Source of the DNA: Sulfurimonas sp. | GTDB lineage: Bacteria; Campylobacterota; Campylobacteria; Campylobacterales; Sulfurimonadaceae | Direction of reading: 5' to 3' | Assembly: GCF_016744025.1 (NCBI RefSeq) | Contig: NZ_JADGFC010000003.1 | Coordinates: forward strand, 1-63,187 | Length of the DNA stretch: 63,187 bases | Shown: positions 1 through 63,187 of the stretch, in pieces | Position numbering within the stretch: position 1 is the stretch's first letter | Layout: each line of letters opens with the position of its first letter | Notes under the pieces: generated by a model | The model's input: the letters and a program-made list of their open reading frames with translations, nothing else | The model's database searches: none | What the model was told of the DNA's origin: nothing | Program-made: the position numbers and the translations under genes

Positions 1-59
1 TACTTCTTTGTTTTTGGTCGAATAAGATTAGCAGATTATCGATTAATCCTATCTTTCAA

Positions 60-139
60 CTTACTTTCAAAAAATTGCACTTGATTTTAGAATTGGCGAC
101 TTACTTTCAAAAAATTGCACTTGATTTTAGAATTGGCGA
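60..139. repeat. Perfect 40-bp tandem repeat, two copies
   Basis: Two identical, directly adjacent 40-bp units at 60-99 and 100-139, each starting CTTACTTTCAAAAAATTGCA. The second copy ends 23 bp before the start codon of a 46-codon ORF, so the repeat occupies its upstream control region. Two copies without spacers are not a CRISPR array. Whether further copies lie to the left of position 60 cannot be excluded, but none is visible in positions 1-59. Confidence 0.95.
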
Positions 140-162
140 ATTAAAAACAAAAAGGAAAACAC

Positions 163-303
163 ATGCCAATCAAAAATGTAAATCAGAATCAAAGAGTAAA
201 AGTACTTTTAAGATTATTAGATAACCATGAAAACATTGAAATAGCTTCTAGTAAAGCTGGACTAAATGTAGAAGTTGCAAAAAAATACTTATCTTCAAAC
301 TAA
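163..303 (+). CDS. Small hypothetical protein, 46 aa
   Basis: ATG at 163 with an AAAGGA ribosome site about 7 bases upstream and TAA at 301-303. The product is polar and looks helical (MPIKNVNQNQ... ending VAKKYLSSN). The stretch IEIASSKAGLNVEVAKKYL has the spacing of a helix-turn-helix, but the match is weak. It lies between the 40-bp tandem repeat and tRNA-Arg. I do not recognise a family. A clear Shine-Dalgarno sequence favours a real gene. Confidence 0.5.
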   Translation: MPIKNVNQNQRVKVLLRLLDNHENIEIASSKAGLNVEVAKKYLSSN

Positions 304-336
304 GTAGATAATCCTCTCAAACTAAAACAAATGTAG

Positions 337-370
337 ATTAAATTAATGACACTCACGGCATTGATTTAAT
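337..370. terminator. Hairpin between the small ORF and tRNA-Arg
   Basis: Arms ATTAAATTAATG (337-348) and CATTGATTTAAT (359-370) match at 11 of 12 positions, with a 10-base loop. There is no U-run after it, so it may be a terminator-like or processing structure ahead of the tRNA rather than a classic intrinsic terminator. Confidence 0.4.
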
Positions 371-379
371 GTAACATAT

Positions 380-455
380 CTCCTTATCGCTTAACTGGAT
401 AAAGCAGTCCCCTCCTAAGGGATAGCTCGTGGTTCGAGTCCACGTAGGGAGACCA
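380..455 (+). tRNA. tRNA-Arg, anticodon CCU (reads AGG)
   Basis: The full cloverleaf can be folded by eye. Acceptor CTCCTTA (380-386) pairs with TAGGGAG (445-451) with one G-T pair. The D stem is GCTT/AAGC (389-392/402-405). The anticodon stem is GTCCC/GGGAT (407-411/419-423) with loop CTCCTAA, giving anticodon CCT at 414-416. The T stem is CGTGG/CCACG around TTCGAGT. The discriminator is A452 and CCA is encoded at 453-455. tRNA genes of this type are common integration sites, but no integrase or second copy of the 3' end is visible here. Confidence 0.93.
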
Positions 456-496
456 TAAATACTACTAAAAATTATGTTACAAATTAAAGGCACAAA

Positions 497-772
497 TTGT
501 TTAAGCTATTTAAGAAAAAAGAAAAAATCAAAGTTGAAGTACATAATCGCTTAATAGATATTAGAATAGGCAGAAGTTACGCAAGAGGGCAAGATATGGA
601 TGGTAATCCTTATGAATGCTTTGATAAAACAGCTGCAGAAATATATGATCGATCTGTTGAAAGTTCAGACTCTTTTAAAGCTGTTGATAAGTTGTATTTT
701 ATAGAAGGGTATGATTTACAAACAAAAGAGTTGTCACAGGTAATTAAAATAGCTAGAAAAACTAAAAGATAA
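497..772 (+). CDS. Hypothetical protein, 91 aa
   Basis: TTG start with AAAGG 6 bases upstream (486-490), 41 bp after the tRNA. The N-terminus is lysine-rich (MFKLFKKKEKIK); the rest is mixed alpha/beta with no signal peptide or membrane segment. I do not recognise the family. It points towards the convergent RES-domain gene 17 bp downstream. Length and ribosome site support a real gene; function unknown. Confidence 0.55.
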   Translation: MFKLFKKKEKIKVEVHNRLIDIRIGRSYARGQDMDGNPYECFDKTAAEIYDRSVESSDSFKAVDKLYFIEGYDLQTKELSQVIKIARKTKR

Positions 773-789
773 AAGTTAATTTATATTTC

Positions 790-1641
790 TTAAATATTTT
801 TATTCCAATTTAAATTACCATCTTTAGAAGACAAACTTTGTAGATGCTTATACCCAATACATCCATAATCATCTATACTAGTTATCTTAATTAAGTTGAC
901 TTTACTAAGTTTTAAATCTTTTATAGCTTCTCCGTATATCGCAAAATTTACACCTGGCGCGTCTTTTGTACTAATAAATAAAACCCCATTAAATCTTCTG
1001 TCTTTTGAAATTGAGTTTTCAATATTTTCAATTAAAAACTGATTTAGTTCATATCTATCTTCATCAGATGAGAGAGTTGAGAATATTTCATTGATAAGCA
1101 AGTCTTTAAACACAAGTGATATAAGAACGTCTTCTTCATTATTAAATAGTTTATGTAAAATACTTACATTTTCTAGATATCTAGTCTCTTCTTGTGATTT
1201 ATAAAATATTCCAAGTTGTCCAACAAACCAAAAGTCATCTTTCATTATTTGAGTGTAATCAAAAATTGCAATATTTACTAAGTCTCCTATTTTTACTTCT
1301 ATTTCTGCCAAACTAGTTTGCATAGAAGATGATCCATATAATGTTGGTTTGCTTACAGATGAAAATGCTCTTCCTGATGGGTTTGGTGGATTGTATAAGT
1401 CTTTAACATGGCTAAAAGGCTCATCATCTAAACATTTACGTGCCCTATAAAATAGATTAGTATTGTGACTAGCTAATGGCGAAATAATAGGCTGATAGAT
1501 ATTCATAATAGGTTGAATGTAATCTTCAAATATCTTTTTTGCTTGACCAGTAGTATCAGATAGACGTTCAATCTGTTTTTTTCGTGATATTATTTTTTCT
1601 CTTAAGTCAGCAAGCTTATTATGATGTATATGTATTCCCAT
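790..1641 (-). CDS. RES-domain protein without a partner antitoxin
   Basis: 283 aa. The RES hallmarks are in order: YRAR (Arg66, Arg68), GRAFSS (Arg91), PTLYGSS (Tyr102), a TSLAEIE segment with Glu113, and a late FIST...GVNFAIYG block with Ser224 and Asn232. RES proteins studied as toxins degrade NAD+ and are usually paired with an Xre/DUF2384 antitoxin encoded next door. No such gene is adjacent here. The first 60 residues are a helical extension and the domain is longer than typical RES toxins (about 150-200 aa). It is last in a minus-strand run after the cytosine deaminase (24-bp gap, AAAGG ribosome site). It could be a toxin controlled elsewhere, or a domesticated NAD-handling enzyme. Confidence 0.75.
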   Translation of the reverse strand: MGIHIHHNKLADLREKIISRKKQIERLSDTTGQAKKIFEDYIQPIMNIYQPIISPLASHNTNLFYRARKCLDDEPFSHVKDLYNPPNPSGRAFSSVSKPTLYGSSSMQTSLAEIEVKIGDLVNIAIFDYTQIMKDDFWFVGQLGIFYKSQEETRYLENVSILHKLFNNEEDVLISLVFKDLLINEIFSTLSSDEDRYELNQFLIENIENSISKDRRFNGVLFISTKDAPGVNFAIYGEAIKDLKLSKVNLIKITSIDDYGCIGYKHLQSLSSKDGNLNWNKNI

Positions 1642-1665
1642 AGTATTAACCTTTAGCAGTATTTT

Positions 1666-2103
1666 TTATTTACCTATATCTTCATTCCATAGCTCTGGAG
1701 AAGTTTGTATAAAAGATTCCATTATCTGGCAACACTCTTTGTTGTTGACAACTTCAACTTCTATACCTCTTGATCTAACATACTCTTCTGGGCCTTTAAA
1801 GGTTTTGTTTTCTCCGATTATGACTCTTTTGATTCCATATAAAAGTATTGCTCCACTACACATATCACACGGAGATAGAGTTGAGTATATAGTTGCTCTT
1901 TTATAATCACTTGCTTTAAGTCGTCCTGCATTTTCTAAACAGTCCATTTCAGCATGTAAGATGCTACTTGAGTTTTGAACACGTCTATTGTGACCTTGTC
2001 CAACTATTTTATCGTCTATTACAAGTACAGAACCTATTGGAATTCCACCCTCATCTAAACCTTTTTTTGCTTCTTTTATCGCTTCTTGTAAAAATATATC
2101 CAT
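1666..2103 (-). CDS. Cytosine deaminase, yeast FCY1-like (CDA fold)
   Basis: 145 aa. The zinc-deaminase motif is intact: H50-A-E52 and PCDMC with Cys79 and Cys82. The second half, SPCDMCSGAILLYGI then a GENKTFKGPEEYVRSRG stretch and a C-terminal W-x-EDIG, resembles yeast Fcy1 much more than TadA or bacterial CodA. The expected reaction is cytosine to uracil in pyrimidine salvage; a related base such as guanine or isocytosine cannot be excluded. It starts 3 bp after pgeF ends, so the two are co-transcribed. A bacterial FCY1-type enzyme suggests past transfer or a poorly sampled family. Confidence 0.8.
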   Translation of the reverse strand: MDIFLQEAIKEAKKGLDEGGIPIGSVLVIDDKIVGQGHNRRVQNSSSILHAEMDCLENAGRLKASDYKRATIYSTLSPCDMCSGAILLYGIKRVIIGENKTFKGPEEYVRSRGIEVEVVNNKECCQIMESFIQTSPELWNEDIGK

Positions 2104-2106
2104 TGT

Positions 2107-2862
2107 TTATTCCTTCATCATTAATATACCGGCAAATCTTCCAGTATTTGCATCTGCTCTGTAAGAGAAATATTTCTCATTTTTGCAACAACTACACTCT
2201 TTAGAAATCTCAATATTCTCTTTTTTGATTCCAGATGCCAAGAGTTGAGTTTTTAATATTGCACTTACATCAAGATAAAAACTATCTTCTCTTTTTTGCA
2301 TTGAGTATTTTAAACCTAACTCTTTTGCTTCATCATAAATCTCAGCTCCGACTTCATAACAACAAACTCCTATGCTTGCTCCAACACTTGCTGATATATC
2401 TTTGGCATCTGAGCCGTATATATTTACAAAGGAGTTAATAACATTTTGAACTATGTTTTTAAAAGCACCTTGTCTTCCAGCATGAGCAACTGCAATAACT
2501 TCTTTTTTTGAATCGTAAAATAGGATAGGACTACAATCTGCAACCATAACCATAAGAGGAACATTTGTTTTATCAGTAATAAGAGCATCACAAGTAGGTG
2601 GATTATCAAAGTTATCTATATCACTTACTATATGCACTGCATCTGAGTGTATCTGCTTCATATGAACTAGTGTTCTTCTCTCGTAGTTTAGCTTAGATGC
2701 AAGCTTATCGTGATTTTTAATAACATCATTAAGACTATCTTCTACATGAAAGGCAAGATTTAAAGAAGTAAATGGAGATTTACTAACTCCTCCATCCTTA
2801 GTAGTAAATGCATGAGTTAAGTTTGGAAAATTATTTAATATAAGATTTTTATTTAAATTCAT
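2107..2862 (-). CDS. pgeF: PgeF/YfiH family (multicopper-like, LACC1-type)
   Basis: 251 aa. The family's metal triad is visible: His72 in QIHSDAVH, Cys110 in VADCSPI and His127 in AVAHAGR. The N-terminal FTTKDGGVSKSPFTSLNL block is also typical. Members have been described as peptidoglycan-editing factors and, for the LACC1/YfiH group, as purine nucleoside phosphorylase/adenosine deaminase enzymes. Placement next to a cytosine deaminase fits a base-salvage role, but that is inference. Its start is 24 bp from the stop of the TetR gene, so it is probably part of the same transcript. Confidence 0.85.
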   Translation of the reverse strand: MNLNKNLILNNFPNLTHAFTTKDGGVSKSPFTSLNLAFHVEDSLNDVIKNHDKLASKLNYERRTLVHMKQIHSDAVHIVSDIDNFDNPPTCDALITDKTNVPLMVMVADCSPILFYDSKKEVIAVAHAGRQGAFKNIVQNVINSFVNIYGSDAKDISASVGASIGVCCYEVGAEIYDEAKELGLKYSMQKREDSFYLDVSAILKTQLLASGIKKENIEISKECSCCKNEKYFSYRADANTGRFAGILMMKE

Positions 2863-2886
2863 AAAAAATTATATCCTAATTCAAGA

Positions 2887-3513
2887 TTATTGATTTACTA
2901 AGTTCTTTCCTTTATCAGAAAGAAAAGGATAAATATGTATTTTAAATATTATATCTTTTGCCTCTTTTATAGAGTCTTTTGTAATTTCACTACTTGAAGA
3001 GGTAAACACTTGCCAATAAGCCGATATGAACCAATGCAATTTTGCCCTTATTGGTATTTCATCATTTGGTATTCCTTCTAAGATATCTTGGCTTATAAGA
3101 TATCTTAGTAAACCATCGATTTGAGATATTCTTTTTTCTTGGTTTTTTGAGAACATTGTTTTTAGTTCTGAATCCATTGCCATTAATACCGCAGAATCTC
3201 TCATTAAAAATCTATAACTCCAAAATAGTTCACCATATATATCAAACATTAATGACAATTCTTTAAGAGGATTCTCACTAGTAGCTATTTTTTCAAAACT
3301 ATTAAAAGATACAAATGTTGAAGACATTTCTGTATATATTTCTCTTATTATTTCTTCTTTATTTTTATAATGATAATAAAGATTTCCAGAAGAGATGCCA
3401 GCATGTTTTGCTATATGATTAGTAGTAATAGATAATGTTTCTTTAGTGTTAAAAAGTTCTATTGCAGATCTTTTGATTTTTTCTTTTGTTATAGATATTT
3501 TCTTCTCTTTCAT
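2887..3513 (-). CDS. TetR/AcrR family transcriptional regulator
   Basis: 208 aa. The N-terminal 60 residues hold the TetR helix-turn-helix (TTNHIAKHAGISSGNLYYHY). The rest is the helical ligand-binding part, including the YGELFWSYRFLMRD segment seen in COG1309-like members. It is the first gene of the minus-strand unit tetR-pgeF-deaminase-RES and is divergent from a DinB-like gene. The 119-bp divergent region carries two copies of a 12-bp palindrome, probably its own operators, so it likely represses both itself and the DinB-like gene. The ligand is unknown. Confidence 0.85.
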   Translation of the reverse strand: MKEKKISITKEKIKRSAIELFNTKETLSITTNHIAKHAGISSGNLYYHYKNKEEIIREIYTEMSSTFVSFNSFEKIATSENPLKELSLMFDIYGELFWSYRFLMRDSAVLMAMDSELKTMFSKNQEKRISQIDGLLRYLISQDILEGIPNDEIPIRAKLHWFISAYWQVFTSSSSEITKDSIKEAKDIIFKIHIYPFLSDKGKNLVNQ

Positions 3514-3534
3514 ATACTGATAATAACATAGTCT

Positions 3535-3580
3535 GAGTAATTACTCTATTAAATAGTTAATAATTAGAGTAATTACTCTA
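3535..3580. promoter_or_regulatory. Twin palindromic operators for the TetR regulator
   Basis: GAGTAATTACTC occurs twice, at 3535-3546 and 3567-3578. The second is extended to the perfect 16-bp palindrome TAGAGTAATTACTCTA (3565-3580). The centres are 32 bp apart, about three helical turns, so two dimers would sit on the same DNA face. Position in the divergent promoter region next to a TetR gene makes an operator role very likely. Confidence 0.8.
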
Positions 3581-3632
3581 AATTTAAGTTATATTTTATA
3601 TTTGTTAAACTATATTTACACAGGAGATACAT

Positions 3633-4214
3633 ATGAAACTTGAAAAACCTGGAGCAGGACTTCCAAACATTGAGCGTTTATTTATTAAAAATATTTTAGT
3701 ACCAGCTGTTAGAATATTTTTTACTTGGGATATAGCTTTGTATCTCTTAAAAAGAGAAGTTAGACTTATTTCAAAATTAGTCTCTAGTGTAGATAAACAA
3801 AGTCTACAAGAACAAATGATAATAGATAGAGTCTTTGCTATAGAAGATGATAGTAGACGCTACTCTGTGAATATGGTTTTAGAACATTTAAATATTACTG
3901 GATTAGGAATAATGAAAGTTATAAGTACTTTGTCAAAAGAAGAAGAGATGAAACAAGATATTACAATTGAGAGTGTAAAAGCATATGAAAATGCACAAAA
4001 TTCTATTATTTCATTTACAAAATTTATGAAGACATATGAATCTTTTATAAACAAACTTCCTAAAAAGCACTCCTCGATGACTAAAAAACATCCATGGTTT
4101 GTTGAGTTTAATAACTTTGAATGGAGTGCATTTATGTTTATGCATACATTTATTCACAGAAGACAGATTGAAGCAATAATCTCTAAATTAAAAGAAAAAA
4201 AAATACAACTTTAG
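3633..4214 (+). CDS. DinB-like metal-dependent four-helix protein
   Basis: 193 aa with an AGGAGA ribosome site 6 bases before ATG. The pattern RRYSVNMVLEHLN (His85) and, near the end, MHTFIHRRQIEAI (His171, His175) matches the His triad of the DinB/YfiT superfamily. This superfamily includes thiol-dependent transferases that use bacillithiol or mycothiol. It faces the TetR gene across the twin operators and precedes ovoA by 91 bp, so it could act with a low-molecular-weight thiol such as ovothiol; that link is inference. The family call rests on motif spacing only. Confidence 0.6.
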   Translation: MKLEKPGAGLPNIERLFIKNILVPAVRIFFTWDIALYLLKREVRLISKLVSSVDKQSLQEQMIIDRVFAIEDDSRRYSVNMVLEHLNITGLGIMKVISTLSKEEEMKQDITIESVKAYENAQNSIISFTKFMKTYESFINKLPKKHSSMTKKHPWFVEFNNFEWSAFMFMHTFIHRRQIEAIISKLKEKKIQL

Positions 4215-4260
4215 AATGTTTTACTCTAGAAATCTATTTAAATAACTTTGATTTTTAAAA

Positions 4261-4303
4261 GAAGCCTTTTGATACAATAGGGTAATTAAAACTTAAAGGC
4301 TTC
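4261..4303 (+). promoter_or_regulatory. ovoA promoter and ribosome-site inverted repeat
   Basis: A TACAAT -10 box at 4273-4278, preceded by TGA in the extended -10 position, gives a start near 4285. A perfect 9-bp inverted repeat flanks it: GAAGCCTTT (4261-4269) and AAAGGCTTC (4295-4303). The right arm contains the AAAGG ribosome site of ovoA. Transcripts starting at this promoter lack the left arm, whereas read-through RNA from the DinB-like gene would contain both and could hide the ribosome site. Confidence 0.55.
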
Positions 4304-4305
4304 AT

Positions 4306-6405
4306 TTGAGTAACCTTAGCATGTACCCTGTACCTATTGATGGAAATGATATACAAAAAAAGAGACAAGAGATAAAAGAGTATTTTAACAACACTTTTAC
4401 TCTCTATGAAAAAGTATTTGAACTACTTAAAACTGATGATGTATTTTATAAAAAATCAGAACTGACTCGTCATCCTATGATATTTTATTTTGGCCATACT
4501 GCAACTTTCTTTGTAAATAAACTAATAAATATGAAAATTATAAAAGAAAGAGTAGATGCTTCTTTTGAGTCTATCTTTGCTGTAGGTGTGGATGAGATGT
4601 CTTGGGATGATATAGATGCTAAGAACTATGCATGGCCAAGTGTTGATGAAGTTAGAGAGTATAGAGCAAAGGTAAGAGAGATGGTCAATGAGTTGATAAT
4701 GACTCTTCCTCTAACTCTACCAGTAGCACAAGACTCTGATATGTGGGTAATCATTATGGGAATCGAGCATGAAAGAATTCATGTAGAGACTTCGCTTGCA
4801 CTTCATAGACAGATGCCAATAGAATTTGTAAAAGAGATTGAGGCATTTAATCTTTGTCCTCACAGTTCACAAGCTCCTACAAATGAGATGCTAAATATAA
4901 AAACTGCTCATATAGAACTAGGCAAGAGTAAAGAACATCATCTTTATGGCTGGGATAACGAGTATGGAACTTATGCAGAGGATGTTAAAGAGTTTAAAAC
5001 ATCGAAGTATCTTGTTAGTAATGGCGAATTTATGGAGTTTGTCAAAGATGGTGGATATATAAATGAAGATTTATGGGATGAAGAGGGTATTGATTTTTTA
5101 AAAAGTTCAAGAGCAATACACCCTTCTTTTTGGATTTTAGAAGATGCAGAGTATAAGTATAGAGCATTGAGTGCGATTATAGATATGCCACTAGATTGGC
5201 CAGTTGATGTTAATGCACTCGAAGCCGAAGCATTCTGTAGATACAAAAGTCAAAAAGATGGTGTTACTTATTCTCTTCCAAGTGAGGCTGAACATAGAGC
5301 AATATACAATCAATCAAGACTACAAGATCTTCCGAATTTTCATGAGAGTAGAGCAAATCTTAACTTCTATCACTATGCTAGTGCATGTCCTGTAAATGAG
5401 TTTAGTTTTAATGGCATCTATGATGTGGTAGGAAATGTTTGGCAGTGGAGTAGAACGCCCATTAGAGGATTTGAAGGTTTTGAGATACATCCAGCTTATG
5501 ATGATTTTTCAGTTCCAACATTTGATGATAAACACTCTCTTATACTAGGTTCTTCTTGGGCAAGTAGTGGAAACTTGATTATGAAGCATTCTCGTTACGC
5601 TTTTAGAAAACACTTTCCTCAAAATGCAGGTTTTAGATATGTTATCTCACAAAATATAAGTGATGAAGAAATTGACATTTATGAGAGTGATGAACTTGTT
5701 TCTCAGTACTGTGAGTTTCAGTATGGAGATACGCACTTTGGAGTAGAAAACTTTGCAATAGAGTGTGCAAAGATAGCATCTAAGTTTGCAATCAAAAAAG
5801 GCAAGGCGCTTGATCTTGGTTGTGCAACAGGTAGAGCTACGTATGAGCTTGCAAAAGATTTTGATGAAGTTGAAGGAATCGACTTTTCAGTAAGATTTGT
5901 TCAAGTTGGAGCGAAGCTAAAAGAAGTGGGAGAGATAAAGTTTCGTTCATCTGAAGAAGGTAGCCTTTTTAGCAATAAGTGCGTCAGTATTGAAGAATTA
6001 GGTTATGAGAACTTAACAGACAAGGTCTCTTTTTGGCAAGGTGATGCTTGTAATCTAAAGCCAAATTTTAACTCTTATGATTTAGTTATTGCAACAAATC
6101 TGATAGACAGACTCTATAATCCTAGACTATTTTTAGACACTATAGATGAGAGACTAAATGATGATGGAGTCCTTATAATTACATCACCATACACTTGGCA
6201 AGAGAGTTCAACTGCAAAAGAGTTGTGGCTTGGAGGCTATGTAGATACAAATGGAGTTGAGGTTAAAACTCTTGATTCTTTAAAAGCTGTTTTAGATAAA
6301 AAGTTTGAACTCCTTCATGTACAAGATTTGGATTTTGTGATTAAAGAGACAGCTAGAAAGTATCAGCATACTATTTCACAAGTTAGTGTTTGGAAGAAAA
6401 AATAA
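4306..6405 (+). CDS. ovoA: OvoA, 5-histidylcysteine sulfoxide synthase with methyltransferase domain
   Basis: 699 aa, the usual OvoA length, from a TTG start with AAAGG upstream. The domain order is that of OvoA. A DinB-like iron-binding part carries His64 (FYFGHTATFF) and the HxxxHxE motif His155-His159-Glu161 (IEHERIHVETS). A formylglycine-generating-enzyme-like catalytic part (about 190-435, GNVWQWSRTP) follows, then a SAM methyltransferase (about 470-699, motif I DLGCATGRA at 503-511). OvoA joins cysteine and histidine with O2 to give 5-histidylcysteine sulfoxide, and its methyltransferase domain N-methylates 5-thiohistidine to ovothiol A. Ovothiol is a strong antioxidant thiol. The next pathway enzyme appears at 9504, separated by the TOPRIM gene. 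Confidence 0.93.
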   Translation: MSNLSMYPVPIDGNDIQKKRQEIKEYFNNTFTLYEKVFELLKTDDVFYKKSELTRHPMIFYFGHTATFFVNKLINMKIIKERVDASFESIFAVGVDEMSWDDIDAKNYAWPSVDEVREYRAKVREMVNELIMTLPLTLPVAQDSDMWVIIMGIEHERIHVETSLALHRQMPIEFVKEIEAFNLCPHSSQAPTNEMLNIKTAHIELGKSKEHHLYGWDNEYGTYAEDVKEFKTSKYLVSNGEFMEFVKDGGYINEDLWDEEGIDFLKSSRAIHPSFWILEDAEYKYRALSAIIDMPLDWPVDVNALEAEAFCRYKSQKDGVTYSLPSEAEHRAIYNQSRLQDLPNFHESRANLNFYHYASACPVNEFSFNGIYDVVGNVWQWSRTPIRGFEGFEIHPAYDDFSVPTFDDKHSLILGSSWASSGNLIMKHSRYAFRKHFPQNAGFRYVISQNISDEEIDIYESDELVSQYCEFQYGDTHFGVENFAIECAKIASKFAIKKGKALDLGCATGRATYELAKDFDEVEGIDFSVRFVQVGAKLKEVGEIKFRSSEEGSLFSNKCVSIEELGYENLTDKVSFWQGDACNLKPNFNSYDLVIATNLIDRLYNPRLFLDTIDERLNDDGVLIITSPYTWQESSTAKELWLGGYVDTNGVEVKTLDSLKAVLDKKFELLHVQDLDFVIKETARKYQHTISQVSVWKKK

Positions 6406-6411
6406 TTAATA

Positions 6412-9400
6412 ATGGTAAATCAAAATTATTTAAATGAACTTTCAGTAGATTTAGAAAAAAAATTATCTCTGTATAAAGAAGATTATAATAAAAAACAAGA
6501 ATATAGCTTTAATGATGAAATACTTAAAGAGTTTTCATCAATATTAGTTAAGATTGGTATCTCTGATGTCTCTGCCCAAATAAAAGCTTTTAATAAAAAA
6601 CATAAAGTGGAGTTAGAGTTACATAATGATTTTTTAGAATATCCATGGCACGATATAAGTGCTTTGAGTAGTGAATTATATGCTACTTTATATTATCAAT
6701 TTAAAGATGAGGCATTTGAAAAATTTCTTGATATTATAAAAAATAAGCTGCCAAGGCATAATTATCATGACTGGTTTAGTCTCTCTTTTGAAAATGATGA
6801 TATAAAAAATCATTTTTTAGATAATGCAACAGAATATATTATACAAAATCAACTTTCATCTACAGAATGGTTAGAAGCTTTAAAAAGGATAGATTTAAAT
6901 AAAAATACAAGAATTAGATATTCTAGTATCGAAAAAGTATCCAAAGATTTTAATTCAATATATGAATTGTTTTATTTTTTTAAAGAAGATAAATATCGTG
7001 AGTATACTTATTATGTTGGTTCAAGTCTTATTGTTAACCTTCTTCATACTTTAATCAATTTAGAAACACACAATCCATATAAAAAAAGTTATGAAAGAAT
7101 TAATAAAATTCTTAAAGAGTGTGCTAATGATTATGTGATAATGGGAAATATATTGACAAGCAATAGCATAAAATTTAATTCATATCTTTTGACACAAAGA
7201 GAATATTCAATTTATGGTTTTCTTAACTTATATAATATTAATTCTTCTCCGAAGCAGATTGAAACTGATTATATAAAACAATGGCAAGAGATGCTAGCTA
7301 ATCAACTGATTGATATATTTTTTGAACATTATAAATATGAACAATATAAAGATAGTTTTAGTAAGCTTATTTATAATTTATTAAACTATTTAGTTAGTGA
7401 ACACATTGGTGAATTAACTAAAAAACATCAAAACAAAGCAACCTATACTCTAAAAAGAGTGTTAGAAAAAATAAGCATTATAGAGATTGCAACATCAGAA
7501 TATGAAAAAAAATATCTGTTTCATTTGATAATAGAAGACATTGTTAATAAACAATTAGAAAAATTTGTAATACAAGATGAATTTGATTCTACGGATTATT
7601 TTTTATTATCTTGGTATTTAGAACAGTTAGATATAAAACAAAAAGTTACAGATAATGATTACAGTAATTTAATAGATAATATAACGGTTGTAATTTTAGA
7701 TAATATAAAAAAATGCATAGATATAGCGACCAATGAAGATAAGTTTTATATAAATGATGAGATATTAGAAAGAGTGAATTTTGGGTTGATATTTACACTT
7801 TCAAAAGAAAAAGAAAACTGGTTAAATCTTTTAGATATTGTAAAGATAAAAGAGCAACTAAATAGTAACGATATTTATATGCCTCGAAAAATATCAGAAT
7901 TTTATCTTAAAATATTAATGAGAATATATAAAGAAACAGAAGATCCTATAGTGGCTGAGTATATAAATAAGCTAGCTATTAAAATAGGAATAGAAGAGAG
8001 AAGCGGAGTATTTGCTGATTGGCAAGATAATAGACTTTTAGATGATTTTTTAGAGATTTTAAATAGTTTTAATGATTATTTATTTGGTGAGTTTACAACT
8101 GCATTTTATAAAAAGAAAAATATTAAGCATTTTTTACAGTTATATAATTACACTTTAGTTGAGTCAAGAAAAACAAAAATAAAAGAAGAGCTTGATAATA
8201 TAACTAAAAATCTCAATAGCGAAAGTATTCCATACTTGAAAGATTTAGAAGATTCTATGATGTATGCTTCTGTTTATGAAGAGCTCAAAGAATTAAATAG
8301 TGATTTGTTTAATATTTATAAAAAAAATGTCGCAACTAAAGGTCATCCATCTAGAAAAAAAGAGTATGAAGAAGTAATATGCAAAAGAGAGCTACTAGAT
8401 ATATATTTTGATAGTAATTTAGATAGAGAACAAAAACATATAAAATTAAATGAGTATACAAAAAGAATAAAAGAGATAAATGATAAAAATTGGGGAGTAG
8501 AATCAACACAAACAAGATATGAAAATTATCAATCTTTTGTACATGCTATTGTATGGTTTGAAGAAGAGCCATATAAAACATATGAAATGTTAAGAAAGCT
8601 GTTGAATAAAGAGTTCAATAATTTGTATCTTATTAATATGTTAAGTGCTTATCTCACAAAATTTAAAGATGATGAGTATAAAATACAAAAATATACTCAT
8701 GCCTTAGATGAATATGAAAATTATTATAAAAAAATGAATAATCCAATAAAAAGTTTGTTTGATTATCAAATTTTAATATATGGTTATACGCAAACAAAAA
8801 ATACAATTAAATTGCTAGAACTAGATGCTAAAATACCCAAAGATTATATACCGTTTGTTAAAAAGGAACTACCTAAAGAAATAATTCTTTTCAATACTAC
8901 TGTTATAATGAAAAGTAAACTAATTGTTTGTGTAGAAGGTGAAAACGATATATCATTTTTAAAAAATATAAACCAAAATATAGAAGATTTGAAAGAAATA
9001 ATCGATTTAAAAGAGAATAATATTTCTATTATGGATTTAGGTGGAAGCAGATTAAAGAAGTGGATTGACAACCATCATTTAAATGATTCAAATATTATGG
9101 AAATACATATTTATGATAGTGATATTGGTTCAAAAAGTACCAACCAATATAAACAATATTGCGAAAAAGTTAATAATAGAGATAATAAATCAATAGGCTT
9201 TTTAACAAAGAAGAGAGAGTTAGAGAATTATATACATAAGTCATTGATAGAAAAAGAATTTAATATTGATATGTCAAGTATAAGTGATTGGAATGTAGAG
9301 GATATACCATCCTTTATACATAATAAATCAAAAAATATAGATAAAAAATCAATAAAAAATATTTTAAATGAAAAATTATCAAAGCAGATAACAAAGGATC

Positions 9401-9474
9401 TTCTAGAAGAGTTGGATTCTTTTGATGAAATAAAAAGTTGGTTTGAGAAAATAAGAGAGCTATCAGTATTATGA
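6412..9474 (+). CDS. Large uncharacterised protein with C-terminal TOPRIM domain
   Basis: 1020 aa starting 6 bp after ovoA. Residues 1 to about 835 are predicted helical, rich in Lys, Glu, Asn, Tyr and Ile, without Walker motifs, signal peptide or membrane segments; they may be helical repeats. From 835 on a TOPRIM fold can be read: LIVCVEGEND with Glu842, IMDLGGS with a Gly-Gly turn, IHIYDSD with Asp902 and Asp904, and KKRELENYI (933-941), an arrangement seen in OLD-like and DUF4435-type TOPRIM proteins. TOPRIM uses Glu and DxD to hold Mg2+ for strand cleavage or transfer. Hand counts of several 60-base stretches gave 15-27% G+C here against 30-45% in ovoA and the lyase, which suggests transfer into an existing operon. 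OLD-type proteins carry an ABC ATPase; none is seen here. Function unknown; a nuclease or defence role is inference. Confidence 0.75.
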   Translation: MVNQNYLNELSVDLEKKLSLYKEDYNKKQEYSFNDEILKEFSSILVKIGISDVSAQIKAFNKKHKVELELHNDFLEYPWHDISALSSELYATLYYQFKDEAFEKFLDIIKNKLPRHNYHDWFSLSFENDDIKNHFLDNATEYIIQNQLSSTEWLEALKRIDLNKNTRIRYSSIEKVSKDFNSIYELFYFFKEDKYREYTYYVGSSLIVNLLHTLINLETHNPYKKSYERINKILKECANDYVIMGNILTSNSIKFNSYLLTQREYSIYGFLNLYNINSSPKQIETDYIKQWQEMLANQLIDIFFEHYKYEQYKDSFSKLIYNLLNYLVSEHIGELTKKHQNKATYTLKRVLEKISIIEIATSEYEKKYLFHLIIEDIVNKQLEKFVIQDEFDSTDYFLLSWYLEQLDIKQKVTDNDYSNLIDNITVVILDNIKKCIDIATNEDKFYINDEILERVNFGLIFTLSKEKENWLNLLDIVKIKEQLNSNDIYMPRKISEFYLKILMRIYKETEDPIVAEYINKLAIKIGIEERSGVFADWQDNRLLDDFLEILNSFNDYLFGEFTTAFYKKKNIKHFLQLYNYTLVESRKTKIKEELDNITKNLNSESIPYLKDLEDSMMYASVYEELKELNSDLFNIYKKNVATKGHPSRKKEYEEVICKRELLDIYFDSNLDREQKHIKLNEYTKRIKEINDKNWGVESTQTRYENYQSFVHAIVWFEEEPYKTYEMLRKLLNKEFNNLYLINMLSAYLTKFKDDEYKIQKYTHALDEYENYYKKMNNPIKSLFDYQILIYGYTQTKNTIKLLELDAKIPKDYIPFVKKELPKEIILFNTTVIMKSKLIVCVEGENDISFLKNINQNIEDLKEIIDLKENNISIMDLGGSRLKKWIDNHHLNDSNIMEIHIYDSDIGSKSTNQYKQYCEKVNNRDNKSIGFLTKKRELENYIHKSLIEKEFNIDMSSISDWNVEDIPSFIHNKSKNIDKKSIKNILNEKLSKQITKDLLEELDSFDEIKSWFEKIRELSVL

Positions 9475-9503
9475 ATATAAAAAATATTAAAGAGAGATAA
9501 AAA

Positions 9504-10688
9504 ATGAGTTACGATTTTTCAACACATGATTGCAGAAAAGACACAAATGCAGAAAAGTACACTTTAAGAGAAGAGTTATTTGGAACTGAGGATGTCTTAC
9601 CTGTGTGGGTTGCAGATATGGATATAGATACTCCTGATTTTGTAATAGATGCAGTCAAAAAAAGACTTGAACACTCCATCGTCGGTTATGAAGAAGTTCC
9701 TACTGAGGCATTCCAAGCTCAGATAGAGTGGATGAAGAGTGAGCACGGTGTTAAGTTTGAGCTTGAAGATATGCTTTACTCTCACTCAGTCGTTGCATCT
9801 ATGAGTCTTGCAATAGATGCTTTTAGTGATGTAGGAGATAAGGTTATTGTTCAAGCTCCTGTATATCCTCCATTTTTTTATAGTGTAAAAGAAAATGACA
9901 GAGAATTATTGAGAAATCCTTTAAAACAAAATGAAGATGGTATCTATGTTTTTGATATAGAGGATTTAAAATCTAAAATAGATGAAAAAACAAAATTGCT
10001 TCTTCTTTGTTCGCCTCACAACCCAGTAGGAAGAGTTTGGAAGAGAGAAGAACTTGAAGAGATTTTAGAGATATGTTTAGAGCACAATATTGTTGTCTTT
10101 AGTGATGAAATCCACTCAGACTTAGTTTATGCTCCAAACAAACATATTCCTTTTGCATCTTTGAGTAAAGAAGCTAGGGATATAACAGTAACTGCTATCG
10201 GTGTTGGTAAGACTTTTAATATGGCTGGTTTTGCTATGAGTAGTGTTGCTATCCCAAATAAACAACTAAGAGAGAAATTTTTAAAATCTTATACCCGTGT
10301 TCATTTTGCACAAGGCTCTGTTTTGAGTCATGTCGCTTTTGAAGTAGCGTATAGAGATGGAAAAGAGTGGTTGGATGATTTAAAGCTGCATCTAATGAGT
10401 AACTTTAAAATGCTAAATACACTTTGTCAAAAGTATGATGATAAGATAAAAGTTATACCGATTGAAGCAACCTATCTAGCTTGGTTAGATTGTAAAGGTA
10501 TGAATCTAAGTAGTAGTAAACTTAGAAAGTTTTTCACTCAAGATGCAAAGCTTGGACTCACTGTAGGTCTTAGTTTTGGTAAAGAGGGAAGTGGTTTTAT
10601 GAGACTTAACTTTGCAGTTTCTACTACAAAGATGCTTGAAGTAATTAAGCGCTTAGACCGAGCACTTTCGCTAAAATATCCAAAGTAA
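9504..10688 (+). CDS. MalY/PatB-type PLP C-S lyase, likely OvoB
   Basis: 394 aa, full length for the MalY/PatB cystathionine beta-lyase group. The opening NAD-like stretch VLPVWVADMDIDTP, SPHNPVGRVW with Asn173, SDEIHSD with Asp201, and the PLP lysine Lys236 in VGKTFNMAGF are intact. The family cleaves C-S bonds of cysteine conjugates. In ovothiol synthesis a PLP-dependent sulfoxide lyase (OvoB, like Egt2 for ergothioneine) cleaves the OvoA product to 5-thiohistidine. Being the next same-strand gene after ovoA, apart from the inserted TOPRIM gene, makes OvoB the best guess. A general cystathionine lyase remains possible. Confidence 0.85.
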   Translation: MSYDFSTHDCRKDTNAEKYTLREELFGTEDVLPVWVADMDIDTPDFVIDAVKKRLEHSIVGYEEVPTEAFQAQIEWMKSEHGVKFELEDMLYSHSVVASMSLAIDAFSDVGDKVIVQAPVYPPFFYSVKENDRELLRNPLKQNEDGIYVFDIEDLKSKIDEKTKLLLLCSPHNPVGRVWKREELEEILEICLEHNIVVFSDEIHSDLVYAPNKHIPFASLSKEARDITVTAIGVGKTFNMAGFAMSSVAIPNKQLREKFLKSYTRVHFAQGSVLSHVAFEVAYRDGKEWLDDLKLHLMSNFKMLNTLCQKYDDKIKVIPIEATYLAWLDCKGMNLSSSKLRKFFTQDAKLGLTVGLSFGKEGSGFMRLNFAVSTTKMLEVIKRLDRALSLKYPK

Positions 10689-10707
10689 TTATATATAGGA
10701 AATAGTA

Positions 10708-10929
10708 TTGGCAACATTTGATTGGAATGAATATAAAGAATTTAGAAAGTTTAGTTCTCAAGAAGATAAACTAAAAGTAGCTATAGACTTCATACGAAGT
10801 TATTATAAGATGAACAGCACAAGTGACTTGTATGAAATGCTCTCAAATGATGATATAGGACAGATGATGTTAGCTAAAAGAAATATAACAGATGCAGAAG
10901 GTTTAGAAAACTTTATGTTTTTATCTTAA
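10708..10929 (+). CDS. Small hypothetical protein, 73 aa
   Basis: TTG start with AGGAAA upstream, 19 bp after the lyase and 3 bp before the UPF0306-like gene, so it belongs to the same transcript. The product is acidic and helical (DWNEYKEFRKFSSQEDKLK, then MLSNDDIGQMMLAKRN). No known motif. Tight packing between conserved genes supports a real gene. Confidence 0.6.
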   Translation: MATFDWNEYKEFRKFSSQEDKLKVAIDFIRSYYKMNSTSDLYEMLSNDDIGQMMLAKRNITDAEGLENFMFLS

Positions 10930-10932
10930 GTC

Positions 10933-11364
10933 ATGAGGGACGATTTAGAAAAAATAGTAAACTTTATAAATAAGCATCATGTTTTAAGTCTCGCAACTTC
11001 TTGCAACTCAGAGCTTAGTGTTTGTAACCTCTTTTATGCTTTTGATGAAAATGAAGTCTCTTTTGTAGTTGCAAGTAGTGAAGAGACTACACATATAGAG
11101 CATATTTTACAAAATCCAAATATCGCTGGTAGTATTGTTTTAGAAACTAAAACAATTGGTAAGATTCAGGGTTTGCAGTTTAGAGGTAGGTTTTCATTCT
11201 TAGAAGAAAAAATGTTAAAAAAACTCTATTTTAAGACATTTCCTTATGCCCTTGCTATGAATCCAAAACTCTGGCAGATAAAGATTGATTATCTAAAAAT
11301 GACAGATAATAATCTTGTTTTTGGAAAAAAGATTATTTTGCACTCACCTTTTGTGCAAACATAG
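10933..11364 (+). CDS. UPF0306/YhbP-like FMN split-barrel protein
   Basis: 143 aa. The fold resembles pyridoxamine-phosphate-oxidase-like split barrels: HHVLSLATSCNSELSVCNLFYAFD followed by FVVASSEETTHIEHILQNPNIAGSI and a GKIQGLQFRGR strand. This fits the YhbP (UPF0306) group, whose substrate is unknown. It starts 3 bp after the 73-aa gene. Its last 32 bp overlap tail-to-tail with a small cysteine-rich gene on the other strand. Confidence 0.7.
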   Translation: MRDDLEKIVNFINKHHVLSLATSCNSELSVCNLFYAFDENEVSFVVASSEETTHIEHILQNPNIAGSIVLETKTIGKIQGLQFRGRFSFLEEKMLKKLYFKTFPYALAMNPKLWQIKIDYLKMTDNNLVFGKKIILHSPFVQT

Positions 11365-11506
11365 AACAATCAGTTCCGCTGCTTTGAAAAACTACTATAG
11401 ATGGTATTTGAAGTGATTTAAATCCATACGCTTTACACCCATGTGGTTTGTCTTTTTCCCATGTTACAAAGTAATACTGGCATCTTCTACAGTTAATTCT
11501 TTTCAT
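11333..11506 (-). CDS. Cysteine-rich 57-aa protein
   Basis: ATG at 11504-11506, TAA at 11333-11335. Four cysteines, Cys6-x2-Cys9 (INCRRCQYY), Cys24 (HGCKAYG) and Cys47 (TDCSMF), suggest a small zinc or iron site. Aromatic residues around the first pair (QYYFVTW) and the GFKS segment look conserved rather than random. An AGAGAGA stretch lies 6-12 bases upstream as ribosome site. It overlaps the end of the UPF0306-like gene by 32 bp. I recall similar small proteins only as hypotheticals, so no function is proposed. Confidence 0.65.
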   Translation of the reverse strand: MKRINCRRCQYYFVTWEKDKPHGCKAYGFKSLQIPSIVVFQSSGTDCSMFAQKVSAK

Positions 11507-11585
11507 AAATCTCTCTTTTTAAGTAGGGAATTCTAGCATATTAGATAAAATAAGTGAATTAATTTACAAAAAAGAGAACTTACCT

Positions 11586-12278
11586 ATGGATAAAATACTA
11601 TTGATGTTACAACTCCAAGCTCAACTAAATGATGCAACAAATGGAGATAAATGGACTAAGGGTGTTACAAAAAATGGAAAAGACATTAACTGGAAGAGAT
11701 GCATCTATATGGAATGTGCAGAGATGGTTGATAGCTTTTCATGGAAGCATTGGAAAAGTATAAACCAAGAACCTGACTGGGATAACTTACAGATAGAAGT
11801 TGTTGATGTATGGCACTTTATTATCAGTTTAGCTATTGAGAATTATTCACAGACTTTGAGAGGGGGAATTGAAGATTTAGCTATTAATATTTCTAATTTA
11901 GATAGTTTTCCTTCTCTTGATGTTGAAAATAAAAAATTTGCATCTCAAAATGAGGTAATAGAAAAAGTTGAAAGTATAATGCTTGCATCTTTAAGTAAAG
12001 ATGATTTAAATCTTGAAGCTTTAATCGAAGACTTTTTTGACCTAACTCTAATGAGTGGTTTAGATTTAGAAAGTCTATATCGTTTATATGTTGGTAAAAA
12101 TGTCCTAAATCAATTTCGCCAAGATAATGGTTATAAAGATGGTTCTTACATTAAAGTTTGGAACGGCAAAGAAGATAATGTTGTTATGAAAAATATTTGG
12201 GAAGATAACAGTGATATCAAACCAGACGTTTTATACAAAGAACTAACTAAATCATATTTAGCGCTTACTAAGAGTTAA
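11586..12278 (+). CDS. dut: Dimeric (all-alpha) dUTPase
   Basis: 230 aa. The metal-binding motifs of the dimeric NTP-pyrophosphohydrolase dUTPases are present: the ECAEMVDSFSWKHWK block (residues 44-58) and EVVDVWHF with its acidic pair. This is the type found in Campylobacter, not the trimeric beta-barrel type. It hydrolyses dUTP to dUMP, keeping uracil out of DNA and feeding thymidylate synthesis. The following ABC ATPase starts 3 bp after its stop codon, implying translation coupling. Confidence 0.93.
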   Translation: MDKILLMLQLQAQLNDATNGDKWTKGVTKNGKDINWKRCIYMECAEMVDSFSWKHWKSINQEPDWDNLQIEVVDVWHFIISLAIENYSQTLRGGIEDLAINISNLDSFPSLDVENKKFASQNEVIEKVESIMLASLSKDDLNLEALIEDFFDLTLMSGLDLESLYRLYVGKNVLNQFRQDNGYKDGSYIKVWNGKEDNVVMKNIWEDNSDIKPDVLYKELTKSYLALTKS

Positions 12279-12281
12279 TTA

Positions 12282-12851
12282 TTGAGTGATATTTTAGAAG
12301 TCAAAAATTTATCTTTTGGATACAGTAAAGATGCTTTACTTTTTGACAACCTCAGTGTTACTCTAAAAAAAGGTGAGATAAAAGCTATAGTTGGAGCTAG
12401 TGGAGCAGGTAAAAGTACACTTTTTGAGTTGATACTTAAAAACCTAAAACCAATTAGTGGGACTATAGAATGTGCTTCTGCATCTGAGGTCTATCAAGAC
12501 CCATATAGCTCATTTCACCCAAGTTACTCACTACTAAATCAGATACAAGACGTAGCATCTACAGATGCAATAGATAGTTATTTGAAAAGTTTAAATCTTG
12601 ACTCTGAGTTACTATTAAAACTTCCACATGAACTCTCAGGTGGACAGCTTCAACGTGCTTCTATTCTAAGAGCTATGCTAATGAAACCAGATATTTTATT
12701 GTTAGATGAACCAACATCAGCACTTGATAATGTAATTCAGTTAGAAGTTATGAATATGCTTATGAGTTCTTTAAATGATATGGGAATGTTACTTATCACA
12801 CACGACTTAGAACTCGCACAATGGTGTGCTGATGAAATTATAATGATTTAG
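12282..12851 (+). CDS. Short stand-alone ABC ATPase
   Basis: 189 aa from a TTG start. All ATPase motifs are present: Walker A GASGAGKST (38-46), Q-loop Gln72, signature LSGGQ (118-122), Walker B ILLLDEP (138-144) and H-loop His174. The closest resemblance is the DppF/NikE-type oligopeptide/nickel group. It lacks the C-terminal extension of those proteins (about 70-140 residues) and no permease or binding protein is nearby. It may serve a transporter encoded elsewhere or be a reduced family member. It converges with crcB, 7 bp away. Confidence 0.8.
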   Translation: MSDILEVKNLSFGYSKDALLFDNLSVTLKKGEIKAIVGASGAGKSTLFELILKNLKPISGTIECASASEVYQDPYSSFHPSYSLLNQIQDVASTDAIDSYLKSLNLDSELLLKLPHELSGGQLQRASILRAMLMKPDILLLDEPTSALDNVIQLEVMNMLMSSLNDMGMLLITHDLELAQWCADEIIMI

Positions 12852-12858
12852 TAGATAT

Positions 12859-13251
12859 TTATTTTAAAAAATACTTAGCGATATAAAATCCACCGCCAGC
12901 CATAAATACAGTTCCAAAAGCATTTAAAGAAATGTTAGCGAGGGCTAAAAATATATGACCACCTTCTATAAGTAAAAAACTCTCTATAGCAAATGTTGAG
13001 TAAGTTGTAAGTGCTCCGAGTATTCCTGTAGAGAGAAAAGATTTAGCTTGAAGAGGGAATATAGTTGTATACATAAAGTATGCGATTAAAATACCCATTA
13101 TAAAGCTTCCTAGAAGGTTTACACCAAGTGTTCCATATGGAAGATCGTGTGGAAGTTTATGAGAGATAAGACCATTTAAATAAGCTCTTAAGATAGCACC
13201 GATAAAACCGCCACTACCTATGGCTAGGATTGTTTGCCAACTCATCGTCAT
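12859..13251 (-). CDS. crcB: CrcB/Fluc fluoride channel
   Basis: 130 aa, four hydrophobic helices. Family motifs are GSGGFIGAILRAYL at the start, YGTLGVNLLGSFIMG in helix 2 and TGILGALTTYSTFAIE in helix 3. CrcB exports fluoride as a dual-topology dimer. The listed start overlaps plsC by 38 bp; Met3 is an alternative. No fluoride riboswitch is visible, as expected since the start is inside plsC. Confidence 0.93.
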   Translation of the reverse strand: MTMSWQTILAIGSGGFIGAILRAYLNGLISHKLPHDLPYGTLGVNLLGSFIMGILIAYFMYTTIFPLQAKSFLSTGILGALTTYSTFAIESFLLIEGGHIFLALANISLNAFGTVFMAGGGFYIAKYFLK

Positions 13252-13912
13252 ACACCTTTTGCATCTCTACTCTTAAGTTATTTAGCCAATCTGGATTTTT
13301 TCTATCAGCAACAAATGAATCCATATAGATTACTTTAATTCGACCCGGTTTATAGTAAAAGTCTTTTACATTGTAGTATTTTGCTGTTTGCATAAGTACT
13401 ATTGGCTGTACTTTGAGTTTATATTTATCTGCAAGCATTTTTGCACCAGATTTAAAAGGTAACATTTTACCCTTAGTAGAACGTGTTCCTTCTGGAAACA
13501 TCGTAATAACTTTGCCTTTTTCTAATCTATCTTTTGCATCTTTTAAAAGTTTTAGTAAAGAAGTTTTACTCTCTCTAGTTACTGAGATAGCTTCTGGGAG
13601 TTTTAGTGCTAGTCCAAAAAATGGTATATCAAATAGTTCTTTTTTTGCAACCCATGCAAGATCTCTACTTGTTATAGTCTCTGTAATGCCTATATCTAAA
13701 TCACTTTGATGATTTAATAAAAACATTTGAGCTTCCGGATCTTCTTCACCTTCTAAATCTATAGTAAAAAAGAGTGAGAGTCTAATTGCCCAAGCTACAA
13801 TTTTTCTAGAGTATGGTTTTGGAGTAAGATAGAAAAGTACTATCATTAATGCCAAAGAAGTAAAAATACTTATAGTTGCAAAAAGCCAACTAATTCGTGC
13901 AAATGTCTTCAT
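13214..13912 (-). CDS. plsC: 1-acyl-sn-glycerol-3-phosphate acyltransferase
   Basis: 232 aa with an N-terminal membrane helix (residues 9-30). The acyltransferase motifs are NHQSDLD (the HX4D pair His68 and Asp73) and FPEGTRS followed by the LPFKSGA block. It makes phosphatidic acid from lysophosphatidic acid at the inner membrane. It overlaps its upstream neighbour by 23 bp and crcB downstream by 38 bp. Confidence 0.92.
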   Translation of the reverse strand: MKTFARISWLFATISIFTSLALMIVLFYLTPKPYSRKIVAWAIRLSLFFTIDLEGEEDPEAQMFLLNHQSDLDIGITETITSRDLAWVAKKELFDIPFFGLALKLPEAISVTRESKTSLLKLLKDAKDRLEKGKVITMFPEGTRSTKGKMLPFKSGAKMLADKYKLKVQPIVLMQTAKYYNVKDFYYKPGRIKVIYMDSFVADRKNPDWLNNLRVEMQKVYDDELANNPSHR

Positions 13913-15023
13913 TTTTCACCCAACCTATTTTTTCATTTTGTAGTTTTACTTTTACAAACTCTTTCACACTTCCCTCTTTTTGTAAGTGATATACGCTGCT
14001 TGTTCTCTCAAATATCGTTCCATTATGAACTGGAAGAAGGTAAATTTCAGATCTAACCTTGATGCATACTTCCTTTGATGGTACTGCTAAATAAGCTATA
14101 TAGACTAATGGAATTATAATAAAGACTAGGTAGATGTACTTCTTTCTCCATAAAATAAAAATAAATGCTAAAAGTGCCACAACACCAGCAATAGTCATTT
14201 TAAGTCTCTCACGAGATTGGTCTTTTGGTTTAAGATCACTTTGTGTTGTTACGCTATCATCAATAACTACAATTGGAATATTCAGAAGAGAGAATTTATT
14301 TTTTTCTAAGTTAAAGTAAGAAAAAGAGAAATTTTCTATATCTTTGTTTATAACTGCATAGTAAACTATTTTTGAATCAAAGTGAGATTCTGTCATAGAT
14401 TCTGCACCTTGTTTATAAACATTTTGAAGTTCAAATGCACTTATATCACAGTTAGTTCCAGTAGCAACAAAGACGACAATATTATATTGATCATCGTAAG
14501 AAGAAGTTTTATACTCAAGTAGTTCAAAAGAATCTGCAACTATATTTGCAAAGTCTTTTTTAGGATTTAGAGTTACTACATTTAGTCTTTTACCTGCTAG
14601 AGTAGTCTCTTTATAAATCTTATCACTATAGTCGTGTAGGGTTGCTGTAAAATCTGGTAGTAATGCATTACTTGTCGTTGTTAAAAAGTAAAACGTGTCA
14701 TAGTAGTATTTAGAGTCTTCTTCTCTGTACGGAATATCATTTAAAAGCTTAAGACCTTTTTGATTTGTAAGTTCATAAGTTATATCCATAAAACTTTGTA
14801 TAGTTGATAAAGTTTTTATAGTTACAGAAAATATCTCTCCCTTTATAACTCTATCTGGTGTTTTTTCATAGTTAAGGTATAAAACTTTTTGTAAAGAAGA
14901 AGTAGAAATTATTTGATTTTTATCAAGTGTAGTGTTTGATAGATTGTTATTATCAATTATAGTAGTTTCATTTGAGCTTAGAGCTGTTAAAAATAACAAC
15001 CCTAAAAAAAATAGACGAATCAC
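13890..15023 (-). CDS. Membrane-anchored hypothetical with C-terminal SH3-like part
   Basis: 377 aa. Signal peptide (residues 1-17), a periplasmic beta-rich region (about 35-265), two close membrane helices (about 272-290 and 293-311), then a short SH3-like C-terminus (KVRSEIYLLPVHNGT ... GWVKNEDIC). The overall plan resembles BatD-like aerotolerance proteins in having an oxidised-looking beta domain before a membrane helix, but sequence support is thin. It overlaps purQ by 4 bp and plsC by 23 bp, so it sits in the same operon. No function assigned. Confidence 0.65.
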   Translation of the reverse strand: MIRLFFLGLLFLTALSSNETTIIDNNNLSNTTLDKNQIISTSSLQKVLYLNYEKTPDRVIKGEIFSVTIKTLSTIQSFMDITYELTNQKGLKLLNDIPYREEDSKYYYDTFYFLTTTSNALLPDFTATLHDYSDKIYKETTLAGKRLNVVTLNPKKDFANIVADSFELLEYKTSSYDDQYNIVVFVATGTNCDISAFELQNVYKQGAESMTESHFDSKIVYYAVINKDIENFSFSYFNLEKNKFSLLNIPIVVIDDSVTTQSDLKPKDQSRERLKMTIAGVVALLAFIFILWRKKYIYLVFIIIPLVYIAYLAVPSKEVCIKVRSEIYLLPVHNGTIFERTSSVYHLQKEGSVKEFVKVKLQNEKIGWVKNEDICTN

Positions 15024-15694
15024 GCTTCTAAAAACCCTTGAAGCATTTTAACACCATCGTGGCTTCCAAGAATTGACTCCATTGCACGTTCTGGATGAGG
15101 CATAAGACCAAATACAGTTTTTTCTTTGTTACATACACCAGCAATAGATTCAACACTACCATTAGGATTTTTTATCTCGCCATTAGCATCTGTATATTTT
15201 AAAAGAATTTGATTGTTGTCTTCTAACTCTTTAAGTCCAGCTGCATCTATGAAATAGTTTCCATCGTGGTGAGCGATAGGAATATTAACAACATCGTTGT
15301 TATTTAATTTCTCTAGGAAAATATTATCATTGTTGATAACTTTTAAGTGGTGAAGCTTAGATAAAAAATGAAGAGAATTATTTCTTTTTAGGGCACCAGG
15401 AAGAAGACCGGCTTCAGTAAGTACTTGAAAACCATTACAGATACCAAGAATTTTACCACCATTTTTTGCATAAACTTCTACTGCTTTCATAATAGGAGAA
15501 AATCTTGCAATTGCACCACTTCTTAAATAGTCACCATAAGAGAAACCACCAGCAACCACAAGTAAATTAGTGTCGCTTGGAATAGACTCAGACTTATGCC
15601 AAATAATTTCTGTAGCAGCACCTAACTCTTCAAATGCATGTTGAGTGTCATATTCACAGTTAGTTCCTGGAAATTGAAGGATAGATACTTTCAT
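15020..15694 (-). CDS. purQ: FGAM synthetase glutaminase subunit PurQ
   Basis: 224 aa class-I glutamine amidotransferase. The nucleophile is in the GICNGFQVL elbow and the His-Glu pair in MPHPERAME near the end. It releases ammonia from glutamine for PurL in the fourth step of purine synthesis. It starts on the last base of purS, typical translational coupling. The partner PurL is encoded at 60718. Confidence 0.96.
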   Translation of the reverse strand: MKVSILQFPGTNCEYDTQHAFEELGAATEIIWHKSESIPSDTNLLVVAGGFSYGDYLRSGAIARFSPIMKAVEVYAKNGGKILGICNGFQVLTEAGLLPGALKRNNSLHFLSKLHHLKVINNDNIFLEKLNNNDVVNIPIAHHDGNYFIDAAGLKELEDNNQILLKYTDANGEIKNPNGSVESIAGVCNKEKTVFGLMPHPERAMESILGSHDGVKMLQGFLEA

Positions 15695-15936
15695 TAAACT
15701 AGCTCTATCTCGTAATCTTCAATAACTGTGTTAGCTAAAAGCTCTTCACACATTTTAGTTACATCAGTCATGGCTACTGTTTTATCTTGAGTGTCAAGTT
15801 TTAGGATGATTTGTTTGCCCACACGAACATCACTTACACCATTGAAGTGAAGTGAGTCAAGTGCATGATGTATAGCTTTACCTTGAGAATCTAAAACACC
15901 TGCTTTAAGAGATACGTTTATTATTGCTTTTATCAT
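15694..15936 (-). CDS. purS: FGAM synthetase subunit PurS
   Basis: 80 aa, standard PurS length, with the GVLDSQGKAIHHALDSLHF block and the ILKLDTQD strand. PurS bridges PurQ and the small-type PurL in the three-part FGAM synthetase. It lies 2 bp from purC and touches purQ. Confidence 0.95.
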   Translation of the reverse strand: MIKAIINVSLKAGVLDSQGKAIHHALDSLHFNGVSDVRVGKQIILKLDTQDKTVAMTDVTKMCEELLANTVIEDYEIELV

Positions 15937-15938
15937 TA

Positions 15939-16652
15939 TTATTTTCCTAAAATTCTATTTAATACTTGCTCGTAAGCTACAGTTAATCCACCAAGACCTT
16001 GACGAAATCTATCTTTATCCATTTTTTCACCACTCTCAACATCCCAAAAACGACAATTATCAGGAGAAATTTCATCAACTAAGATGATATTTCCATTAGA
16101 GTCTTTTCCAAACTCTAATTTGAAGTCAACAAGGTTAAGACCTTTTTCAAAAAAGTAAGGACGAAGAATGTCATTTACTTGTCTAGCCATTCTACGTAGT
16201 TTGTCAAGTTCATCTTGGTGATCAACAAGTTCTAAGATAAGAGCGTGTTGATCATTTAATTTAGGATCACCTAAATCATCATCTTTATAATCAAATTCTA
16301 CAAGAGTAAAAGGAAGAATCTTTCCATCTTCTATACCAAGGTTACGGCTTAAACTACCTGTTGCAATATTACGAACGATTACTTCGATTAATATTACATC
16401 AACTTTTGTATGAAGCATGTGATTATCATCTAACATCTTTACAAAGTGAGTTTGGATGCCATTTGCTTCTAAAAGCTTAAATAGTTCAGTAGAGATTTTA
16501 TTGTTAAGTGCGCCTTTACCCGCTTCACTTGACTTTTTCTCACCATTAAATGCTGTTAAATCATCTTTGAACTCTGAGATTACTAAGTTCTCATCGTCAG
16601 TTAAAAATAGTCTTTTAGCTTTTCCTTCGTACAGTAGTTCTCTTTTTTCCAT
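15939..16652 (-). CDS. purC: SAICAR synthetase PurC
   Basis: 237 aa. Motifs include YEGKAKRLF at the N-terminus, [29 protein letters not shown] and [12 protein letters not shown]. It ligates aspartate to CAIR. It follows ctpA by 8 bp and opens the purC-purS-purQ set. Confidence 0.97.
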
Positions 16653-16660
16653 TCTAATCT

Positions 16661-17992
16661 TTATCCTTTTACGATTATTAATGCTTTGATAATATCAACT
16701 GATTCTTTAAGTTGAATATCCTTGTATAGTTGTTCTTGCGTGATTATATCTTTTTTAGCCTTATCTTCTTCAGCTTTTTTAGATATTTTACTTTTATCTT
16801 TGTCATTGCCATTTACTTTTACTAACTCTTCTTCTAGATGTTTTTTAAGATCAGCTTCTTTAAGAGAAAAACCATTCTCTACTTTTTTAACTTCACCTGG
16901 TTGAACATCAATATCTGGTTTAACACCAACAGCTTGAATAGTTCTTCCACTTGGAAGATAATATCTAGCTATTGTAAGTTTGATTGCTTCTTTTTTTGTG
17001 ATAGGAAGCACTACTTGAACACTACCTTTTCCAAAAGTATTTTCACCAAGTATTACTCCACGTTTATGATCTTGTAATGCTCCACTAACAATCTCAGATG
17101 CAGAAGCACTTCCTCCATTAACTAGAACTACTAGAGGAACAGATGTCACTGTGTTGCTCTTTTTAGCCTTATATGTCTGATTATCAGACTCTTTACGACC
17201 TTTTTGAGAAACAATGTCACCTTCATCTACAAATAAGTCTACAAGACCTACTGCTTGATCAAGTAAACCACCAGGATTATTTCTTAAATCAAGAATAATT
17301 CCATTAGTCATAGATTTTTTCTTTTTTATAGCTTTATTAACATCGTCAACAACTTTTTTATCAAAACTAGTTACACGAACATAAAGAATATTTTTATCAA
17401 TAGTTTTAGTATATACTGACTCTATTGTAATAACACCTCTAACAATTTTAACAGGAAGTGGTTTAGCTTCTCCCTTACGAACAATTGTAATCTCGATAGG
17501 ATCGCCAACCTTTCCTCTCATGATAGCAACGGCTTCATCAATAGTCATATTCAGAGTTGACTCTTTGTTTATCTTAAGGATTATATCTCCAGATTTAAGA
17601 CCAGCCTTATCTGCAGGAGTTCCTTCAATTGGAGCGATAACTGTTAAAGCACCGTCTCTTATACCAACAGTAATTCCAAGTCCACCAAACTCACCATCTG
17701 TTTGTACTTTTAAGTTTTTATAGTCTTTTTGAGTAAGAAAGTTTGAGTGTGCATCAAGGTTGTTCATCATCCCTTTAAGTGCTTTATCCATCAACTCTTC
17801 AATTGTTACATCATCAACATTGTATTGTTCAACAATACTGATAACCTTTGTAAACTTTGCTAAAGCTTGAAGTCTAGAAGCTTCTTTTTTTGTACTGTCT
17901 GTAGTTTTTGCAAAAAGATTTGCGGAAAAAAGTAGAGATATAGCAATTGCTACAGAAGCGAAACCTAAAGTTATATATTTTTTGTTTTTCAT
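16661..17992 (-). CDS. ctpA: C-terminal processing protease CtpA/Prc
   Basis: 443 aa. Signal peptide/anchor (7-28), a PDZ domain around 100-190, then the S41 peptidase core. The catalytic Ser is in GGSASASE (293-300) and Lys322 in [22 protein letters not shown] is the family's strand before the active site. The C-terminal 60 residues are charged. It trims C-termini of periplasmic proteins. It is first in the run leading to purC and later genes, a juxtaposition of unrelated functions. Confidence 0.95.
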
Positions 17993-18203
17993 ATTTATTC
18001 CTATTATATTTAAAGATGGCTATTATAGTAAAAAGCTGTTTAAATAACAAATGAAAGATAGTATGAATGTATTTACAAGGTTGAGATTAAGAAAATAATA
18101 TTAAATAAAAATTCATAAAATTATTTAATAAATTTAATTAATATAAAGGTATAATTATGACGTTACAATTTGAGATAATTTAAAGTTATTTGGAGGACAA
18201 ATC

Positions 18204-18626
18204 ATGGAATCATTACCATTATTAATCGTTATAGGTGTTGTTTTATCAATTAGTACTTTTTTGTTTTTTGAAAATATGGCGATAAAAGCTAAAAAGCAAA
18301 GTATCGAAGAAGGTGAAGTAGTCGTAAAAGATTGTGACCTTGGTGAAAGTTTTATTCGTTATGACACATCAAAAAATGTAGCTTACTTTTTTGCTTCTAG
18401 TTATGTAATCTCACTTGGGGTAGCTATTGCTGGATATAGTCCAGAATATGGACTTGTAGAAGCACTTTTATATATATTTGTTACAACATTTATAGGCTCT
18501 TCAATTATTTTTGTATTGAAGTTTAAAAGAAGTCTATTAATTACAGTATTCGCAACTTTTCTTTACGGTGTTCCTCTTATTGGGGCTTCTGTGCTCGCAT
18601 TTTTAACTAAGTATCTATTCTCTTAA
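18204..18626 (+). CDS. Small inner-membrane protein, 140 aa
   Basis: Strong GGAGG ribosome site (18192-18196). Four hydrophobic helices: residues 4-22, about 62-80, 86-105 and 112-135, with a charged loop after helix 1 (KAKKQSIEEGEVVVKD). I do not recognise the family. It stands alone between the divergent ctpA and the hemerythrin gene and ends before a hairpin at 18649. Confidence 0.65.
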   Translation: MESLPLLIVIGVVLSISTFLFFENMAIKAKKQSIEEGEVVVKDCDLGESFIRYDTSKNVAYFFASSYVISLGVAIAGYSPEYGLVEALLYIFVTTFIGSSIIFVLKFKRSLLITVFATFLYGVPLIGASVLAFLTKYLFS

Positions 18627-18648
18627 AGTTAAAAATATACTCTCCTAG

Positions 18649-18674
18649 ATTGTCCTGAGCTACTTCAGGATAAT
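18649..18674 (+). terminator. Hairpin after the membrane-protein gene
   Basis: ATTGTCCTGA (18649-18658) pairs with TCAGGATAAT (18665-18674): ten pairs including one G-T, with a six-base loop. No U-run follows, so termination is likely but not certain. Confidence 0.55.
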
Positions 18675-18777
18675 CAATTATCTTCCTTTGCCATAATCAA
18701 AATAGATTGATATGTGATAATATCTATTTTATAAATTTTGAATATAATACACAAATAATTTAATCAAGGTATAAACA

Positions 18778-19218
18778 ATGAGCACAATAAAAGAATATTT
18801 AACAGCAGATCATAGTAGATGCGATGATTTTTTCGCAGCAATGGAAGAAAAAGCAAGTGGGTCATTAGCAGATGCTAAGTCTGATTATGAAGCATTTGCT
18901 AATGCAAGTGAGAGACATTTTCAAATGGAAGAGAGAGTAATGTTTTCTGAATTTGAAGCTAAGACTGGTATGACACAAGGTCCAACAGCAATGATGAGAC
19001 AAGAACATGCTCAAATGAGAGCTCTTGTAAAACAGATGGCTGAGGCTTTAGAAGATGAAAACAAAGATAAATTTTTTGGTCTTAGCGAGACTCTTATGAT
19101 TTTAATGCAACAACACAATATGAAAGAAGAGCAGATGCTATATACGATGGCACAACAACACTTAAGTGCTGAATCACCAAGAGTAGTAGAAATGATGGAG
19201 TTTATGATTGTTGAGTAG
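18778..19218 (+). CDS. Hemerythrin-domain protein
   Basis: 146 aa. Iron ligands can be placed in order: DHSRCDDFF (His13), SERHFQMEE (His and Glu), RQEHAQM and QQHNMKEE. This is the HHE pattern of bacterial hemerythrins and Ric/YtfE-like proteins, which bind O2 or NO at a di-iron site. A single domain with no partner domain. The next gene, a multi-helix membrane protein, begins 17 bp on and is probably co-transcribed. Confidence 0.88.
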   Translation: MSTIKEYLTADHSRCDDFFAAMEEKASGSLADAKSDYEAFANASERHFQMEERVMFSEFEAKTGMTQGPTAMMRQEHAQMRALVKQMAEALEDENKDKFFGLSETLMILMQQHNMKEEQMLYTMAQQHLSAESPRVVEMMEFMIVE

Positions 19219-19235
19219 TATTAGGGAGTTTAACT

Positions 19236-20522
19236 ATGGAGCTTAATGGTTTATCAATAGATCAAGCTCCTCCTATATTTGCACCACTGCGGTTCTATCT
19301 AACTGCACCACTTTTTGCGATACTTGCTGGTTTTTTAATTTTTTTTAGTGATTCTACTGTTTTAATGAGTAGATATTCAACCGACTCTATTGTAATAACA
19401 CATGCTCTAACAATTGGTTTTTTGGGTTTTGTTATGCTTGGTTCACTAACTCAAATGCTTCCTGTATTAGCTGGAGTGCAAATTCCAAAAGTAAATACGG
19501 TCTCTAAAATAGCACATTTATTTTTAGTTTTTGGAACTTTGTCTATGTTATTTGGCCTTATGAGTGAATCAACATTTTTCAATACAAGTGCCTTGATTTT
19601 GCTAGGTGTTGGTTTTACAATGATTGTAACTGTTATAGCAATGGCAATTTTAAAAGTGAAAAACTTTAATGCCACTGTAAAAGCTATGAGTGTGAGTCTT
19701 ATTTTTGCTTCTCTTACTTTTTTAATGGGACTGTTTTTACTTCTAACTTATATAGATGTTGATTACGCACAGTATAGAAATGTGATTGCTAATGTTCATA
19801 GCGTATGGGGAATATTTGGTTTTGCTGGTATTTTGATTATTGGTGTAACTTTTCAAGTATTACCTATGTTTTACGTTGCTCCTAGATTTAAGCAATTTTG
19901 CAAAAAAAGAGTAGTTTTACTTATTAGTGTGGGTCTTATTATTTGGCTTTTAACAAGTTTATTTGCTCAATCTTATTCTATTGTCGGAAAATTGTGGATT
20001 GCAGTGTTTTTTTGGGCATTTGCTACTACAGTATGGAAAAAAATGAGTGCTCGTCGTCGTCCTATTAGTGATGTGACAGTTTGGTATTGGAGAGTATCGA
20101 GTATTGCTCTAACTCTCGGTTCTTTTCTTTGGATTTTTGATGAGTACTTTAAGCATGAGTATATTGTAATGGTTGCAATTTTACTAGGTGGTGGATTTAT
20201 ACTATCTATCATGATAGGAATGCTCTATAAAATAATTCCATTTCTTGTTTGGTTTCACTTAAATGCTATGGGATATATGACAATTCCTACAATGAATGAA
20301 ATGATAAATAAAAACTTAGCAAGAGCTCAGTTTTTCCTATTTATTGCATCTTTGATTGGTTTTATATTTGCCTTTTATATTCCTATATTACTCAAAATTG
20401 CTGCTCTTAGTTTTATCCTAAGTATGGTAATCTTACAATATAATGTCATAGCACCAGTTTTGATATACAATAGAATCAAAAAAACTAAACCAGACTTTGA
20501 TATGAGTGCTTTTAAAGTTTAG
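19236..20522 (+). CDS. Polytopic membrane protein, NnrS/oxidase-subunit-I-like
   Basis: 428 aa with about twelve hydrophobic helices. Histidines lie inside helices: THALTIGFLGFVMLGS, NVHSVWGIFGFAGIL and VWFHLNAMG. This resembles NnrS and heme-copper oxidase subunit I relatives, but the catalytic His set of oxidases is not complete as far as I can see. GGAG ribosome site directly upstream. Pairing with a hemerythrin fits nitric oxide or oxygen handling; that is inference. Confidence 0.55.
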   Translation: MELNGLSIDQAPPIFAPLRFYLTAPLFAILAGFLIFFSDSTVLMSRYSTDSIVITHALTIGFLGFVMLGSLTQMLPVLAGVQIPKVNTVSKIAHLFLVFGTLSMLFGLMSESTFFNTSALILLGVGFTMIVTVIAMAILKVKNFNATVKAMSVSLIFASLTFLMGLFLLLTYIDVDYAQYRNVIANVHSVWGIFGFAGILIIGVTFQVLPMFYVAPRFKQFCKKRVVLLISVGLIIWLLTSLFAQSYSIVGKLWIAVFFWAFATTVWKKMSARRRPISDVTVWYWRVSSIALTLGSFLWIFDEYFKHEYIVMVAILLGGGFILSIMIGMLYKIIPFLVWFHLNAMGYMTIPTMNEMINKNLARAQFFLFIASLIGFIFAFYIPILLKIAALSFILSMVILQYNVIAPVLIYNRIKKTKPDFDMSAFKV

Positions 20523-20591
20523 TACATTTGCATTTAAAATTACGTAGGATAGAGATGATAAGAATTAAAATTCAATACAGCGAGACACTAA

Positions 20592-21116
20592 ATGTCGAGT
20601 CGTAACAATATTATATTAATAGGTTTTATGGGCGTAGGTAAGGGTAGTGTAGCTCGTGAAGTTATAAAAAACTCTGAGTATATGGCTATAGATACTGACG
20701 ATTTGATTGAGAGTATGGAAAACAAAAGAGTTAAAAACATATTTGAAGAAGATGGAGAAAGCTACTTTAGAAAACTAGAACTTGATGTTGCTTTATGGCT
20801 TGAATCAAGTATTAAAAATACACTTATCTCAACAGGCGGCGGCTTTTATAAGCAAAAAAACCTTAAAAAAATAGCTACTATTATTCTTTTAGATTCTCCG
20901 TTTGAAAAGATTATTAAACGTATTAAAAATCATCCAAATGCAGCAAAAAAACTTAAAAAAAGACCACTTTTAGCTGATTTGAAAAAAGCTGAAGAACTTT
21001 ATAAAGAACGTCGTCCAGAGTATTTAGCTCTTGCTGATATAGTTATAGACGTTACAAAAAAAAGTGCATTAGAGTGCTCAAATGAACTTCTTAAAAAGGT
21101 AAAAAAATATGCGTAA
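20592..21116 (+). CDS. aroK: Shikimate kinase
   Basis: 174 aa. P-loop GFMGVGKGSV (about 11-20), AIDTDDLIE with the shikimate-binding Asp, STGGGFY and the RRPLL-type lid KKRPLLADL. It phosphorylates shikimate in aromatic amino acid synthesis. Its end overlaps the thioredoxin-like gene by 8 bp. Confidence 0.93.
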   Translation: MSSRNNIILIGFMGVGKGSVAREVIKNSEYMAIDTDDLIESMENKRVKNIFEEDGESYFRKLELDVALWLESSIKNTLISTGGGFYKQKNLKKIATIILLDSPFEKIIKRIKNHPNAAKKLKKRPLLADLKKAEELYKERRPEYLALADIVIDVTKKSALECSNELLKKVKKYA

Positions 21117-21534
21117 AATATTAATATACTTAACACTTCTACTTGCTAGTACAATCATGGCATCTGAAGTTAAGTGGGCTAAAAATTATGACTCAGCTAT
21201 TAAAGAAGCAACTAGGTTTTTTAAACCTGTACTTTTTATCTCATCAAGACATACATGTAAGTTTTGTGTTATTTTAGAGAATGGCACTTTAAAAGATAAA
21301 AGAGTTGTTGAAGCTTTAAACAAAGACTTTATATCTATCACTTCATACAGTGATGATAATGATTATATGCCAAAAGAACTTTGGCAACCAGGAACACCTG
21401 CTATCTGGTTTTTACTTCCAAGTGGTGAACCTATGTATCAACCAATTATGGGTGCAATAGATGCAGAGAACTTTTTAAAAGCTATAGCTGTAGTTAAAAC
21501 GGAGTTTGACAACTTCAAGAAGACAGGAAAATAA
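21109..21534 (+). CDS. Periplasmic thioredoxin-fold protein (DUF255-like)
   Basis: 141 aa with a signal peptide (cleavage near Ala18). The redox pair is Cys50-Lys-Phe-Cys53, followed by a thioredoxin-like strand order with a cis-proline candidate in GTPAIWFLLPSG. It looks like the SoxW/DUF255 thioredoxins that reduce or protect secreted proteins. It is translated from inside the aroK end and 2 bp before hisD. Confidence 0.8.
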   Translation: MRKILIYLTLLLASTIMASEVKWAKNYDSAIKEATRFFKPVLFISSRHTCKFCVILENGTLKDKRVVEALNKDFISITSYSDDNDYMPKELWQPGTPAIWFLLPSGEPMYQPIMGAIDAENFLKAIAVVKTEFDNFKKTGK

Positions 21535-21536
21535 TA

Positions 21537-22829
21537 ATGATTTTTACAAATACAAACAGTCCAGACTTTAATGAGAGTTTTAATGAACTTTTACAAAGAG
21601 GAAAAATGGATATAGCAAATGTAAGTGCTATTGTTGGAAATATTATAGACGAGATTAAAACTGATAAAAATAAAGCACTTAAACAGCATATCTCAAAGTT
21701 TGATAACTGGACACCAGTTAGTGATGAAGACTTAAAAATATCAACAGAATCAATGAGTAAAGCATATAATAATATAGATGCTAAGCTAAAGAGTGCTCTA
21801 CATTTAGCATACGATAGAATCAAAGTGTACCATGAAAAGCAAAAGCCTAAATCTTGGTTTGATACAGAAGACAATGGAACTATTTTAGGTCAAAAAGTAA
21901 CGGCTGTAGATAGTGCAGGTCTTTATATTCCCGGTGGTAAGGCAGCTTACCCATCTTCACTTTTAATGAATGTTATTCCAGCACAGGTTGCAGGAGTTGA
22001 GAATATTGTTGTATGTACTCCAACGCCTGATAATGAGCCAAATGAACTTTTACTTGCTGCTTGCCATCTTTGTGGTGTAAGTGAAGTTTACAAGGTAGGT
22101 GGTGCTAGTGCTATAGCTGCTATGGCTTATGGAACAGAGAATATTCCTAAGGTTGATGTTATTACAGGACCAGGTAATATCTTTGTTGCAACTGCTAAAA
22201 AGATGGTTTTTGGTGAGGTAAACATTGATATGATTGCAGGACCAAGTGAGATAGGAATACTAGCAGATGATAGTGCAAATGCTAATCACTTAGCAATTGA
22301 TATGCTCTCTCAAGCTGAACACGATGAGATGGCAAGTTCTATTTTGATTACTCCATCACAAAAATTAGCTGATGAAGTAAAAGTTGAGATAGAAAACTGG
22401 CTTAAAAAACTTCCTCGTGAAGAGATAGCTAGAAAGTCTATACAAGAACGTGGTGCAATTATTGTGTCATCTGATATGGATGAAGCAATTAAACTTATGA
22501 ATGATATCGCTCCTGAGCATTTAGAAGTTGCTACTGATAATGCTTTTGAATATTTACCATTTATAAAACACGCAGGTGCAATTTTCTTAGGTCACAACAC
22601 TCCTGAAGTTGTTGGTGATTATGTAGCTGGACCAAATCATACTTTACCAACTGGTGGAACAGCAAAATTTTACTCTCCATTAGGAGTTGAAAATTTTATG
22701 AAAAAGACTTCTATTATCTCTTTTTCAAGTAAAGCTATCAATGAAATTGGTGAAGAGTGTGCACTAATAGCAAATACAGAAGGACTGACTGCTCACGAGC
22801 AATCAGTGCGTGTAAGGCTCACTAAGTAA
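21537..22829 (+). CDS. hisD: Histidinol dehydrogenase
   Basis: 430 aa. Signature segments: YIPGGKAAYPSSLLM, VITGPGNIFVATAKK, the zinc-ligand block SQAEHDEMA, and GPNHTLPTGGTA. It oxidises histidinol to histidine in two steps. No other his gene is nearby. Histidine is also a substrate of the OvoA reaction, but no operon link exists. Confidence 0.97.
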   Translation: MIFTNTNSPDFNESFNELLQRGKMDIANVSAIVGNIIDEIKTDKNKALKQHISKFDNWTPVSDEDLKISTESMSKAYNNIDAKLKSALHLAYDRIKVYHEKQKPKSWFDTEDNGTILGQKVTAVDSAGLYIPGGKAAYPSSLLMNVIPAQVAGVENIVVCTPTPDNEPNELLLAACHLCGVSEVYKVGGASAIAAMAYGTENIPKVDVITGPGNIFVATAKKMVFGEVNIDMIAGPSEIGILADDSANANHLAIDMLSQAEHDEMASSILITPSQKLADEVKVEIENWLKKLPREEIARKSIQERGAIIVSSDMDEAIKLMNDIAPEHLEVATDNAFEYLPFIKHAGAIFLGHNTPEVVGDYVAGPNHTLPTGGTAKFYSPLGVENFMKKTSIISFSSKAINEIGEECALIANTEGLTAHEQSVRVRLTK

Positions 22830-22870
22830 TTCTATTTCATAAGAATTAACAATAAAATAAAGTGTAAAAT

Positions 22871-22893
22871 ACCCTTATTAATAAAATAAGGGT
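22871..22893 (+). terminator. hisD-distal hairpin overlapping the next start region
   Basis: ACCCTTATT (22871-22879) and AATAAGGGT (22885-22893) form a perfect 9-bp stem with an AATAA loop. It ends 6 bases before the ATG of the DUF2231 remnant and includes the only AAGGG ribosome-site-like bases. It can therefore end hisD transcription or hide that site. Confidence 0.6.
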
Positions 22894-22899
22894 TTACAT

Positions 22900-23382
22900 A
22901 TGTTACATCCAGCAGCAGCTCATTTTGCAGTCTCACTTCCAATAATCTCTTTTATACTAGGTTTAGCTTATTTGTACAAGCAAACAGAATTAATGTCTAA
23001 AATCTCTACTCGTTTTATGGTTTTTTCATCTATAGTTCTTATAGTCGCTTTTTTTAGTGGAAAATATGATGGAGGAGAAGTTTATATGTTACTCTCAGCA
23101 GAGGGACAAGAACTTTTAAAGCAACACAAATAAATTGGATTTTTTTTAGCAATAGGAATGGTAATTGTAGCAGTTATTAAATTTTATGGCTGTTATAAAA
23201 AATCTTTTAAAATAGAAATTTTTGCAATAATTTTAGTGGCAATTATTTCTATTGGAGTTATGTATCAAGGTAAAATAGGTGGAGAACTTACATATACATA
23301 TGGTGCACATGTAAAAGATCACTCCGATGGAATGGACTGTTTAGATGACCCAGAAGACTTTCTTGAGGAAGAAAAAGACTAA
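22900..23382 (+). pseudogene. DUF2231 membrane protein split by one in-frame TAA
   Basis: Codons 1-77 (from ATG 22900) read MLHPAAAHFAVSLPIISF..., the DUF2231 opening, and stop at TAA 23131-23133. The same frame continues without shift through Ile-Gly-Phe-Phe-Leu-Ala-Ile-Gly-Met into a further 74 residues ending in EEEKD, including the typical GGELTYTYGAHV end. Joined, the product would be about 160 aa with four membrane helices, the family length. The stop is one base from AAA, GAA or CAA. It is therefore a nonsense mutation, a recoded stop or a sequencing error. No strong ribosome site precedes the second half. Confidence 0.75.
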
Positions 23383-23398
23383 GAAAAGCAAAGCTTTT

Positions 23399-23920
23399 TT
23401 ACTCTATTGGTAAATCTGACATATCAAAACTTGCCAACCACATTCTAAGCCACAAACCTAAAGTACTTGTAAATCCAACTTCGCTAAATACTAACTTTTT
23501 ATTTTTATCATATATAAAAGTTGTTGGGTAAGCTGCTATTTTGAACTCTTGTGCAAAAAAACCATTAGTGTCGTTGTAAACTTTATAGTTTAAATTGTGC
23601 TCATGCATATATTTTTTAACTTCTCTGTCCGTGCCAGAACTTACAGCTATTGTAAGTACTTCAAAGTTCTCAGAGATAGTTTGTATATTAGAAGCTTCAA
23701 GTTTACAGGTAGGACACCATGTAGCCCAAAAATGTATAAGAATTGGTTTGTCTTTTGGATAAGTATAATTCTTTGCATCTAAGAGAGTTATATTTATATT
23801 TTGAAGTGCTTCTTTATTTAAATCACTACTTTTATATATACTAATTGCGTTTGTTAATATAGTTATGAATATAAAAAATATAACTATTTCTTTAAGGTAT
23901 CTTTTGATTTTATTTTTCAT
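23399..23920 (-). CDS. TlpA/ScsD-like membrane-anchored thioredoxin
   Basis: 173 aa. An N-terminal anchor (residues 10-28) is followed by a thioredoxin domain with Cys69-Pro-Thr-Cys72 in HFWATWCPTC and a cis-proline in AAYPTTFIYD. It faces the periplasm. Such proteins reduce disulfides for c-type cytochrome maturation or metal centres. It is divergent from nosL, and both may serve periplasmic redox proteins. Confidence 0.85.
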   Translation of the reverse strand: MKNKIKRYLKEIVIFFIFITILTNAISIYKSSDLNKEALQNINITLLDAKNYTYPKDKPILIHFWATWCPTCKLEASNIQTISENFEVLTIAVSSGTDREVKKYMHEHNLNYKVYNDTNGFFAQEFKIAAYPTTFIYDKNKKLVFSEVGFTSTLGLWLRMWLASFDMSDLPIE

Positions 23921-23951
23921 TTTAAACTTTTTGTCATGAATTTGTCACTTA

Positions 23952-23989
23952 TTAACACTTGTGTAATTGTTAAGTGCTAATATTAGCAC
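23952..23989. promoter_or_regulatory. Overlapping dyads upstream of nosL
   Basis: TTAACACTT (23952-23960) and AAGTGCTAA (23972-23980) are inverted at 8 of 9 positions, 11 bases apart. GTGCTAATATTAGCAC (23974-23989) is a perfect 16-bp palindrome that shares the right arm. They lie between the divergent thioredoxin and nosL genes. This looks like an operator; the regulator is unknown. Confidence 0.55.
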
Positions 23990-24013
23990 ATAAATAAACA
24001 TTAAGGATATAAA

Positions 24014-24508
24014 ATGATGAAATTATATATGGCTACTATTACAATACTGCTTTTGATTGGTTGTGGACCCGAGAATAAACCAAATGTAAAATCTGCTATG
24101 TTTCAGTCTGTAAGTTCACAAGAAGCCACTCTAGTTAAAAGTGGTAAAGATAAAGCTTCATGTAGTAGATGCGGAATGAACTTAGTAATGTTTTATAAAA
24201 CTAGTCATGTTGCACAACATAAAGACAAACCCCAACAGTACTGTTCAATACATTGTTTGCAAGATCATCTTGGTGAAGGGGTCACTCTTAAAAATCCACA
24301 AGTAGTGGATGCTGATTCACTTAAATTAATCCATGTTGGAGATGCTTCTTATGTTGTTGGAAGTAAAAAAAGAGGTACTATGACTAGAGTTAGTAAGTAT
24401 GCTTTTTTAGATGAGAAAATGGCTGAAAAATTTCAAGAAAAATTTGGTGGCAAAATTATGAATTTCAATGAAGCGTTAGAAGTTGCTAAAAAAGATTTTA
24501 AACGTTAG
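24014..24508 (+). CDS. nosL: NosL-family lipoprotein
   Basis: 164 aa with lipobox LLIGC (Cys17). Metal-site motifs SCSRCGM (Cys50, Cys53, Met55) and QYCSIHCL (Cys77, His80, Cys81) are those of NosL, a copper-binding accessory protein for nitrous-oxide reductase. No nosZ or other nos gene is in the window. A bidirectional hairpin follows, then convergent dnaK. Confidence 0.85.
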   Translation: MMKLYMATITILLLIGCGPENKPNVKSAMFQSVSSQEATLVKSGKDKASCSRCGMNLVMFYKTSHVAQHKDKPQQYCSIHCLQDHLGEGVTLKNPQVVDADSLKLIHVGDASYVVGSKKRGTMTRVSKYAFLDEKMAEKFQEKFGGKIMNFNEALEVAKKDFKR

Positions 24509-24514
24509 AAGTTA

Positions 24515-24548
24515 ATAAATCCAAAGGGGTTAATTCCTTTGGATTTAT
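24515..24548. terminator. Bidirectional terminator between nosL and dnaK
   Basis: ATAAATCCAAAGG (24515-24527) and CCTTTGGATTTAT (24536-24548) are perfect inverted arms with loop GGTTAATT. It lies between two convergent genes and can terminate both. Confidence 0.85.
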
Positions 24549-24555
24549 ATTGAAA

Positions 24556-26442
24556 TTATTCTATTTCAGCGTCGATAACGTCTTCGTCATCTTTTTTCTT
24601 CTTTTGATCAGCTTCTGCAGCAGCTGGATCTTGTTCTTGTTTGTACATTTGTTCAGCCATCTTGTGAGAAGCTTCAGTAAGTACTTTTACTTTCTCTTCG
24701 ATTTGCTCTTTAGTAGCAGACTCATCTTTTAGGATTTCTTTAAGATCAGTTATAGCAGTTTCGATTTTAGCTTTTTCTTCTGCTTCTAATTTCTCTCCCA
24801 TTTCTGTAACTGATTTTTCAGTTTGAGCAATAAGTGCATCTGCTTGGTTTCTTAAATCAACCATTGCTTTTCTTTCTTCATCTGCTGATTTATTCTCTTC
24901 AGCATCTTGAACCATTTTGTTGATTTCTTCTTCACTTAGTCCAGATGAACCAGAGATTGTGATTGACTGAGACTTACCAGTACCTTTATCAGTTGAAGAA
25001 ACTGTTAGGATACCATTAGCATCGATGTCAAATGTAACTTCGATTTGAGGTACACCACGTGGAGCAGCTGGAATATCACCAAGCTCAAACAGACCTAAAG
25101 ACTTATTGTCTTTAGCAAATTCTCTTTCACCTTGACCTACTGAAATACTAACAGCTGGCTGGTTGTCTTCTGCAGTTGAGAATACTTGAGATTTTTTAAC
25201 AGGAATTGTAGTTCCTTTTTCAATTATCTTAGTCATAACTCCACCAAGAGTCTCAATACCAAGTGATAATGGAGTAACATCTAGAAGAAGAACATCTTTA
25301 ACATCTCCTCTAAGAACACCACCTTGAATAGCAGCACCTGCAGCAACAACTTCATCAGGGTTAACACCTTTATTTAAGTCTTTACCACCGAAGTATTTAG
25401 AAACAGCTTCTTGAGCAGCTGGAACACGAGTTGAACCACCAACCATGATAATCTCTTTGATTTCATTGTTATCTAAACCAGACTCTTTCATTGCTACTTT
25501 GATGTGATCAATAGTCTCTTCTACAAGCTCAGAAATCATACCTTCAAATTTAGCACGAGTAAGTTTTACAACTAAATGTTGTGGTCCAGCTTCTGTCATA
25601 GTGATAAAAGGTAAGTTGATTTCAGTTTCAGTAGCTGAACTTAACTCTTTTTTAGCATTTTCAGCAGAATCTTTTAGACGTTGAAGAGCCATTTTGTCAT
25701 TTTTAAGATCAATACCATGAGAGTTTTTAAACTCAGCATTTAAGAAATCAACGATTTTATTATCAAAGTCGTCACCACCTAAAAAAGCATTACCATCAGT
25801 TGAAAGAACTTCAAAAGTACCGTCAGAAATTTCTAAAACTGTAACATCAAATGTTCCACCACCAAGGTCATAAACAAGTACATTTTCTTCAGCTTTACTC
25901 TCTAAACCATAAGCAAGTGCAGAAGCAGTAGGCTCATTGATAATACGAAGAACATTAAGACCAGCGATTGTGCCAGCATCTTTTGTCGCTTTTCTCTGTG
26001 CATCATTGAAGTAAGCAGGAACTGTTATAACAGCGTCAGTTACTTTAGAACCTAAATAAGCTTCAGCATCTTCTTTTAGTTTTGTAAGAATCTTAGCTGA
26101 GATTTCTTGAGGAGTATAAATCTTACCTGCAACATCAACAGCTGCTGAACCATCTTTATCAACGATATTGTAAGTTACTTTATCGTGTGCTTGTTTAGCA
26201 TTTTCTTCATTCATCATAAGACCCATAATTCTCTTGATTGAAGAGATTGTTTTTTCAGGGTTTGTAATTGCTTGACGTTTTGCTGGATCACCAACTAAAA
26301 CATCACCTTTATCTGTGAATGCTACAACTGATGGAGTTGTATTTTTACCTTCTGCATTTGGGATGATTTTAGCTTCACCACCCTCATAAACTGCTACACA
26401 TGAATTTGTTGTTCCTAAATCTATTCCGATTACTTTGCTCAT
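24556..26442 (-). CDS. dnaK: Chaperone DnaK (Hsp70)
   Basis: 628 aa. [11 protein letters not shown] at the start, [12 protein letters not shown], the VGGSTRVP block and the C-terminal substrate domain with a [14 protein letters not shown]-type acidic tail. It follows grpE by 47 bp on the same strand and is transcribed from the HAIR-containing promoter upstream of grpE. No dnaJ or hrcA is adjacent. Confidence 0.98.
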
Positions 26443-26489
26443 TTTAATTCCTTAATTTGTTTAATTTAAATTTATTTATTTTTACGAAC

Positions 26490-27053
26490 TTAGTTCGCCA
26501 CTATTACCATTGCTTCACGCAGTGGTCTGTTCTTATATTTATATCCAGTTTGAAAAGTTTGAACTATTTGTCCAGACTCAACATCTTCACTATCTATACT
26601 TTGTACAGCATTGTGAATGTTTGGATCAAAAGGCTCATCATGAGATACCATAGTAACACCATGTTTTTCTAAAGAAGTAGTGAATTGTTTAGCTGTTAGC
26701 TCAATTCCCTCTTTTAGTTTTTCTAAAAGTTCATCAGCACTTGCTTCAGTAGCTGTAGAAGTCATTGCCATTTGTAGAGCATCCATTACTGGAATCATAT
26801 CTTTAGCAAATTTCTCATTTGAGTATTCAACTGCAGTATATTTTTCTCTCTCTAGTCTTTTCTTGATGTTATCAAAATCGGCATGTACTCTTGCATACTT
26901 ATCTTTTAGAGCTATTAACTCTTCTTGAAGTAAGTCAAACTCATTCTCAACTGCTTCCGCTTCTGCTTCCGCTTCGTCGTCATTAAGTTCTGCATTTTCC
27001 TCTTCGTTTTCTAGAGGTTCGGTCTGTAATTCTTCATCTGTTTTGTTTGACAT
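26490..27053 (-). CDS. grpE: Nucleotide exchange factor GrpE
   Basis: 187 aa from ATG 27051-27053 (MSNKTDEEL...). A longer reading begins at 27101, but that start lies upstream of the -10 box and cannot be on the mRNA. AAGGAG lies upstream of the chosen start, with long spacing (13 bases). The N-terminus is acidic with an alternating Glu-Ala run; the coiled coil (LLQEELIALKDKYARVHADF) and GVTMVSHDEPFDPNIH are standard. It releases ADP from DnaK. Confidence 0.95.
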   Translation of the reverse strand: MSNKTDEELQTEPLENEEENAELNDDEAEAEAEAVENEFDLLQEELIALKDKYARVHADFDNIKKRLEREKYTAVEYSNEKFAKDMIPVMDALQMAMTSTATEASADELLEKLKEGIELTAKQFTTSLEKHGVTMVSHDEPFDPNIHNAVQSIDSEDVESGQIVQTFQTGYKYKNRPLREAMVIVAN

Positions 27054-27092
27054 AGTTGTTAAATCACTCCTTAATTTTAAAAAGATAACACT

Positions 27093-27122
27093 ATTATACA
27101 TATTGAGTGTAACAATGTCAAG
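27093..27122 (-). promoter_or_regulatory. grpE-dnaK promoter with HspR-type HAIR box
   Basis: On the minus strand: -35 TTGACA (27121-27116), 17-base spacer, -10 TATAAT (27098-27093). A HAIR-like dyad CTTGACA-N7-ACTCAAT covers 27122-27102 and overlaps the -35. The HspR consensus is CTTGAGT-N7-ACTCAAG. The same arrangement occurs before clpB. Confidence 0.8.
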
Positions 27123-27255
27123 TATTACCTTAGTTTTATTAGTTAGATAAGTTTAGTCTCTATGTATCAAGTCTAAAAAATGCAATATTAAAGTTAAATT
27201 GAGTAGTATTGCATATATTTGAATTATGTTAATAATTCTATTTTTTGGAGTATAT

Positions 27256-29280
27256 ATGAAAATTTTTATATGGATAAGTTCGATTGTTATAAGCCTTATT
27301 GTAGCCCTCTACGTGCTGGCATTTACCTCTATAGGTAATTCTATAGTTGGACCAATCGTACAGAATAAGATAAAAGAGCAAACAGCATTAGATGCTAAAT
27401 TAAAACTGTTTTCTTTAAATATGAGTGAGTTAGATCTTATCTTGGAAATTGGTAAAGGTAATGTTATTAGTATAAAAGGAGAATATTCTCTGTTCTCACA
27501 AACTTTTAACATGGACTATAAAGTAGAACTTGAGGATTTAAAGGCACTTAAACCTCTTTTGAAAATTAAACTAAACAAATCATTCTTTACAAATGGAAAT
27601 ATTAAAGGTGATATGGCATTTATAAATATAGACGGAGTAAGTGACGTAGCATCTAGTGATACTAGCTATCATGTAGAGCTAACAGAGTTTAATCCTACTT
27701 CTATTATTGCCAAGGTTAAAAACTTAAAACTAGAACAACTATTACAAACTGCTGCACAAGCGCCATATGCAAATGCAGATGTAAACTTGGATGTGAACTT
27801 TAGAAGTATAAAATCTCATGCTCTTGATGGAGATATAATCCTTAATACGCAAGAAGGCAGATTAAATAGTAAAGTTATGAAGAATGATTTTAATATAACT
27901 ATACCATCTCGTACAGACTTTGCAATGAACTTAGATGCCAAGCTAAAAGGCGATGATGTTAACTATACATATAAGCTGATTTCAAATCTCTTTAAAATTA
28001 CTTCATCAGGTAATGTTGTTCCAACACCATTAAAGACTGATATAAAGTATGCACTTGATATAAAAGAGTTAGAACTTCTAAAAGCTATAACCGGAGCAGA
28101 TCTTAGAGGAGCATTTAAGCTAAATGGTACAGTTAAAGGCACAAAATCTAATCTTGCAGTTGTAGGTAAGAGTGATGTAGCATCGTCGAATACAAGCTTT
28201 GAAGCGATACTAAAAGAATTTACTCCATCAAGTGTAAAAGCAAGTATAAAACATCTAAAATTAGCAAAAGTTTTATATATGTTAAAACAGCCTCATTACT
28301 CAGATGGAATATTTTCTTTAGATGCAAATATAGCAGATGCAAGAAGTGGCAAATTAAAAGGTAAGATAATAACAAGTGTGAAAAAAGGTCTGCTTGACGT
28401 AAAGTATATGACAAAGGCATATGAGTTTAAAACACCAATGCCACAAACGGCATTTCAAATGACTACAAATACAACTCTTGATGGATATTTTTTAGACACT
28501 AAAATAGACTTAGACTCTACTCTTGCAATATTAAATATAAAAAAAGCTCGATTAAACTTGAAAAACTCAAAAATAAGTAGTGATTATAAAGTAAGTATTC
28601 CTAAGCTTGATAAACTTTATTTTGCGACTGAGCAGCGTATGAAAGGAAGTATGACAATAAATGGAGAGTTAAATAAGGGTGATGACTTGGACTTAACTAT
28701 GCTCTCTAGTGTTGCTGGTGGAAAGATAGACGCTAAACTTCACAATGATGACTTCCATGCTGATATACTTTCTGTGCAAACATTAGATGCACTTCATATG
28801 CTGGTATATCCTGAGATATTCAAATCATCTCTAGATGCTAAACTCGATTATAACCTTGCATCTAAAAAGGGTAAATTTGATGGTCAACTAAAAGATGGAA
28901 AATTTACTAAAAACCAAGTTTTCTCTCTTGTAAAACAGTATGCAAATATTGATATGTATGTTGAAACTTTTAAAGGTGATGTAAATGCTGATATTAACAA
29001 AGAAAAGATTGTGGCATCTATGAATCTAAAATCAAATACATCATCAATCAAGACTAAAAACACAAAACTAAATACAAAGGCAAAAACAATAGATTCTAAA
29101 ATAGATATTGTTGCAAATAAAAGTCCTATATCAGTTACTTTAAAAGGTAAGACAGCTTCACCGAAAGTAAGCATAAGTGCGCAAGATCTTCTAAATAAAG
29201 AAGTAAATAAAGCAATAGAAAAAGAAGTAGGAAAAGCTATAGAAAAAGAGGTCGGAAATATTCTAAAAGGCCTCTTCTAA
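27256..29280 (+). CDS. AsmA/YhdP-like periplasmic protein
   Basis: 674 aa from ATG 27256 with GGAG 5 bases upstream; the ORF extends ten codons further up but without a ribosome site. An N-terminal membrane anchor (about residues 2-22) is followed by long beta-rich repeats, with the segment SDVASS(D/N)TS occurring twice (around residues 123 and 305). This is typical of AsmA-like lipid-transport or outer-membrane-assembly proteins. The C-terminus ends in helical EVNKAIEKEVGKAIEKEVG. Family call from architecture, not from a close match. Confidence 0.65.
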   Translation: MKIFIWISSIVISLIVALYVLAFTSIGNSIVGPIVQNKIKEQTALDAKLKLFSLNMSELDLILEIGKGNVISIKGEYSLFSQTFNMDYKVELEDLKALKPLLKIKLNKSFFTNGNIKGDMAFINIDGVSDVASSDTSYHVELTEFNPTSIIAKVKNLKLEQLLQTAAQAPYANADVNLDVNFRSIKSHALDGDIILNTQEGRLNSKVMKNDFNITIPSRTDFAMNLDAKLKGDDVNYTYKLISNLFKITSSGNVVPTPLKTDIKYALDIKELELLKAITGADLRGAFKLNGTVKGTKSNLAVVGKSDVASSNTSFEAILKEFTPSSVKASIKHLKLAKVLYMLKQPHYSDGIFSLDANIADARSGKLKGKIITSVKKGLLDVKYMTKAYEFKTPMPQTAFQMTTNTTLDGYFLDTKIDLDSTLAILNIKKARLNLKNSKISSDYKVSIPKLDKLYFATEQRMKGSMTINGELNKGDDLDLTMLSSVAGGKIDAKLHNDDFHADILSVQTLDALHMLVYPEIFKSSLDAKLDYNLASKKGKFDGQLKDGKFTKNQVFSLVKQYANIDMYVETFKGDVNADINKEKIVASMNLKSNTSSIKTKNTKLNTKAKTIDSKIDIVANKSPISVTLKGKTASPKVSISAQDLLNKEVNKAIEKEVGKAIEKEVGNILKGLF

Positions 29281-29285
29281 TTTAT

Positions 29286-29861
29286 CTATTTAACACTGGC
29301 ATCGGCTAAAGTTAGACAAAACAAAGTATTTGATTTACTTTTATTTACAGCATCTATAGCCTGAGAGAGTGTTGAGCCAGTTGTAATTATGTCATCAACA
29401 AGTATTATATCTTTTACTTTAGAATCTTTAAATGTAAAATCTCTTGGATTTTTGAGTCTAAACTCTCTACTCTTACCAGAATAAGAAACACTATTTTTTG
29501 CTCTTAGTTTATTAAACTCAGGTTTTATAGATTTACTCTTGAGGGATTTATTTAAAATAGCTGTATGAGAATACCCACTTTTTATATTATCATCAATCGC
29601 AATTGAGCTAACAGTCTCTGTGTACTCAAAGTTTTTGGCGAACTCTTTTAAAGAGTTACTTGCAAGGATGGAGTATATGTAGTAGCCAATATCAGTATGT
29701 TTTGTATGAAGTAAGTCTTTTATATCTTTGTATTTGTAAAAAGAGATAACTTCGATGTTGTTAAGGATTTTTCTTTTGTAGATGCTAGGGCGAAGAAATG
29801 TTTCTTGACAAGAGGAGCAGATGTGTGTGAGTGATAAACTCTCACACAACATACATTTCAT
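29286..29861 (-). CDS. comF: ComF-family phosphoribosyltransferase-like protein
   Basis: 191 aa from Met (29859-29861), giving MKCMLCE...CSSCQ, a zinc-ribbon start with two Cys pairs. The C-terminal PRPP-binding motif is ILVDDIITTGSTLSQA. ComF is needed for DNA uptake in competent bacteria. A longer reading adds 26 residues (MGLVPIARRP...) but runs through the duplicated lepA fragment and is unlikely. The ribosome site is weak. Last gene of prs-lepA-comF. Confidence 0.8.
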   Translation of the reverse strand: MKCMLCESLSLTHICSSCQETFLRPSIYKRKILNNIEVISFYKYKDIKDLLHTKHTDIGYYIYSILASNSLKEFAKNFEYTETVSSIAIDDNIKSGYSHTAILNKSLKSKSIKPEFNKLRAKNSVSYSGKSREFRLKNPRDFTFKDSKVKDIILVDDIITTGSTLSQAIDAVNKSKSNTLFCLTLADASVK

Positions 29862-29876
29862 AATGAAATTACTTAG

Positions 29877-29898
29877 TCCATCTTTAAAACAGACATAA
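29877..29898. repeat. 22-bp copy of the lepA 3' end (copy 1)
   Basis: TCCATCTTTAAAACAGACAT and the next two bases AA are identical to 30002-30023, which encodes the last residues of LepA. The copies are direct repeats with 103 bases between them, all in the lepA-comF gap. This copy is read in another frame and lies just upstream of comF. Confidence 0.9.
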
Positions 29899-29997
29899 TA
29901 TCTATTTGTCGGTCTCCTTGCAATTGGAACAAGTCCCAATTACAATTCCTCTCACTAAAGCTTTTGCTATCGCAAAGAGAAGCCTTTTTTCTCACTT

Positions 29998-31788
29998 TTA
30001 ATCCATCTTTAAAACAGACATAAACGCTTCACTAGGAAGTTGTACTTTTCCTATGGACTTCATACGTTTTTTACCAGCTTTTTGTTTTTCTAAAAGCTTA
30101 CGTTTACGAGTAATATCACCACCATAACACTTGGCAGTAACATTTTTACCCATAGATTTTACAGTTTCTCTAGCGATAATTTGAGAACCTAATGAAGCTT
30201 GAACAGCTACTTCAAAAAGTTGACGAGGTATTATCTCTTTCATATTTTTAACTAATACACGACCACGAGATAGAGCCTGATTACGAGGAACAACTATGCT
30301 TAGTGCATCTACCGCTTCTCCAGATACTTTTATATCAAGTTTAACAAGGTCACCCACTCTAAAATCTATTGGCTCATAATCAAATGAAGCATAACCTTTA
30401 GAGATAGATTTTAGAGTATCGTAAAAGTCAACAACTATCTCATTCATTGGAACTTCATACTCGAGCATAACTCTATCTTCATTAAGATAAGTCATCTTGC
30501 TTTGAGTACCACGTTTGTTTATTAAAAGAGTTATGATGTTACCAAGGTATTCACTTGGAGTAATTACTGTTGCTCTAACGTATGGTTCTTCAATTCTATC
30601 TATGCGATTTACTTCAGGAAGTTGAGAAGGATTATGAACAGTAACTTTATCACCATTGCTAAGATAAACTTGGTAAATAACCGATGGAGCAGAAGCGATT
30701 AAATCAAGGTTGAACTCACGCTCAAGTCTCTCTTTTACAACTTCCATATGAAGCATACCTAAAAATCCAACACGAAAACCAAAACCAAGAGCTAAAGAAG
30801 TCTCTGGTTCGTAAGATAGAGAACTATCATTTAGTCTTAATTTATCTAGTGCATCACGGAGATTCTCAAAATCATCTGTATCTATTGGATATATACCAGC
30901 AAACACAAATGGTTTAGCAGGTTCATATCTTCCAACAGGCTCTAGTGTAGGGTTTTTAGCATCTGTTATTGTATCACCAACATTAATTACACTAACTTCT
31001 TTAAGCCCTAAAACGACAATCCCAATCTCACCACAATCTATGGCATTAGTCTTGATTTTTTTCATTGGATGAGGATACATTAGGTCTAGTATTTGGTGTT
31101 CTTCCCCATTACTCATAAGCTTAATAGTTTGACCCTTTTTAACTTGACCGTCAAAAACACGCACAAGAGCAAGTGCTCCTAAGTACTGGTCAAACCATGA
31201 ATCATAAATAATAGCTTTAGTAGTAGCCTCTGTATCACCAACAGGGGCAGGTACTCGGTCAACTATTGCATCTATAAGTTCACGAATACCAACACCTGTT
31301 TTAGCACTTACTAAACAAGCGTCTGTAGCATCTATCCCGATACTAGTCTCAATCTCTTCAGCAACTTTTATAGGATCAGCAGCAGGAAGATCTATCTTGT
31401 TAATTACTGGAATAAGTTCAAGATCATTATCAAGTGCTAGGTATACATTTGCGATAGTTTGAGCTTCAACACCCTGAGCTGCATCTACGATAAGTAGAGC
31501 ACCATCACTAGAAGCAAGCGACTTACTAACTTCATAAGAGAAGTCAACATGGCCCGGAGTATCGATAAGGTTTAGGATATAGTGTTGGCCATCTTTTACA
31601 TAGTCAAGTCTAACACTTTGAGCTTTAATGGTAATACCACGTTCTTGCTCAATATCCATAGTATCCATCATCTGAGTACCCATTTCACGTTCAGTAACTG
31701 AGCCACACTCTTGGATAATACGGTCTGCTAAAGTACTTTTACCGTGATCTATATGAGCGATGATAGAAAAGTTTCTAATGTTTTTCAA
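29998..31788 (-). CDS. lepA: Elongation factor 4 (LepA)
   Basis: 596 aa, normal length. GTPase motifs [17 protein letters not shown] and NKIDLP, plus the LepA-specific C-terminal [14 protein letters not shown] end. It back-translocates stalled ribosomes. The terminal codons (30002-30023) are duplicated downstream at 29877-29898. It starts 14 bp after prs ends. Confidence 0.97.
30002..30023. repeat. 22-bp lepA 3' end (copy 2, coding)
   Basis: This copy encodes the Met-Ser-Val-Leu-Lys-Met end of LepA on the minus strand and is identical to 29877-29898. It is probably the parent of the duplication, as this end is conserved in LepA. Confidence 0.9.
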
Positions 31789-31802
31789 TAAATTATTCCT
31801 AC

Positions 31803-32729
31803 TTATTCAAAAAGGCCATTAACACTTTCGTTGTGGTAAACACGACGAATTACTTCTGCAAAAAGAGGAGCAACTGTTAATACCTTTATTTTTTTATGTG
31901 GTTGTGATTCTAAAGTATTTGTAACAATTAGTTCATCAAGCTCACCGTGATCTAGATTTTCATATGCTTTTCCACTAAGAACAGCGTGTGTAGCACAAGC
32001 CATAACTGAAGTTGCTCCACTATTTTTAAGTGCAGTAGCAGCTTTAACCATAGTTCCAGCAGTATCTACCATGTCATCAATCATAATAACATCGTAACCT
32101 TCCACATTACCTATGATATTCATAACTTCACTCTCATTTGCTTTTTCGCGACGTTTATCAACGATAACCATCTCTAGACCCATACGTTTTGCAAAGTATC
32201 TAGCACGAGCAACACCACCGATATCCGGAGAAGCGATGATAGGGTTTTTAAGGTTTTTACTTTTGATATAGTGCTCAAATGTAACTGAACCGTAAAGATT
32301 GTCAACAGGAATATTAAAAAATCCTTGGATTTGACCAGCATGAAGATCGATAGTTACAACTCTATCAATTCCTGCAGTTTCGTACATATCTGCAACTAAT
32401 CTTGCTGTAATAGGAACACGAGGAGCAGCTTTTCTATCTTGTCTTGCATAACCGTAGTAAGGAACTACAGCCGTTATACTTGAAGCAGATGAACGACGAA
32501 GAGCATCTGTCATGATAAGTAGTTCCATAAGGTTATTGTTAGATGGAGCACCTGTACTTTGTGCAATAAAGACATCACGGCCACGAACACTTTCAGCTAT
32601 TTGAACTGATATTTCGCCATCACTAAATGTTTTTGTTTCAGCTTTAGCTAATGGGACATCTAGAACTTGACAGATTTCTTTTGCAAAATCTATGCTTGCA
32701 GTACCTGCAAAAATTTTATAACCACGCAT
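31803..32729 (-). CDS. prs: Ribose-phosphate pyrophosphokinase
   Basis: 308 aa. PRPP-synthase motifs: [36 protein letters not shown] and [13 protein letters not shown]. It makes PRPP for purine, pyrimidine, His and Trp synthesis, so it supplies the pur genes in this window. A TATAAT-like -10 is readable upstream on the minus strand (near 32764-32769). Confidence 0.97.
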
Positions 32730-32816
32730 GGGGTTCCTTCTTGGTAAAATTAATACGCGATTATATAATAGTAGTGCTGAGGAGTTGTTAAAAGTAATAT
32801 AATTTAGAGAATTTTT

Positions 32817-33218
32817 TTATTGACATTTCTTACATAAGCCAGATAATACAAGATCTGTCTTTGATATTTCAAAGGTAGTACTAGTAGTTACTTCACTTAA
32901 AAGAGGAATCATATTTAATTTTATATCTTCGACTACTCCACATTCTGTACACACTAGATGCGAGTGATAGCTCTTTGTAAGTTCATAAACAGATTTATTT
33001 TGCGGAATTTTAACCTCTTGTACATAAGAGTTTTCCAGCATAAGGTTTATGTTCTTGTAAATAGTAGCGAGAGAGATAGAGCTAAACTTTTTAAGCATCA
33101 TTTCGTATAGAGTATCTATATTAATATGTCCATAAGAGTGCAGTGCATTACTGATTGCTAATCTTTGCGGTGTTGCTTTTAAATTATGTCTTCTTAGTTC
33201 ATCTGTATAATTAATCAT
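32817..33218 (-). CDS. perR: PerR/Fur-family repressor
   Basis: 133 aa from ATG 33216-33218 (MINYTDEL...). A TTG at 33234-33236 would add six codons, but a TATAAT (33225-33230, minus strand) lies inside that extension. The helix-turn-helix is HNLKATPQRLAI...SLATIYKNINLM. The metal site has HSHLVCTECG and the C-terminal CKKC, the four-Cys zinc site of PerR-like proteins. It is divergent from a rubrerythrin and flanked by Fur-type boxes, so peroxide sensing and self-repression are likely. Assignment to PerR rather than Fur is by context. Confidence 0.85.
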   Translation of the reverse strand: MINYTDELRRHNLKATPQRLAISNALHSYGHINIDTLYEMMLKKFSSISLATIYKNINLMLENSYVQEVKIPQNKSVYELTKSYHSHLVCTECGVVEDIKLNMIPLLSEVTTSTTFEISKTDLVLSGLCKKCQ

Positions 33219-33244
33219 AATAACATTATACACCAAAGTACTTT

Positions 33245-33265
33245 AAAGGATAAAAATTATATTTT
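33245..33265. promoter_or_regulatory. Fur/PerR box on the perR side
   Basis: AAAGGATAA-N3-TTATATTTT; the right arm matches the inverse of the left at 7 of 9. It lies 15-40 bases upstream of the TATAAT (33225-33230) of perR on the minus strand, the -35 region. That fits autoregulation. Confidence 0.7.
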
Positions 33266-33290
33266 AAAGTTAATGCTTAGCTAAACTTAT

Positions 33291-33374
33291 AAAGGATAAA
33301 AATTATCCTTTATGTAAATAATATTTTAAGTAATATAAGAGTACAATTCTTTTAAGAGATAATTATTATCCTTT
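33291..33374. promoter_or_regulatory. Two Fur/PerR boxes on the rubrerythrin side
   Basis: A perfect box AAAGGATAA-N3-TTATCCTTT at 33291-33311 and a near-perfect one AAGAGATAA-N3-TTATCCTTT at 33354-33374. A TACAAT -10 box at 33342-33347 places the rubrerythrin transcript start near 33354, so the second box would cover the start region and the first would lie at about -43 to -63. Confidence 0.75.
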
Positions 33375-33396
33375 AGATTAGCCAGGAGATTAGAAA

Positions 33397-34056
33397 ATGA
33401 GACAGTATGAATCGTATAAATGTAATAAATGTGGTAATGAAGTAGAAGTACAAAATGTTGGTGGTGGTGAACTTCACTGCTGTAATCAGGCCATGGAGAT
33501 GGTCACTGAGAATCTTACAATTGTAAATCTTATGAAATCATTTGCAGGAGAGTCACAAGCTAGAAATAAGTATGAGTACTTTGCAAAAGTCGCACAAAAA
33601 GAAGGTTATAGAGATATAGCAGAACACTTTCAAAGAGCTGCTAACAATGAAAAACAACACGCTAAAATGGAACTTGCATTAGCAAATAGAATGACTAGTG
33701 GAACTGAAGATAACTTTGGAAATACAAAAGAAAATCTTCAAGCTGCTATTGATGGTGAGTCTTATGAAAATGTAACTATGTATCCAGACTTTGCAGCTAT
33801 TGCAAAAGAAGAAGGGCATAAAGAAGCAGCAAGACTATTTACTGGAATAGGTAAAATAGAAGTAGAACATGAAAATATGTTCAAAATGCTTTTAGAGAGA
33901 CTTGAATCAGATTCTGAGTTTATTAGTGAAAATGAAGAAGAAGCTTGGATCTGTGAAGTTTGTGGACACATTCATTATGGCAAAAAAGCTTTAAAAGTTT
34001 GTCCTGTTTGTAAACATCCAGAAGAGTATCAATCAAGACTAAACTCTAAGAAGTAA
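33397..34056 (+). CDS. rrc: Desulforubrerythrin (Rrc-like)
   Basis: 219 aa with three metal modules. Residues 1-38 are desulforedoxin-like (Cys9-x2-Cys12 and Cys28-Cys29). The middle is a rubrerythrin four-helix di-iron domain (AGESQARNKYEYF, NNEKQHAKME). The end is rubredoxin-like (Cys186-x2-Cys189, Cys202-x2-Cys205). Campylobacter jejuni Rrc (about 215 aa) has the same order. It reduces hydrogen peroxide in microaerophiles. Control by the divergent PerR-like repressor is predicted from the boxes. AGGAG ribosome site. Confidence 0.93.
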   Translation: MRQYESYKCNKCGNEVEVQNVGGGELHCCNQAMEMVTENLTIVNLMKSFAGESQARNKYEYFAKVAQKEGYRDIAEHFQRAANNEKQHAKMELALANRMTSGTEDNFGNTKENLQAAIDGESYENVTMYPDFAAIAKEEGHKEAARLFTGIGKIEVEHENMFKMLLERLESDSEFISENEEEAWICEVCGHIHYGKKALKVCPVCKHPEEYQSRLNSKK

Positions 34057-34062
34057 CAAAGA

Positions 34063-34084
34063 TAATGGAGCTTTTGCTCCATTA
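34063..34084 (+). terminator. Hairpin after the rubrerythrin gene
   Basis: TAATGGAGC (34063-34071), loop TTTT, GCTCCATTA (34076-34084): a perfect 9-bp stem seven bases after the stop codon. Only a weak T-rich tail follows. Confidence 0.75.
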
Positions 34085-34222
34085 CTTAAATTACAAAGAG
34101 TATATAGATATTAAGTCCAAATACATCAAAACCATATACATCTAAATCAATAGAAGTTACTTTACTTAGATTTAATCTTGGATAGATGCAAAAATACTTC
34201 AAATTTTAATTTAATAATATTA

Positions 34223-35728
34223 TTATTGCAAATCTTTAAAACTGTGAATATTTGTCTTTTGAAGGTTTATATATCTACTGCTACAAGAAAGAGAGTTAGC
34301 CTCAAAAAGAGCTAAGGAGTTTATTTTATTTACATCAAGTTCGAAATCTTCTTCACTTAATAGAACAAAGTCATCTCCAAAAATACGAAAGAGCTGATAA
34401 CTATGGTATTTTTTTCTTAGGTAGTCACTAAAGTCACGTAAAATAATGTCACCTTCGCTCCAACCATGTTTTTTGTTGTATCTGCTAAAGCCTCTTATAT
34501 ACACTACATTTAAATAGAGTTCTTTTTTTGAGTCTCTTTGTGATTGTAAAATAAAATCAAGGTAGTAGTGATTATAAAGATGTGTTAATGGGTCTTTATA
34601 AAAGTATGCAAAACGCTCATCATCTATAAAAGTACTCGGAAGTTGCTTAGCATTGTTCTTAAGATCAACAAATTTAAAAACTTCTGTAGCACTCTGAATT
34701 ACCTTTGGGTCATACCAAGAATCACTATACTTTTCTAACTCTTGTATAGCTTGAGAAATAGTCTTTCTAGGTTTATATACCCTTTGTGTTGTCATAGCAT
34801 CAAATGCATCTGCTACTGCCAAAATACGTGAAAGTATTGGAATACTGTCTCCATCAAGTCCTTTTGGATAACCGCTTCCATCATAGTGCTCATGATGAGC
34901 GTGTACTATGTCTGCAAGTTCCTTATACATTGGTATTTCATTAAGTATATTGTAGCCTACTGTAACATGATCTTTAATCAGTGAATATTCGTCTTGAGTT
35001 AAAGAATTTGGTTTTAGTAAAATAGCATCTGGTGTAACTATTTTTCCAATATCGTGAAGTATTCCTGACTCATAAATCATATTACATTCTGCAAGCGTAA
35101 GACCCATAACTTGAGCAATGTCTTTTGAATACTCTGCAACTCTTTGGCTATGTCCACCCGTGTAAGTATCTCTAGCCTCCATCATCTTTACAAGAGATTG
35201 AATTGCGTGTTGATAGTTTTGTATTTTTTCATTTTGCAGAGTTAGAATTGTTTGAGTTCTCTCTTTTACCATTGTTTCTAAATTTACTTTATACATCTCA
35301 TTTTCACGAAATGCAGATAATTTATAAATCGACTGATCAAGCATTTTTAAGATTTGAGGAAAATCAATAGGTTTAATTATGTAACCAGTTACTCCAAGAC
35401 TAATTGATTCTGTAAAATAAATTGAATCAGTATATGCAGAAACTACGATTATTTCTTGTTGTTTTTTTATCTCTTTAATTTTTTTTATCATCTCCAGACC
35501 ATTCATCTTTGGCATCTGAATATCTGTGATAACTATGTCATATTCTTTATTAGTATACTTCTCTAAGCCTTCTAGACCATTTGAAGCAGTATCGATGTTT
35601 GTAAAAATTTTGTTTAAAAAAGAGCTGATTCCTTGACGAAGTTCTAACTCATCTTCAACATATAAAACAGAGAGGTTTCCTGCTTTTTCTTTAAGCAAAT
35701 TGATCTTTGTCTTTATCTTATCTAACAT
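34223..35728 (-). CDS. REC-HD-GYP response regulator with degenerate GGDEF tail
   Basis: 501 aa. The receiver domain (18-130) has phospho-acceptor Asp69 and Lys119 in IIKPIDFP. A coiled-coil linker (145-180) leads to an HD-GYP phosphodiesterase domain with His225-Asp226, HHEHYDGSGYP (GYP 286-288) intact. The tail (380-501) begins like GGDEF domains (DPLTHLYNHYYL) but has FGDDF (450-454) at the active loop, so diguanylate cyclase activity is doubtful. HD-GYP proteins linearise c-di-GMP. The gene follows the large histidine kinase on the same strand (85-bp gap), a likely partner. Confidence 0.9.
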   Translation of the reverse strand: MLDKIKTKINLLKEKAGNLSVLYVEDELELRQGISSFLNKIFTNIDTASNGLEGLEKYTNKEYDIVITDIQMPKMNGLEMIKKIKEIKKQQEIIVVSAYTDSIYFTESISLGVTGYIIKPIDFPQILKMLDQSIYKLSAFRENEMYKVNLETMVKERTQTILTLQNEKIQNYQHAIQSLVKMMEARDTYTGGHSQRVAEYSKDIAQVMGLTLAECNMIYESGILHDIGKIVTPDAILLKPNSLTQDEYSLIKDHVTVGYNILNEIPMYKELADIVHAHHEHYDGSGYPKGLDGDSIPILSRILAVADAFDAMTTQRVYKPRKTISQAIQELEKYSDSWYDPKVIQSATEVFKFVDLKNNAKQLPSTFIDDERFAYFYKDPLTHLYNHYYLDFILQSQRDSKKELYLNVVYIRGFSRYNKKHGWSEGDIILRDFSDYLRKKYHSYQLFRIFGDDFVLLSEEDFELDVNKINSLALFEANSLSCSSRYINLQKTNIHSFKDLQ

Positions 35729-35813
35729 GACTTGTTTCCTTCTTCGCTAATTTATAATAATAATATTATCATATTGTATATTCATAGACTGTAATATAGT
35801 AAGTATAATAATA

Positions 35814-38800
35814 TTATTTAAGTAGTCTTACCCTAAAACAAACTCCATCCTCTATATTATAAGCTTCTATAATTCCATTTAGGTGATTTTGCACAATCAT
35901 TTTACTCATATATAATCCAAGCCCTGTTCCTGTTTTTTCATCTTTAGTTGTAAAGTATGGCTCAAATATCTTTGGTAAAACATCGGCATCTATAGATTGA
36001 GCATTATTACTTATCTCAATATTAACATATTTATCATCATCATAAATTCTGATTTCTATCATTGGGTTTTTTGTATTGTCTGAAAGAAGAGCATCTTTTG
36101 CATTCTTGATGATATTTACAAATACCTGCATCAATTCTCTTGGAAAAGCATCTACTTCTGAGTTTGATTCATAAAAAGTTCTTAGCTCCACAGAGTTATT
36201 TAAAAGACTATTATTAACAATAGATATGGTCCCTTCAATGATCTCTTGAAGTTTTACTTTTGAGACTTCTTTATCTGGTTTGAAAAAGTTTCTAAAGTCA
36301 TCTATAGTCTTAGATAAATATGAAGTTTGTTTTAGAATATTTTGAGAAATTTTTTCAGCCTGTGTTTCATCAAAATTATCAAGAGCAATATCCAATAATA
36401 TATTATTTGCAACCATTGATATTATACTTATTGGCTGGCGCCATTGATGAGCAATCATGCTAATCATCTCGCCCATAGCAGCATGACGAGACTGCATCAT
36501 TATAAGGTCATCTTTATGTTTTAATTCTGTTACATCTTTAGCTGAAGAGATTAGAACAACTTTTCCTTCACTGGTTGTTTTTAAGGGACCAGAACTAAAT
36601 GACCATATAAGCTTTTCCCCACTTTTTGTAGTTATCTCAAACTCCCCTTCATCTGTTTTTTGTGTAATAGAGTATAAATTTTCAATATGCTCTTTTCTCA
36701 CACCAGAATAAGAGGGGGAAACTTTTTGAGTCCACTTGTCAATAGTGTCTATTTCTTTATGTTTATACCCTGTTTTTTCTTCCCAAGCATTGTTTATCAT
36801 TAAGATATTTCCATTTTCATCATGGATTGCCATAGGGTCAGGGGCATCATTAAATATTGTCTTTAACTCTTTAGATTGTTGTTCAAGCCTATGATTAGAA
36901 ACGATCAACTCTTGTTCTGCACGCTTACGAGCTTCATTGTCAATGATTACACCCTCTAGAGCAATTACATTATTATCTTCATCATAAATGCCAATACCAT
37001 GTTCCCATACCCATTTAGTTTCTCCTAAAGATGTGATTATTCTATATTCTAATTCAAAAGATTTTCTGTCTTTAAGAGTACCTTTAATCTCTTGCCAAAC
37101 TCTTTGATAATCGTCAGGATTCATGATTTTGGAGAAATTGATTTTATTGTTGTTGATTATATCAAGAGGTTTATATCCAGTTAGATTTAGACAACCTTCA
37201 CTGACGAACTCCATACTCCATCTATTGTCTTTTTTGCATCTATAAGCCATTCCTGGTAAATTGTCCATAAATGAAGATAGCTGACGATTACTCTCTGCTA
37301 GAATTTTTTCTGCTTCTTTTATCTCTGTAATATCTTGAGTCGTTCCCTTTGTTTTAACTGCAATGTCATTTTTATACTCAGTATTCCAACGATGCTCTAA
37401 GTCTCTTATCTCTCCATCAGTTTTTTTGATAATCCTATTGTGTGAAATATTTGTATCTTTTGAGTGAAGAGAGTATTGAAAATCTGCTTCTGCTGGTTCT
37501 ATATCTTCTGGATGATATTGTTTATATAAGATATCTTTTTTTAATTGCATATTTAAATCAGTAATACCGTAGATATTATAAAGTTCTTGGGTAGCTATAA
37601 GTTCATCTTCTTGTATATTATATTCCCAGCTTCCAAGTTTTGCCAAAGACTGGGCTTCTTTTAATCGTTCGAGTGTATATTCTTGTTCTGTCATATCAAT
37701 GGAATTAGCAACTAAACCATATACCTTTGCATTTGAGTCTAGTAAAGGAGATTTTGTAGTTAAAAGATATACCTGACTTCCATCTGGATAAGTAATCCAT
37801 TCATAGTTTGATTTTGTTTTGTTATCCGTGAACATATTTGTATCATGCATACGAAAAAAATCTGCAATATCTTTTTCAAACAAGTCATAATCATTTTTTC
37901 CTATTATTTCATCTTTTGGTCTGCCCATAAGTTTTTCAAAAGCACTATTACAAGTTATATAAACAAAATTGGTGTCTTTTACAAAGATTAGATTGTCCAC
38001 ACTACTTATAATATCCTGATATAGCTCTTTAATCTCAATTATGGTGTTTTTATTTTCTTTTTCTCTTTCCATACTATCTTTTAAAACCCCTTCTAATCTT
38101 AGGTTATTAAGTGCATAAGAGATATCTCCAGCTAGTTCATCAAGAAGAGCAAGCTCATTTTTGTCATTTATATATTTTTTATCTATGGATATATTAAGAT
38201 AACCATATATTATATTTTTATATCTCAACTCTATGTTAAATGCACTTTTACAATTGTTAAAGTTAGCTAATGGACAATCATTACACTCCTTTAAAGTATC
38301 ATTCATAAAACTATAAAAATTGTCAGTATTTGATGTTTTATTGACGCAATGCGGAGTCCAATTCTCTAGAACTTTTTGTTTAAATGCTTGGGATTCTTTA
38401 GAATTGTCTGCATCAATTAAATTATTAATATTATGCTTTTCATCTAAGGTCATAATCCATACACCTTTATAAATATGGCTAGATGTTAATATATCACAAC
38501 TTTTTTTTAGAAGTTCAGCCACATTTTTTTCTCTGACAATAAGTTGATTTACATCGCTTAGTACAGATAAAACACCATTTAAGTGCTCATTTTTGTAAAA
38601 GTAATTTGAGGTTCTTTTAATAGTGAAGTAGACCACCAAAATAAAAAATATGAAAAGGAAGATGCCAACTTCAAGGTATATAAACTTTAGTTTTTCAAAA
38701 TTTCTATTTGATTCATTTTTAAAGTCTTTTGCTTTGTCATGTGCATAATTATATAATTTTAGTGAAGCCTCTTCTAACTTAAGGGTATGGTTGTGTCCTT

Positions 38801-39257
38801 TGCCCTTAGTGATGGCAATTGCTTTTTCTCTATTTCCATTTTTTATAAGAGTGATAACTTCATCACGTATTGGTTTCCAAGCGCTAAATAGTTTTTTGGC
38901 TTCTTTTTGAAGTCTTGAACCTTTTTCTCCTAATATTCTGTTTTGGATTATACTAAAGTGTCTATATACTTCATTTTCATTTTCATCCACTTTTTTTATA
39001 AACTTTGAGAGTTCATAATCAGATGATGATAAAACTACATCTTTCATATCTCTATGAATTTTATATACGCCTAGTTTTACATTTAGTGCAGAGTTGGAGA
39101 CTTTGAGAGGATGCTCATATATATTTGAAATAGTTTTGTGCATAGCTTGTATTTGATAAAAACCTATACTCTTTGATACTATTGCCAATGTTGCTATAAC
39201 TACAAAAGCTAATATAAGAACATTTATCTCTTTTTTACTTTGATGACTTTTTTTCAT
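35814..39257 (-). CDS. Multi-PAS hybrid-size sensor histidine kinase
   Basis: 1147 aa. Membrane helix (about 12-31), a periplasmic helical sensor domain (32-190), a second helix (192-212), a GAF-like part (228-395), then four PAS units (about 405-530, 540-650, 655-785, 800-915). The kinase core has the H-box AHQWRQP with His937, NIIKNAKDALL as N-box and GTGLGLYMSKM as G-box. Nothing follows the kinase, so there is no receiver. An N-terminal four-helix sensor with several PAS domains suggests combined external and redox or ligand sensing. The HD-GYP regulator downstream is the likely partner. Confidence 0.92.
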   Translation of the reverse strand: MKKSHQSKKEINVLILAFVVIATLAIVSKSIGFYQIQAMHKTISNIYEHPLKVSNSALNVKLGVYKIHRDMKDVVLSSSDYELSKFIKKVDENENEVYRHFSIIQNRILGEKGSRLQKEAKKLFSAWKPIRDEVITLIKNGNREKAIAITKGKGHNHTLKLEEASLKLYNYAHDKAKDFKNESNRNFEKLKFIYLEVGIFLFIFFILVVYFTIKRTSNYFYKNEHLNGVLSVLSDVNQLIVREKNVAELLKKSCDILTSSHIYKGVWIMTLDEKHNINNLIDADNSKESQAFKQKVLENWTPHCVNKTSNTDNFYSFMNDTLKECNDCPLANFNNCKSAFNIELRYKNIIYGYLNISIDKKYINDKNELALLDELAGDISYALNNLRLEGVLKDSMEREKENKNTIIEIKELYQDIISSVDNLIFVKDTNFVYITCNSAFEKLMGRPKDEIIGKNDYDLFEKDIADFFRMHDTNMFTDNKTKSNYEWITYPDGSQVYLLTTKSPLLDSNAKVYGLVANSIDMTEQEYTLERLKEAQSLAKLGSWEYNIQEDELIATQELYNIYGITDLNMQLKKDILYKQYHPEDIEPAEADFQYSLHSKDTNISHNRIIKKTDGEIRDLEHRWNTEYKNDIAVKTKGTTQDITEIKEAEKILAESNRQLSSFMDNLPGMAYRCKKDNRWSMEFVSEGCLNLTGYKPLDIINNNKINFSKIMNPDDYQRVWQEIKGTLKDRKSFELEYRIITSLGETKWVWEHGIGIYDEDNNVIALEGVIIDNEARKRAEQELIVSNHRLEQQSKELKTIFNDAPDPMAIHDENGNILMINNAWEEKTGYKHKEIDTIDKWTQKVSPSYSGVRKEHIENLYSITQKTDEGEFEITTKSGEKLIWSFSSGPLKTTSEGKVVLISSAKDVTELKHKDDLIMMQSRHAAMGEMISMIAHQWRQPISIISMVANNILLDIALDNFDETQAEKISQNILKQTSYLSKTIDDFRNFFKPDKEVSKVKLQEIIEGTISIVNNSLLNNSVELRTFYESNSEVDAFPRELMQVFVNIIKNAKDALLSDNTKNPMIEIRIYDDDKYVNIEISNNAQSIDADVLPKIFEPYFTTKDEKTGTGLGLYMSKMIVQNHLNGIIEAYNIEDGVCFRVRLLK

Positions 39258-39393
39258 AAACTACTTCCTATTAAAAAGAAATTTAGACATATAAATATTA
39301 TAGCAGATAGATTACTCTTATCTTATTTCAAGCAGAGTTAATTTTTATTTATTTAAGTTTATTGTATTAAACTTCGAGAACTTAAGGAATTAT

Positions 39394-40524
39394 TTGAAAA
39401 AAACACAAAATCACATGACACTTATACTATTGTTAGCAACTCTATCTTCAGTTACACCACTTGCAATAGATATGTATCTTCCCTCTATCCCAAATATGGC
39501 ACAAGTTTTTGGTGTACAAATAAATAAAATAGAATTAACAGTTAGTATATTTTTAATATTTTTTGCAATAGGTCAGTTAGTTGGCGGCATCTTATCAGAT
39601 AGAATAGGGCGAAAAAAGATTGTGCTTTTAGGAATGTTTGGTTTTTCATTTTCTAGTTTTACTCTATATTTTTGTACATCTTTAGAAGTACTCTATATAT
39701 TTAGAGCTACACAAGCCTTCTTTGGGGCAATGTCAGCAGTTAATGCTTCAGCAATTGTTAGAGACCTCTTTCATGGAAAAGAAGCAGCAAAAATATTTTC
39801 TAGTATTTCTGCAATAATGATGATTGCACCAATGATTGCTCCAGCATTGGGCTCTTTAGTGATAAGCTTTTTTTCTTGGAATTATATATTTTTATTTTTA
39901 GGTATTTACTCTTTAATTATATTTATTTTGATGTATGTAAAATTACCAATAACAGGCTTTAAAAGTAATATAAAGATAAGAGAAGCTTATAAAAAAGTTT
40001 TAACACACAAAAAAGCCATGGGTTATATATTGTCTCTTTCTTTTGCTTTTACAGGGATGTTTATTTTTATAGAAAAAAGTAGTTTTATTTATATGGAGTA
40101 TTTTGCTCTCTTTTTTGGAGCAAATGTCTTAATGATGATTGTTTTAACAAGAGTAAGTATAAAACTAATTCAAACAATTCAAACAAAAACAGTTTTAAAA
40201 CTTGGAATATATCTACAAGTTTTTTCAGGGATTGCTTTAGTTGGATTTTCTTTTGAAGCTTCAATCTATACAATCTTTGCATCTCTGGTTTTATATATAG
40301 GCTCTCTAGGATTTATCTTTGGAAATGCCATATCTTTAGCATTAGACTCATTTAAAAATGATTTAGGTGTTGCAAACTCAGTTATTGGTGTTGTTCAGTT
40401 TAGTATTGCTGGTAGTATTGGATTTTTAGCTTCATTAATTCATACAAATGAATTAACTCCTATATTTCTTATGATGTTAGCAACATCAACTTTAGCTCTA
40501 ATATCTCTTCGTCTGTCAAAATAA
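39394..40524 (+). CDS. Bcr/CflA-type MFS drug exporter
   Basis: 376 aa from TTG. It has about twelve helices, the family opener SSVTPLAIDMYLPSIP, and the MFS loop GGILSDRIGRKK between helices 2 and 3. Members export bicyclomycin, chloramphenicol or sulfonamides; the substrate here is unknown. It stands alone and is divergent from the sensor kinase gene. Confidence 0.9.
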   Translation: MKKTQNHMTLILLLATLSSVTPLAIDMYLPSIPNMAQVFGVQINKIELTVSIFLIFFAIGQLVGGILSDRIGRKKIVLLGMFGFSFSSFTLYFCTSLEVLYIFRATQAFFGAMSAVNASAIVRDLFHGKEAAKIFSSISAIMMIAPMIAPALGSLVISFFSWNYIFLFLGIYSLIIFILMYVKLPITGFKSNIKIREAYKKVLTHKKAMGYILSLSFAFTGMFIFIEKSSFIYMEYFALFFGANVLMMIVLTRVSIKLIQTIQTKTVLKLGIYLQVFSGIALVGFSFEASIYTIFASLVLYIGSLGFIFGNAISLALDSFKNDLGVANSVIGVVQFSIAGSIGFLASLIHTNELTPIFLMMLATSTLALISLRLSK

Positions 40525-40629
40525 TCATATATAAACTTGAAAATGTGGTTGAAAAATACCAAAATATGACTTCTGTTTAATAATGGTTAGTATAAAACCA
40601 CTAAAATTTTTTAATTAAAAGGACTATCT

Positions 40630-41457
40630 ATGATGAAAATTACAAAAATCGTTGCAACACTTCTACTGACAAGCACATTAGTAAGTGCAACAACATTAAT
40701 TACGGTTAATGGAACACAAATTACTCAACAAGATGTTGATACTGCACTTATGAACGCTACACAAGGTAGATTCAACCAAGTTCCTGCTGAAAAACAAGCA
40801 CAGTTTAGAAAACAAGTATTGGAACAACTAATAGCTAAAGAGTTAGTTTTTGCAGATGCTAAAAAAACTGGTGTTTTAAACAGAAAAGACTTTAAAGATG
40901 AGTTTGTAAAAGTACAAAATAGAGTTAAAAAAGAGTTAGCAATCCAAGTTTGGCAAAAACAAGAGCTTGATAAAGTTAAAGTTTCAAATAAAGACCTAAA
41001 AAAATATTACGATACTAATAAAGAAGAGTTTAATGAAAAAGAGACAGTTCATGCTCGTCATATTTTAGTTAAAGAAGAAGCTGAGGCAAATGCTATTGCA
41101 AAGCAACTTAAATCTTTAAAAGGTGCTGCACTTAAGGCTAAGTTTATTGAGTTAGCAAAAACTAAATCGACAGGACCTAGTGGACCAAAAGGTGGAGACT
41201 TAGGTTATTTTGCACAAGGTCAAATGGTTCCAGAGTTTAATGATAAAGTATTTACAATGAAAGTTGGAACTTTATCTGAGCCTGTTAAAACACAATTTGG
41301 TTATCATATTATTTTTCTAGAAGATAAAAAAGCTAAAAAAACATTGGCATTTACAGAAGTTAAATCTTTTATCGAGCAAAGACTTAAAATGGAAAAATTT
41401 AAAGTTGTAATGCAAGAAAAAATGGCAGAACTTAAAAACAAAGCTACTATAAAATAA
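40630..41457 (+). CDS. Periplasmic PPIase, PEB4/SurA-like parvulin
   Basis: 275 aa with a signal peptide (1-20). The N-terminal chaperone part is helical, and the parvulin domain (about 135-250) has VHARHILVKEE, GPSGPKGGDLGYFAQGQMVPEF and TQFGYHIIFLED. It corresponds to PEB4/Cbf2 of Campylobacterota, which assists outer-membrane protein folding. AAAGGA ribosome site. Confidence 0.92.
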   Translation: MMKITKIVATLLLTSTLVSATTLITVNGTQITQQDVDTALMNATQGRFNQVPAEKQAQFRKQVLEQLIAKELVFADAKKTGVLNRKDFKDEFVKVQNRVKKELAIQVWQKQELDKVKVSNKDLKKYYDTNKEEFNEKETVHARHILVKEEAEANAIAKQLKSLKGAALKAKFIELAKTKSTGPSGPKGGDLGYFAQGQMVPEFNDKVFTMKVGTLSEPVKTQFGYHIIFLEDKKAKKTLAFTEVKSFIEQRLKMEKFKVVMQEKMAELKNKATIK

Positions 41458-41461
41458 ATAT

Positions 41462-42316
41462 ATGAATCCTTCTCCTATCTCTAAACTATCATTAGAGGGG
41501 AGAGTTTTTTATGTTAAGAGAGATGATTTAATAGATCCTTTTTTAGCAGGAAATAAGTACAGAAAACTCTACACTCTTTTAAAAACTCCCTCAAATAAAC
41601 TTAATAAAATCATCTCTTACGGTGGAACACAATCCAATGCTATGCTTGCAATTGCTGCTATGTGTAAAAGTAAAAGTTGGGAATTTGAGTACTATACAAA
41701 ACCATTGAGTCAAACTCAAAAAATTCATCCTTATGGAAACTATTATCATTCTATAAATCTAGGTATGAGGCATATAGAGATAGATGAAGTACTATATAAA
41801 GACTATATAGCTTCACTCTCTTTTATGATAGATGCTAGTACTTTTATAGTAGATCAGGGTGGAGCAGTTGAAGAAGCAAAAAAAGGTTTGGAAGTTTTGG
41901 CAGAGGAGATAAAAGCAGAAAATCTAGAACTTCGCTCTTTAGCCACTCCTTCGGGAACTGGTACCACGGCACTATTTTTAGCTCTGTCTCTTCCAGAATT
42001 TAAAGTCTATACAACACCTTGTGTTGGAGATGTTAAGTATTTAAAAGAGCAGATGCAAGCTTTAAGTGAAATACCAAAAAATTTAATAATACTAGAACCA
42101 AGTAAAAAGCATCACTTTGCAAAACCATATCCAGAATTCTTACAAATATATAAGAAGGTCTTAGCATCTGGAATTGAGTTTGATTTGCTTTATTCACCTG
42201 GGATGTGGGAAGCTCTCCTCGCTCAAACTGATGAAGAGATTTTATATATTCATAGTGGCGGGGTGAGTGGTAACGAGAGTATGCTCAAAAAATATGAGCA
42301 AAAAGGTTTTAGATAA
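41462..42316 (+). CDS. ACC deaminase/D-cysteine desulfhydrase-like PLP enzyme
   Basis: 284 aa, fold-type II PLP enzyme. The lysine is Lys32 in AGNKYRKL, and the SYGGTQSNAMLA and ATPSGTGTTALF motifs bind substrate and cofactor phosphate. It could release sulfide and ammonia from D-cysteine; ACC deamination is less likely without the specific residues. It follows the PPIase by 4 bp. It is shorter than most members (about 320-340 aa). Confidence 0.82.
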   Translation: MNPSPISKLSLEGRVFYVKRDDLIDPFLAGNKYRKLYTLLKTPSNKLNKIISYGGTQSNAMLAIAAMCKSKSWEFEYYTKPLSQTQKIHPYGNYYHSINLGMRHIEIDEVLYKDYIASLSFMIDASTFIVDQGGAVEEAKKGLEVLAEEIKAENLELRSLATPSGTGTTALFLALSLPEFKVYTTPCVGDVKYLKEQMQALSEIPKNLIILEPSKKHHFAKPYPEFLQIYKKVLASGIEFDLLYSPGMWEALLAQTDEEILYIHSGGVSGNESMLKKYEQKGFR

Positions 42317-42986
42317 AAGTTACGTAGTCTTCTAATGCTGCTCTTGATGGTTGATAAGAGTTTATCTTAGCACCTTCATCTGCATAACCGATTACTACAC
42401 TATATAAAAGTGCTAAGTTCTCAGGTGTTTTTAAAACATCTGCAACAACCTTTCCAAACTCAGTAGTTGAACCTTGAGGACAAGTATCAAGGCCAAACTC
42501 TTTAGCACCTAACATTAGACTCTGCATATATGCACCACAGTCGATTAGAGCACCTTGAGCATTATCTATTAAATCTTTATCAGTAAATACAAAGAAAACT
42601 GTAGAAGCACCAAACCATCTGAAGTTATCATGCCACATCTGAGTTCTTTTTTCTACATCTTTTCTATCTACTTCCATAAGATTATATAATCCAACACCAG
42701 TTTCAATACGGCGTTTTTTATAAGGATTTCTCCATTTAACAGGGTAGTATTGAATAAACTGGTCATTTTCTACACCAGCACTCATTTTTTCGATGATTGC
42801 ATCACCAATATTTTTTAGTACGTCTTTATCACTTATAGCGTAAACAACCCAAGGTTGCATGTTCGCACCACTAGGAGTCATACTAGCAGCTTTTAAAATT
42901 TTTTCTTGTATCTCTTTTGAGACAGGTTTTGCAAGATAAGATCTTTTTGATGAACGATTTGTTATCGCTTCTATTATTGTTGACAA
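42309..42986 (-). CDS. Nitroreductase-family FMN oxidoreductase
   Basis: 225 aa. The N-terminal RSSKRSYLAKPVS block, TPSGANMQPW and the C-terminal GYADEGAKINSYQPSR are typical of NfsB/NfnB-like FMN enzymes. It uses NAD(P)H to reduce nitro or quinone compounds. Its last codons overlap the preceding gene by 8 bp tail-to-tail. Confidence 0.9.
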   Translation of the reverse strand: MSTIIEAITNRSSKRSYLAKPVSKEIQEKILKAASMTPSGANMQPWVVYAISDKDVLKNIGDAIIEKMSAGVENDQFIQYYPVKWRNPYKKRRIETGVGLYNLMEVDRKDVEKRTQMWHDNFRWFGASTVFFVFTDKDLIDNAQGALIDCGAYMQSLMLGAKEFGLDTCPQGSTTEFGKVVADVLKTPENLALLYSVVIGYADEGAKINSYQPSRAALEDYVTFI

Positions 42987-43088
42987 TGTAAGTCCTTAAT
43001 TAAAAAATGGTTTTAATTTTTAAAAATTATATTATAAATATACTAATGTAGAAATAAATTTACATCTTATGAGTTGCGACTAAGCTAA

Positions 43089-43119
43089 CTTGACATGAAT
43101 ACACTCAACTAGATATAAT
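43089..43119 (+). promoter_or_regulatory. clpB promoter with HspR-type HAIR box
   Basis: -35 TTGACA (43090-43095), 18-base spacer, -10 TATAAT (43114-43119). The HAIR-like dyad CTTGACA-N7-ACTCAAC occupies 43089-43109 and covers the -35. Its left arm is identical to the arm upstream of grpE. Confidence 0.82.
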
Positions 43120-43145
43120 GTCTATATAAATAAAAAGGAATTAAT

Positions 43146-45725
43146 ATGAACAATAATATTTTTGAAAAATTAACACATAATATGACAGAAGCTATAGAGT
43201 CTTCTATTTCATTAGCCTTGCACAATCAAAACCAAGAAGTAAATAGTATACATTTTTTATGGGCACTACTTACTAACTCTAATTCTGTACTTAATCAAAT
43301 GTTTAATAAGATGAATATAGATAAAGTTGCCATGGAGTTAGATCTTAAAAGTTTAAGTCAAAAATTGCCTAAATCTTCAACCATATCAAAAGAGAATGTA
43401 AAATTATCAAGGGACTTTGTTCACACACTAGAAAATGGTGCAGGACTTATGACAAACAATGGGGATACTTTTTTAGCAGTAGATACTTATATATTGGCAA
43501 ATTTAAAAAATGAACCATACTTTAGCATCTTAAAAAAATATATAGACGTTTCAGAGTTAACAAAAAATCTAGAAAGCTCTAGAGGTGGGGCTAGAATAGA
43601 TTCTCAAAGTTCAGATGAAACTTTAGAATCATTGGCAAAATATGGAATAGATTTAACTACTGAAGCTAGTGAAGGTAAGCTTTCCCCTGTAATTGGACGT
43701 GATGAAGAGATAACACGTATGATGCAGATACTTATCCGTAAAACAAAAAACAATCCTATGTTACTCGGTGAACCTGGAGTTGGAAAAACAGCATTAGTAG
43801 AAGGTTTAGCACAACGTATTAGCGATAATAAAGTTCCTACTTCACTACAAAATAAAAGACTAATTGCTCTAGATATGAGTGCCCTTATTGCAGGTGCTAA
43901 ATATCGAGGAGAGTTTGAAGATAGATTAAAAGCTGTAATAGATGAAGTAAAACAAAGTGGAAACATTATTTTATTTATAGACGAGATTCATACTATTGTT
44001 GGAGCAGGAGCAAGTGAAGGTAGTATGGACGCTGCAAATATATTAAAGCCAGCGTTAGCACGTGGAGAACTTCATACAATCGGAGCAACAACTCTTAAAG
44101 AGTATAGAAAATTCTTTGAAAAAGATATGGCATTACAAAGAAGATTTTTGCCGATTAATCTTGATGAGCCTACAGTAAATCAATCACTTCAGATATTACG
44201 TGGAATAAAAGAGAGATTAGAAACACACCACAATGTAACTATTACAGATAGTGCTTTGGTTGCAGCGGCAAAACTTTCAGACAGATATATTGCAGATAGA
44301 TTTTTACCTGATAAGGCGATAGACCTTATTGATGAAGCATCAGCAGAACTTAAGATGCAAATAGAGTCAGAACCAAATGTACTTGGATCTGCAAAAAGAA
44401 AAAGTTCGGAACTTCATGTTGAAAAAGAAGCTTTGAAAATGGAAAAAACCCCTGCTAATGAGAAGAGACTTGGTGAAATTGATAAAGAGTTAGCAGATGT
44501 TGATGAAGAATTCAGAGCCTTAGAAGCACAGTTTGCCACTGAAAAAGAAGTGTTTGAAAAAATATCAGGAATCAAAAATGATATTGAGAAAAAAAGAAAA
44601 GAAGCTCATACTGCTAAGTCAAACTCTGAGTTTAACCGTGCTGCAGAGATAGAGTATGGAGAGATACCAGCTCTTTTAGAAGAAGAAAAGAGTGTAAATG
44701 CTAATTGGGACAAACTTCAACTTGCAGGTACACTTCTCAAAAATAGTGTTGATGAAGAAGCCATAGCATCTATTGTATCTAGATGGACTAATATCCCTAT
44801 AAATAAAATGCTTCAAGGTGATAAAGAAAAAATTCTAAATGTAGAAGCAGAACTTAATCGTGATGTTATTGGTCAAGCTAAAGCAACTCACTCAGTATCC
44901 CGTGCTATAAAAAGAAATAAAGCCGGACTATCAGATGCTAATACTCCAATAGGAAGCTTTTTGTTTTTAGGTCCTACTGGTGTTGGTAAAACACAAACAG
45001 CTAAAACATTAGCTAAGTTTTTGTTTGATAGTGAAGCTTCTATGATTCGTATTGATATGAGTGAGTATATGGAAAAACATGCAGTTTCACGCTTAGTAGG
45101 GGCGGCTCCGGGATATGTAGGTTATGCAGAGGGTGGACAACTTACAGAGGCAGTGAGAAGAAAACCATATAGTGTAATACTTTTTGATGAAGTTGAAAAA
45201 GCACATCCAGATGTTTTTAACATCTTGCTTCAAGTTTTAGATGATGGAAGACTAACAGATAATAAAGGTGTTACAGTTGACTTTAGTAATACTATTATTA
45301 TCCTAACTTCAAATATTGCTAGTGATAAAATTATAAATAACCCTGCATCTGAGGAACTAGAAAATATGGTTTTAAGTGAGTTGAAACAATCATTCAAACC
45401 AGAATTTTTAAATCGCTTAGATGATATAGTTATATTTAATGCTCTTGGTCGTGAACAAATTGTAGATATTGTAGATATCTTCTTTAAAGATATAAGTAAA
45501 AAAGTTGAGCAAAGAGATATAGAACTTACTTTAAGCGACAGTGCTAAAGCTTACATAGCGGAGGCTGGGTTTGACCCAGTTTATGGTGCTAGACCTCTTA
45601 AACGTGCTTTGTATGAGATAGTTGAAGATAGATTAGCAGAGTTAATTCTAGAAGGTAAGGTTGTTGAAGGCTCTAAAGTTTTATTTGATATGAAAGATGA
45701 TGAAATAAAAGTTAGTGTGAAGTAA
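43146..45725 (+). CDS. clpB: Disaggregase ClpB
   Basis: 859 aa. N-domain, then two AAA+ modules with Walker [11 protein letters not shown] and [10 protein letters not shown], Walker B LFIDEIHT and LFDEVEKA, and the long coiled-coil middle domain that separates ClpB from ClpA. It resolves aggregates with DnaK. The HAIR promoter matches that of grpE-dnaK, fitting joint induction. AAAGGA ribosome site. Confidence 0.97.
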
Positions 45726-45750
45726 ATAAAACAGAGGTTATAATTTTATT

Positions 45751-46104
45751 ATGAAATATATAACTTTACTACTTATACTAACTTACTCGCTTATCGCTTG
45801 TACGGGTGATTGTCTAACATGTCATCCCAAATTAGTTCCTACAATCAATGAAGATTTAAGACATAAACCGATGTTAAATTGTATTCAATGTCACTCAGCA
45901 GAGCCAAATAGTATGGCAGAGTGTGGAGATGATTGTTTTTCATGTCATCCAATGTCAAAGATAAATAAAGCAAATGTTAGAGAACATGATGTTATACAAA
46001 CCTGTGTAGATTGTCATGTTGGGGCAGATAAGAAAATTTTTGATCACTCGATTCCATTTAATCAGTCAAAAAAAGAGTCTTTAAAAGATTTTTTAACCAA
46101 ATAG
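45751..46104 (+). CDS. Tetraheme c-type cytochrome, likely lipoprotein
   Basis: 117 aa with a signal ending in SLIAC, a lipobox with Cys17. Four CxxCH sites are present: CLTCH, CIQCH, CFSCH and CVDCH. The small size and lipid anchor suggest a periplasm-facing electron shuttle attached to a membrane. No obvious oxidase or reductase gene is adjacent. Its last 12 bp overlap the GGDEF-EAL gene on the other strand. Confidence 0.85.
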   Translation: MKYITLLLILTYSLIACTGDCLTCHPKLVPTINEDLRHKPMLNCIQCHSAEPNSMAECGDDCFSCHPMSKINKANVREHDVIQTCVDCHVGADKKIFDHSIPFNQSKKESLKDFLTK

Positions 46105-47736
46105 ATAGGGAATATGTACTTCTATCTTCTCTGGTTTACCAATATAGTATCCTTGAGCATAATCAACATTTAGTCTTTTAACAACATCTATAATTTCCTT
46201 AGTTGACACAAACTCTGCAATAGTGTGTATGTTTAGTTTATGGGCTAAACCTACAATAGTCTCCACCATTATTTGTGATTGAACATTTCTGTCAATATTT
46301 GAGATGAGAGAAGCATCTATTTTTATATAGTCAATTGGCAAGTTAAGAGCATGTGAAAAGTTAGAATAACCAGAGCCGAAGTCATCTAAAGCTACTTTTA
46401 TTCCATAAGAGCGAATCTTTACACAAAAATCATATACGCGTTTATAATCTTTAAACTCTTCTGTTTCAAGAAGTTCTATGGTTAATAGATTGTTGTATTC
46501 AAACTCATCAAACATATTATATAGCATCTCAATTGTTTTATCATTTTCAATATCTTCCATAGAAATATTAAAAGAGCAGGGTACTTTGTATTTCGCGACA
46601 TTGTATAGTGTATTTTTTGCAACAGCTTGAGTAAGTTTATGGTAAATACGATTTTGTTTTGCAACCTCTATAAACTTGATTGGAGGCATAATAGTTCCAT
46701 CTTCTTCTATGATTCTTGCTAAAGACTCATACTTTAGACTGAGTGAAGAATCTTGAATAGGAGCTATTGGCTGAAAATATGAGGTAACTTTTTTATTTTC
46801 TAAAGCAGTTAGTAATTTATTATGACACTCTATATCTTCTTTATGAATCTTTTCAAGTTCTTTATCATCATTAAATATAGATATTTGAACATTTCTCTTT
46901 TTAGCATCTTTGAGTGCCATATCTGCATAAGCTAACATTTTTTTAAAACCACCAAATGCTAAACCGGCACTCATCATAAAAGTAAATGTTTTATCTTCAT
47001 AGATGAAATTTTCTTTACTATACATTTTTAAAATATCTTCTATTCTCTGTATAAAATAGCTGTTACTTAACTCAGTTGAATTTTTTACAGCAATTACAAA
47101 TTCGTCTCCACCTATATGATAAAGAAGAGTATCATTATCATTCATCTCTGAGTTTAAAAAATTTGCAGTTAGTTTAAGAGTAATATTACCTACTTCTTCT
47201 CCATAAACATCATTGAATTTTTGAAACTTATCTATATTTAAAAGTGCCATCTGCTTAAACTTATATATATGAGAATCGTCAAGTAGTTTATTTCTATTTG
47301 GAAGACCACTTAAAAAGTGAGTATTTGTCTTTATATTTAATTCTTCTGTTTTTTTAGATATTTCACTCTCTAAGTCATCATTATATTTTAGCAGTTGAGA
47401 TTGTAGTTTTTTCTGCTGCATATCTGTAATTTCACCAAGGAGTAACTCTTTTTCTGACTTAGAATGTCGTTTTGATAATTTATATAAAACAAAAAATATT
47501 AATATGAAAGCAAAACCAAATGAATATAGTGTACTTTCTTGAGTCTTTTCATTTGTTTCTTTTAGTATTTCTATTGTTTTATCTAAATTATCATCAGCTG
47601 GGTTAAGAAGTTGTTTTTCCATACAGTCTATTATTTTGTTTGCGGTATTTATACTTTTATTGTTAAGATATAGGGTGTAAGATAAAAAAATAAAACTGAT
47701 AAATATAGTTGCATACAATTTTGTATTAAAGTTCAA
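46093..47736 (-). CDS. Membrane-bound GGDEF-EAL protein
   Basis: 547 aa. Two membrane helices (about 7-25 and 72-88), a coiled coil (100-135), GGDEF (209-213 intact) and a C-terminal EAL domain with ESL (337-339) in place of EAL. Asn390, Glu421 and DDFGSGYSN (451-459) are preserved, so phosphodiesterase activity is likely. The upstream region (47734-47796) has four alternating TAATTAC motifs. Confidence 0.9.
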   Translation of the reverse strand: MNFNTKLYATIFISFIFLSYTLYLNNKSINTANKIIDCMEKQLLNPADDNLDKTIEILKETNEKTQESTLYSFGFAFILIFFVLYKLSKRHSKSEKELLLGEITDMQQKKLQSQLLKYNDDLESEISKKTEELNIKTNTHFLSGLPNRNKLLDDSHIYKFKQMALLNIDKFQKFNDVYGEEVGNITLKLTANFLNSEMNDNDTLLYHIGGDEFVIAVKNSTELSNSYFIQRIEDILKMYSKENFIYEDKTFTFMMSAGLAFGGFKKMLAYADMALKDAKKRNVQISIFNDDKELEKIHKEDIECHNKLLTALENKKVTSYFQPIAPIQDSSLSLKYESLARIIEEDGTIMPPIKFIEVAKQNRIYHKLTQAVAKNTLYNVAKYKVPCSFNISMEDIENDKTIEMLYNMFDEFEYNNLLTIELLETEEFKDYKRVYDFCVKIRSYGIKVALDDFGSGYSNFSHALNLPIDYIKIDASLISNIDRNVQSQIMVETIVGLAHKLNIHTIAEFVSTKEIIDVVKRLNVDYAQGYYIGKPEKIEVHIPYLFG

Positions 47737-47796
47737 TTACTCCCCTTGTAATTAAGATATGTTAAATATAGTTGCTTCTTAATTACTCGTAATTAG
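47734..47796. promoter_or_regulatory. Cluster of alternating TAATTAC motifs
   Basis: CAATTAC (47734-47740), GTAATTAAGA (47748-47757), its exact inverse TCTTAATTAC (47777-47786) and GTAATTAG (47789-47796). The inner pair is a perfect 10-bp inverted repeat 19 bases apart. The region separates the GGDEF-EAL gene from rpmH and may be an operator. The first motif touches the last coding bases on the right end of the GGDEF gene. Confidence 0.4.
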
Positions 47797-47944
47797 TGGC
47801 TCTTCATTGCGTCTATACTCTTTGGGGAGATTATAATATTATAAGTGTTAATTTAGAATTAAATCAATTCAAAGACAAACCTTAACCGAGCTTTAAGTAA
47901 TAACTATGTAATATTGCGGACTTAATTTTAAATAAGGATATGTA

Positions 47945-48079
47945 ATGAAAAGAACATACCAGCCTCATAATACACCGAGAAAAAGAACTCACGGTTTTAG
48001 AGCAAGAATGGCTACAAAGAATGGTCGTAACGTTATTAATCGTCGTCGTGCTAAAGGTCGTAAAAGATTGACAGTTTAG
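47945..48079 (+). CDS. rpmH: Ribosomal protein bL34
   Basis: 44 aa: [20 protein letters not shown] then an Arg/Lys-rich remainder ending GRKRLTV, standard L34. AAGGA lies 6 bases upstream of ATG 47945. It heads the rpmH-rnpA-yidD-yidC-jag-mnmE-ruvX block that is conserved across bacteria. Confidence 0.97.
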
Positions 48080-48417
48080 TCGGTTTCTCCACACTGAAAC
48101 AACACAAAGAGTTTCAGTACATATATAAAAAAGGAAAAAACACTCACACTCAAAGTGTGGTGCTTTTCTATCTTCCCACAAAAACAGTTCACAAAGTAGG
48201 TTTTACAGCAACTAAGAAAATTGGTAATGCAGTTAAAAGAAATAGAGCTAAAAGAAGACTTAGAGCTTTGTTCTGTGAAAACTCCTCTCAACTTCAAGAT
48301 GGTACATATATTTTTGTAGCAAAACTATCAATTAATGAAATCTCGCATGAAGAACTTAAAAACGATTTTAAAAAAGTTTTACATAAGTCTAAAAGTATTA
48401 AAGCAGATTCTCAATGA
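48067..48417 (+). CDS. rnpA: Ribonuclease P protein component; start codon non-canonical
   Basis: The conserved core ([16 protein letters not shown]-binding motif, [12 protein letters not shown]) is present. From GTG 48157 the product is only 86 aa and lacks the conserved N-terminal helix. That helix is encoded just upstream in frame ([20 protein letters not shown]), but between the in-frame stop TAA 48061-48063 and GTG 48157 there is no ATG, GTG or TTG. ATT 48067 (overlapping rpmH, about 116 aa) or CTG 48094 are the best candidates; 48067 is given here. It overlaps yidD by 4 bp. The protein is certain, the start is not. Confidence 0.8.
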
Positions 48418-48740
48418 TAAGAAAGTTTTTACTTAAGCTTTTATGGTTATACCAGAAATTTTTTACCCTTATTGGCTTTGGAAGTTGTAGATACTACCCA
48501 ACTTGTAGTGAATATGCACGAATTCACTTTGAAAATAACTCCATTTCAAGTGCTTTTTACCACACTTTGATTAGAATACTCCGTTGTAATCAATTATTTG
48601 ATGGTGGTATAGAGTATCCAATACTAAATAAACTGTCTGTAAAGCCCACAAAATTAGGGGTTGATTCTATAAAATATTGGTTGGTTCCAAATAAAAAAAA
48701 CCGTTTTCATATAATAAAAAATTTTTCATATAAAGGGTAA
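48414..48740 (+). CDS. yidD: Membrane protein insertion efficiency factor YidD
   Basis: 108 aa with the core LIGFGSCRYYPTCSEYA, a long basic tail and the GGIEYP segment. It overlaps rnpA by ATGA, giving tight coupling, and lies 2 bp before yidC, with which it functions. The C-terminal 40 residues extend beyond the minimal family length. Confidence 0.93.
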   Translation: MIRKFLLKLLWLYQKFFTLIGFGSCRYYPTCSEYARIHFENNSISSAFYHTLIRILRCNQLFDGGIEYPILNKLSVKPTKLGVDSIKYWLVPNKKNRFHIIKNFSYKG

Positions 48741-48742
48741 TT

Positions 48743-50431
48743 TTGTTAAATAAAATGACACCAAATCAGAGACTTATGTTAGCAGTAGCAATATCTGTAA
48801 TCTTTTTCGTAGCTTATACAGCTATTTTTCCACCAGAGGAGCCAGAGAATTTATTGGCTAATAATAAGACTGAACAAAGTCTTGCAACGAATCAAAATTC
48901 AGCAGAACAGACAAATACGTCTTCAACAGCAGATCATGCTGTATCTGATGCACAAAACTATGCAAGAAATGATGCAAATACAATTTTAACTGTAACAAAT
49001 AAAGATTTTATTTTAAAAGTTGACACACTAGGACGTATCAGTTCTAAAGTTCTTCTGCAAGATAAATTTAATACTAAAGAGGGTGAGCAACATGCTCAAC
49101 TGATTCCTGCTAATGGAATGAAACCATTATTTGTTAGATTTTTAGAAGAGACACTTAACAATGAAGCTAAGTCTGTAGCATATATCTCAGATGTAAGTGA
49201 AGTAACTTTAGATGGAATGTCAAAGAAAGTAACTCTTACACAAAAATTATCTTCATTAACAGTTACAAAAGAGTTGACTTTTTATGATGATGGTCATTAT
49301 GACGCAGTAGTTTCACTTTCTCAAGATAAAAGATACTTTGTATATCTAGGTCAAAGACCAAGAGTAAATGAAACAGAACAGATGATGACTGTAACAGGGG
49401 CTATGGTTTATACTGATGATGAAATAGTAACTATAGTAACAGATGGAGATGCAGAAGGAAGAAAAACTTTTAGCGGAGTTGAACTTATCTCAGCATTTGA
49501 TCAATATTCAGCTTCTATCATGTACGGATTTAATAAAGATACAAACATTATTATTGAAAGAGATAGAGATGATAATCCAGTTGTATATTTTGAAGCACTA
49601 AAAAATATGACATTTAACGGTTATGTAGGTCAAAAAGAGTATAAAGTACTAGAAAATATAAATCCTGTACTTACAAATGCTATAGAGTATGGTTGGTTCA
49701 CATTTGCTTCGAAGCCACTATTTCAACTACTTTCTTGGTTACATGGAATATTCGGTAACTGGGGTTGGTCAATTATTGCACTTACTCTTATGATTAGAAT
49801 AGTTCTATATCCTTTAACTTATAAGGGAATGGTTTCTATGCAAAAAATAAAAACTATTTCTCCAAAGATTAAAGAACTTCAAGCAAAATACAAGGGTGAC
49901 CCACAACGTATGAATGCTGCAGTTATGGATATGTACAAAAAGAACAATGCCAACCCTCTTGGCGGATGTCTTCCAATGATACTACAGATTCCAGTATTTT
50001 TTGCAATCTACCGTGTACTTTTAAATGCAGTTGAACTTCAAGGTGCTCCATGGATGTTATGGGTAACCGATCTTTCTCGTATGGATGAATTTTATGTTTT
50101 ACCTATTCTTATGGGTGCTTCAATGTTCTTTCAACAAAGACTTACACCAAATAACTTTACTGATCCTATGCAAGAAAAAGTGTTTAAATATTTACCAGTT
50201 ATTTTTACATTCTTCTTCTTGACATTCCCATCAGGTCTAGTTCTTTACTGGTTTGTAAATAATCTTTTCTCAATTGCTCAACAAACTATTGTTAATCAGC
50301 AATTTAAAAATGCTAAAGATGCAGAAATAGCAGTAAGTGATCATGCTCAAAAGATGGAGCATAAAGAGATAGAAAAAGAAAAATTAGAGAAGAAAAAGTC
50401 AAAAAATTCTACTGGAAAAAATGATGATTAA
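48743..50431 (+). CDS. yidC: Membrane protein insertase YidC
   Basis: 562 aa from TTG 48743. One N-terminal helix, a large periplasmic domain (about 55-330) as in Gram-negative YidC, then the conserved insertase core (YPLTYKGMVSMQKIK, GGCLPMILQIPVFFAIYRVL, FPSGLVLYWFVNN). It inserts and folds inner-membrane proteins with or without SecYEG. The C-terminus is lysine-rich and overlaps jag by 11 bp. Confidence 0.97.
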   Translation: MLNKMTPNQRLMLAVAISVIFFVAYTAIFPPEEPENLLANNKTEQSLATNQNSAEQTNTSSTADHAVSDAQNYARNDANTILTVTNKDFILKVDTLGRISSKVLLQDKFNTKEGEQHAQLIPANGMKPLFVRFLEETLNNEAKSVAYISDVSEVTLDGMSKKVTLTQKLSSLTVTKELTFYDDGHYDAVVSLSQDKRYFVYLGQRPRVNETEQMMTVTGAMVYTDDEIVTIVTDGDAEGRKTFSGVELISAFDQYSASIMYGFNKDTNIIIERDRDDNPVVYFEALKNMTFNGYVGQKEYKVLENINPVLTNAIEYGWFTFASKPLFQLLSWLHGIFGNWGWSIIALTLMIRIVLYPLTYKGMVSMQKIKTISPKIKELQAKYKGDPQRMNAAVMDMYKKNNANPLGGCLPMILQIPVFFAIYRVLLNAVELQGAPWMLWVTDLSRMDEFYVLPILMGASMFFQQRLTPNNFTDPMQEKVFKYLPVIFTFFFLTFPSGLVLYWFVNNLFSIAQQTIVNQQFKNAKDAEIAVSDHAQKMEHKEIEKEKLEKKKSKNSTGKNDD

Positions 50432-51353
50432 GATAGAGTCCACAACGTTAGAAAAAGCATATCAAGATGCTGCTTCTTCGTTGGAGTGTTCTGTAACACA
50501 GCTTAAAATAGAAGTTGTTCAATATCCAAGCAGTGGCTTTTTAGGACTATTTAAAAAAAGTGCAATTATTGTTGCTGTTATAGACGCTGATTTAGAGGTA
50601 AAACCTAAAATTAAAAAAGAGTCTGTTAAAATAAAAGTTCAAGAAAAACCAGAAATCAAAACACCTCCAAAACCTCAAAAACAAAAAAAACAAGATAAAC
50701 CTGCTGTTAAAAAAGAGGTAAAGAAAGAAGAAGTTAAAAGAGAAGTTCAAAAACCTCACACTATCTTAAATGATACTATTATGCCTCAGTCATTTGTGAG
50801 TAATCAAGATGATGAAGATGAAGATATCACATCTTATCTTGCTGATTATGATGATGAGTTCGATAATGTAGATGGTGAAGACCTCAAATCAACTGCAGAT
50901 ATCGCTAAAACAGTTAAAAAAGATATCAATAAATTATTTGGTTCAATCTGTTTTGAGATAGATGAAATTGATGTAAGTGTTTATAATGAAACTACTCTTC
51001 TTATCGAGTTTAAGGGTGAGGATGTTGCACTTCTTATTGGTAAAGAAGGTTATAGATATAAATCACTCTCTTATATGATATTTAATTGGATAAACACAAA
51101 ATACCAATTAGAACTTCGTTTAGAAATTGCAGAATTTTTGAAAAATCAAGAAGAGTCAGTTTCTAGATATTTAACTGGTGTTAAAGAAAGTGTAAATAGA
51201 GATGGAAGAGCTCAAACTAAAGTTTTAGATGGCGTACTTGTTCAAATTGCTCTTAGAGAACTTCGTGAAATGTATCCAGGTAAGTATGTCGCAATTCGTT
51301 CAACTCGTGATGGACTAAAATATATCATTATTAATGATTACCATACGAACTAA
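50421..51353 (+). CDS. jag: Jag/SpoIIIJ-associated RNA-binding protein
   Basis: 310 aa. A Jag N-domain (1-60), a Lys/Pro/Glu-rich linker (65-125), a KH domain with LIGKEGYRYKSL and a C-terminal R3H domain (RYLTGVKESVNRDGR...). It is a regulatory RNA-binding protein co-encoded with YidC in many bacteria. Its start lies inside yidC. Confidence 0.92.
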   Translation: MMIKIESTTLEKAYQDAASSLECSVTQLKIEVVQYPSSGFLGLFKKSAIIVAVIDADLEVKPKIKKESVKIKVQEKPEIKTPPKPQKQKKQDKPAVKKEVKKEEVKREVQKPHTILNDTIMPQSFVSNQDDEDEDITSYLADYDDEFDNVDGEDLKSTADIAKTVKKDINKLFGSICFEIDEIDVSVYNETTLLIEFKGEDVALLIGKEGYRYKSLSYMIFNWINTKYQLELRLEIAEFLKNQEESVSRYLTGVKESVNRDGRAQTKVLDGVLVQIALRELREMYPGKYVAIRSTRDGLKYIIINDYHTN

Positions 51354-51356
51354 TAA

Positions 51357-52697
51357 ATGGATAATGACACAATAAGCGCCATTGCAACAGCAAATGGTAT
51401 AGGCTCTATCGCTATCATCCGCATAAGCGGAGATAGAGCTTTGCAAATCGCAAAAAAATTAACTCACAAACAAGAATTTTCTCCAAGACATGCAACTCTA
51501 ACTACAATAAATAATAAAGAAAATGAACTAATCGATGAGTCTATAGTTATATATTTTAAAGCTCCATATTCGTTTACTGCTGAAGATGTTGTTGAGATTC
51601 AATGCCATGGTGGTTTCATAGTTGCACAGAGCATATTAAAAGCAACACTAGATGCAGGAGCTAGACTAGCAAATGCTGGTGAGTTTTCAAAACGGGCTTT
51701 TTTCAATGGTAGAATAGATTTAAGCGAAGCAGAAGCTATAGCTCAACTTATTGAAGCTAAAAGTGAAGATGCAGCGAAGATTCTAGCTAAACAGATGAAA
51801 GGTTCTTTAAAAGAGTATATTGAGCAAATAAGAGATGAAATAATTCATATACTTGCTTACTCTGAAGTGAGTATTGATTATGCAGAAGAGGACTTACCAG
51901 AAGATTTAGTTAGACAAATTGAAGCTAAACTAAGTGATTTAAATAAATCTTTAGAATCAACATTAGCCGCTTCAAAAGCTAGAGAAGGCCTAATGCAAGG
52001 ATTTAAAGTTGCCATTATTGGAAAACCAAATGTTGGTAAAAGTTCCCTTCTAAACTCTCTTCTTAACTATAATCGTGCCATTGTGAGTGATATTGCAGGA
52101 ACTACAAGAGATACTATAGAAGAGCAAGTCAAAATTGGAACGCATCTTATTCGCATCGTTGATACTGCCGGTATTAGAGAAGCAAATGATGAGATAGAGC
52201 GTATAGGTATTGAGCGTTCCTTAGAAGCTATACAAGAGTCTGATATTGTTGTTGCTCTTTTTGATGCCTCTAGAGTCTTAGATGCAGAGGATGAGCAGAT
52301 ATTATCTCTAATAGAGGAACATGCTAAAAATAAACATGTGGTATATGTAAAGAATAAAATAGATTTAGAAGAAAAGTTTTTCTCAAAAGATATAAATTTT
52401 GATTTGAAACTAAATTCTAAAGACAATGTTTCATCTCTTATAGAATCTTTACAAAATATAATGGATAGAAGCAATAGTTCTGATGAGATTATGCTTATAT
52501 CTCAAAGACAGATAATGGCAGTACAAAATACTTTAACTAATATTGAAGAAGCTTTTATGCCATTACAAGATCAAGAGCTTGAAATATTCTCTTTTCATCT
52601 AAATGAAGCTGTAAAAGAGATGGCATCTATAACGAGACCATTTGAAAATGATGAGATGCTAGACAAGATGTTTGGCTCTTTTTGTTTGGGGAAATAA
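51357..52697 (+). CDS. mnmE: tRNA modification GTPase MnmE
   Basis: 446 aa. The N-terminal folate-binding domain begins MDNDTISAIATANGIGSIAI, the G domain has GKPNVGKSSLLN, DTAGIRE and KNKIDL, and the end is the FCLGK C-terminus with the catalytic Cys. With MnmG it makes the carboxymethylaminomethyl group at wobble uridine 34. It starts 3 bp after jag. Confidence 0.97.
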   Translation: MDNDTISAIATANGIGSIAIIRISGDRALQIAKKLTHKQEFSPRHATLTTINNKENELIDESIVIYFKAPYSFTAEDVVEIQCHGGFIVAQSILKATLDAGARLANAGEFSKRAFFNGRIDLSEAEAIAQLIEAKSEDAAKILAKQMKGSLKEYIEQIRDEIIHILAYSEVSIDYAEEDLPEDLVRQIEAKLSDLNKSLESTLAASKAREGLMQGFKVAIIGKPNVGKSSLLNSLLNYNRAIVSDIAGTTRDTIEEQVKIGTHLIRIVDTAGIREANDEIERIGIERSLEAIQESDIVVALFDASRVLDAEDEQILSLIEEHAKNKHVVYVKNKIDLEEKFFSKDINFDLKLNSKDNVSSLIESLQNIMDRSNSSDEIMLISQRQIMAVQNTLTNIEEAFMPLQDQELEIFSFHLNEAVKEMASITRPFENDEMLDKMFGSFCLGK

Positions 52698-52698
52698 T

Positions 52699-53112
52699 TT
52701 GAAATATATAGCAATAGATTTAGGCTTAAAAAGAATTGGAATAGCTTATTCAGCACATAAAGATTTAGTTACTCCATTATCTGCAGTTATTAGAAAAAAT
52801 AGAGACCAGGCATCTGCTGAAGTGAAAAAAGTTTTAAAAGACTGGGAAGTAGATGCAGTGGTAGTTGGTATTCCTCTTGGTGGAAGTTCTGAAGATGAGA
52901 TGCGAAGACGTATAGCTCACTTTATGAATCTTGTAGATTTTGAAGGTGATATTTTTTACCAAGATGAAGCAGGTTCATCTCTAGAAGCAGAAAATATGAT
53001 GAAGGGTGAAATAAAGTATGTTCGTGATGGACGAATTGACTCAATTTCAGCAATGATTATTTTACAAAGATATCTACTTTCTATCAAATATAAAAAGACT
53101 ACACAATCTTAA
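52699..53112 (+). CDS. ruvX: YqgF/RuvX-like Holliday-junction resolvase homologue
   Basis: 137 aa from TTG 52699 (M-KYIAIDLGLKRIGIAYS), one base after the mnmE stop and with GGGG upstream. An earlier in-frame start (52672) lies inside mnmE and is unlikely. The RNase H-like Asp, the VVGIPLGGSSEDEMRRR stretch and the DEAGSS motif define the family, which processes 16S rRNA ends. It overlaps the next convergent gene by 14 bp. Confidence 0.9.
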   Translation: MKYIAIDLGLKRIGIAYSAHKDLVTPLSAVIRKNRDQASAEVKKVLKDWEVDAVVVGIPLGGSSEDEMRRRIAHFMNLVDFEGDIFYQDEAGSSLEAENMMKGEIKYVRDGRIDSISAMIILQRYLLSIKYKKTTQS

Positions 53113-53719
53113 AAAATTGTGCAGCTTCTTCTTCATCATCAGTTAACTCTTCTCTTTTAAAGTCAGGATTATTTTCAATCATATCCTTTACTTTAGTCTG
53201 GCAATAATTAAATAAAACTTCTTGTGCATGTCTGTCATCACTTAAAAAGCCGAGACCACTAAACTGATAAGGTTCTTCTTGTTCTATACAAAGAATTGTT
53301 CCTTCACATTTTTCTTCTAGTACTTCAACTAAGCTTCTGTAATCAATATTGAACTCTGTTACATTCCATCCAATATCCTCAAGATTTGAATTTGAAAAAT
53401 CTGCAACACCATCAGCTGTCGTATCATCGTAAGAAGCTCTTGGTGTGTTTAATCCAATCAATTCTTGCCAGTTAGAAAAAGCTTTGATTAAAACTCTATC
53501 TTCATCTTCAACTATTTGATAGTTTTTGCCTAAAACTTTTTCAAAGTTTTGTACAATTTCTGGTTTACCTTTATAGATAAGAATCTCTTTATCCGCAAAT
53601 GGTTCATATTTAATATCTCCATTTGTATTAATTGCGAATACTTTTGAAGTGTTTATAGCTTGGAGTAAATTTGTTTTGTCAATAATGATGATTTCGTTAA
53701 AAAGGTTGAATTTTTTCAT
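53099..53719 (-). CDS. Conserved-looking hypothetical, 206 aa
   Basis: Acidic protein without signal or membrane segments. It shows an N-terminal beta-rich part (NLFNEIIIIDKTNLL), a middle segment SNWQELIGLNTPRASYDDTT and an acidic C-terminus (ELTDDEEEAAQFF). I do not recognise a family. It converges with ruvX and is divergent from ilvC. Confidence 0.6.
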   Translation of the reverse strand: MKKFNLFNEIIIIDKTNLLQAINTSKVFAINTNGDIKYEPFADKEILIYKGKPEIVQNFEKVLGKNYQIVEDEDRVLIKAFSNWQELIGLNTPRASYDDTTADGVADFSNSNLEDIGWNVTEFNIDYRSLVEVLEEKCEGTILCIEQEEPYQFSGLGFLSDDRHAQEVLFNYCQTKVKDMIENNPDFKREELTDDEEEAAQFFKIV

Positions 53720-53778
53720 ATTTTCCTCTATTTTAAATAAATATTTGACACATTATAAAAGTTTTTGCTTTATTTTAG

Positions 53779-54857
<1,079 letters not shown>

Positions 54858-54871
54858 TATTTTTAATTTCT

Positions 54872-54896
54872 AGCACTCATCTTCGGATGATGTGCT
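54872..54896 (+). terminator. ilvC-distal hairpin with UUCG tetraloop
   Basis: AGCACTCATC, loop TTCG, GATGATGTGCT with one bulged T. The C(UUCG)G tetraloop is very stable. There is no immediate U-run, so it may also protect the mRNA 3' end. Confidence 0.6.
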
Positions 54897-54984
54897 CGGT
54901 CACTTACAAATGTAAGCTCTCTCTCACAAACATCCAAATCTGAACACTATAAATCAAAAATCTTTAGTTTTACAATTTTTTATT

Positions 54985-55950
54985 TTAAAGAAGTTTCTGA
55001 ACTCTTATTAGTGTAGATAGTAATATCGCACCTTTATCAACACCAGAACTTTTCATCTTTAGCTCTGCATCTAATAATAGCTCATGTAGTTTATAATAAG
55101 TATTTGGTTTAAATTTTAATGATAGTGCAGCTTTTTCATCAACTACAAATTTTGGAGCAGGGTAACCTAGTATTTCAAGAGCATTAGGTGCTCCATTTAC
55201 TCTTATATAGATATTGAACATATAAAGCTGTGTTAGGTATGCTGTGAGTGCTGTAGCTACTCGTATCTCATCCTCACCATGGTCTAGGATATTATTTAAG
55301 TCTTGAGTGAAATCTTTTTTAGAAAGAATCTTTTTAATAAAGTCATCCATGCTAATTTCGGCAAGTCCAGAAACAAGATGCTCTATGTCTTTTGTCGTAA
55401 TGACTTTATCGTAAACTCTAAACTTTTCTATTTCATTATAAGCTAGAGCAACATCACCATTATGGATATTTAAAAGATGAGCAATTGAATACTTATCCAT
55501 ATTTACATTTTTCTCTTGAACAACTTCTGAGATGATATTTATAGCTTCATGATGGCTAGGATTGAAAAATCTAACACTCATAGTGCTCTTTTTAGAAAAT
55601 GCTTTTGCATAAGTTTTATGATCGCTTCCATAATAAGCATATATAAAAAGATTCTCTTGATTCTTTTCACATAGATCTATTAAATCATCTAACTCTTTCT
55701 TAGGAACTTTCTTTTCACTTTTTACTACTAATACATTTACTCCACCAAAAAGAGAAGCTTGAGAAAGATGTGCTTTTGCACTTTTAAAGTCATACTCGTC
55801 ATAGTAAAAAGTTATTGAGGAAGAGTCTTCTATAGTACTTAGTTTTTTGGTGTAGCTGTCTATTAGAAAACTGCTCTCACCAAAAAATACAAAACTATTA
55901 GAGATGCTAGAGTTTTGTATATGCTTGTCTAATTCACCCTTGTACATCAC
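54985..55950 (-). CDS. holA: DNA polymerase III delta subunit
   Basis: 321 aa. The NFFFGE-like opening SNSFVFFGESSFLIDSY, NSTLLIVK-type strand (GGVNVLVVKSEKKV) and the mostly helical C-terminus fit HolA. It loads the sliding clamp. It overlaps rnr by 17 bp. Confidence 0.88.
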   Translation of the reverse strand: MMYKGELDKHIQNSSISNSFVFFGESSFLIDSYTKKLSTIEDSSSITFYYDEYDFKSAKAHLSQASLFGGVNVLVVKSEKKVPKKELDDLIDLCEKNQENLFIYAYYGSDHKTYAKAFSKKSTMSVRFFNPSHHEAINIISEVVQEKNVNMDKYSIAHLLNIHNGDVALAYNEIEKFRVYDKVITTKDIEHLVSGLAEISMDDFIKKILSKKDFTQDLNNILDHGEDEIRVATALTAYLTQLYMFNIYIRVNGAPNALEILGYPAPKFVVDEKAALSLKFKPNTYYKLHELLLDAELKMKSSGVDKGAILLSTLIRVQKLL

Positions 55951-57880
55951 TTGTTCCTACGACATGAGCAAAAATCTTTGCCTTAGCTATATCTACTTTA
56001 TCTATGCAAATTATTACATCTTGAAAAAGTACAGCATTTTCAGCAGATGTGATTAATACTCTTGCACCCATTATCTCATCATGTATTTCAGCTCTGTATT
56101 CTGGTTCAGTTGTTGTAATTCTTGCTTTAAACTCTTTGTCAAGGTTTTCATTTGCCCAACGAGAGAATTTTCTCTGTTGAAACTCAACTTCGATTGTACT
56201 TGCTTCTCTCTCTTTTTCACTTATAGTCATACTTAGGGCTTCTATGTTTCTAAGAACATAAGATCCTTCTTGAGTGTCATTGTTGTTTATAGCTTTTAAA
56301 AGTCTATGAACAATAAGATCTGAATATCTTCTAATAGGCGAAGTAAAGTGAGTATACTCTTCAAAACCAAGTCCAAAGTGTCCAGAATTAAGAGGAGCAT
56401 ATTTAGCTTGCATCTGTGAGCGAATAATTAGAGTATCTACTTCTGATTCTAAATCCATATCTCTTGCTTGATTTTGTATATCTGTTATAGTCTCTTTAAT
56501 AGAGTTCTTGATATCAATAGACATACCGATTCCAGCTAACTCTTGATAAAGTAGTTGTAGTTTTGCTTGACTTGGCTCTTCATGAATCCTAAAAATTCCT
56601 CTGCTGTATTGACGTGCAGCTTCTTTATTTGCTAAAAGCATACAATCTTCTATGAGAGAATGAGAAGGGGTTTCCTCTGCAAAAGTAGTAGAAGATATAT
56701 TTGACTTATCATCAATATTCATCTCTAACTCGTTTGAGCGAAAATCATAACCTATTTTAAGTCTTTTTTCTTTTAATGAATCTGTAATTGGACGAAGTTT
56801 TTTTATCCAAGTAAATATCTCTTTTTCTGAATCATCTTTAGCATCTAAAGTTCCTTGGAAAAAATCATCTATCTCTTCATAGTTAAATCTTCTTTGAGAG
56901 TGAATTATTGCTTCATATACTTTGGATTTTGTTACTTCTAGAGAATTTAAGTCAAGCTTCATCTCAAAGACAAAGGCAAGTCTGTCAACATGAGGCTGAA
57001 GTGAACATAGAGTTTCACTAAGCTGTCTTGGAAGCATAGGAATAGAACGATGAGGAAGATATATAGAAAAACTTCTATATATTGCTTCATTATCAATAGT
57101 TCCAAAAGGAGTTACGTACTCACTTACATCAGCTATAGCTACAAAAAGTGTACTATTCTTATCATCCCAGTAAATAGCATCATCATAATCTTTTGCAGTA
57201 ACAGGATCAATAGTACAAAAAGATAAGTCTCTTAAGTCTACTCTTTTAGGATACTTTGAGGCATTTACTGCTTCAAATGAGGTAGCTATTTTTAGTACTT
57301 CTTCATCAAACTCATCATGTTTATTAAACTGAGCGAGAACTATTTTTTCATCAACTAGTGGGTCTTTTAAATTTCCAAGTTTTTCCATTATAGAGTTTTC
57401 TTGGTTATTAACTTTGAAAACATCGCCAAACTCATAAGCGTCTAACTCATCTTGTATGAGTTCAACTCCTGTAGGAAAATCTGTTTTTAAATCAACTAAG
57501 GCTTTTCTTCCCTCTTTGGAAATTATGTATGCTACGCTGTAGCTCTGTGCTCGACCAACTATCTCGGTTATTTTTGCACTAGGTGTTCCACGTTTACCTA
57601 ATAGTCTTTGCGCAATTATTAGGTCTCCCTCTTTTGCATCGCCTAAGTCACCTTCAGCAATAAAAAGATCACGAATATTTTCACCAATTACATTAAGGTA
57701 GGCTGTATCTTTTTGAACAAGACCAAGAGTACCGGCACGATATTTAGAATTAAATTTATAAGTATTGTCTTTTTTTGTAATATATTTTTTTGCTAAGAAG
57801 TTGTTTATGTGTTTAAGTTCATCAGTGTTTATATCTTGCTCACTCAAACCAAGAGTGAGTCGAATTAGTAGCGATTTCAA
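55934..57880 (-). CDS. rnr: Exoribonuclease R (RNB family)
   Basis: 648 aa, the shortened length seen in Campylobacterota RNase R. Cold-shock-like N-terminus, RNB domain with TIDPVTAKDYDDAIYW and SRRFNYEEIDDFF, and the FTSPIRRYSDLIVHR box. The C-terminal S1 region looks degenerate. It digests structured RNA 3' to 5'. Confidence 0.93.
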   Translation of the reverse strand: MKSLLIRLTLGLSEQDINTDELKHINNFLAKKYITKKDNTYKFNSKYRAGTLGLVQKDTAYLNVIGENIRDLFIAEGDLGDAKEGDLIIAQRLLGKRGTPSAKITEIVGRAQSYSVAYIISKEGRKALVDLKTDFPTGVELIQDELDAYEFGDVFKVNNQENSIMEKLGNLKDPLVDEKIVLAQFNKHDEFDEEVLKIATSFEAVNASKYPKRVDLRDLSFCTIDPVTAKDYDDAIYWDDKNSTLFVAIADVSEYVTPFGTIDNEAIYRSFSIYLPHRSIPMLPRQLSETLCSLQPHVDRLAFVFEMKLDLNSLEVTKSKVYEAIIHSQRRFNYEEIDDFFQGTLDAKDDSEKEIFTWIKKLRPITDSLKEKRLKIGYDFRSNELEMNIDDKSNISSTTFAEETPSHSLIEDCMLLANKEAARQYSRGIFRIHEEPSQAKLQLLYQELAGIGMSIDIKNSIKETITDIQNQARDMDLESEVDTLIIRSQMQAKYAPLNSGHFGLGFEEYTHFTSPIRRYSDLIVHRLLKAINNNDTQEGSYVLRNIEALSMTISEKEREASTIEVEFQQRKFSRWANENLDKEFKARITTTEPEYRAEIHDEIMGARVLITSAENAVLFQDVIICIDKVDIAKAKIFAHVVGTSDVQG

Positions 57881-57887
57881 AGGAGTA

Positions 57888-58688
57888 TTATCTAGCGTTT
57901 TCTATGGCTTTGTCGAAACTTTCCATATCAAGATCATATTTTTCAATAAGAGTTTTAGCAGTTTCAATACTAGCATCTGTGATTATGCCATTGATAGGAA
58001 CACAAGTACGAACTACGTGAAGTATCTGTGCAGCTCTTATGTCTTCAGGTTCCGCATTTTCTGGACTAAGGCAATTTGCAATTGTATCAACCAAACCTTC
58101 TTCAAATCTCCAGTGTTTAAAAATAGTAGAACTTACTTCTGGTGTATCAACTCCTACTACTTTTTTCTCAGCTGCTTCAACATCTTGAAGTTCATTAAGA
58201 GCATCTCTAAAAGCTTCTTGTTTTCCTTCTGTAATAATTTGTTGAGAAATAAGAACCTTACCAATTTCAACAAGGAATGCTGCTGGAGATAAAATACCGA
58301 GTAGTTTATTCTCTTTTCTTATACACCATGCAGTCATAAGACCATGTTGTTTTTTTGATAATGCTGAGAACATATCGTTGTTTATTCCATAAGGAGAAAG
58401 GTCTAGTGCAAAGCTTTTTTTAACAATACTTGCAAGTGCAAAACCACGAACAGTTCCCATACCAAATAGACCAACAGCTTGAGATATAGCGTTTATTTCA
58501 CGAGAGAACCCATAAAGTGGAGAATTGGCATCTTTTAAGATATCGGCAGTTAATAAAGGGTCTTTTTCTAAAATTTTAACCATATCGTTAAAACTACTGT
58601 CAGGGTCTTGGTAAACAGCTTCTATCTGCATAGCAGATTCTGGAAGCGGTGGAAGTTGTTTGATTTTTTTTAGTATATCATCAGTCAT
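57888..58688 (-). CDS. HDOD-domain signalling protein
   Basis: 266 aa. The opening LPPLPESAMQIEAVYQDPDSS and DPLLTADILKDANSPLYG are HDOD hallmarks. The HD catalytic residues are not intact (as usual for HDOD), so it is probably a regulator rather than a phosphodiesterase. It lies 7 bp upstream of rnr on the same strand, so it likely shares its transcript. Confidence 0.85.
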   Translation of the reverse strand: MTDDILKKIKQLPPLPESAMQIEAVYQDPDSSFNDMVKILEKDPLLTADILKDANSPLYGFSREINAISQAVGLFGMGTVRGFALASIVKKSFALDLSPYGINNDMFSALSKKQHGLMTAWCIRKENKLLGILSPAAFLVEIGKVLISQQIITEGKQEAFRDALNELQDVEAAEKKVVGVDTPEVSSTIFKHWRFEEGLVDTIANCLSPENAEPEDIRAAQILHVVRTCVPINGIITDASIETAKTLIEKYDLDMESFDKAIENAR

Positions 58689-58810
58689 AACACTCTCTTT
58701 ATATTGATATTAAGTTATTGGTATAATTATAGCGTAGTGTAAACAAATAAATACTCAATATTTACAATAAACTGTTATTATTTTCTTTTACATTAAGAAA
58801 AAGGACTAAT

Positions 58811-59137
58811 ATGCAAAGAGATGCAATGCTTACACAACTCGGGTATGCTCCAAATAGTGCTCTTATGAGCCAACTTGAAAGAATAGAGAATAATACATCG
58901 GGGTATGAAAAAATTCAAAAACACATCATGGATTTACATGATCATTTAAAAGTAGATGGATCATATGTTGCATTGTCAAATACAAACGATTATTTTAAAA
59001 TAAAAGTTGAATCTTCAAGTGAAGAAATTGCTCAAGAAGCACATGAAAAAATCAAACATTTCAGTGATAAATTTAAGGTGACAATAAATAAGTTAGATAA
59101 TAAAGAGACTTATTACATCCTAGGTTTCAATCATTAA
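58811..59137 (+). CDS. Hypothetical protein, 108 aa
   Basis: Soluble helical protein (LTQLGYAPNSALMSQLERIENN...) ending in a beta-rich ETYYILGF. AAAGGA precedes ATG. It is 12 bp upstream of the GreA/B-like gene and probably co-transcribed. No family recognised. Confidence 0.6.
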   Translation: MQRDAMLTQLGYAPNSALMSQLERIENNTSGYEKIQKHIMDLHDHLKVDGSYVALSNTNDYFKIKVESSSEEIAQEAHEKIKHFSDKFKVTINKLDNKETYYILGFNH

Positions 59138-59149
59138 GACTTATCTTTT

Positions 59150-59677
59150 ATGAATAAAGAGCCAATGACGCTAGAAGGTTATGACCTTCTAGTTGAAGAG
59201 TTTAAGTTCTTATTAGAAATAGAAAAACCAAAAACAGCTGAGGAAAAACTTGTTGCTGCCGCACATGGTGACAGAAGTGAAAATGCTGATTATCATGCTG
59301 CAAAAGAAAAACTTCGTTTTATTGATAGAAGGCTTTATTATCTAAACTCCATGATTACAAAAGTACAAATTGTAGACCCATCTACATTTGAACATAAAAA
59401 AGTAAGTTTTGGAAGTACCGTGAATGTAGTAAATATTCAAACAGATGAAGAAGAAACATTTACTTTATGTGGTATTTTAGAAAGTGAACCAGAAAACGGA
59501 CTAATTTCTATCCACTCTCCTATAGCAAAAGCTATGATAGGAAAAGAAGTAGATGATGAGTTTATACTTAAGTTACCAAATGACAAAAAAGAGTATGAAA
59601 TTTTAGAAATTAAGTATAAAAATATCTTTTCTTTAAAGAAAAACATTCGTACAAAAGTTGACTTTTCTTTTCACTAA
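59150..59677 (+). CDS. GreA/GreB-like transcription factor
   Basis: 175 aa. The N-terminal coiled coil carries AAAHGDRSENADYHAAKEKLR with the acidic tip, and the C-terminal FKBP-like domain has SVFGSTVNV-like and ISIHSPIAKAMIG strands. The length and tip resemble GreB. It rescues backtracked RNA polymerase. It is not adjacent to a carB or lpxB locus where greA often sits. Confidence 0.82.
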   Translation: MNKEPMTLEGYDLLVEEFKFLLEIEKPKTAEEKLVAAAHGDRSENADYHAAKEKLRFIDRRLYYLNSMITKVQIVDPSTFEHKKVSFGSTVNVVNIQTDEEETFTLCGILESEPENGLISIHSPIAKAMIGKEVDDEFILKLPNDKKEYEILEIKYKNIFSLKKNIRTKVDFSFH

Positions 59678-59735
59678 AACAACATAAATAAAGATGGTAG
59701 TCTAGCTCCACCTCTCCCGATACACCCATTAAGTT

Positions 59736-59764
59736 AAGGACTAAAAATATATTTTTTAGCCCTT
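59736..59764. terminator. Bidirectional terminator after the Gre-like gene
   Basis: AAGG-A-CTAAAAA (59736-59747) and TTTTTAG-C-CCTT (59753-59764) pair with one mismatch. A T-run follows on the plus strand. It lies between the Gre-like gene and the convergent HNH gene. Confidence 0.75.
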
Positions 59765-59797
59765 TTATGATAATTATAAAGTTTATAATTAGAAGTT

Positions 59798-60397
59798 TTA
59801 ACTCTTGGTACTAGCCTCATGATGAGAGATGTTTTTCTCAATGGCATCTAAAAATTCTTCTGTAAACAAGTTTTGTGGAGCCCAATTAGGGTATGTAACG
59901 TGATGTATTCCAAAATAATTATGTCTATGGTGTACATCACATAATATCCATAGGTTATCTGGACTATGATCAACCCAATCTAGTATATCTTGCTGAGACA
60001 TCTCTTTTTGATAAAGAGGCGTATCTTTATGTTTATTCATTAAATGAATTCTCATAGTATTATTAAATTTGTCTATATCTATAGCATTGGCTAACGACCA
60101 TTCAACTATATGATGATGAGCTTCCATCTGTTTTGCAGAATACGGATTTAATTTTTTATCTTGTTTTTTTGTAGAATCTGATAATAATTTATGAGTAACT
60201 CCACATATTAAACAAGGTCTATTTTCTTCGACAACCAACTTATGGTGGATATCTCTGTATCCACTAGAAGTTTTTCTTTTGTTATGTTCTGGATAAAAAT
60301 CTGCTTCTTCAAATTTTGCAAAATTACCATGAATTTTAACAATTTCGTTACTTAATAATTGAATATGTTTTTCAGGACCTGTGAGAGTATTTAACAT
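59798..60397 (-). CDS. HNH-type nuclease-like protein
   Basis: 199 aa. Cys62-x2-Cys65 (CLIC), a His cluster His94-96 (AHHHIVEW), Asn148 (DNLWILC) and Cys153-x2-His156-His157 (CDVHH) reproduce the spacing of HNH endonucleases with zinc-like ligands. No DNA-modification or mobile gene is next to it. It is divergent from the structured RNA and purL. A stand-alone HNH protein may be a repair or defence nuclease; no function claimed. Confidence 0.7.
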   Translation of the reverse strand: MLNTLTGPEKHIQLLSNEIVKIHGNFAKFEEADFYPEHNKRKTSSGYRDIHHKLVVEENRPCLICGVTHKLLSDSTKKQDKKLNPYSAKQMEAHHHIVEWSLANAIDIDKFNNTMRIHLMNKHKDTPLYQKEMSQQDILDWVDHSPDNLWILCDVHHRHNYFGIHHVTYPNWAPQNLFTEEFLDAIEKNISHHEASTKS

Positions 60398-60477
60398 GAT
60401 TTTCCTTTTTTTTAATACCTTATATTTGATTGCTGATAAAGCAAATGTAGTTTAACTTTTTCGAACTTTATATAAGC

Positions 60478-60506
60478 TTGAAATCAACTATTTAAGTTGC
60501 TATAAT
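60478..60506 (+). promoter_or_regulatory. Sigma-70 promoter for the structured RNA/purL leader
   Basis: TTGAAA (60478-60483), 17-base spacer, TATAAT (60501-60506). The expected start (60513-60514) coincides with the first paired base of the rod-shaped element. A small CAACT/AGTTG dyad sits inside the spacer (60485-60489, 60495-60499) and could be an operator. Confidence 0.75.
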
Positions 60507-60513
60507 ACCCTAG

Positions 60514-60645
60514 TGAAATCAGACAATTTTTTATAAAGTTTAATTCTAAAAAGAGTGAAATTAAACTATAAAGATGGGCGTAAAAGGGAATTGGATTTTA
60601 TAAAAAATTGTCTTGATTTCTTAAAGTATAAATTTTTTGATTTTT
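60514..60645 (+). ncRNA. Rod-shaped structured RNA element upstream of purL
   Basis: The outer stem pairs 60515-60537 with 60597-60620: 16 perfect base pairs (GACAATTTTTTATAAA with its inverse), a bulged T613, then 7 more pairs. Inside, GTTTAATT (60538-60545) pairs with AATTAAAC (60559-60566). A 30-base purine-rich stretch (60567-60596) contains ATGGGCG and AAAAGGGAATTGG. An alternative pairing AATTC (60542-60546) with GAATT (60588-60592) excludes the inner hairpin, so a switch is possible. T-rich sequence follows (60631-60647). Either an attenuator/riboswitch-like leader or a separate small RNA. The 60398-60717 gap holds nothing else recognised besides promoters. Confidence 0.6.
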
Positions 60646-60717
60646 TTCCCATTAAAACAACTTTTACCTTGCTTTAGATACAATCCACATTTAAAAACCA
60701 ATTTTCAGGATTTCATT

Positions 60718-62934
60718 GTGAACCAACAACTAGAAAATATAGAACAAGTATTAGCAGACCATAAGTTAAGTCAAGATGATTATACCCATATGAAAGAGAT
60801 CTTGGGTCGTGAACCAAATATCGTTGAACTTGGTATATTTTCAGCTATGTGGAGTGAACATTGTTCTTACAAATCTTCAAAAGTACACTTAAAAGGTTTT
60901 CCAACTAAAGCTCCTTGGGTTATTCAAGGTCCTGGTGAAAATGCTGGTGTTATAGACATTGGTGATGGTTATGCAGCTGTATTTAAGATGGAGTCTCATA
61001 ATCACCCAAGTTTTATAGAACCATATCAAGGTGCTGCTACAGGTGTTGGTGGAATTATGCGTGATGTATTTACAATGGGTGCTCGTCCTGTTGCATCTTT
61101 GAATGCTCTTAGATTTGGTAATATCTTAAATGATGACAAAATTTCTGCTCACCAACGTTATCTAGTACGTGGTGTAACTGAAGGAATTGGTGGTTATGGT
61201 AACTGTATGGGTGTACCAACTATCGGTGGTGAAGTTAGTTTTGATGAGTGTTATAACGGTAATATCCTTGTAAATGCATTTAACCTTGGTATTGCAAAAT
61301 CAGATGAAATCTTTCTTGGTTTAGCCGAAGGTCTTGGTAATCCAGTAATGTACGTTGGTGCAAAAACTGGTCGTGATGGTCTTGGTGGTGCAGTAATGTC
61401 TTCTGATAGTTTTACAGAAGAGTCAAAATCACTTCGTCCTACAGTTCAAGTTGGTGATCCTTTTACTGAAAAACTTCTACTTGAAGCTTGTATGGAACTT
61501 TTCAAAACAGACCATGTTGTAGGTATTCAAGATATGGGTGCTGCTGGTCTTACTTCTTCTGCATTTGAGATGGCTGGACGTTCAGGTTCTGGAATGATTA
61601 TGCATCTAGATAAGGTTCCTGCTCGTGAAGAAGATATGACTCCTTATGACTTTATGCTTAGTGAATCTCAAGAGCGTATGCTTCTTTGTGCTAAAAAAGG
61701 TTCAGAGCAAGCTATTATTGATATATTTGAAAAATGGGACTTAGATGCTGCTGTTGTTGGTGAAGTTACAGCAACTGGTAATATGGAACTTTTCTGGCAT
61801 GGTGAGAAATGTGCTGAAGTTCCTGTTGACCCAGTTTCTGAAGAAGCACCAGAGCTTAACCGTCCAATGACAAAACCTGCTTACTTAGATGAAATTGCAA
61901 GTGTTACTATCAATGATTTTGACAAAGTTAATAATCAAGAAGCATTTGAGACACTTACTAAATCTATGGAAGTTGTAGATAAGTCATGGATCTATACTCA
62001 GTATGATTCAATGGTACAAACTAACACTATTAAAAATGGCGGTATGTTAGATGCATCTGTTATTCGTGTAAAAGAGAATGGAAAAGCTCTAGCTATGAGT
62101 TGTGATTGTAATGTTCGTTTTTGCTACATTGATCCTCGTGGTGGTGGAGCTGCTGCAACTATTGAAGCTGGTAGAAATGTAGCTATGAGTGGTGCACGTC
62201 CACTTGCTATTACAGATTGTCTTAATTTTGGTAATCCAGAAAACCCAGAAGTTATGTGGCAGTTTGGTCAAGCTTGTGATGGTATCAAAGAAGCTTGTTT
62301 AGAGTTAACTACTCCAGTTATTGGTGGAAATGTTTCACTTTATAATGAAACAAACGGTGTGTCAGTTTTTCCAACTCCTTCAATTGCTACTGTTGGTGTA
62401 AATGATGATCAAAATAATGTTTTAATGTCATCTTTCCAAGGTGCTGGTAACTCACTTTATCTTGTAGGTGAATCTAAGTCAGAGTTTGGTGGATCTCTTT
62501 ATATGAAAGAAATTTGTCATACTGTTGCTGGAATTATTCCTGAAATTAACTATAAAAATGAGCTTGCTCTTTGGGAATTAGTTATTGAAGGTAACAAGAA
62601 ACACTTATTAGAATGTGCTAAAGATGCTAGTTCTGGTGGTGTCGTAATTGCTCTTGCTAAAATGTCTGCAACTTCAGGTCTTGGATGTGATGTTGAAATG
62701 ACAGTAGAAGATGAAAGAGATATCTTTGCTGAGTCTATGAGTCGTGCTATTATCGAAGTTAGACCTGAAAATCAAGAAGCTTTTGAAGCAATGCTTGATG
62801 AGTCTATGGCTTGTGAAAAAATCGGAACTATTGGTGGAGATATCATTAAAGTTAATGATGTAACTATGAGTATGGATGAGTTAAAAGACAACTACTTTAA
62901 TACATTCAAAAAAGTTATTGAAAGAGATTTATAA
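60718..62934 (+). CDS. purL: FGAM synthetase PurL (small type)
   Basis: 738 aa from GTG 60718 with CAGGA 7 bases upstream; the longer ORF from 60637 has no ribosome site and reads non-conserved residues. Motifs: [15 protein letters not shown], the [23 protein letters not shown] block (split here), [13 protein letters not shown] and [10 protein letters not shown]. The small-type PurL needs PurS and PurQ, encoded 45 kb to the left. A terminator follows at 62931. Confidence 0.97.
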
Positions 62935-62954
62935 AGAGTTAACTAACTCTTTAT
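62931..62954. terminator. Bidirectional terminator after purL
   Basis: ATAAAGAGTTA (62931-62941) and TAACTCTTTAT (62944-62954) are perfectly inverted. It includes the purL stop codon and the stop of the convergent small gene. Confidence 0.8.
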
Positions 62955-63163
62955 AAATTTACATACCAGTCATCATTGAAGTATCTTTGAGTAGTAGATA
63001 GTTTTATATCTACATAGTCATCATATACTTCTAGTGACTTTATACAATCCTGCGGAACTTCTAAATCTTCTATAACATATTCTTCAATTAAATTTTTATT
63101 TAAATTATCATCATAATCCAGATTAAGACACTCTGTGTATATTTTGAATTCTCTAGTTTTCAT
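62951..63163 (-). CDS. Small acidic hypothetical, 70 aa
   Basis: MKTREFKIYTECLNLDYDDN... rich in Asp, Glu and Tyr, ending NDDWYVNL. Beta-rich with no signal. An AGGAAG ribosome site is 6-11 bases upstream (63170-63175 on the other strand). Not recognised. It shares the terminator with purL. Confidence 0.55.
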   Translation of the reverse strand: MKTREFKIYTECLNLDYDDNLNKNLIEEYVIEDLEVPQDCIKSLEVYDDYVDIKLSTTQRYFNDDWYVNL

Positions 63164-63187
63164 TTTAGAAGACTTCCTTGTTTTCTG

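What the first reader, a model, noticed from the sequence alone, without database searches (positions are those of the whole stretch)
6412..9474. 1020-codon TOPRIM gene inserted between ovothiol enzymes
The protein has a TOPRIM-like end (Glu842, DxD at 902-904, RELENYI) fused to about 835 helical residues without ATPase motifs. It starts 6 bp after ovoA and ends 29 bp before the likely OvoB, so it interrupts a pathway operon. Sampled G+C is 15-27% against 30-45% in both neighbours. OLD-like TOPRIM proteins are defence nucleases, but they carry an ABC ATPase. A long helical-TOPRIM protein alone may be a new single-gene defence nuclease or a regulator. The known part is TOPRIM chemistry; the defence role is inference.
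Basis: partly seen in the sequence, partly recalled or inferred. Interest (0 to 1): 0.75.

Follow-up and report, generated by a model that had tools for sequence, protein, structure and literature searches.

The report
Helical-scaffold nuclease in ovothiol operon
A foreign, AT-rich gene for a long helical protein ending in a TOPRIM nuclease domain has landed exactly between two ovothiol genes, at a spot where related bacteria carry restriction enzymes and other anti-phage genes, so it is very probably an undescribed anti-phage protein whose nuclease end can be swapped.

Summary
ORF 6412-9474 (+) encodes 1020 aa, 6 bp after ovoA and 29 bp before a PatB-type lyase (likely OvoB), at 23.4% G+C against 34.7% in both neighbours. 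Residues 836-1020 are an OLD-like TOPRIM, 45% identical to the C-terminus of a Fusobacteriota OLD-like ATPase, with E842, D846, D902 and D904 intact. No Walker A motif is present.

(1) Residues 1-812 define a rare family, missed by the Pfam, PADLOC (2023), NCBIfam and PHROGs scans run here. In most members (Campylobacterota, Proteobacteria, prophages) the C-terminus is not TOPRIM but a different, PD-(D/E)XK-looking domain: the nuclease is swapped on a conserved scaffold. Members sit beside RADAR, type I and IIG restriction systems, a dCTP deaminase and an Old nuclease plus retron-type RT. (2) The ovoA|ovoB junction is a recurrent insertion site: 16 of 96 congeneric genomes carry 1-5.4 kb inserts there, 10 of the other 15 encoding restriction-modification genes. 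A control junction shows none in about 104.

Best reading: a horizontally acquired single-gene anti-phage effector with helical sensor or scaffold and TOPRIM nuclease. Activity, target and trigger are inferred.

The parts
6412..9474 (+). 1020-aa gene: helical scaffold fused to a C-terminal OLD-like TOPRIM domain
6412..8847 (+). residues 1-812: conserved helical scaffold, shared with proteins that carry a different C-terminal domain
   Evidence: all-helix secondary structure in a low-confidence model
8917..9471 (+). residues 836-1020: OLD-like TOPRIM domain
8935..8937 (+). codon of E842, predicted metal-binding glutamate
9115..9123 (+). codons of D902-S903-D904 (DxD), predicted metal-binding aspartates
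9214..9231 (+). codons of R935-Y940 (RELENY), conserved motif of this TOPRIM lineage
4306..6405 (+). ovoA (5-histidylcysteine sulfoxide synthase), left flank of the insertion
9504..10688 (+). PatB-family C-S lyase, probable OvoB, right flank of the insertion
6406..9503 (+). 3098-bp insert relative to relatives, in 80 of 96 of which ovoA and ovoB abut or overlap

Best explanation
The gene encodes a horizontally acquired, single-gene anti-phage protein. A roughly 810-residue helical solenoid acts as sensor and scaffold and holds a C-terminal OLD-type TOPRIM nuclease inactive. An unknown phage trigger relieves this, and the metal-dependent TOPRIM (E842, D902, D904) then cuts nucleic acid (phage or host DNA, or tRNA as in AriB), stopping infection directly or by growth arrest. 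The same scaffold carries a different nuclease-like domain (GExD...EAF) in most relatives, so effectors are exchanged on a common sensor. The gene was dropped between ovoA and ovoB because that junction is a recurrent landing site for defence genes in this genus; it is read with the ovothiol operon but has no ovothiol function. Shown here: domain composition, intact catalytic residues, effector exchange, rarity, defence neighbourhoods, hotspot. Inferred: sensing, nuclease activity, target, abortive outcome, co-transcription.
For: TOPRIM homology with all catalytic residues invariant. Scaffold 34-36% identical to proteins of the same order with another C-terminus and to a full-length 1030-aa TOPRIM orthologue. 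In the tree the two TOPRIM proteins nest inside scaffolds with the other effector (100/100 for the joint clade, 81/86 for the pair). Profile link to enterobacterial and Burkholderia proteins, 97.5% probability, E 6.5e-12 over 683 columns. Defence neighbours: RdrA 8e-33 and RdrB 1e-22 (RADAR) next to Tn7-like genes; dCTPase 1.5e-156; type I RM plus PtuA-like ATPase, RhuM (PDC-S05) plus type IIG RM, Old nuclease 1.5e-84 plus retron-type RT. Copies on IMG/VR contigs, one beside phage-type genes. Hotspot: 16/96 congeneric ovoA|ovoB junctions hold inserts of 0.95-5.4 kb, 10 of the 15 others with RM genes such as NgoPII, Eco47II, MmeI, IIG+TIR+YhcG; control junction CtpA|purC has none in about 104 genomes. 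G+C z -3.3.
Against: No experiment exists and no family member has a reported function. PADLOC 2023 has no model for it. One member (G268, L014) has no recognisable defence neighbour, and one insert at the hotspot encodes an apparently unrelated hydrolase. Some relatives sit beside an OLD- or PtuA-like ATPase (L015, L067, L070), so not all members need be stand-alone. No reliable structure of the scaffold could be obtained.
Confidence: 0.68

Rival explanations
1. One component of a multi-gene system whose ATPase partner (OLD/PtuA-like) acts in trans; in the window the partner has been lost or is encoded elsewhere, so the gene may be inactive here.
For: In L015 and L067 the scaffold gene follows a PtuA-like ATPase and a 464-470-aa protein; in L070 it follows an Old nuclease.
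Against: The window insert holds only this gene. The TOPRIM orthologue L017, and L003 and L069, have no adjacent OLD-type ATPase. The reading frame and active site are intact.
Confidence: 0.13
2. Anti-plasmid or DNA-entry barrier rather than anti-phage: the scaffold recognises foreign or abnormally structured DNA and the TOPRIM cuts it, as the JetD TOPRIM does in Wadjet.
For: JetD of Wadjet has homology to the OLD TOPRIM (PMC10568477). Members occur on plasmids and beside a Tn7-like element, where excluding competitors would pay.
Against: No SMC-like partners (JetABC) were seen near the members read. Several neighbours (RADAR, dCTP deaminase, retron-type RT) belong to anti-phage systems.
Confidence: 0.1
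3. A chromosomal regulator or DNA-repair protein with no defence role, moved by chance into the ovothiol operon.
For: TOPRIM domains also occur in RecR, primases and topoisomerases. One member (L014) has no defence neighbour.
Against: Rare and patchy: 3 of 399 genomes of the order, absent from 36 same-genus genomes. Strongly deviant G+C. Defence hotspot and repeated defence neighbours. The closest TOPRIMs are those of OLD-like ATPases.
Confidence: 0.07
4. A truncated or decayed OLD protein whose N-terminal ATPase was replaced by unrelated sequence, with no function of the N-terminal part.
For: The TOPRIM end is clearly from the OLD-like lineage.
Against: The N-terminal part is conserved over about 810 residues at 34-36% identity in other genera and by profile in other phyla, and is used with another effector.
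Confidence: 0.02

Closest known systems
OLD family nucleases (class 1 Old, class 2 GajA of Gabija, class 3 retron OLD)
   Same: C-terminal TOPRIM with the acidic residues of the two-metal site; association with phage defence. BLAST neighbours are OLD-like AAA_15 ATPases.
   Different: No ABC ATPase; instead an unrelated helical scaffold of about 810 aa. The review PMC10568477 describes OLD proteins as N-terminal ABC ATPase plus C-terminal TOPRIM.
PARIS (AriA/AriB)
   Same: TOPRIM effector of a defence system; AriB cleaves tRNA (PMC12409363, PMC12839542), a plausible target here.
   Different: No AriA-type ATPase next to the gene; TOPRIM is fused to a helical scaffold.
Retron-Eco2 (RT-TOPRIM fusion)
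   Same: Single polypeptide with a TOPRIM effector domain (PMC12405507).
   Different: No reverse transcriptase domain in the window protein.
OLD-ABC modules with exchanged nucleases in BREX-related loci
   Same: Exchange of TOPRIM for PD-(D/E)XK, HNH or PIN nucleases beside one sensor (PMC12839542).
   Different: There the common part is an OLD-ABC ATPase; here it is a helical scaffold without NTPase motifs.
Defence hotspots between core genes (e.g. P. aeruginosa core defence hotspots, E. coli defence islands)
   Same: Fixed chromosomal site with turnover of defence cargo (PMC10250203, PMC10121019); hotspots without recognisable mobile elements are described in PMC5635113.
   Different: Here the site lies inside a two-gene biosynthetic operon, with a 4-bp overlap of ovoA and ovoB in most unfilled genomes that were read.

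Membership tests
OLD family nuclease | C-terminal TOPRIM with E, DxD and conserved second acidic motif | tested here: met
   invariant E842, D846, D902, D904, E936, E938 in alignment with four homologous TOPRIMs
OLD family nuclease | N-terminal ABC ATPase with Walker A | tested here: not met
   no Walker A or relaxed P-loop motif; no Pfam ATPase hit
[quoted passage not shown]
   neighbours are ovoA and a PatB-type lyase
PARIS | AriA ATPase next to a TOPRIM AriB | tested here: not met
   no ATPase gene adjacent; PADLOC scan empty
Retron type I-C (RT-TOPRIM) | reverse transcriptase domain in the same protein | tested here: not met
   no such hit in Pfam or PADLOC
Wadjet JetD | jetABC genes adjacent | tested here: not met
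   neighbours listed
Restriction-modification system | methyltransferase partner or domain | tested here: not met
   insert holds one gene; no methyltransferase hit within it
Helical-scaffold family with exchangeable C-terminus (this report) | about 810-930-residue helical scaffold homologous to the relatives | tested here: met
Helical-scaffold family with exchangeable C-terminus (this report) | C-terminal nuclease-type domain | tested here: met
   TOPRIM in window and L017; GExD...EAF domain in the others, whose PD-(D/E)XK reading rests on motif only
Anti-phage defence protein | genomic association with defence genes | tested here: met
Anti-phage defence protein | reduces phage plating or causes infection-dependent growth arrest | not testable with these tools
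   needs a plating experiment

The most novel reading that the evidence does not exclude
A family of single-polypeptide immune proteins without any NTPase: one large helical solenoid both senses infection and directly gates an interchangeable C-terminal nuclease (TOPRIM or a GExD...EAF domain), spread over Campylobacterota, Proteobacteria, Tn7-like elements, plasmids and prophages; together with a recurrent defence-gene slot inside the ovothiol operon that uses no recognisable integrase.
Probability: 0.4. Interest if true: 0.75.

Novelty: new variant of a known kind. Interest (0 to 1): 0.62.

Why it matters
The TOPRIM defence nucleases found in the literature read here are controlled by an ATPase or a reverse transcriptase. 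A helical scaffold that carries TOPRIM in some members and another nuclease-like domain in others would be a different way to gate the same chemistry, and the swap itself points to a common trigger that can be sought. The family escapes the annotation libraries tried here. The ovoA|ovoB slot shows that a small, tightly coupled operon can serve as a defence-gene landing site, which offers a simple place to look for further undescribed systems in this genus.

Tried and rejected
PADLOC, NCBIfam and PHROGs scans of the window protein found nothing; PDB sequence searches with the protein and with scaffold and TOPRIM profiles found nothing, and the profile of the other effector matched only yeast FAF1 at about 0.02, over a segment without the motif, taken as chance. 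Viral-contig scans with the protein, the scaffold alignment and the TOPRIM found nothing; the other effector found three contigs. AlphaFold2 with the few sequences allowed gave mean pLDDT 43 (effector) and 50 (full length). The Foldseek run on the latter returned only generic alpha-solenoids at TM-scores of 0.27 or less and is not used as evidence of relationship. Direct BLASTP of window against the Salmonella plasmid homologue is negative; the link rests on intermediates and profile comparison. Profile comparison of the TOPRIM alignment with one Old TOPRIM is not significant, so OLD-type membership of the domain rests on the AAA_15 intermediates. Whole-genome download was not available. Considered and dropped: decayed OLD protein, and a role in ovothiol synthesis (absent from nearly all ovoA-carrying relatives).

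Full report
WHAT IS THERE. The window belongs to a 2.9-Mb genome whose order also holds Arcobacter-like relatives; Sulfurimonas is likely but was not proven. ORF 6412..9474 (+) codes for 1020 aa. It lies 6 bp behind ovoA and 29 bp before a PatB-family C-S lyase that is probably OvoB. Its G+C is 23.4%, the lowest of 45 ORFs of 150 aa or more in the window; its neighbours are at 34.7%. The closest Pfam match is OLD-like TOPRIM at residues 836-903, below the family cut-off. Translated searches find the same region in OLD-like AAA_15 ATPases at 34-45% identity (Ilyobacter E 7e-31; G236 E 5e-31 and G303). In that alignment E842, D846, G878, D902, D904, K934, E936, E938, N939 and Y940 are invariant. 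There is no Walker A motif.

THE SCAFFOLD IS A FAMILY, AND ITS END IS EXCHANGED. A search of 399 genomes of the order hit two proteins of 1280 and 1110 aa that match residues 1-812 (E 1e-131 and 9e-115) and whose C-termini are of another kind. Their C-terminus has no TOPRIM but a domain with conserved E...GExD...EAF (positions E91, G129-E130-x-D132 and E147-A-F), which looks like a PD-(D/E)XK nuclease; no library or solved structure confirms that. A search of the family of G118 added G471, G443 and G454. G454 holds a full-length 1030-aa orthologue with the same TOPRIM end. tblastn of the scaffold and effector of G471 against plasmids led to 1252-1269-aa 'hypothetical proteins' of Edwardsiella, Salmonella Senftenberg and Burkholderia, and the effector led to 1258- and 1263-aa proteins on IMG/VR contigs, one beside phage-type genes such as a Rha-like gene. 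Profile comparison joins the two halves of the family (97.5%, E 6.5e-12, 683 columns), although direct BLASTP between window and Salmonella protein is negative. In a tree of nine scaffolds the two TOPRIM proteins fall inside the set with the other effector (joint clade 100/100; TOPRIM pair 81/86), so the simplest reading is that TOPRIM replaced the other domain once. The effector also occurs at the end of an LRR-Roc-COR protein inside a type I-F CRISPR-associated transposon. The scaffold is predicted helical throughout; the model is poor. A weak TPR-like hit near the end of the scaffold in two members agrees with a solenoid.

NEIGHBOURS OF THE FAMILY. G454: Tn7-like tnsABC/tniQ on one side (identified from the sequences), HNH plus RdrB/RdrA (RADAR) on the other. 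G471 (Malaciobacter halophilus) and Sulfurimonas N3M-Bin_6: last gene of a type I RM cluster with a PtuA-like ATPase. G443: dCTP deaminase and an integrase; the gene itself is split. G118: RhuM and a type IIG RM enzyme. Burkholderia: Old nuclease and retron-type RT. Salmonella: an ATPase with weak type II REase similarity. G268 shows none. Guilt by association is therefore strong though not universal.

THE SITE. Of 96 congeneric junctions with ovoA and ovoB on one contig, 80 have no insert; in those read, the genes mostly overlap by 4 bp. Sixteen, the window included, have 0.95-5.4 kb between them. By HMM six of the other fifteen carry RM genes: NgoPII, Eco47II (enzyme in L061, a C5 methylase in L056), MmeI, type IIG with TIR (PDC-S35) and YhcG (PDC-S02), and a C5 methylase. 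Four more carry close relatives of these by sequence (L052, L060, L062, L065). Four hold RhuM, KilA-N or ORF6N-type genes and one an apparently secreted hydrolase (domain names of these five read from sequence, not scanned). The control junction CtpA|purC, also a tight gene pair, has no insert over 100 bp in about 104 genomes; this was read from the coordinates. Several inserts share cargo and may descend from one event, so 16 is not a count of independent insertions. [quoted passage not shown]

HOW IT MOST LIKELY WORKS. The scaffold senses infection or holds the nuclease inactive; the TOPRIM end is the effector. That TOPRIMs of this lineage cut DNA in OLD and Gabija and tRNA in PARIS comes from the literature; which applies here is unknown. 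The parts that are shown are domain content, intact active site, effector exchange, rarity, neighbourhood and site. Sensing, activity, target and outcome are inferred.

WHAT IT IS NOT. It is not an OLD protein (no ATPase), not Gabija, PARIS, a retron, Wadjet or RM by the defining features tested. Three accessions of the family are not mentioned in the paper library; a library of open-licence papers and a 2023 defence database cannot exclude a description elsewhere.

Noticed in passing
L050-L054, L058-L060, L062, L063, L065 (inserts at ovoA|ovoB): 11 of the 15 other inserts begin within about 5 bp with one of two shared left-end sequences (TATTGCAAAATGACATATTTT or CTTTAGTTTTGTTTTTAT-like) although the cargo differs; the first is also dispersed over genomes of the genus. 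Could be a promoter or operator, or a trace of cargo exchange. Absent from the window insert.
   Followed up: partly
window 2887-4214: A TetR-type regulator and a 193-aa protein lie between pgeF-like and ovoA genes in the window but not in the close relative G379 (L055), where pgeF directly precedes ovoA: a second accessory insertion on the other side of ovoA. The TetR gene is also AT-rich (26.5%).
   Followed up: no
L073:3673-6408: The GExD...EAF effector also ends an LRR-Roc-COR protein placed between tniB/xre and tniQ/cas genes of a type I-F CRISPR-associated transposon in Photobacterium toruni.
   Followed up: partly
L002:1498-5337 versus L003:1501-4830: The G118 protein has a GNAT acetyltransferase fused behind the effector (Pfam hits at 1153-1252), which the 82% identical G268 protein lacks: a recent fusion with a neighbouring gene or loss of a stop codon.
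   Followed up: no
L016:8094-11287: The G443 copy is split into two adjacent ORFs (367 and 680 aa, contig end), suggesting a broken copy or an assembly error.
   Followed up: no
L015:3659-10655 and L067:6286-13234: A conserved three-gene block (PtuA-like ATPase, 464-470-aa protein without PADLOC hit, scaffold-nuclease) ends two very similar type I RM clusters in Malaciobacter and Sulfurimonas: recent transfer between families and perhaps a multi-gene version of the system.
   Followed up: partly
L017:12162-17265: A divergent RADAR pair (RdrB 754 aa, RdrA 953 aa) next to a Tn7-like element.
   Followed up: partly
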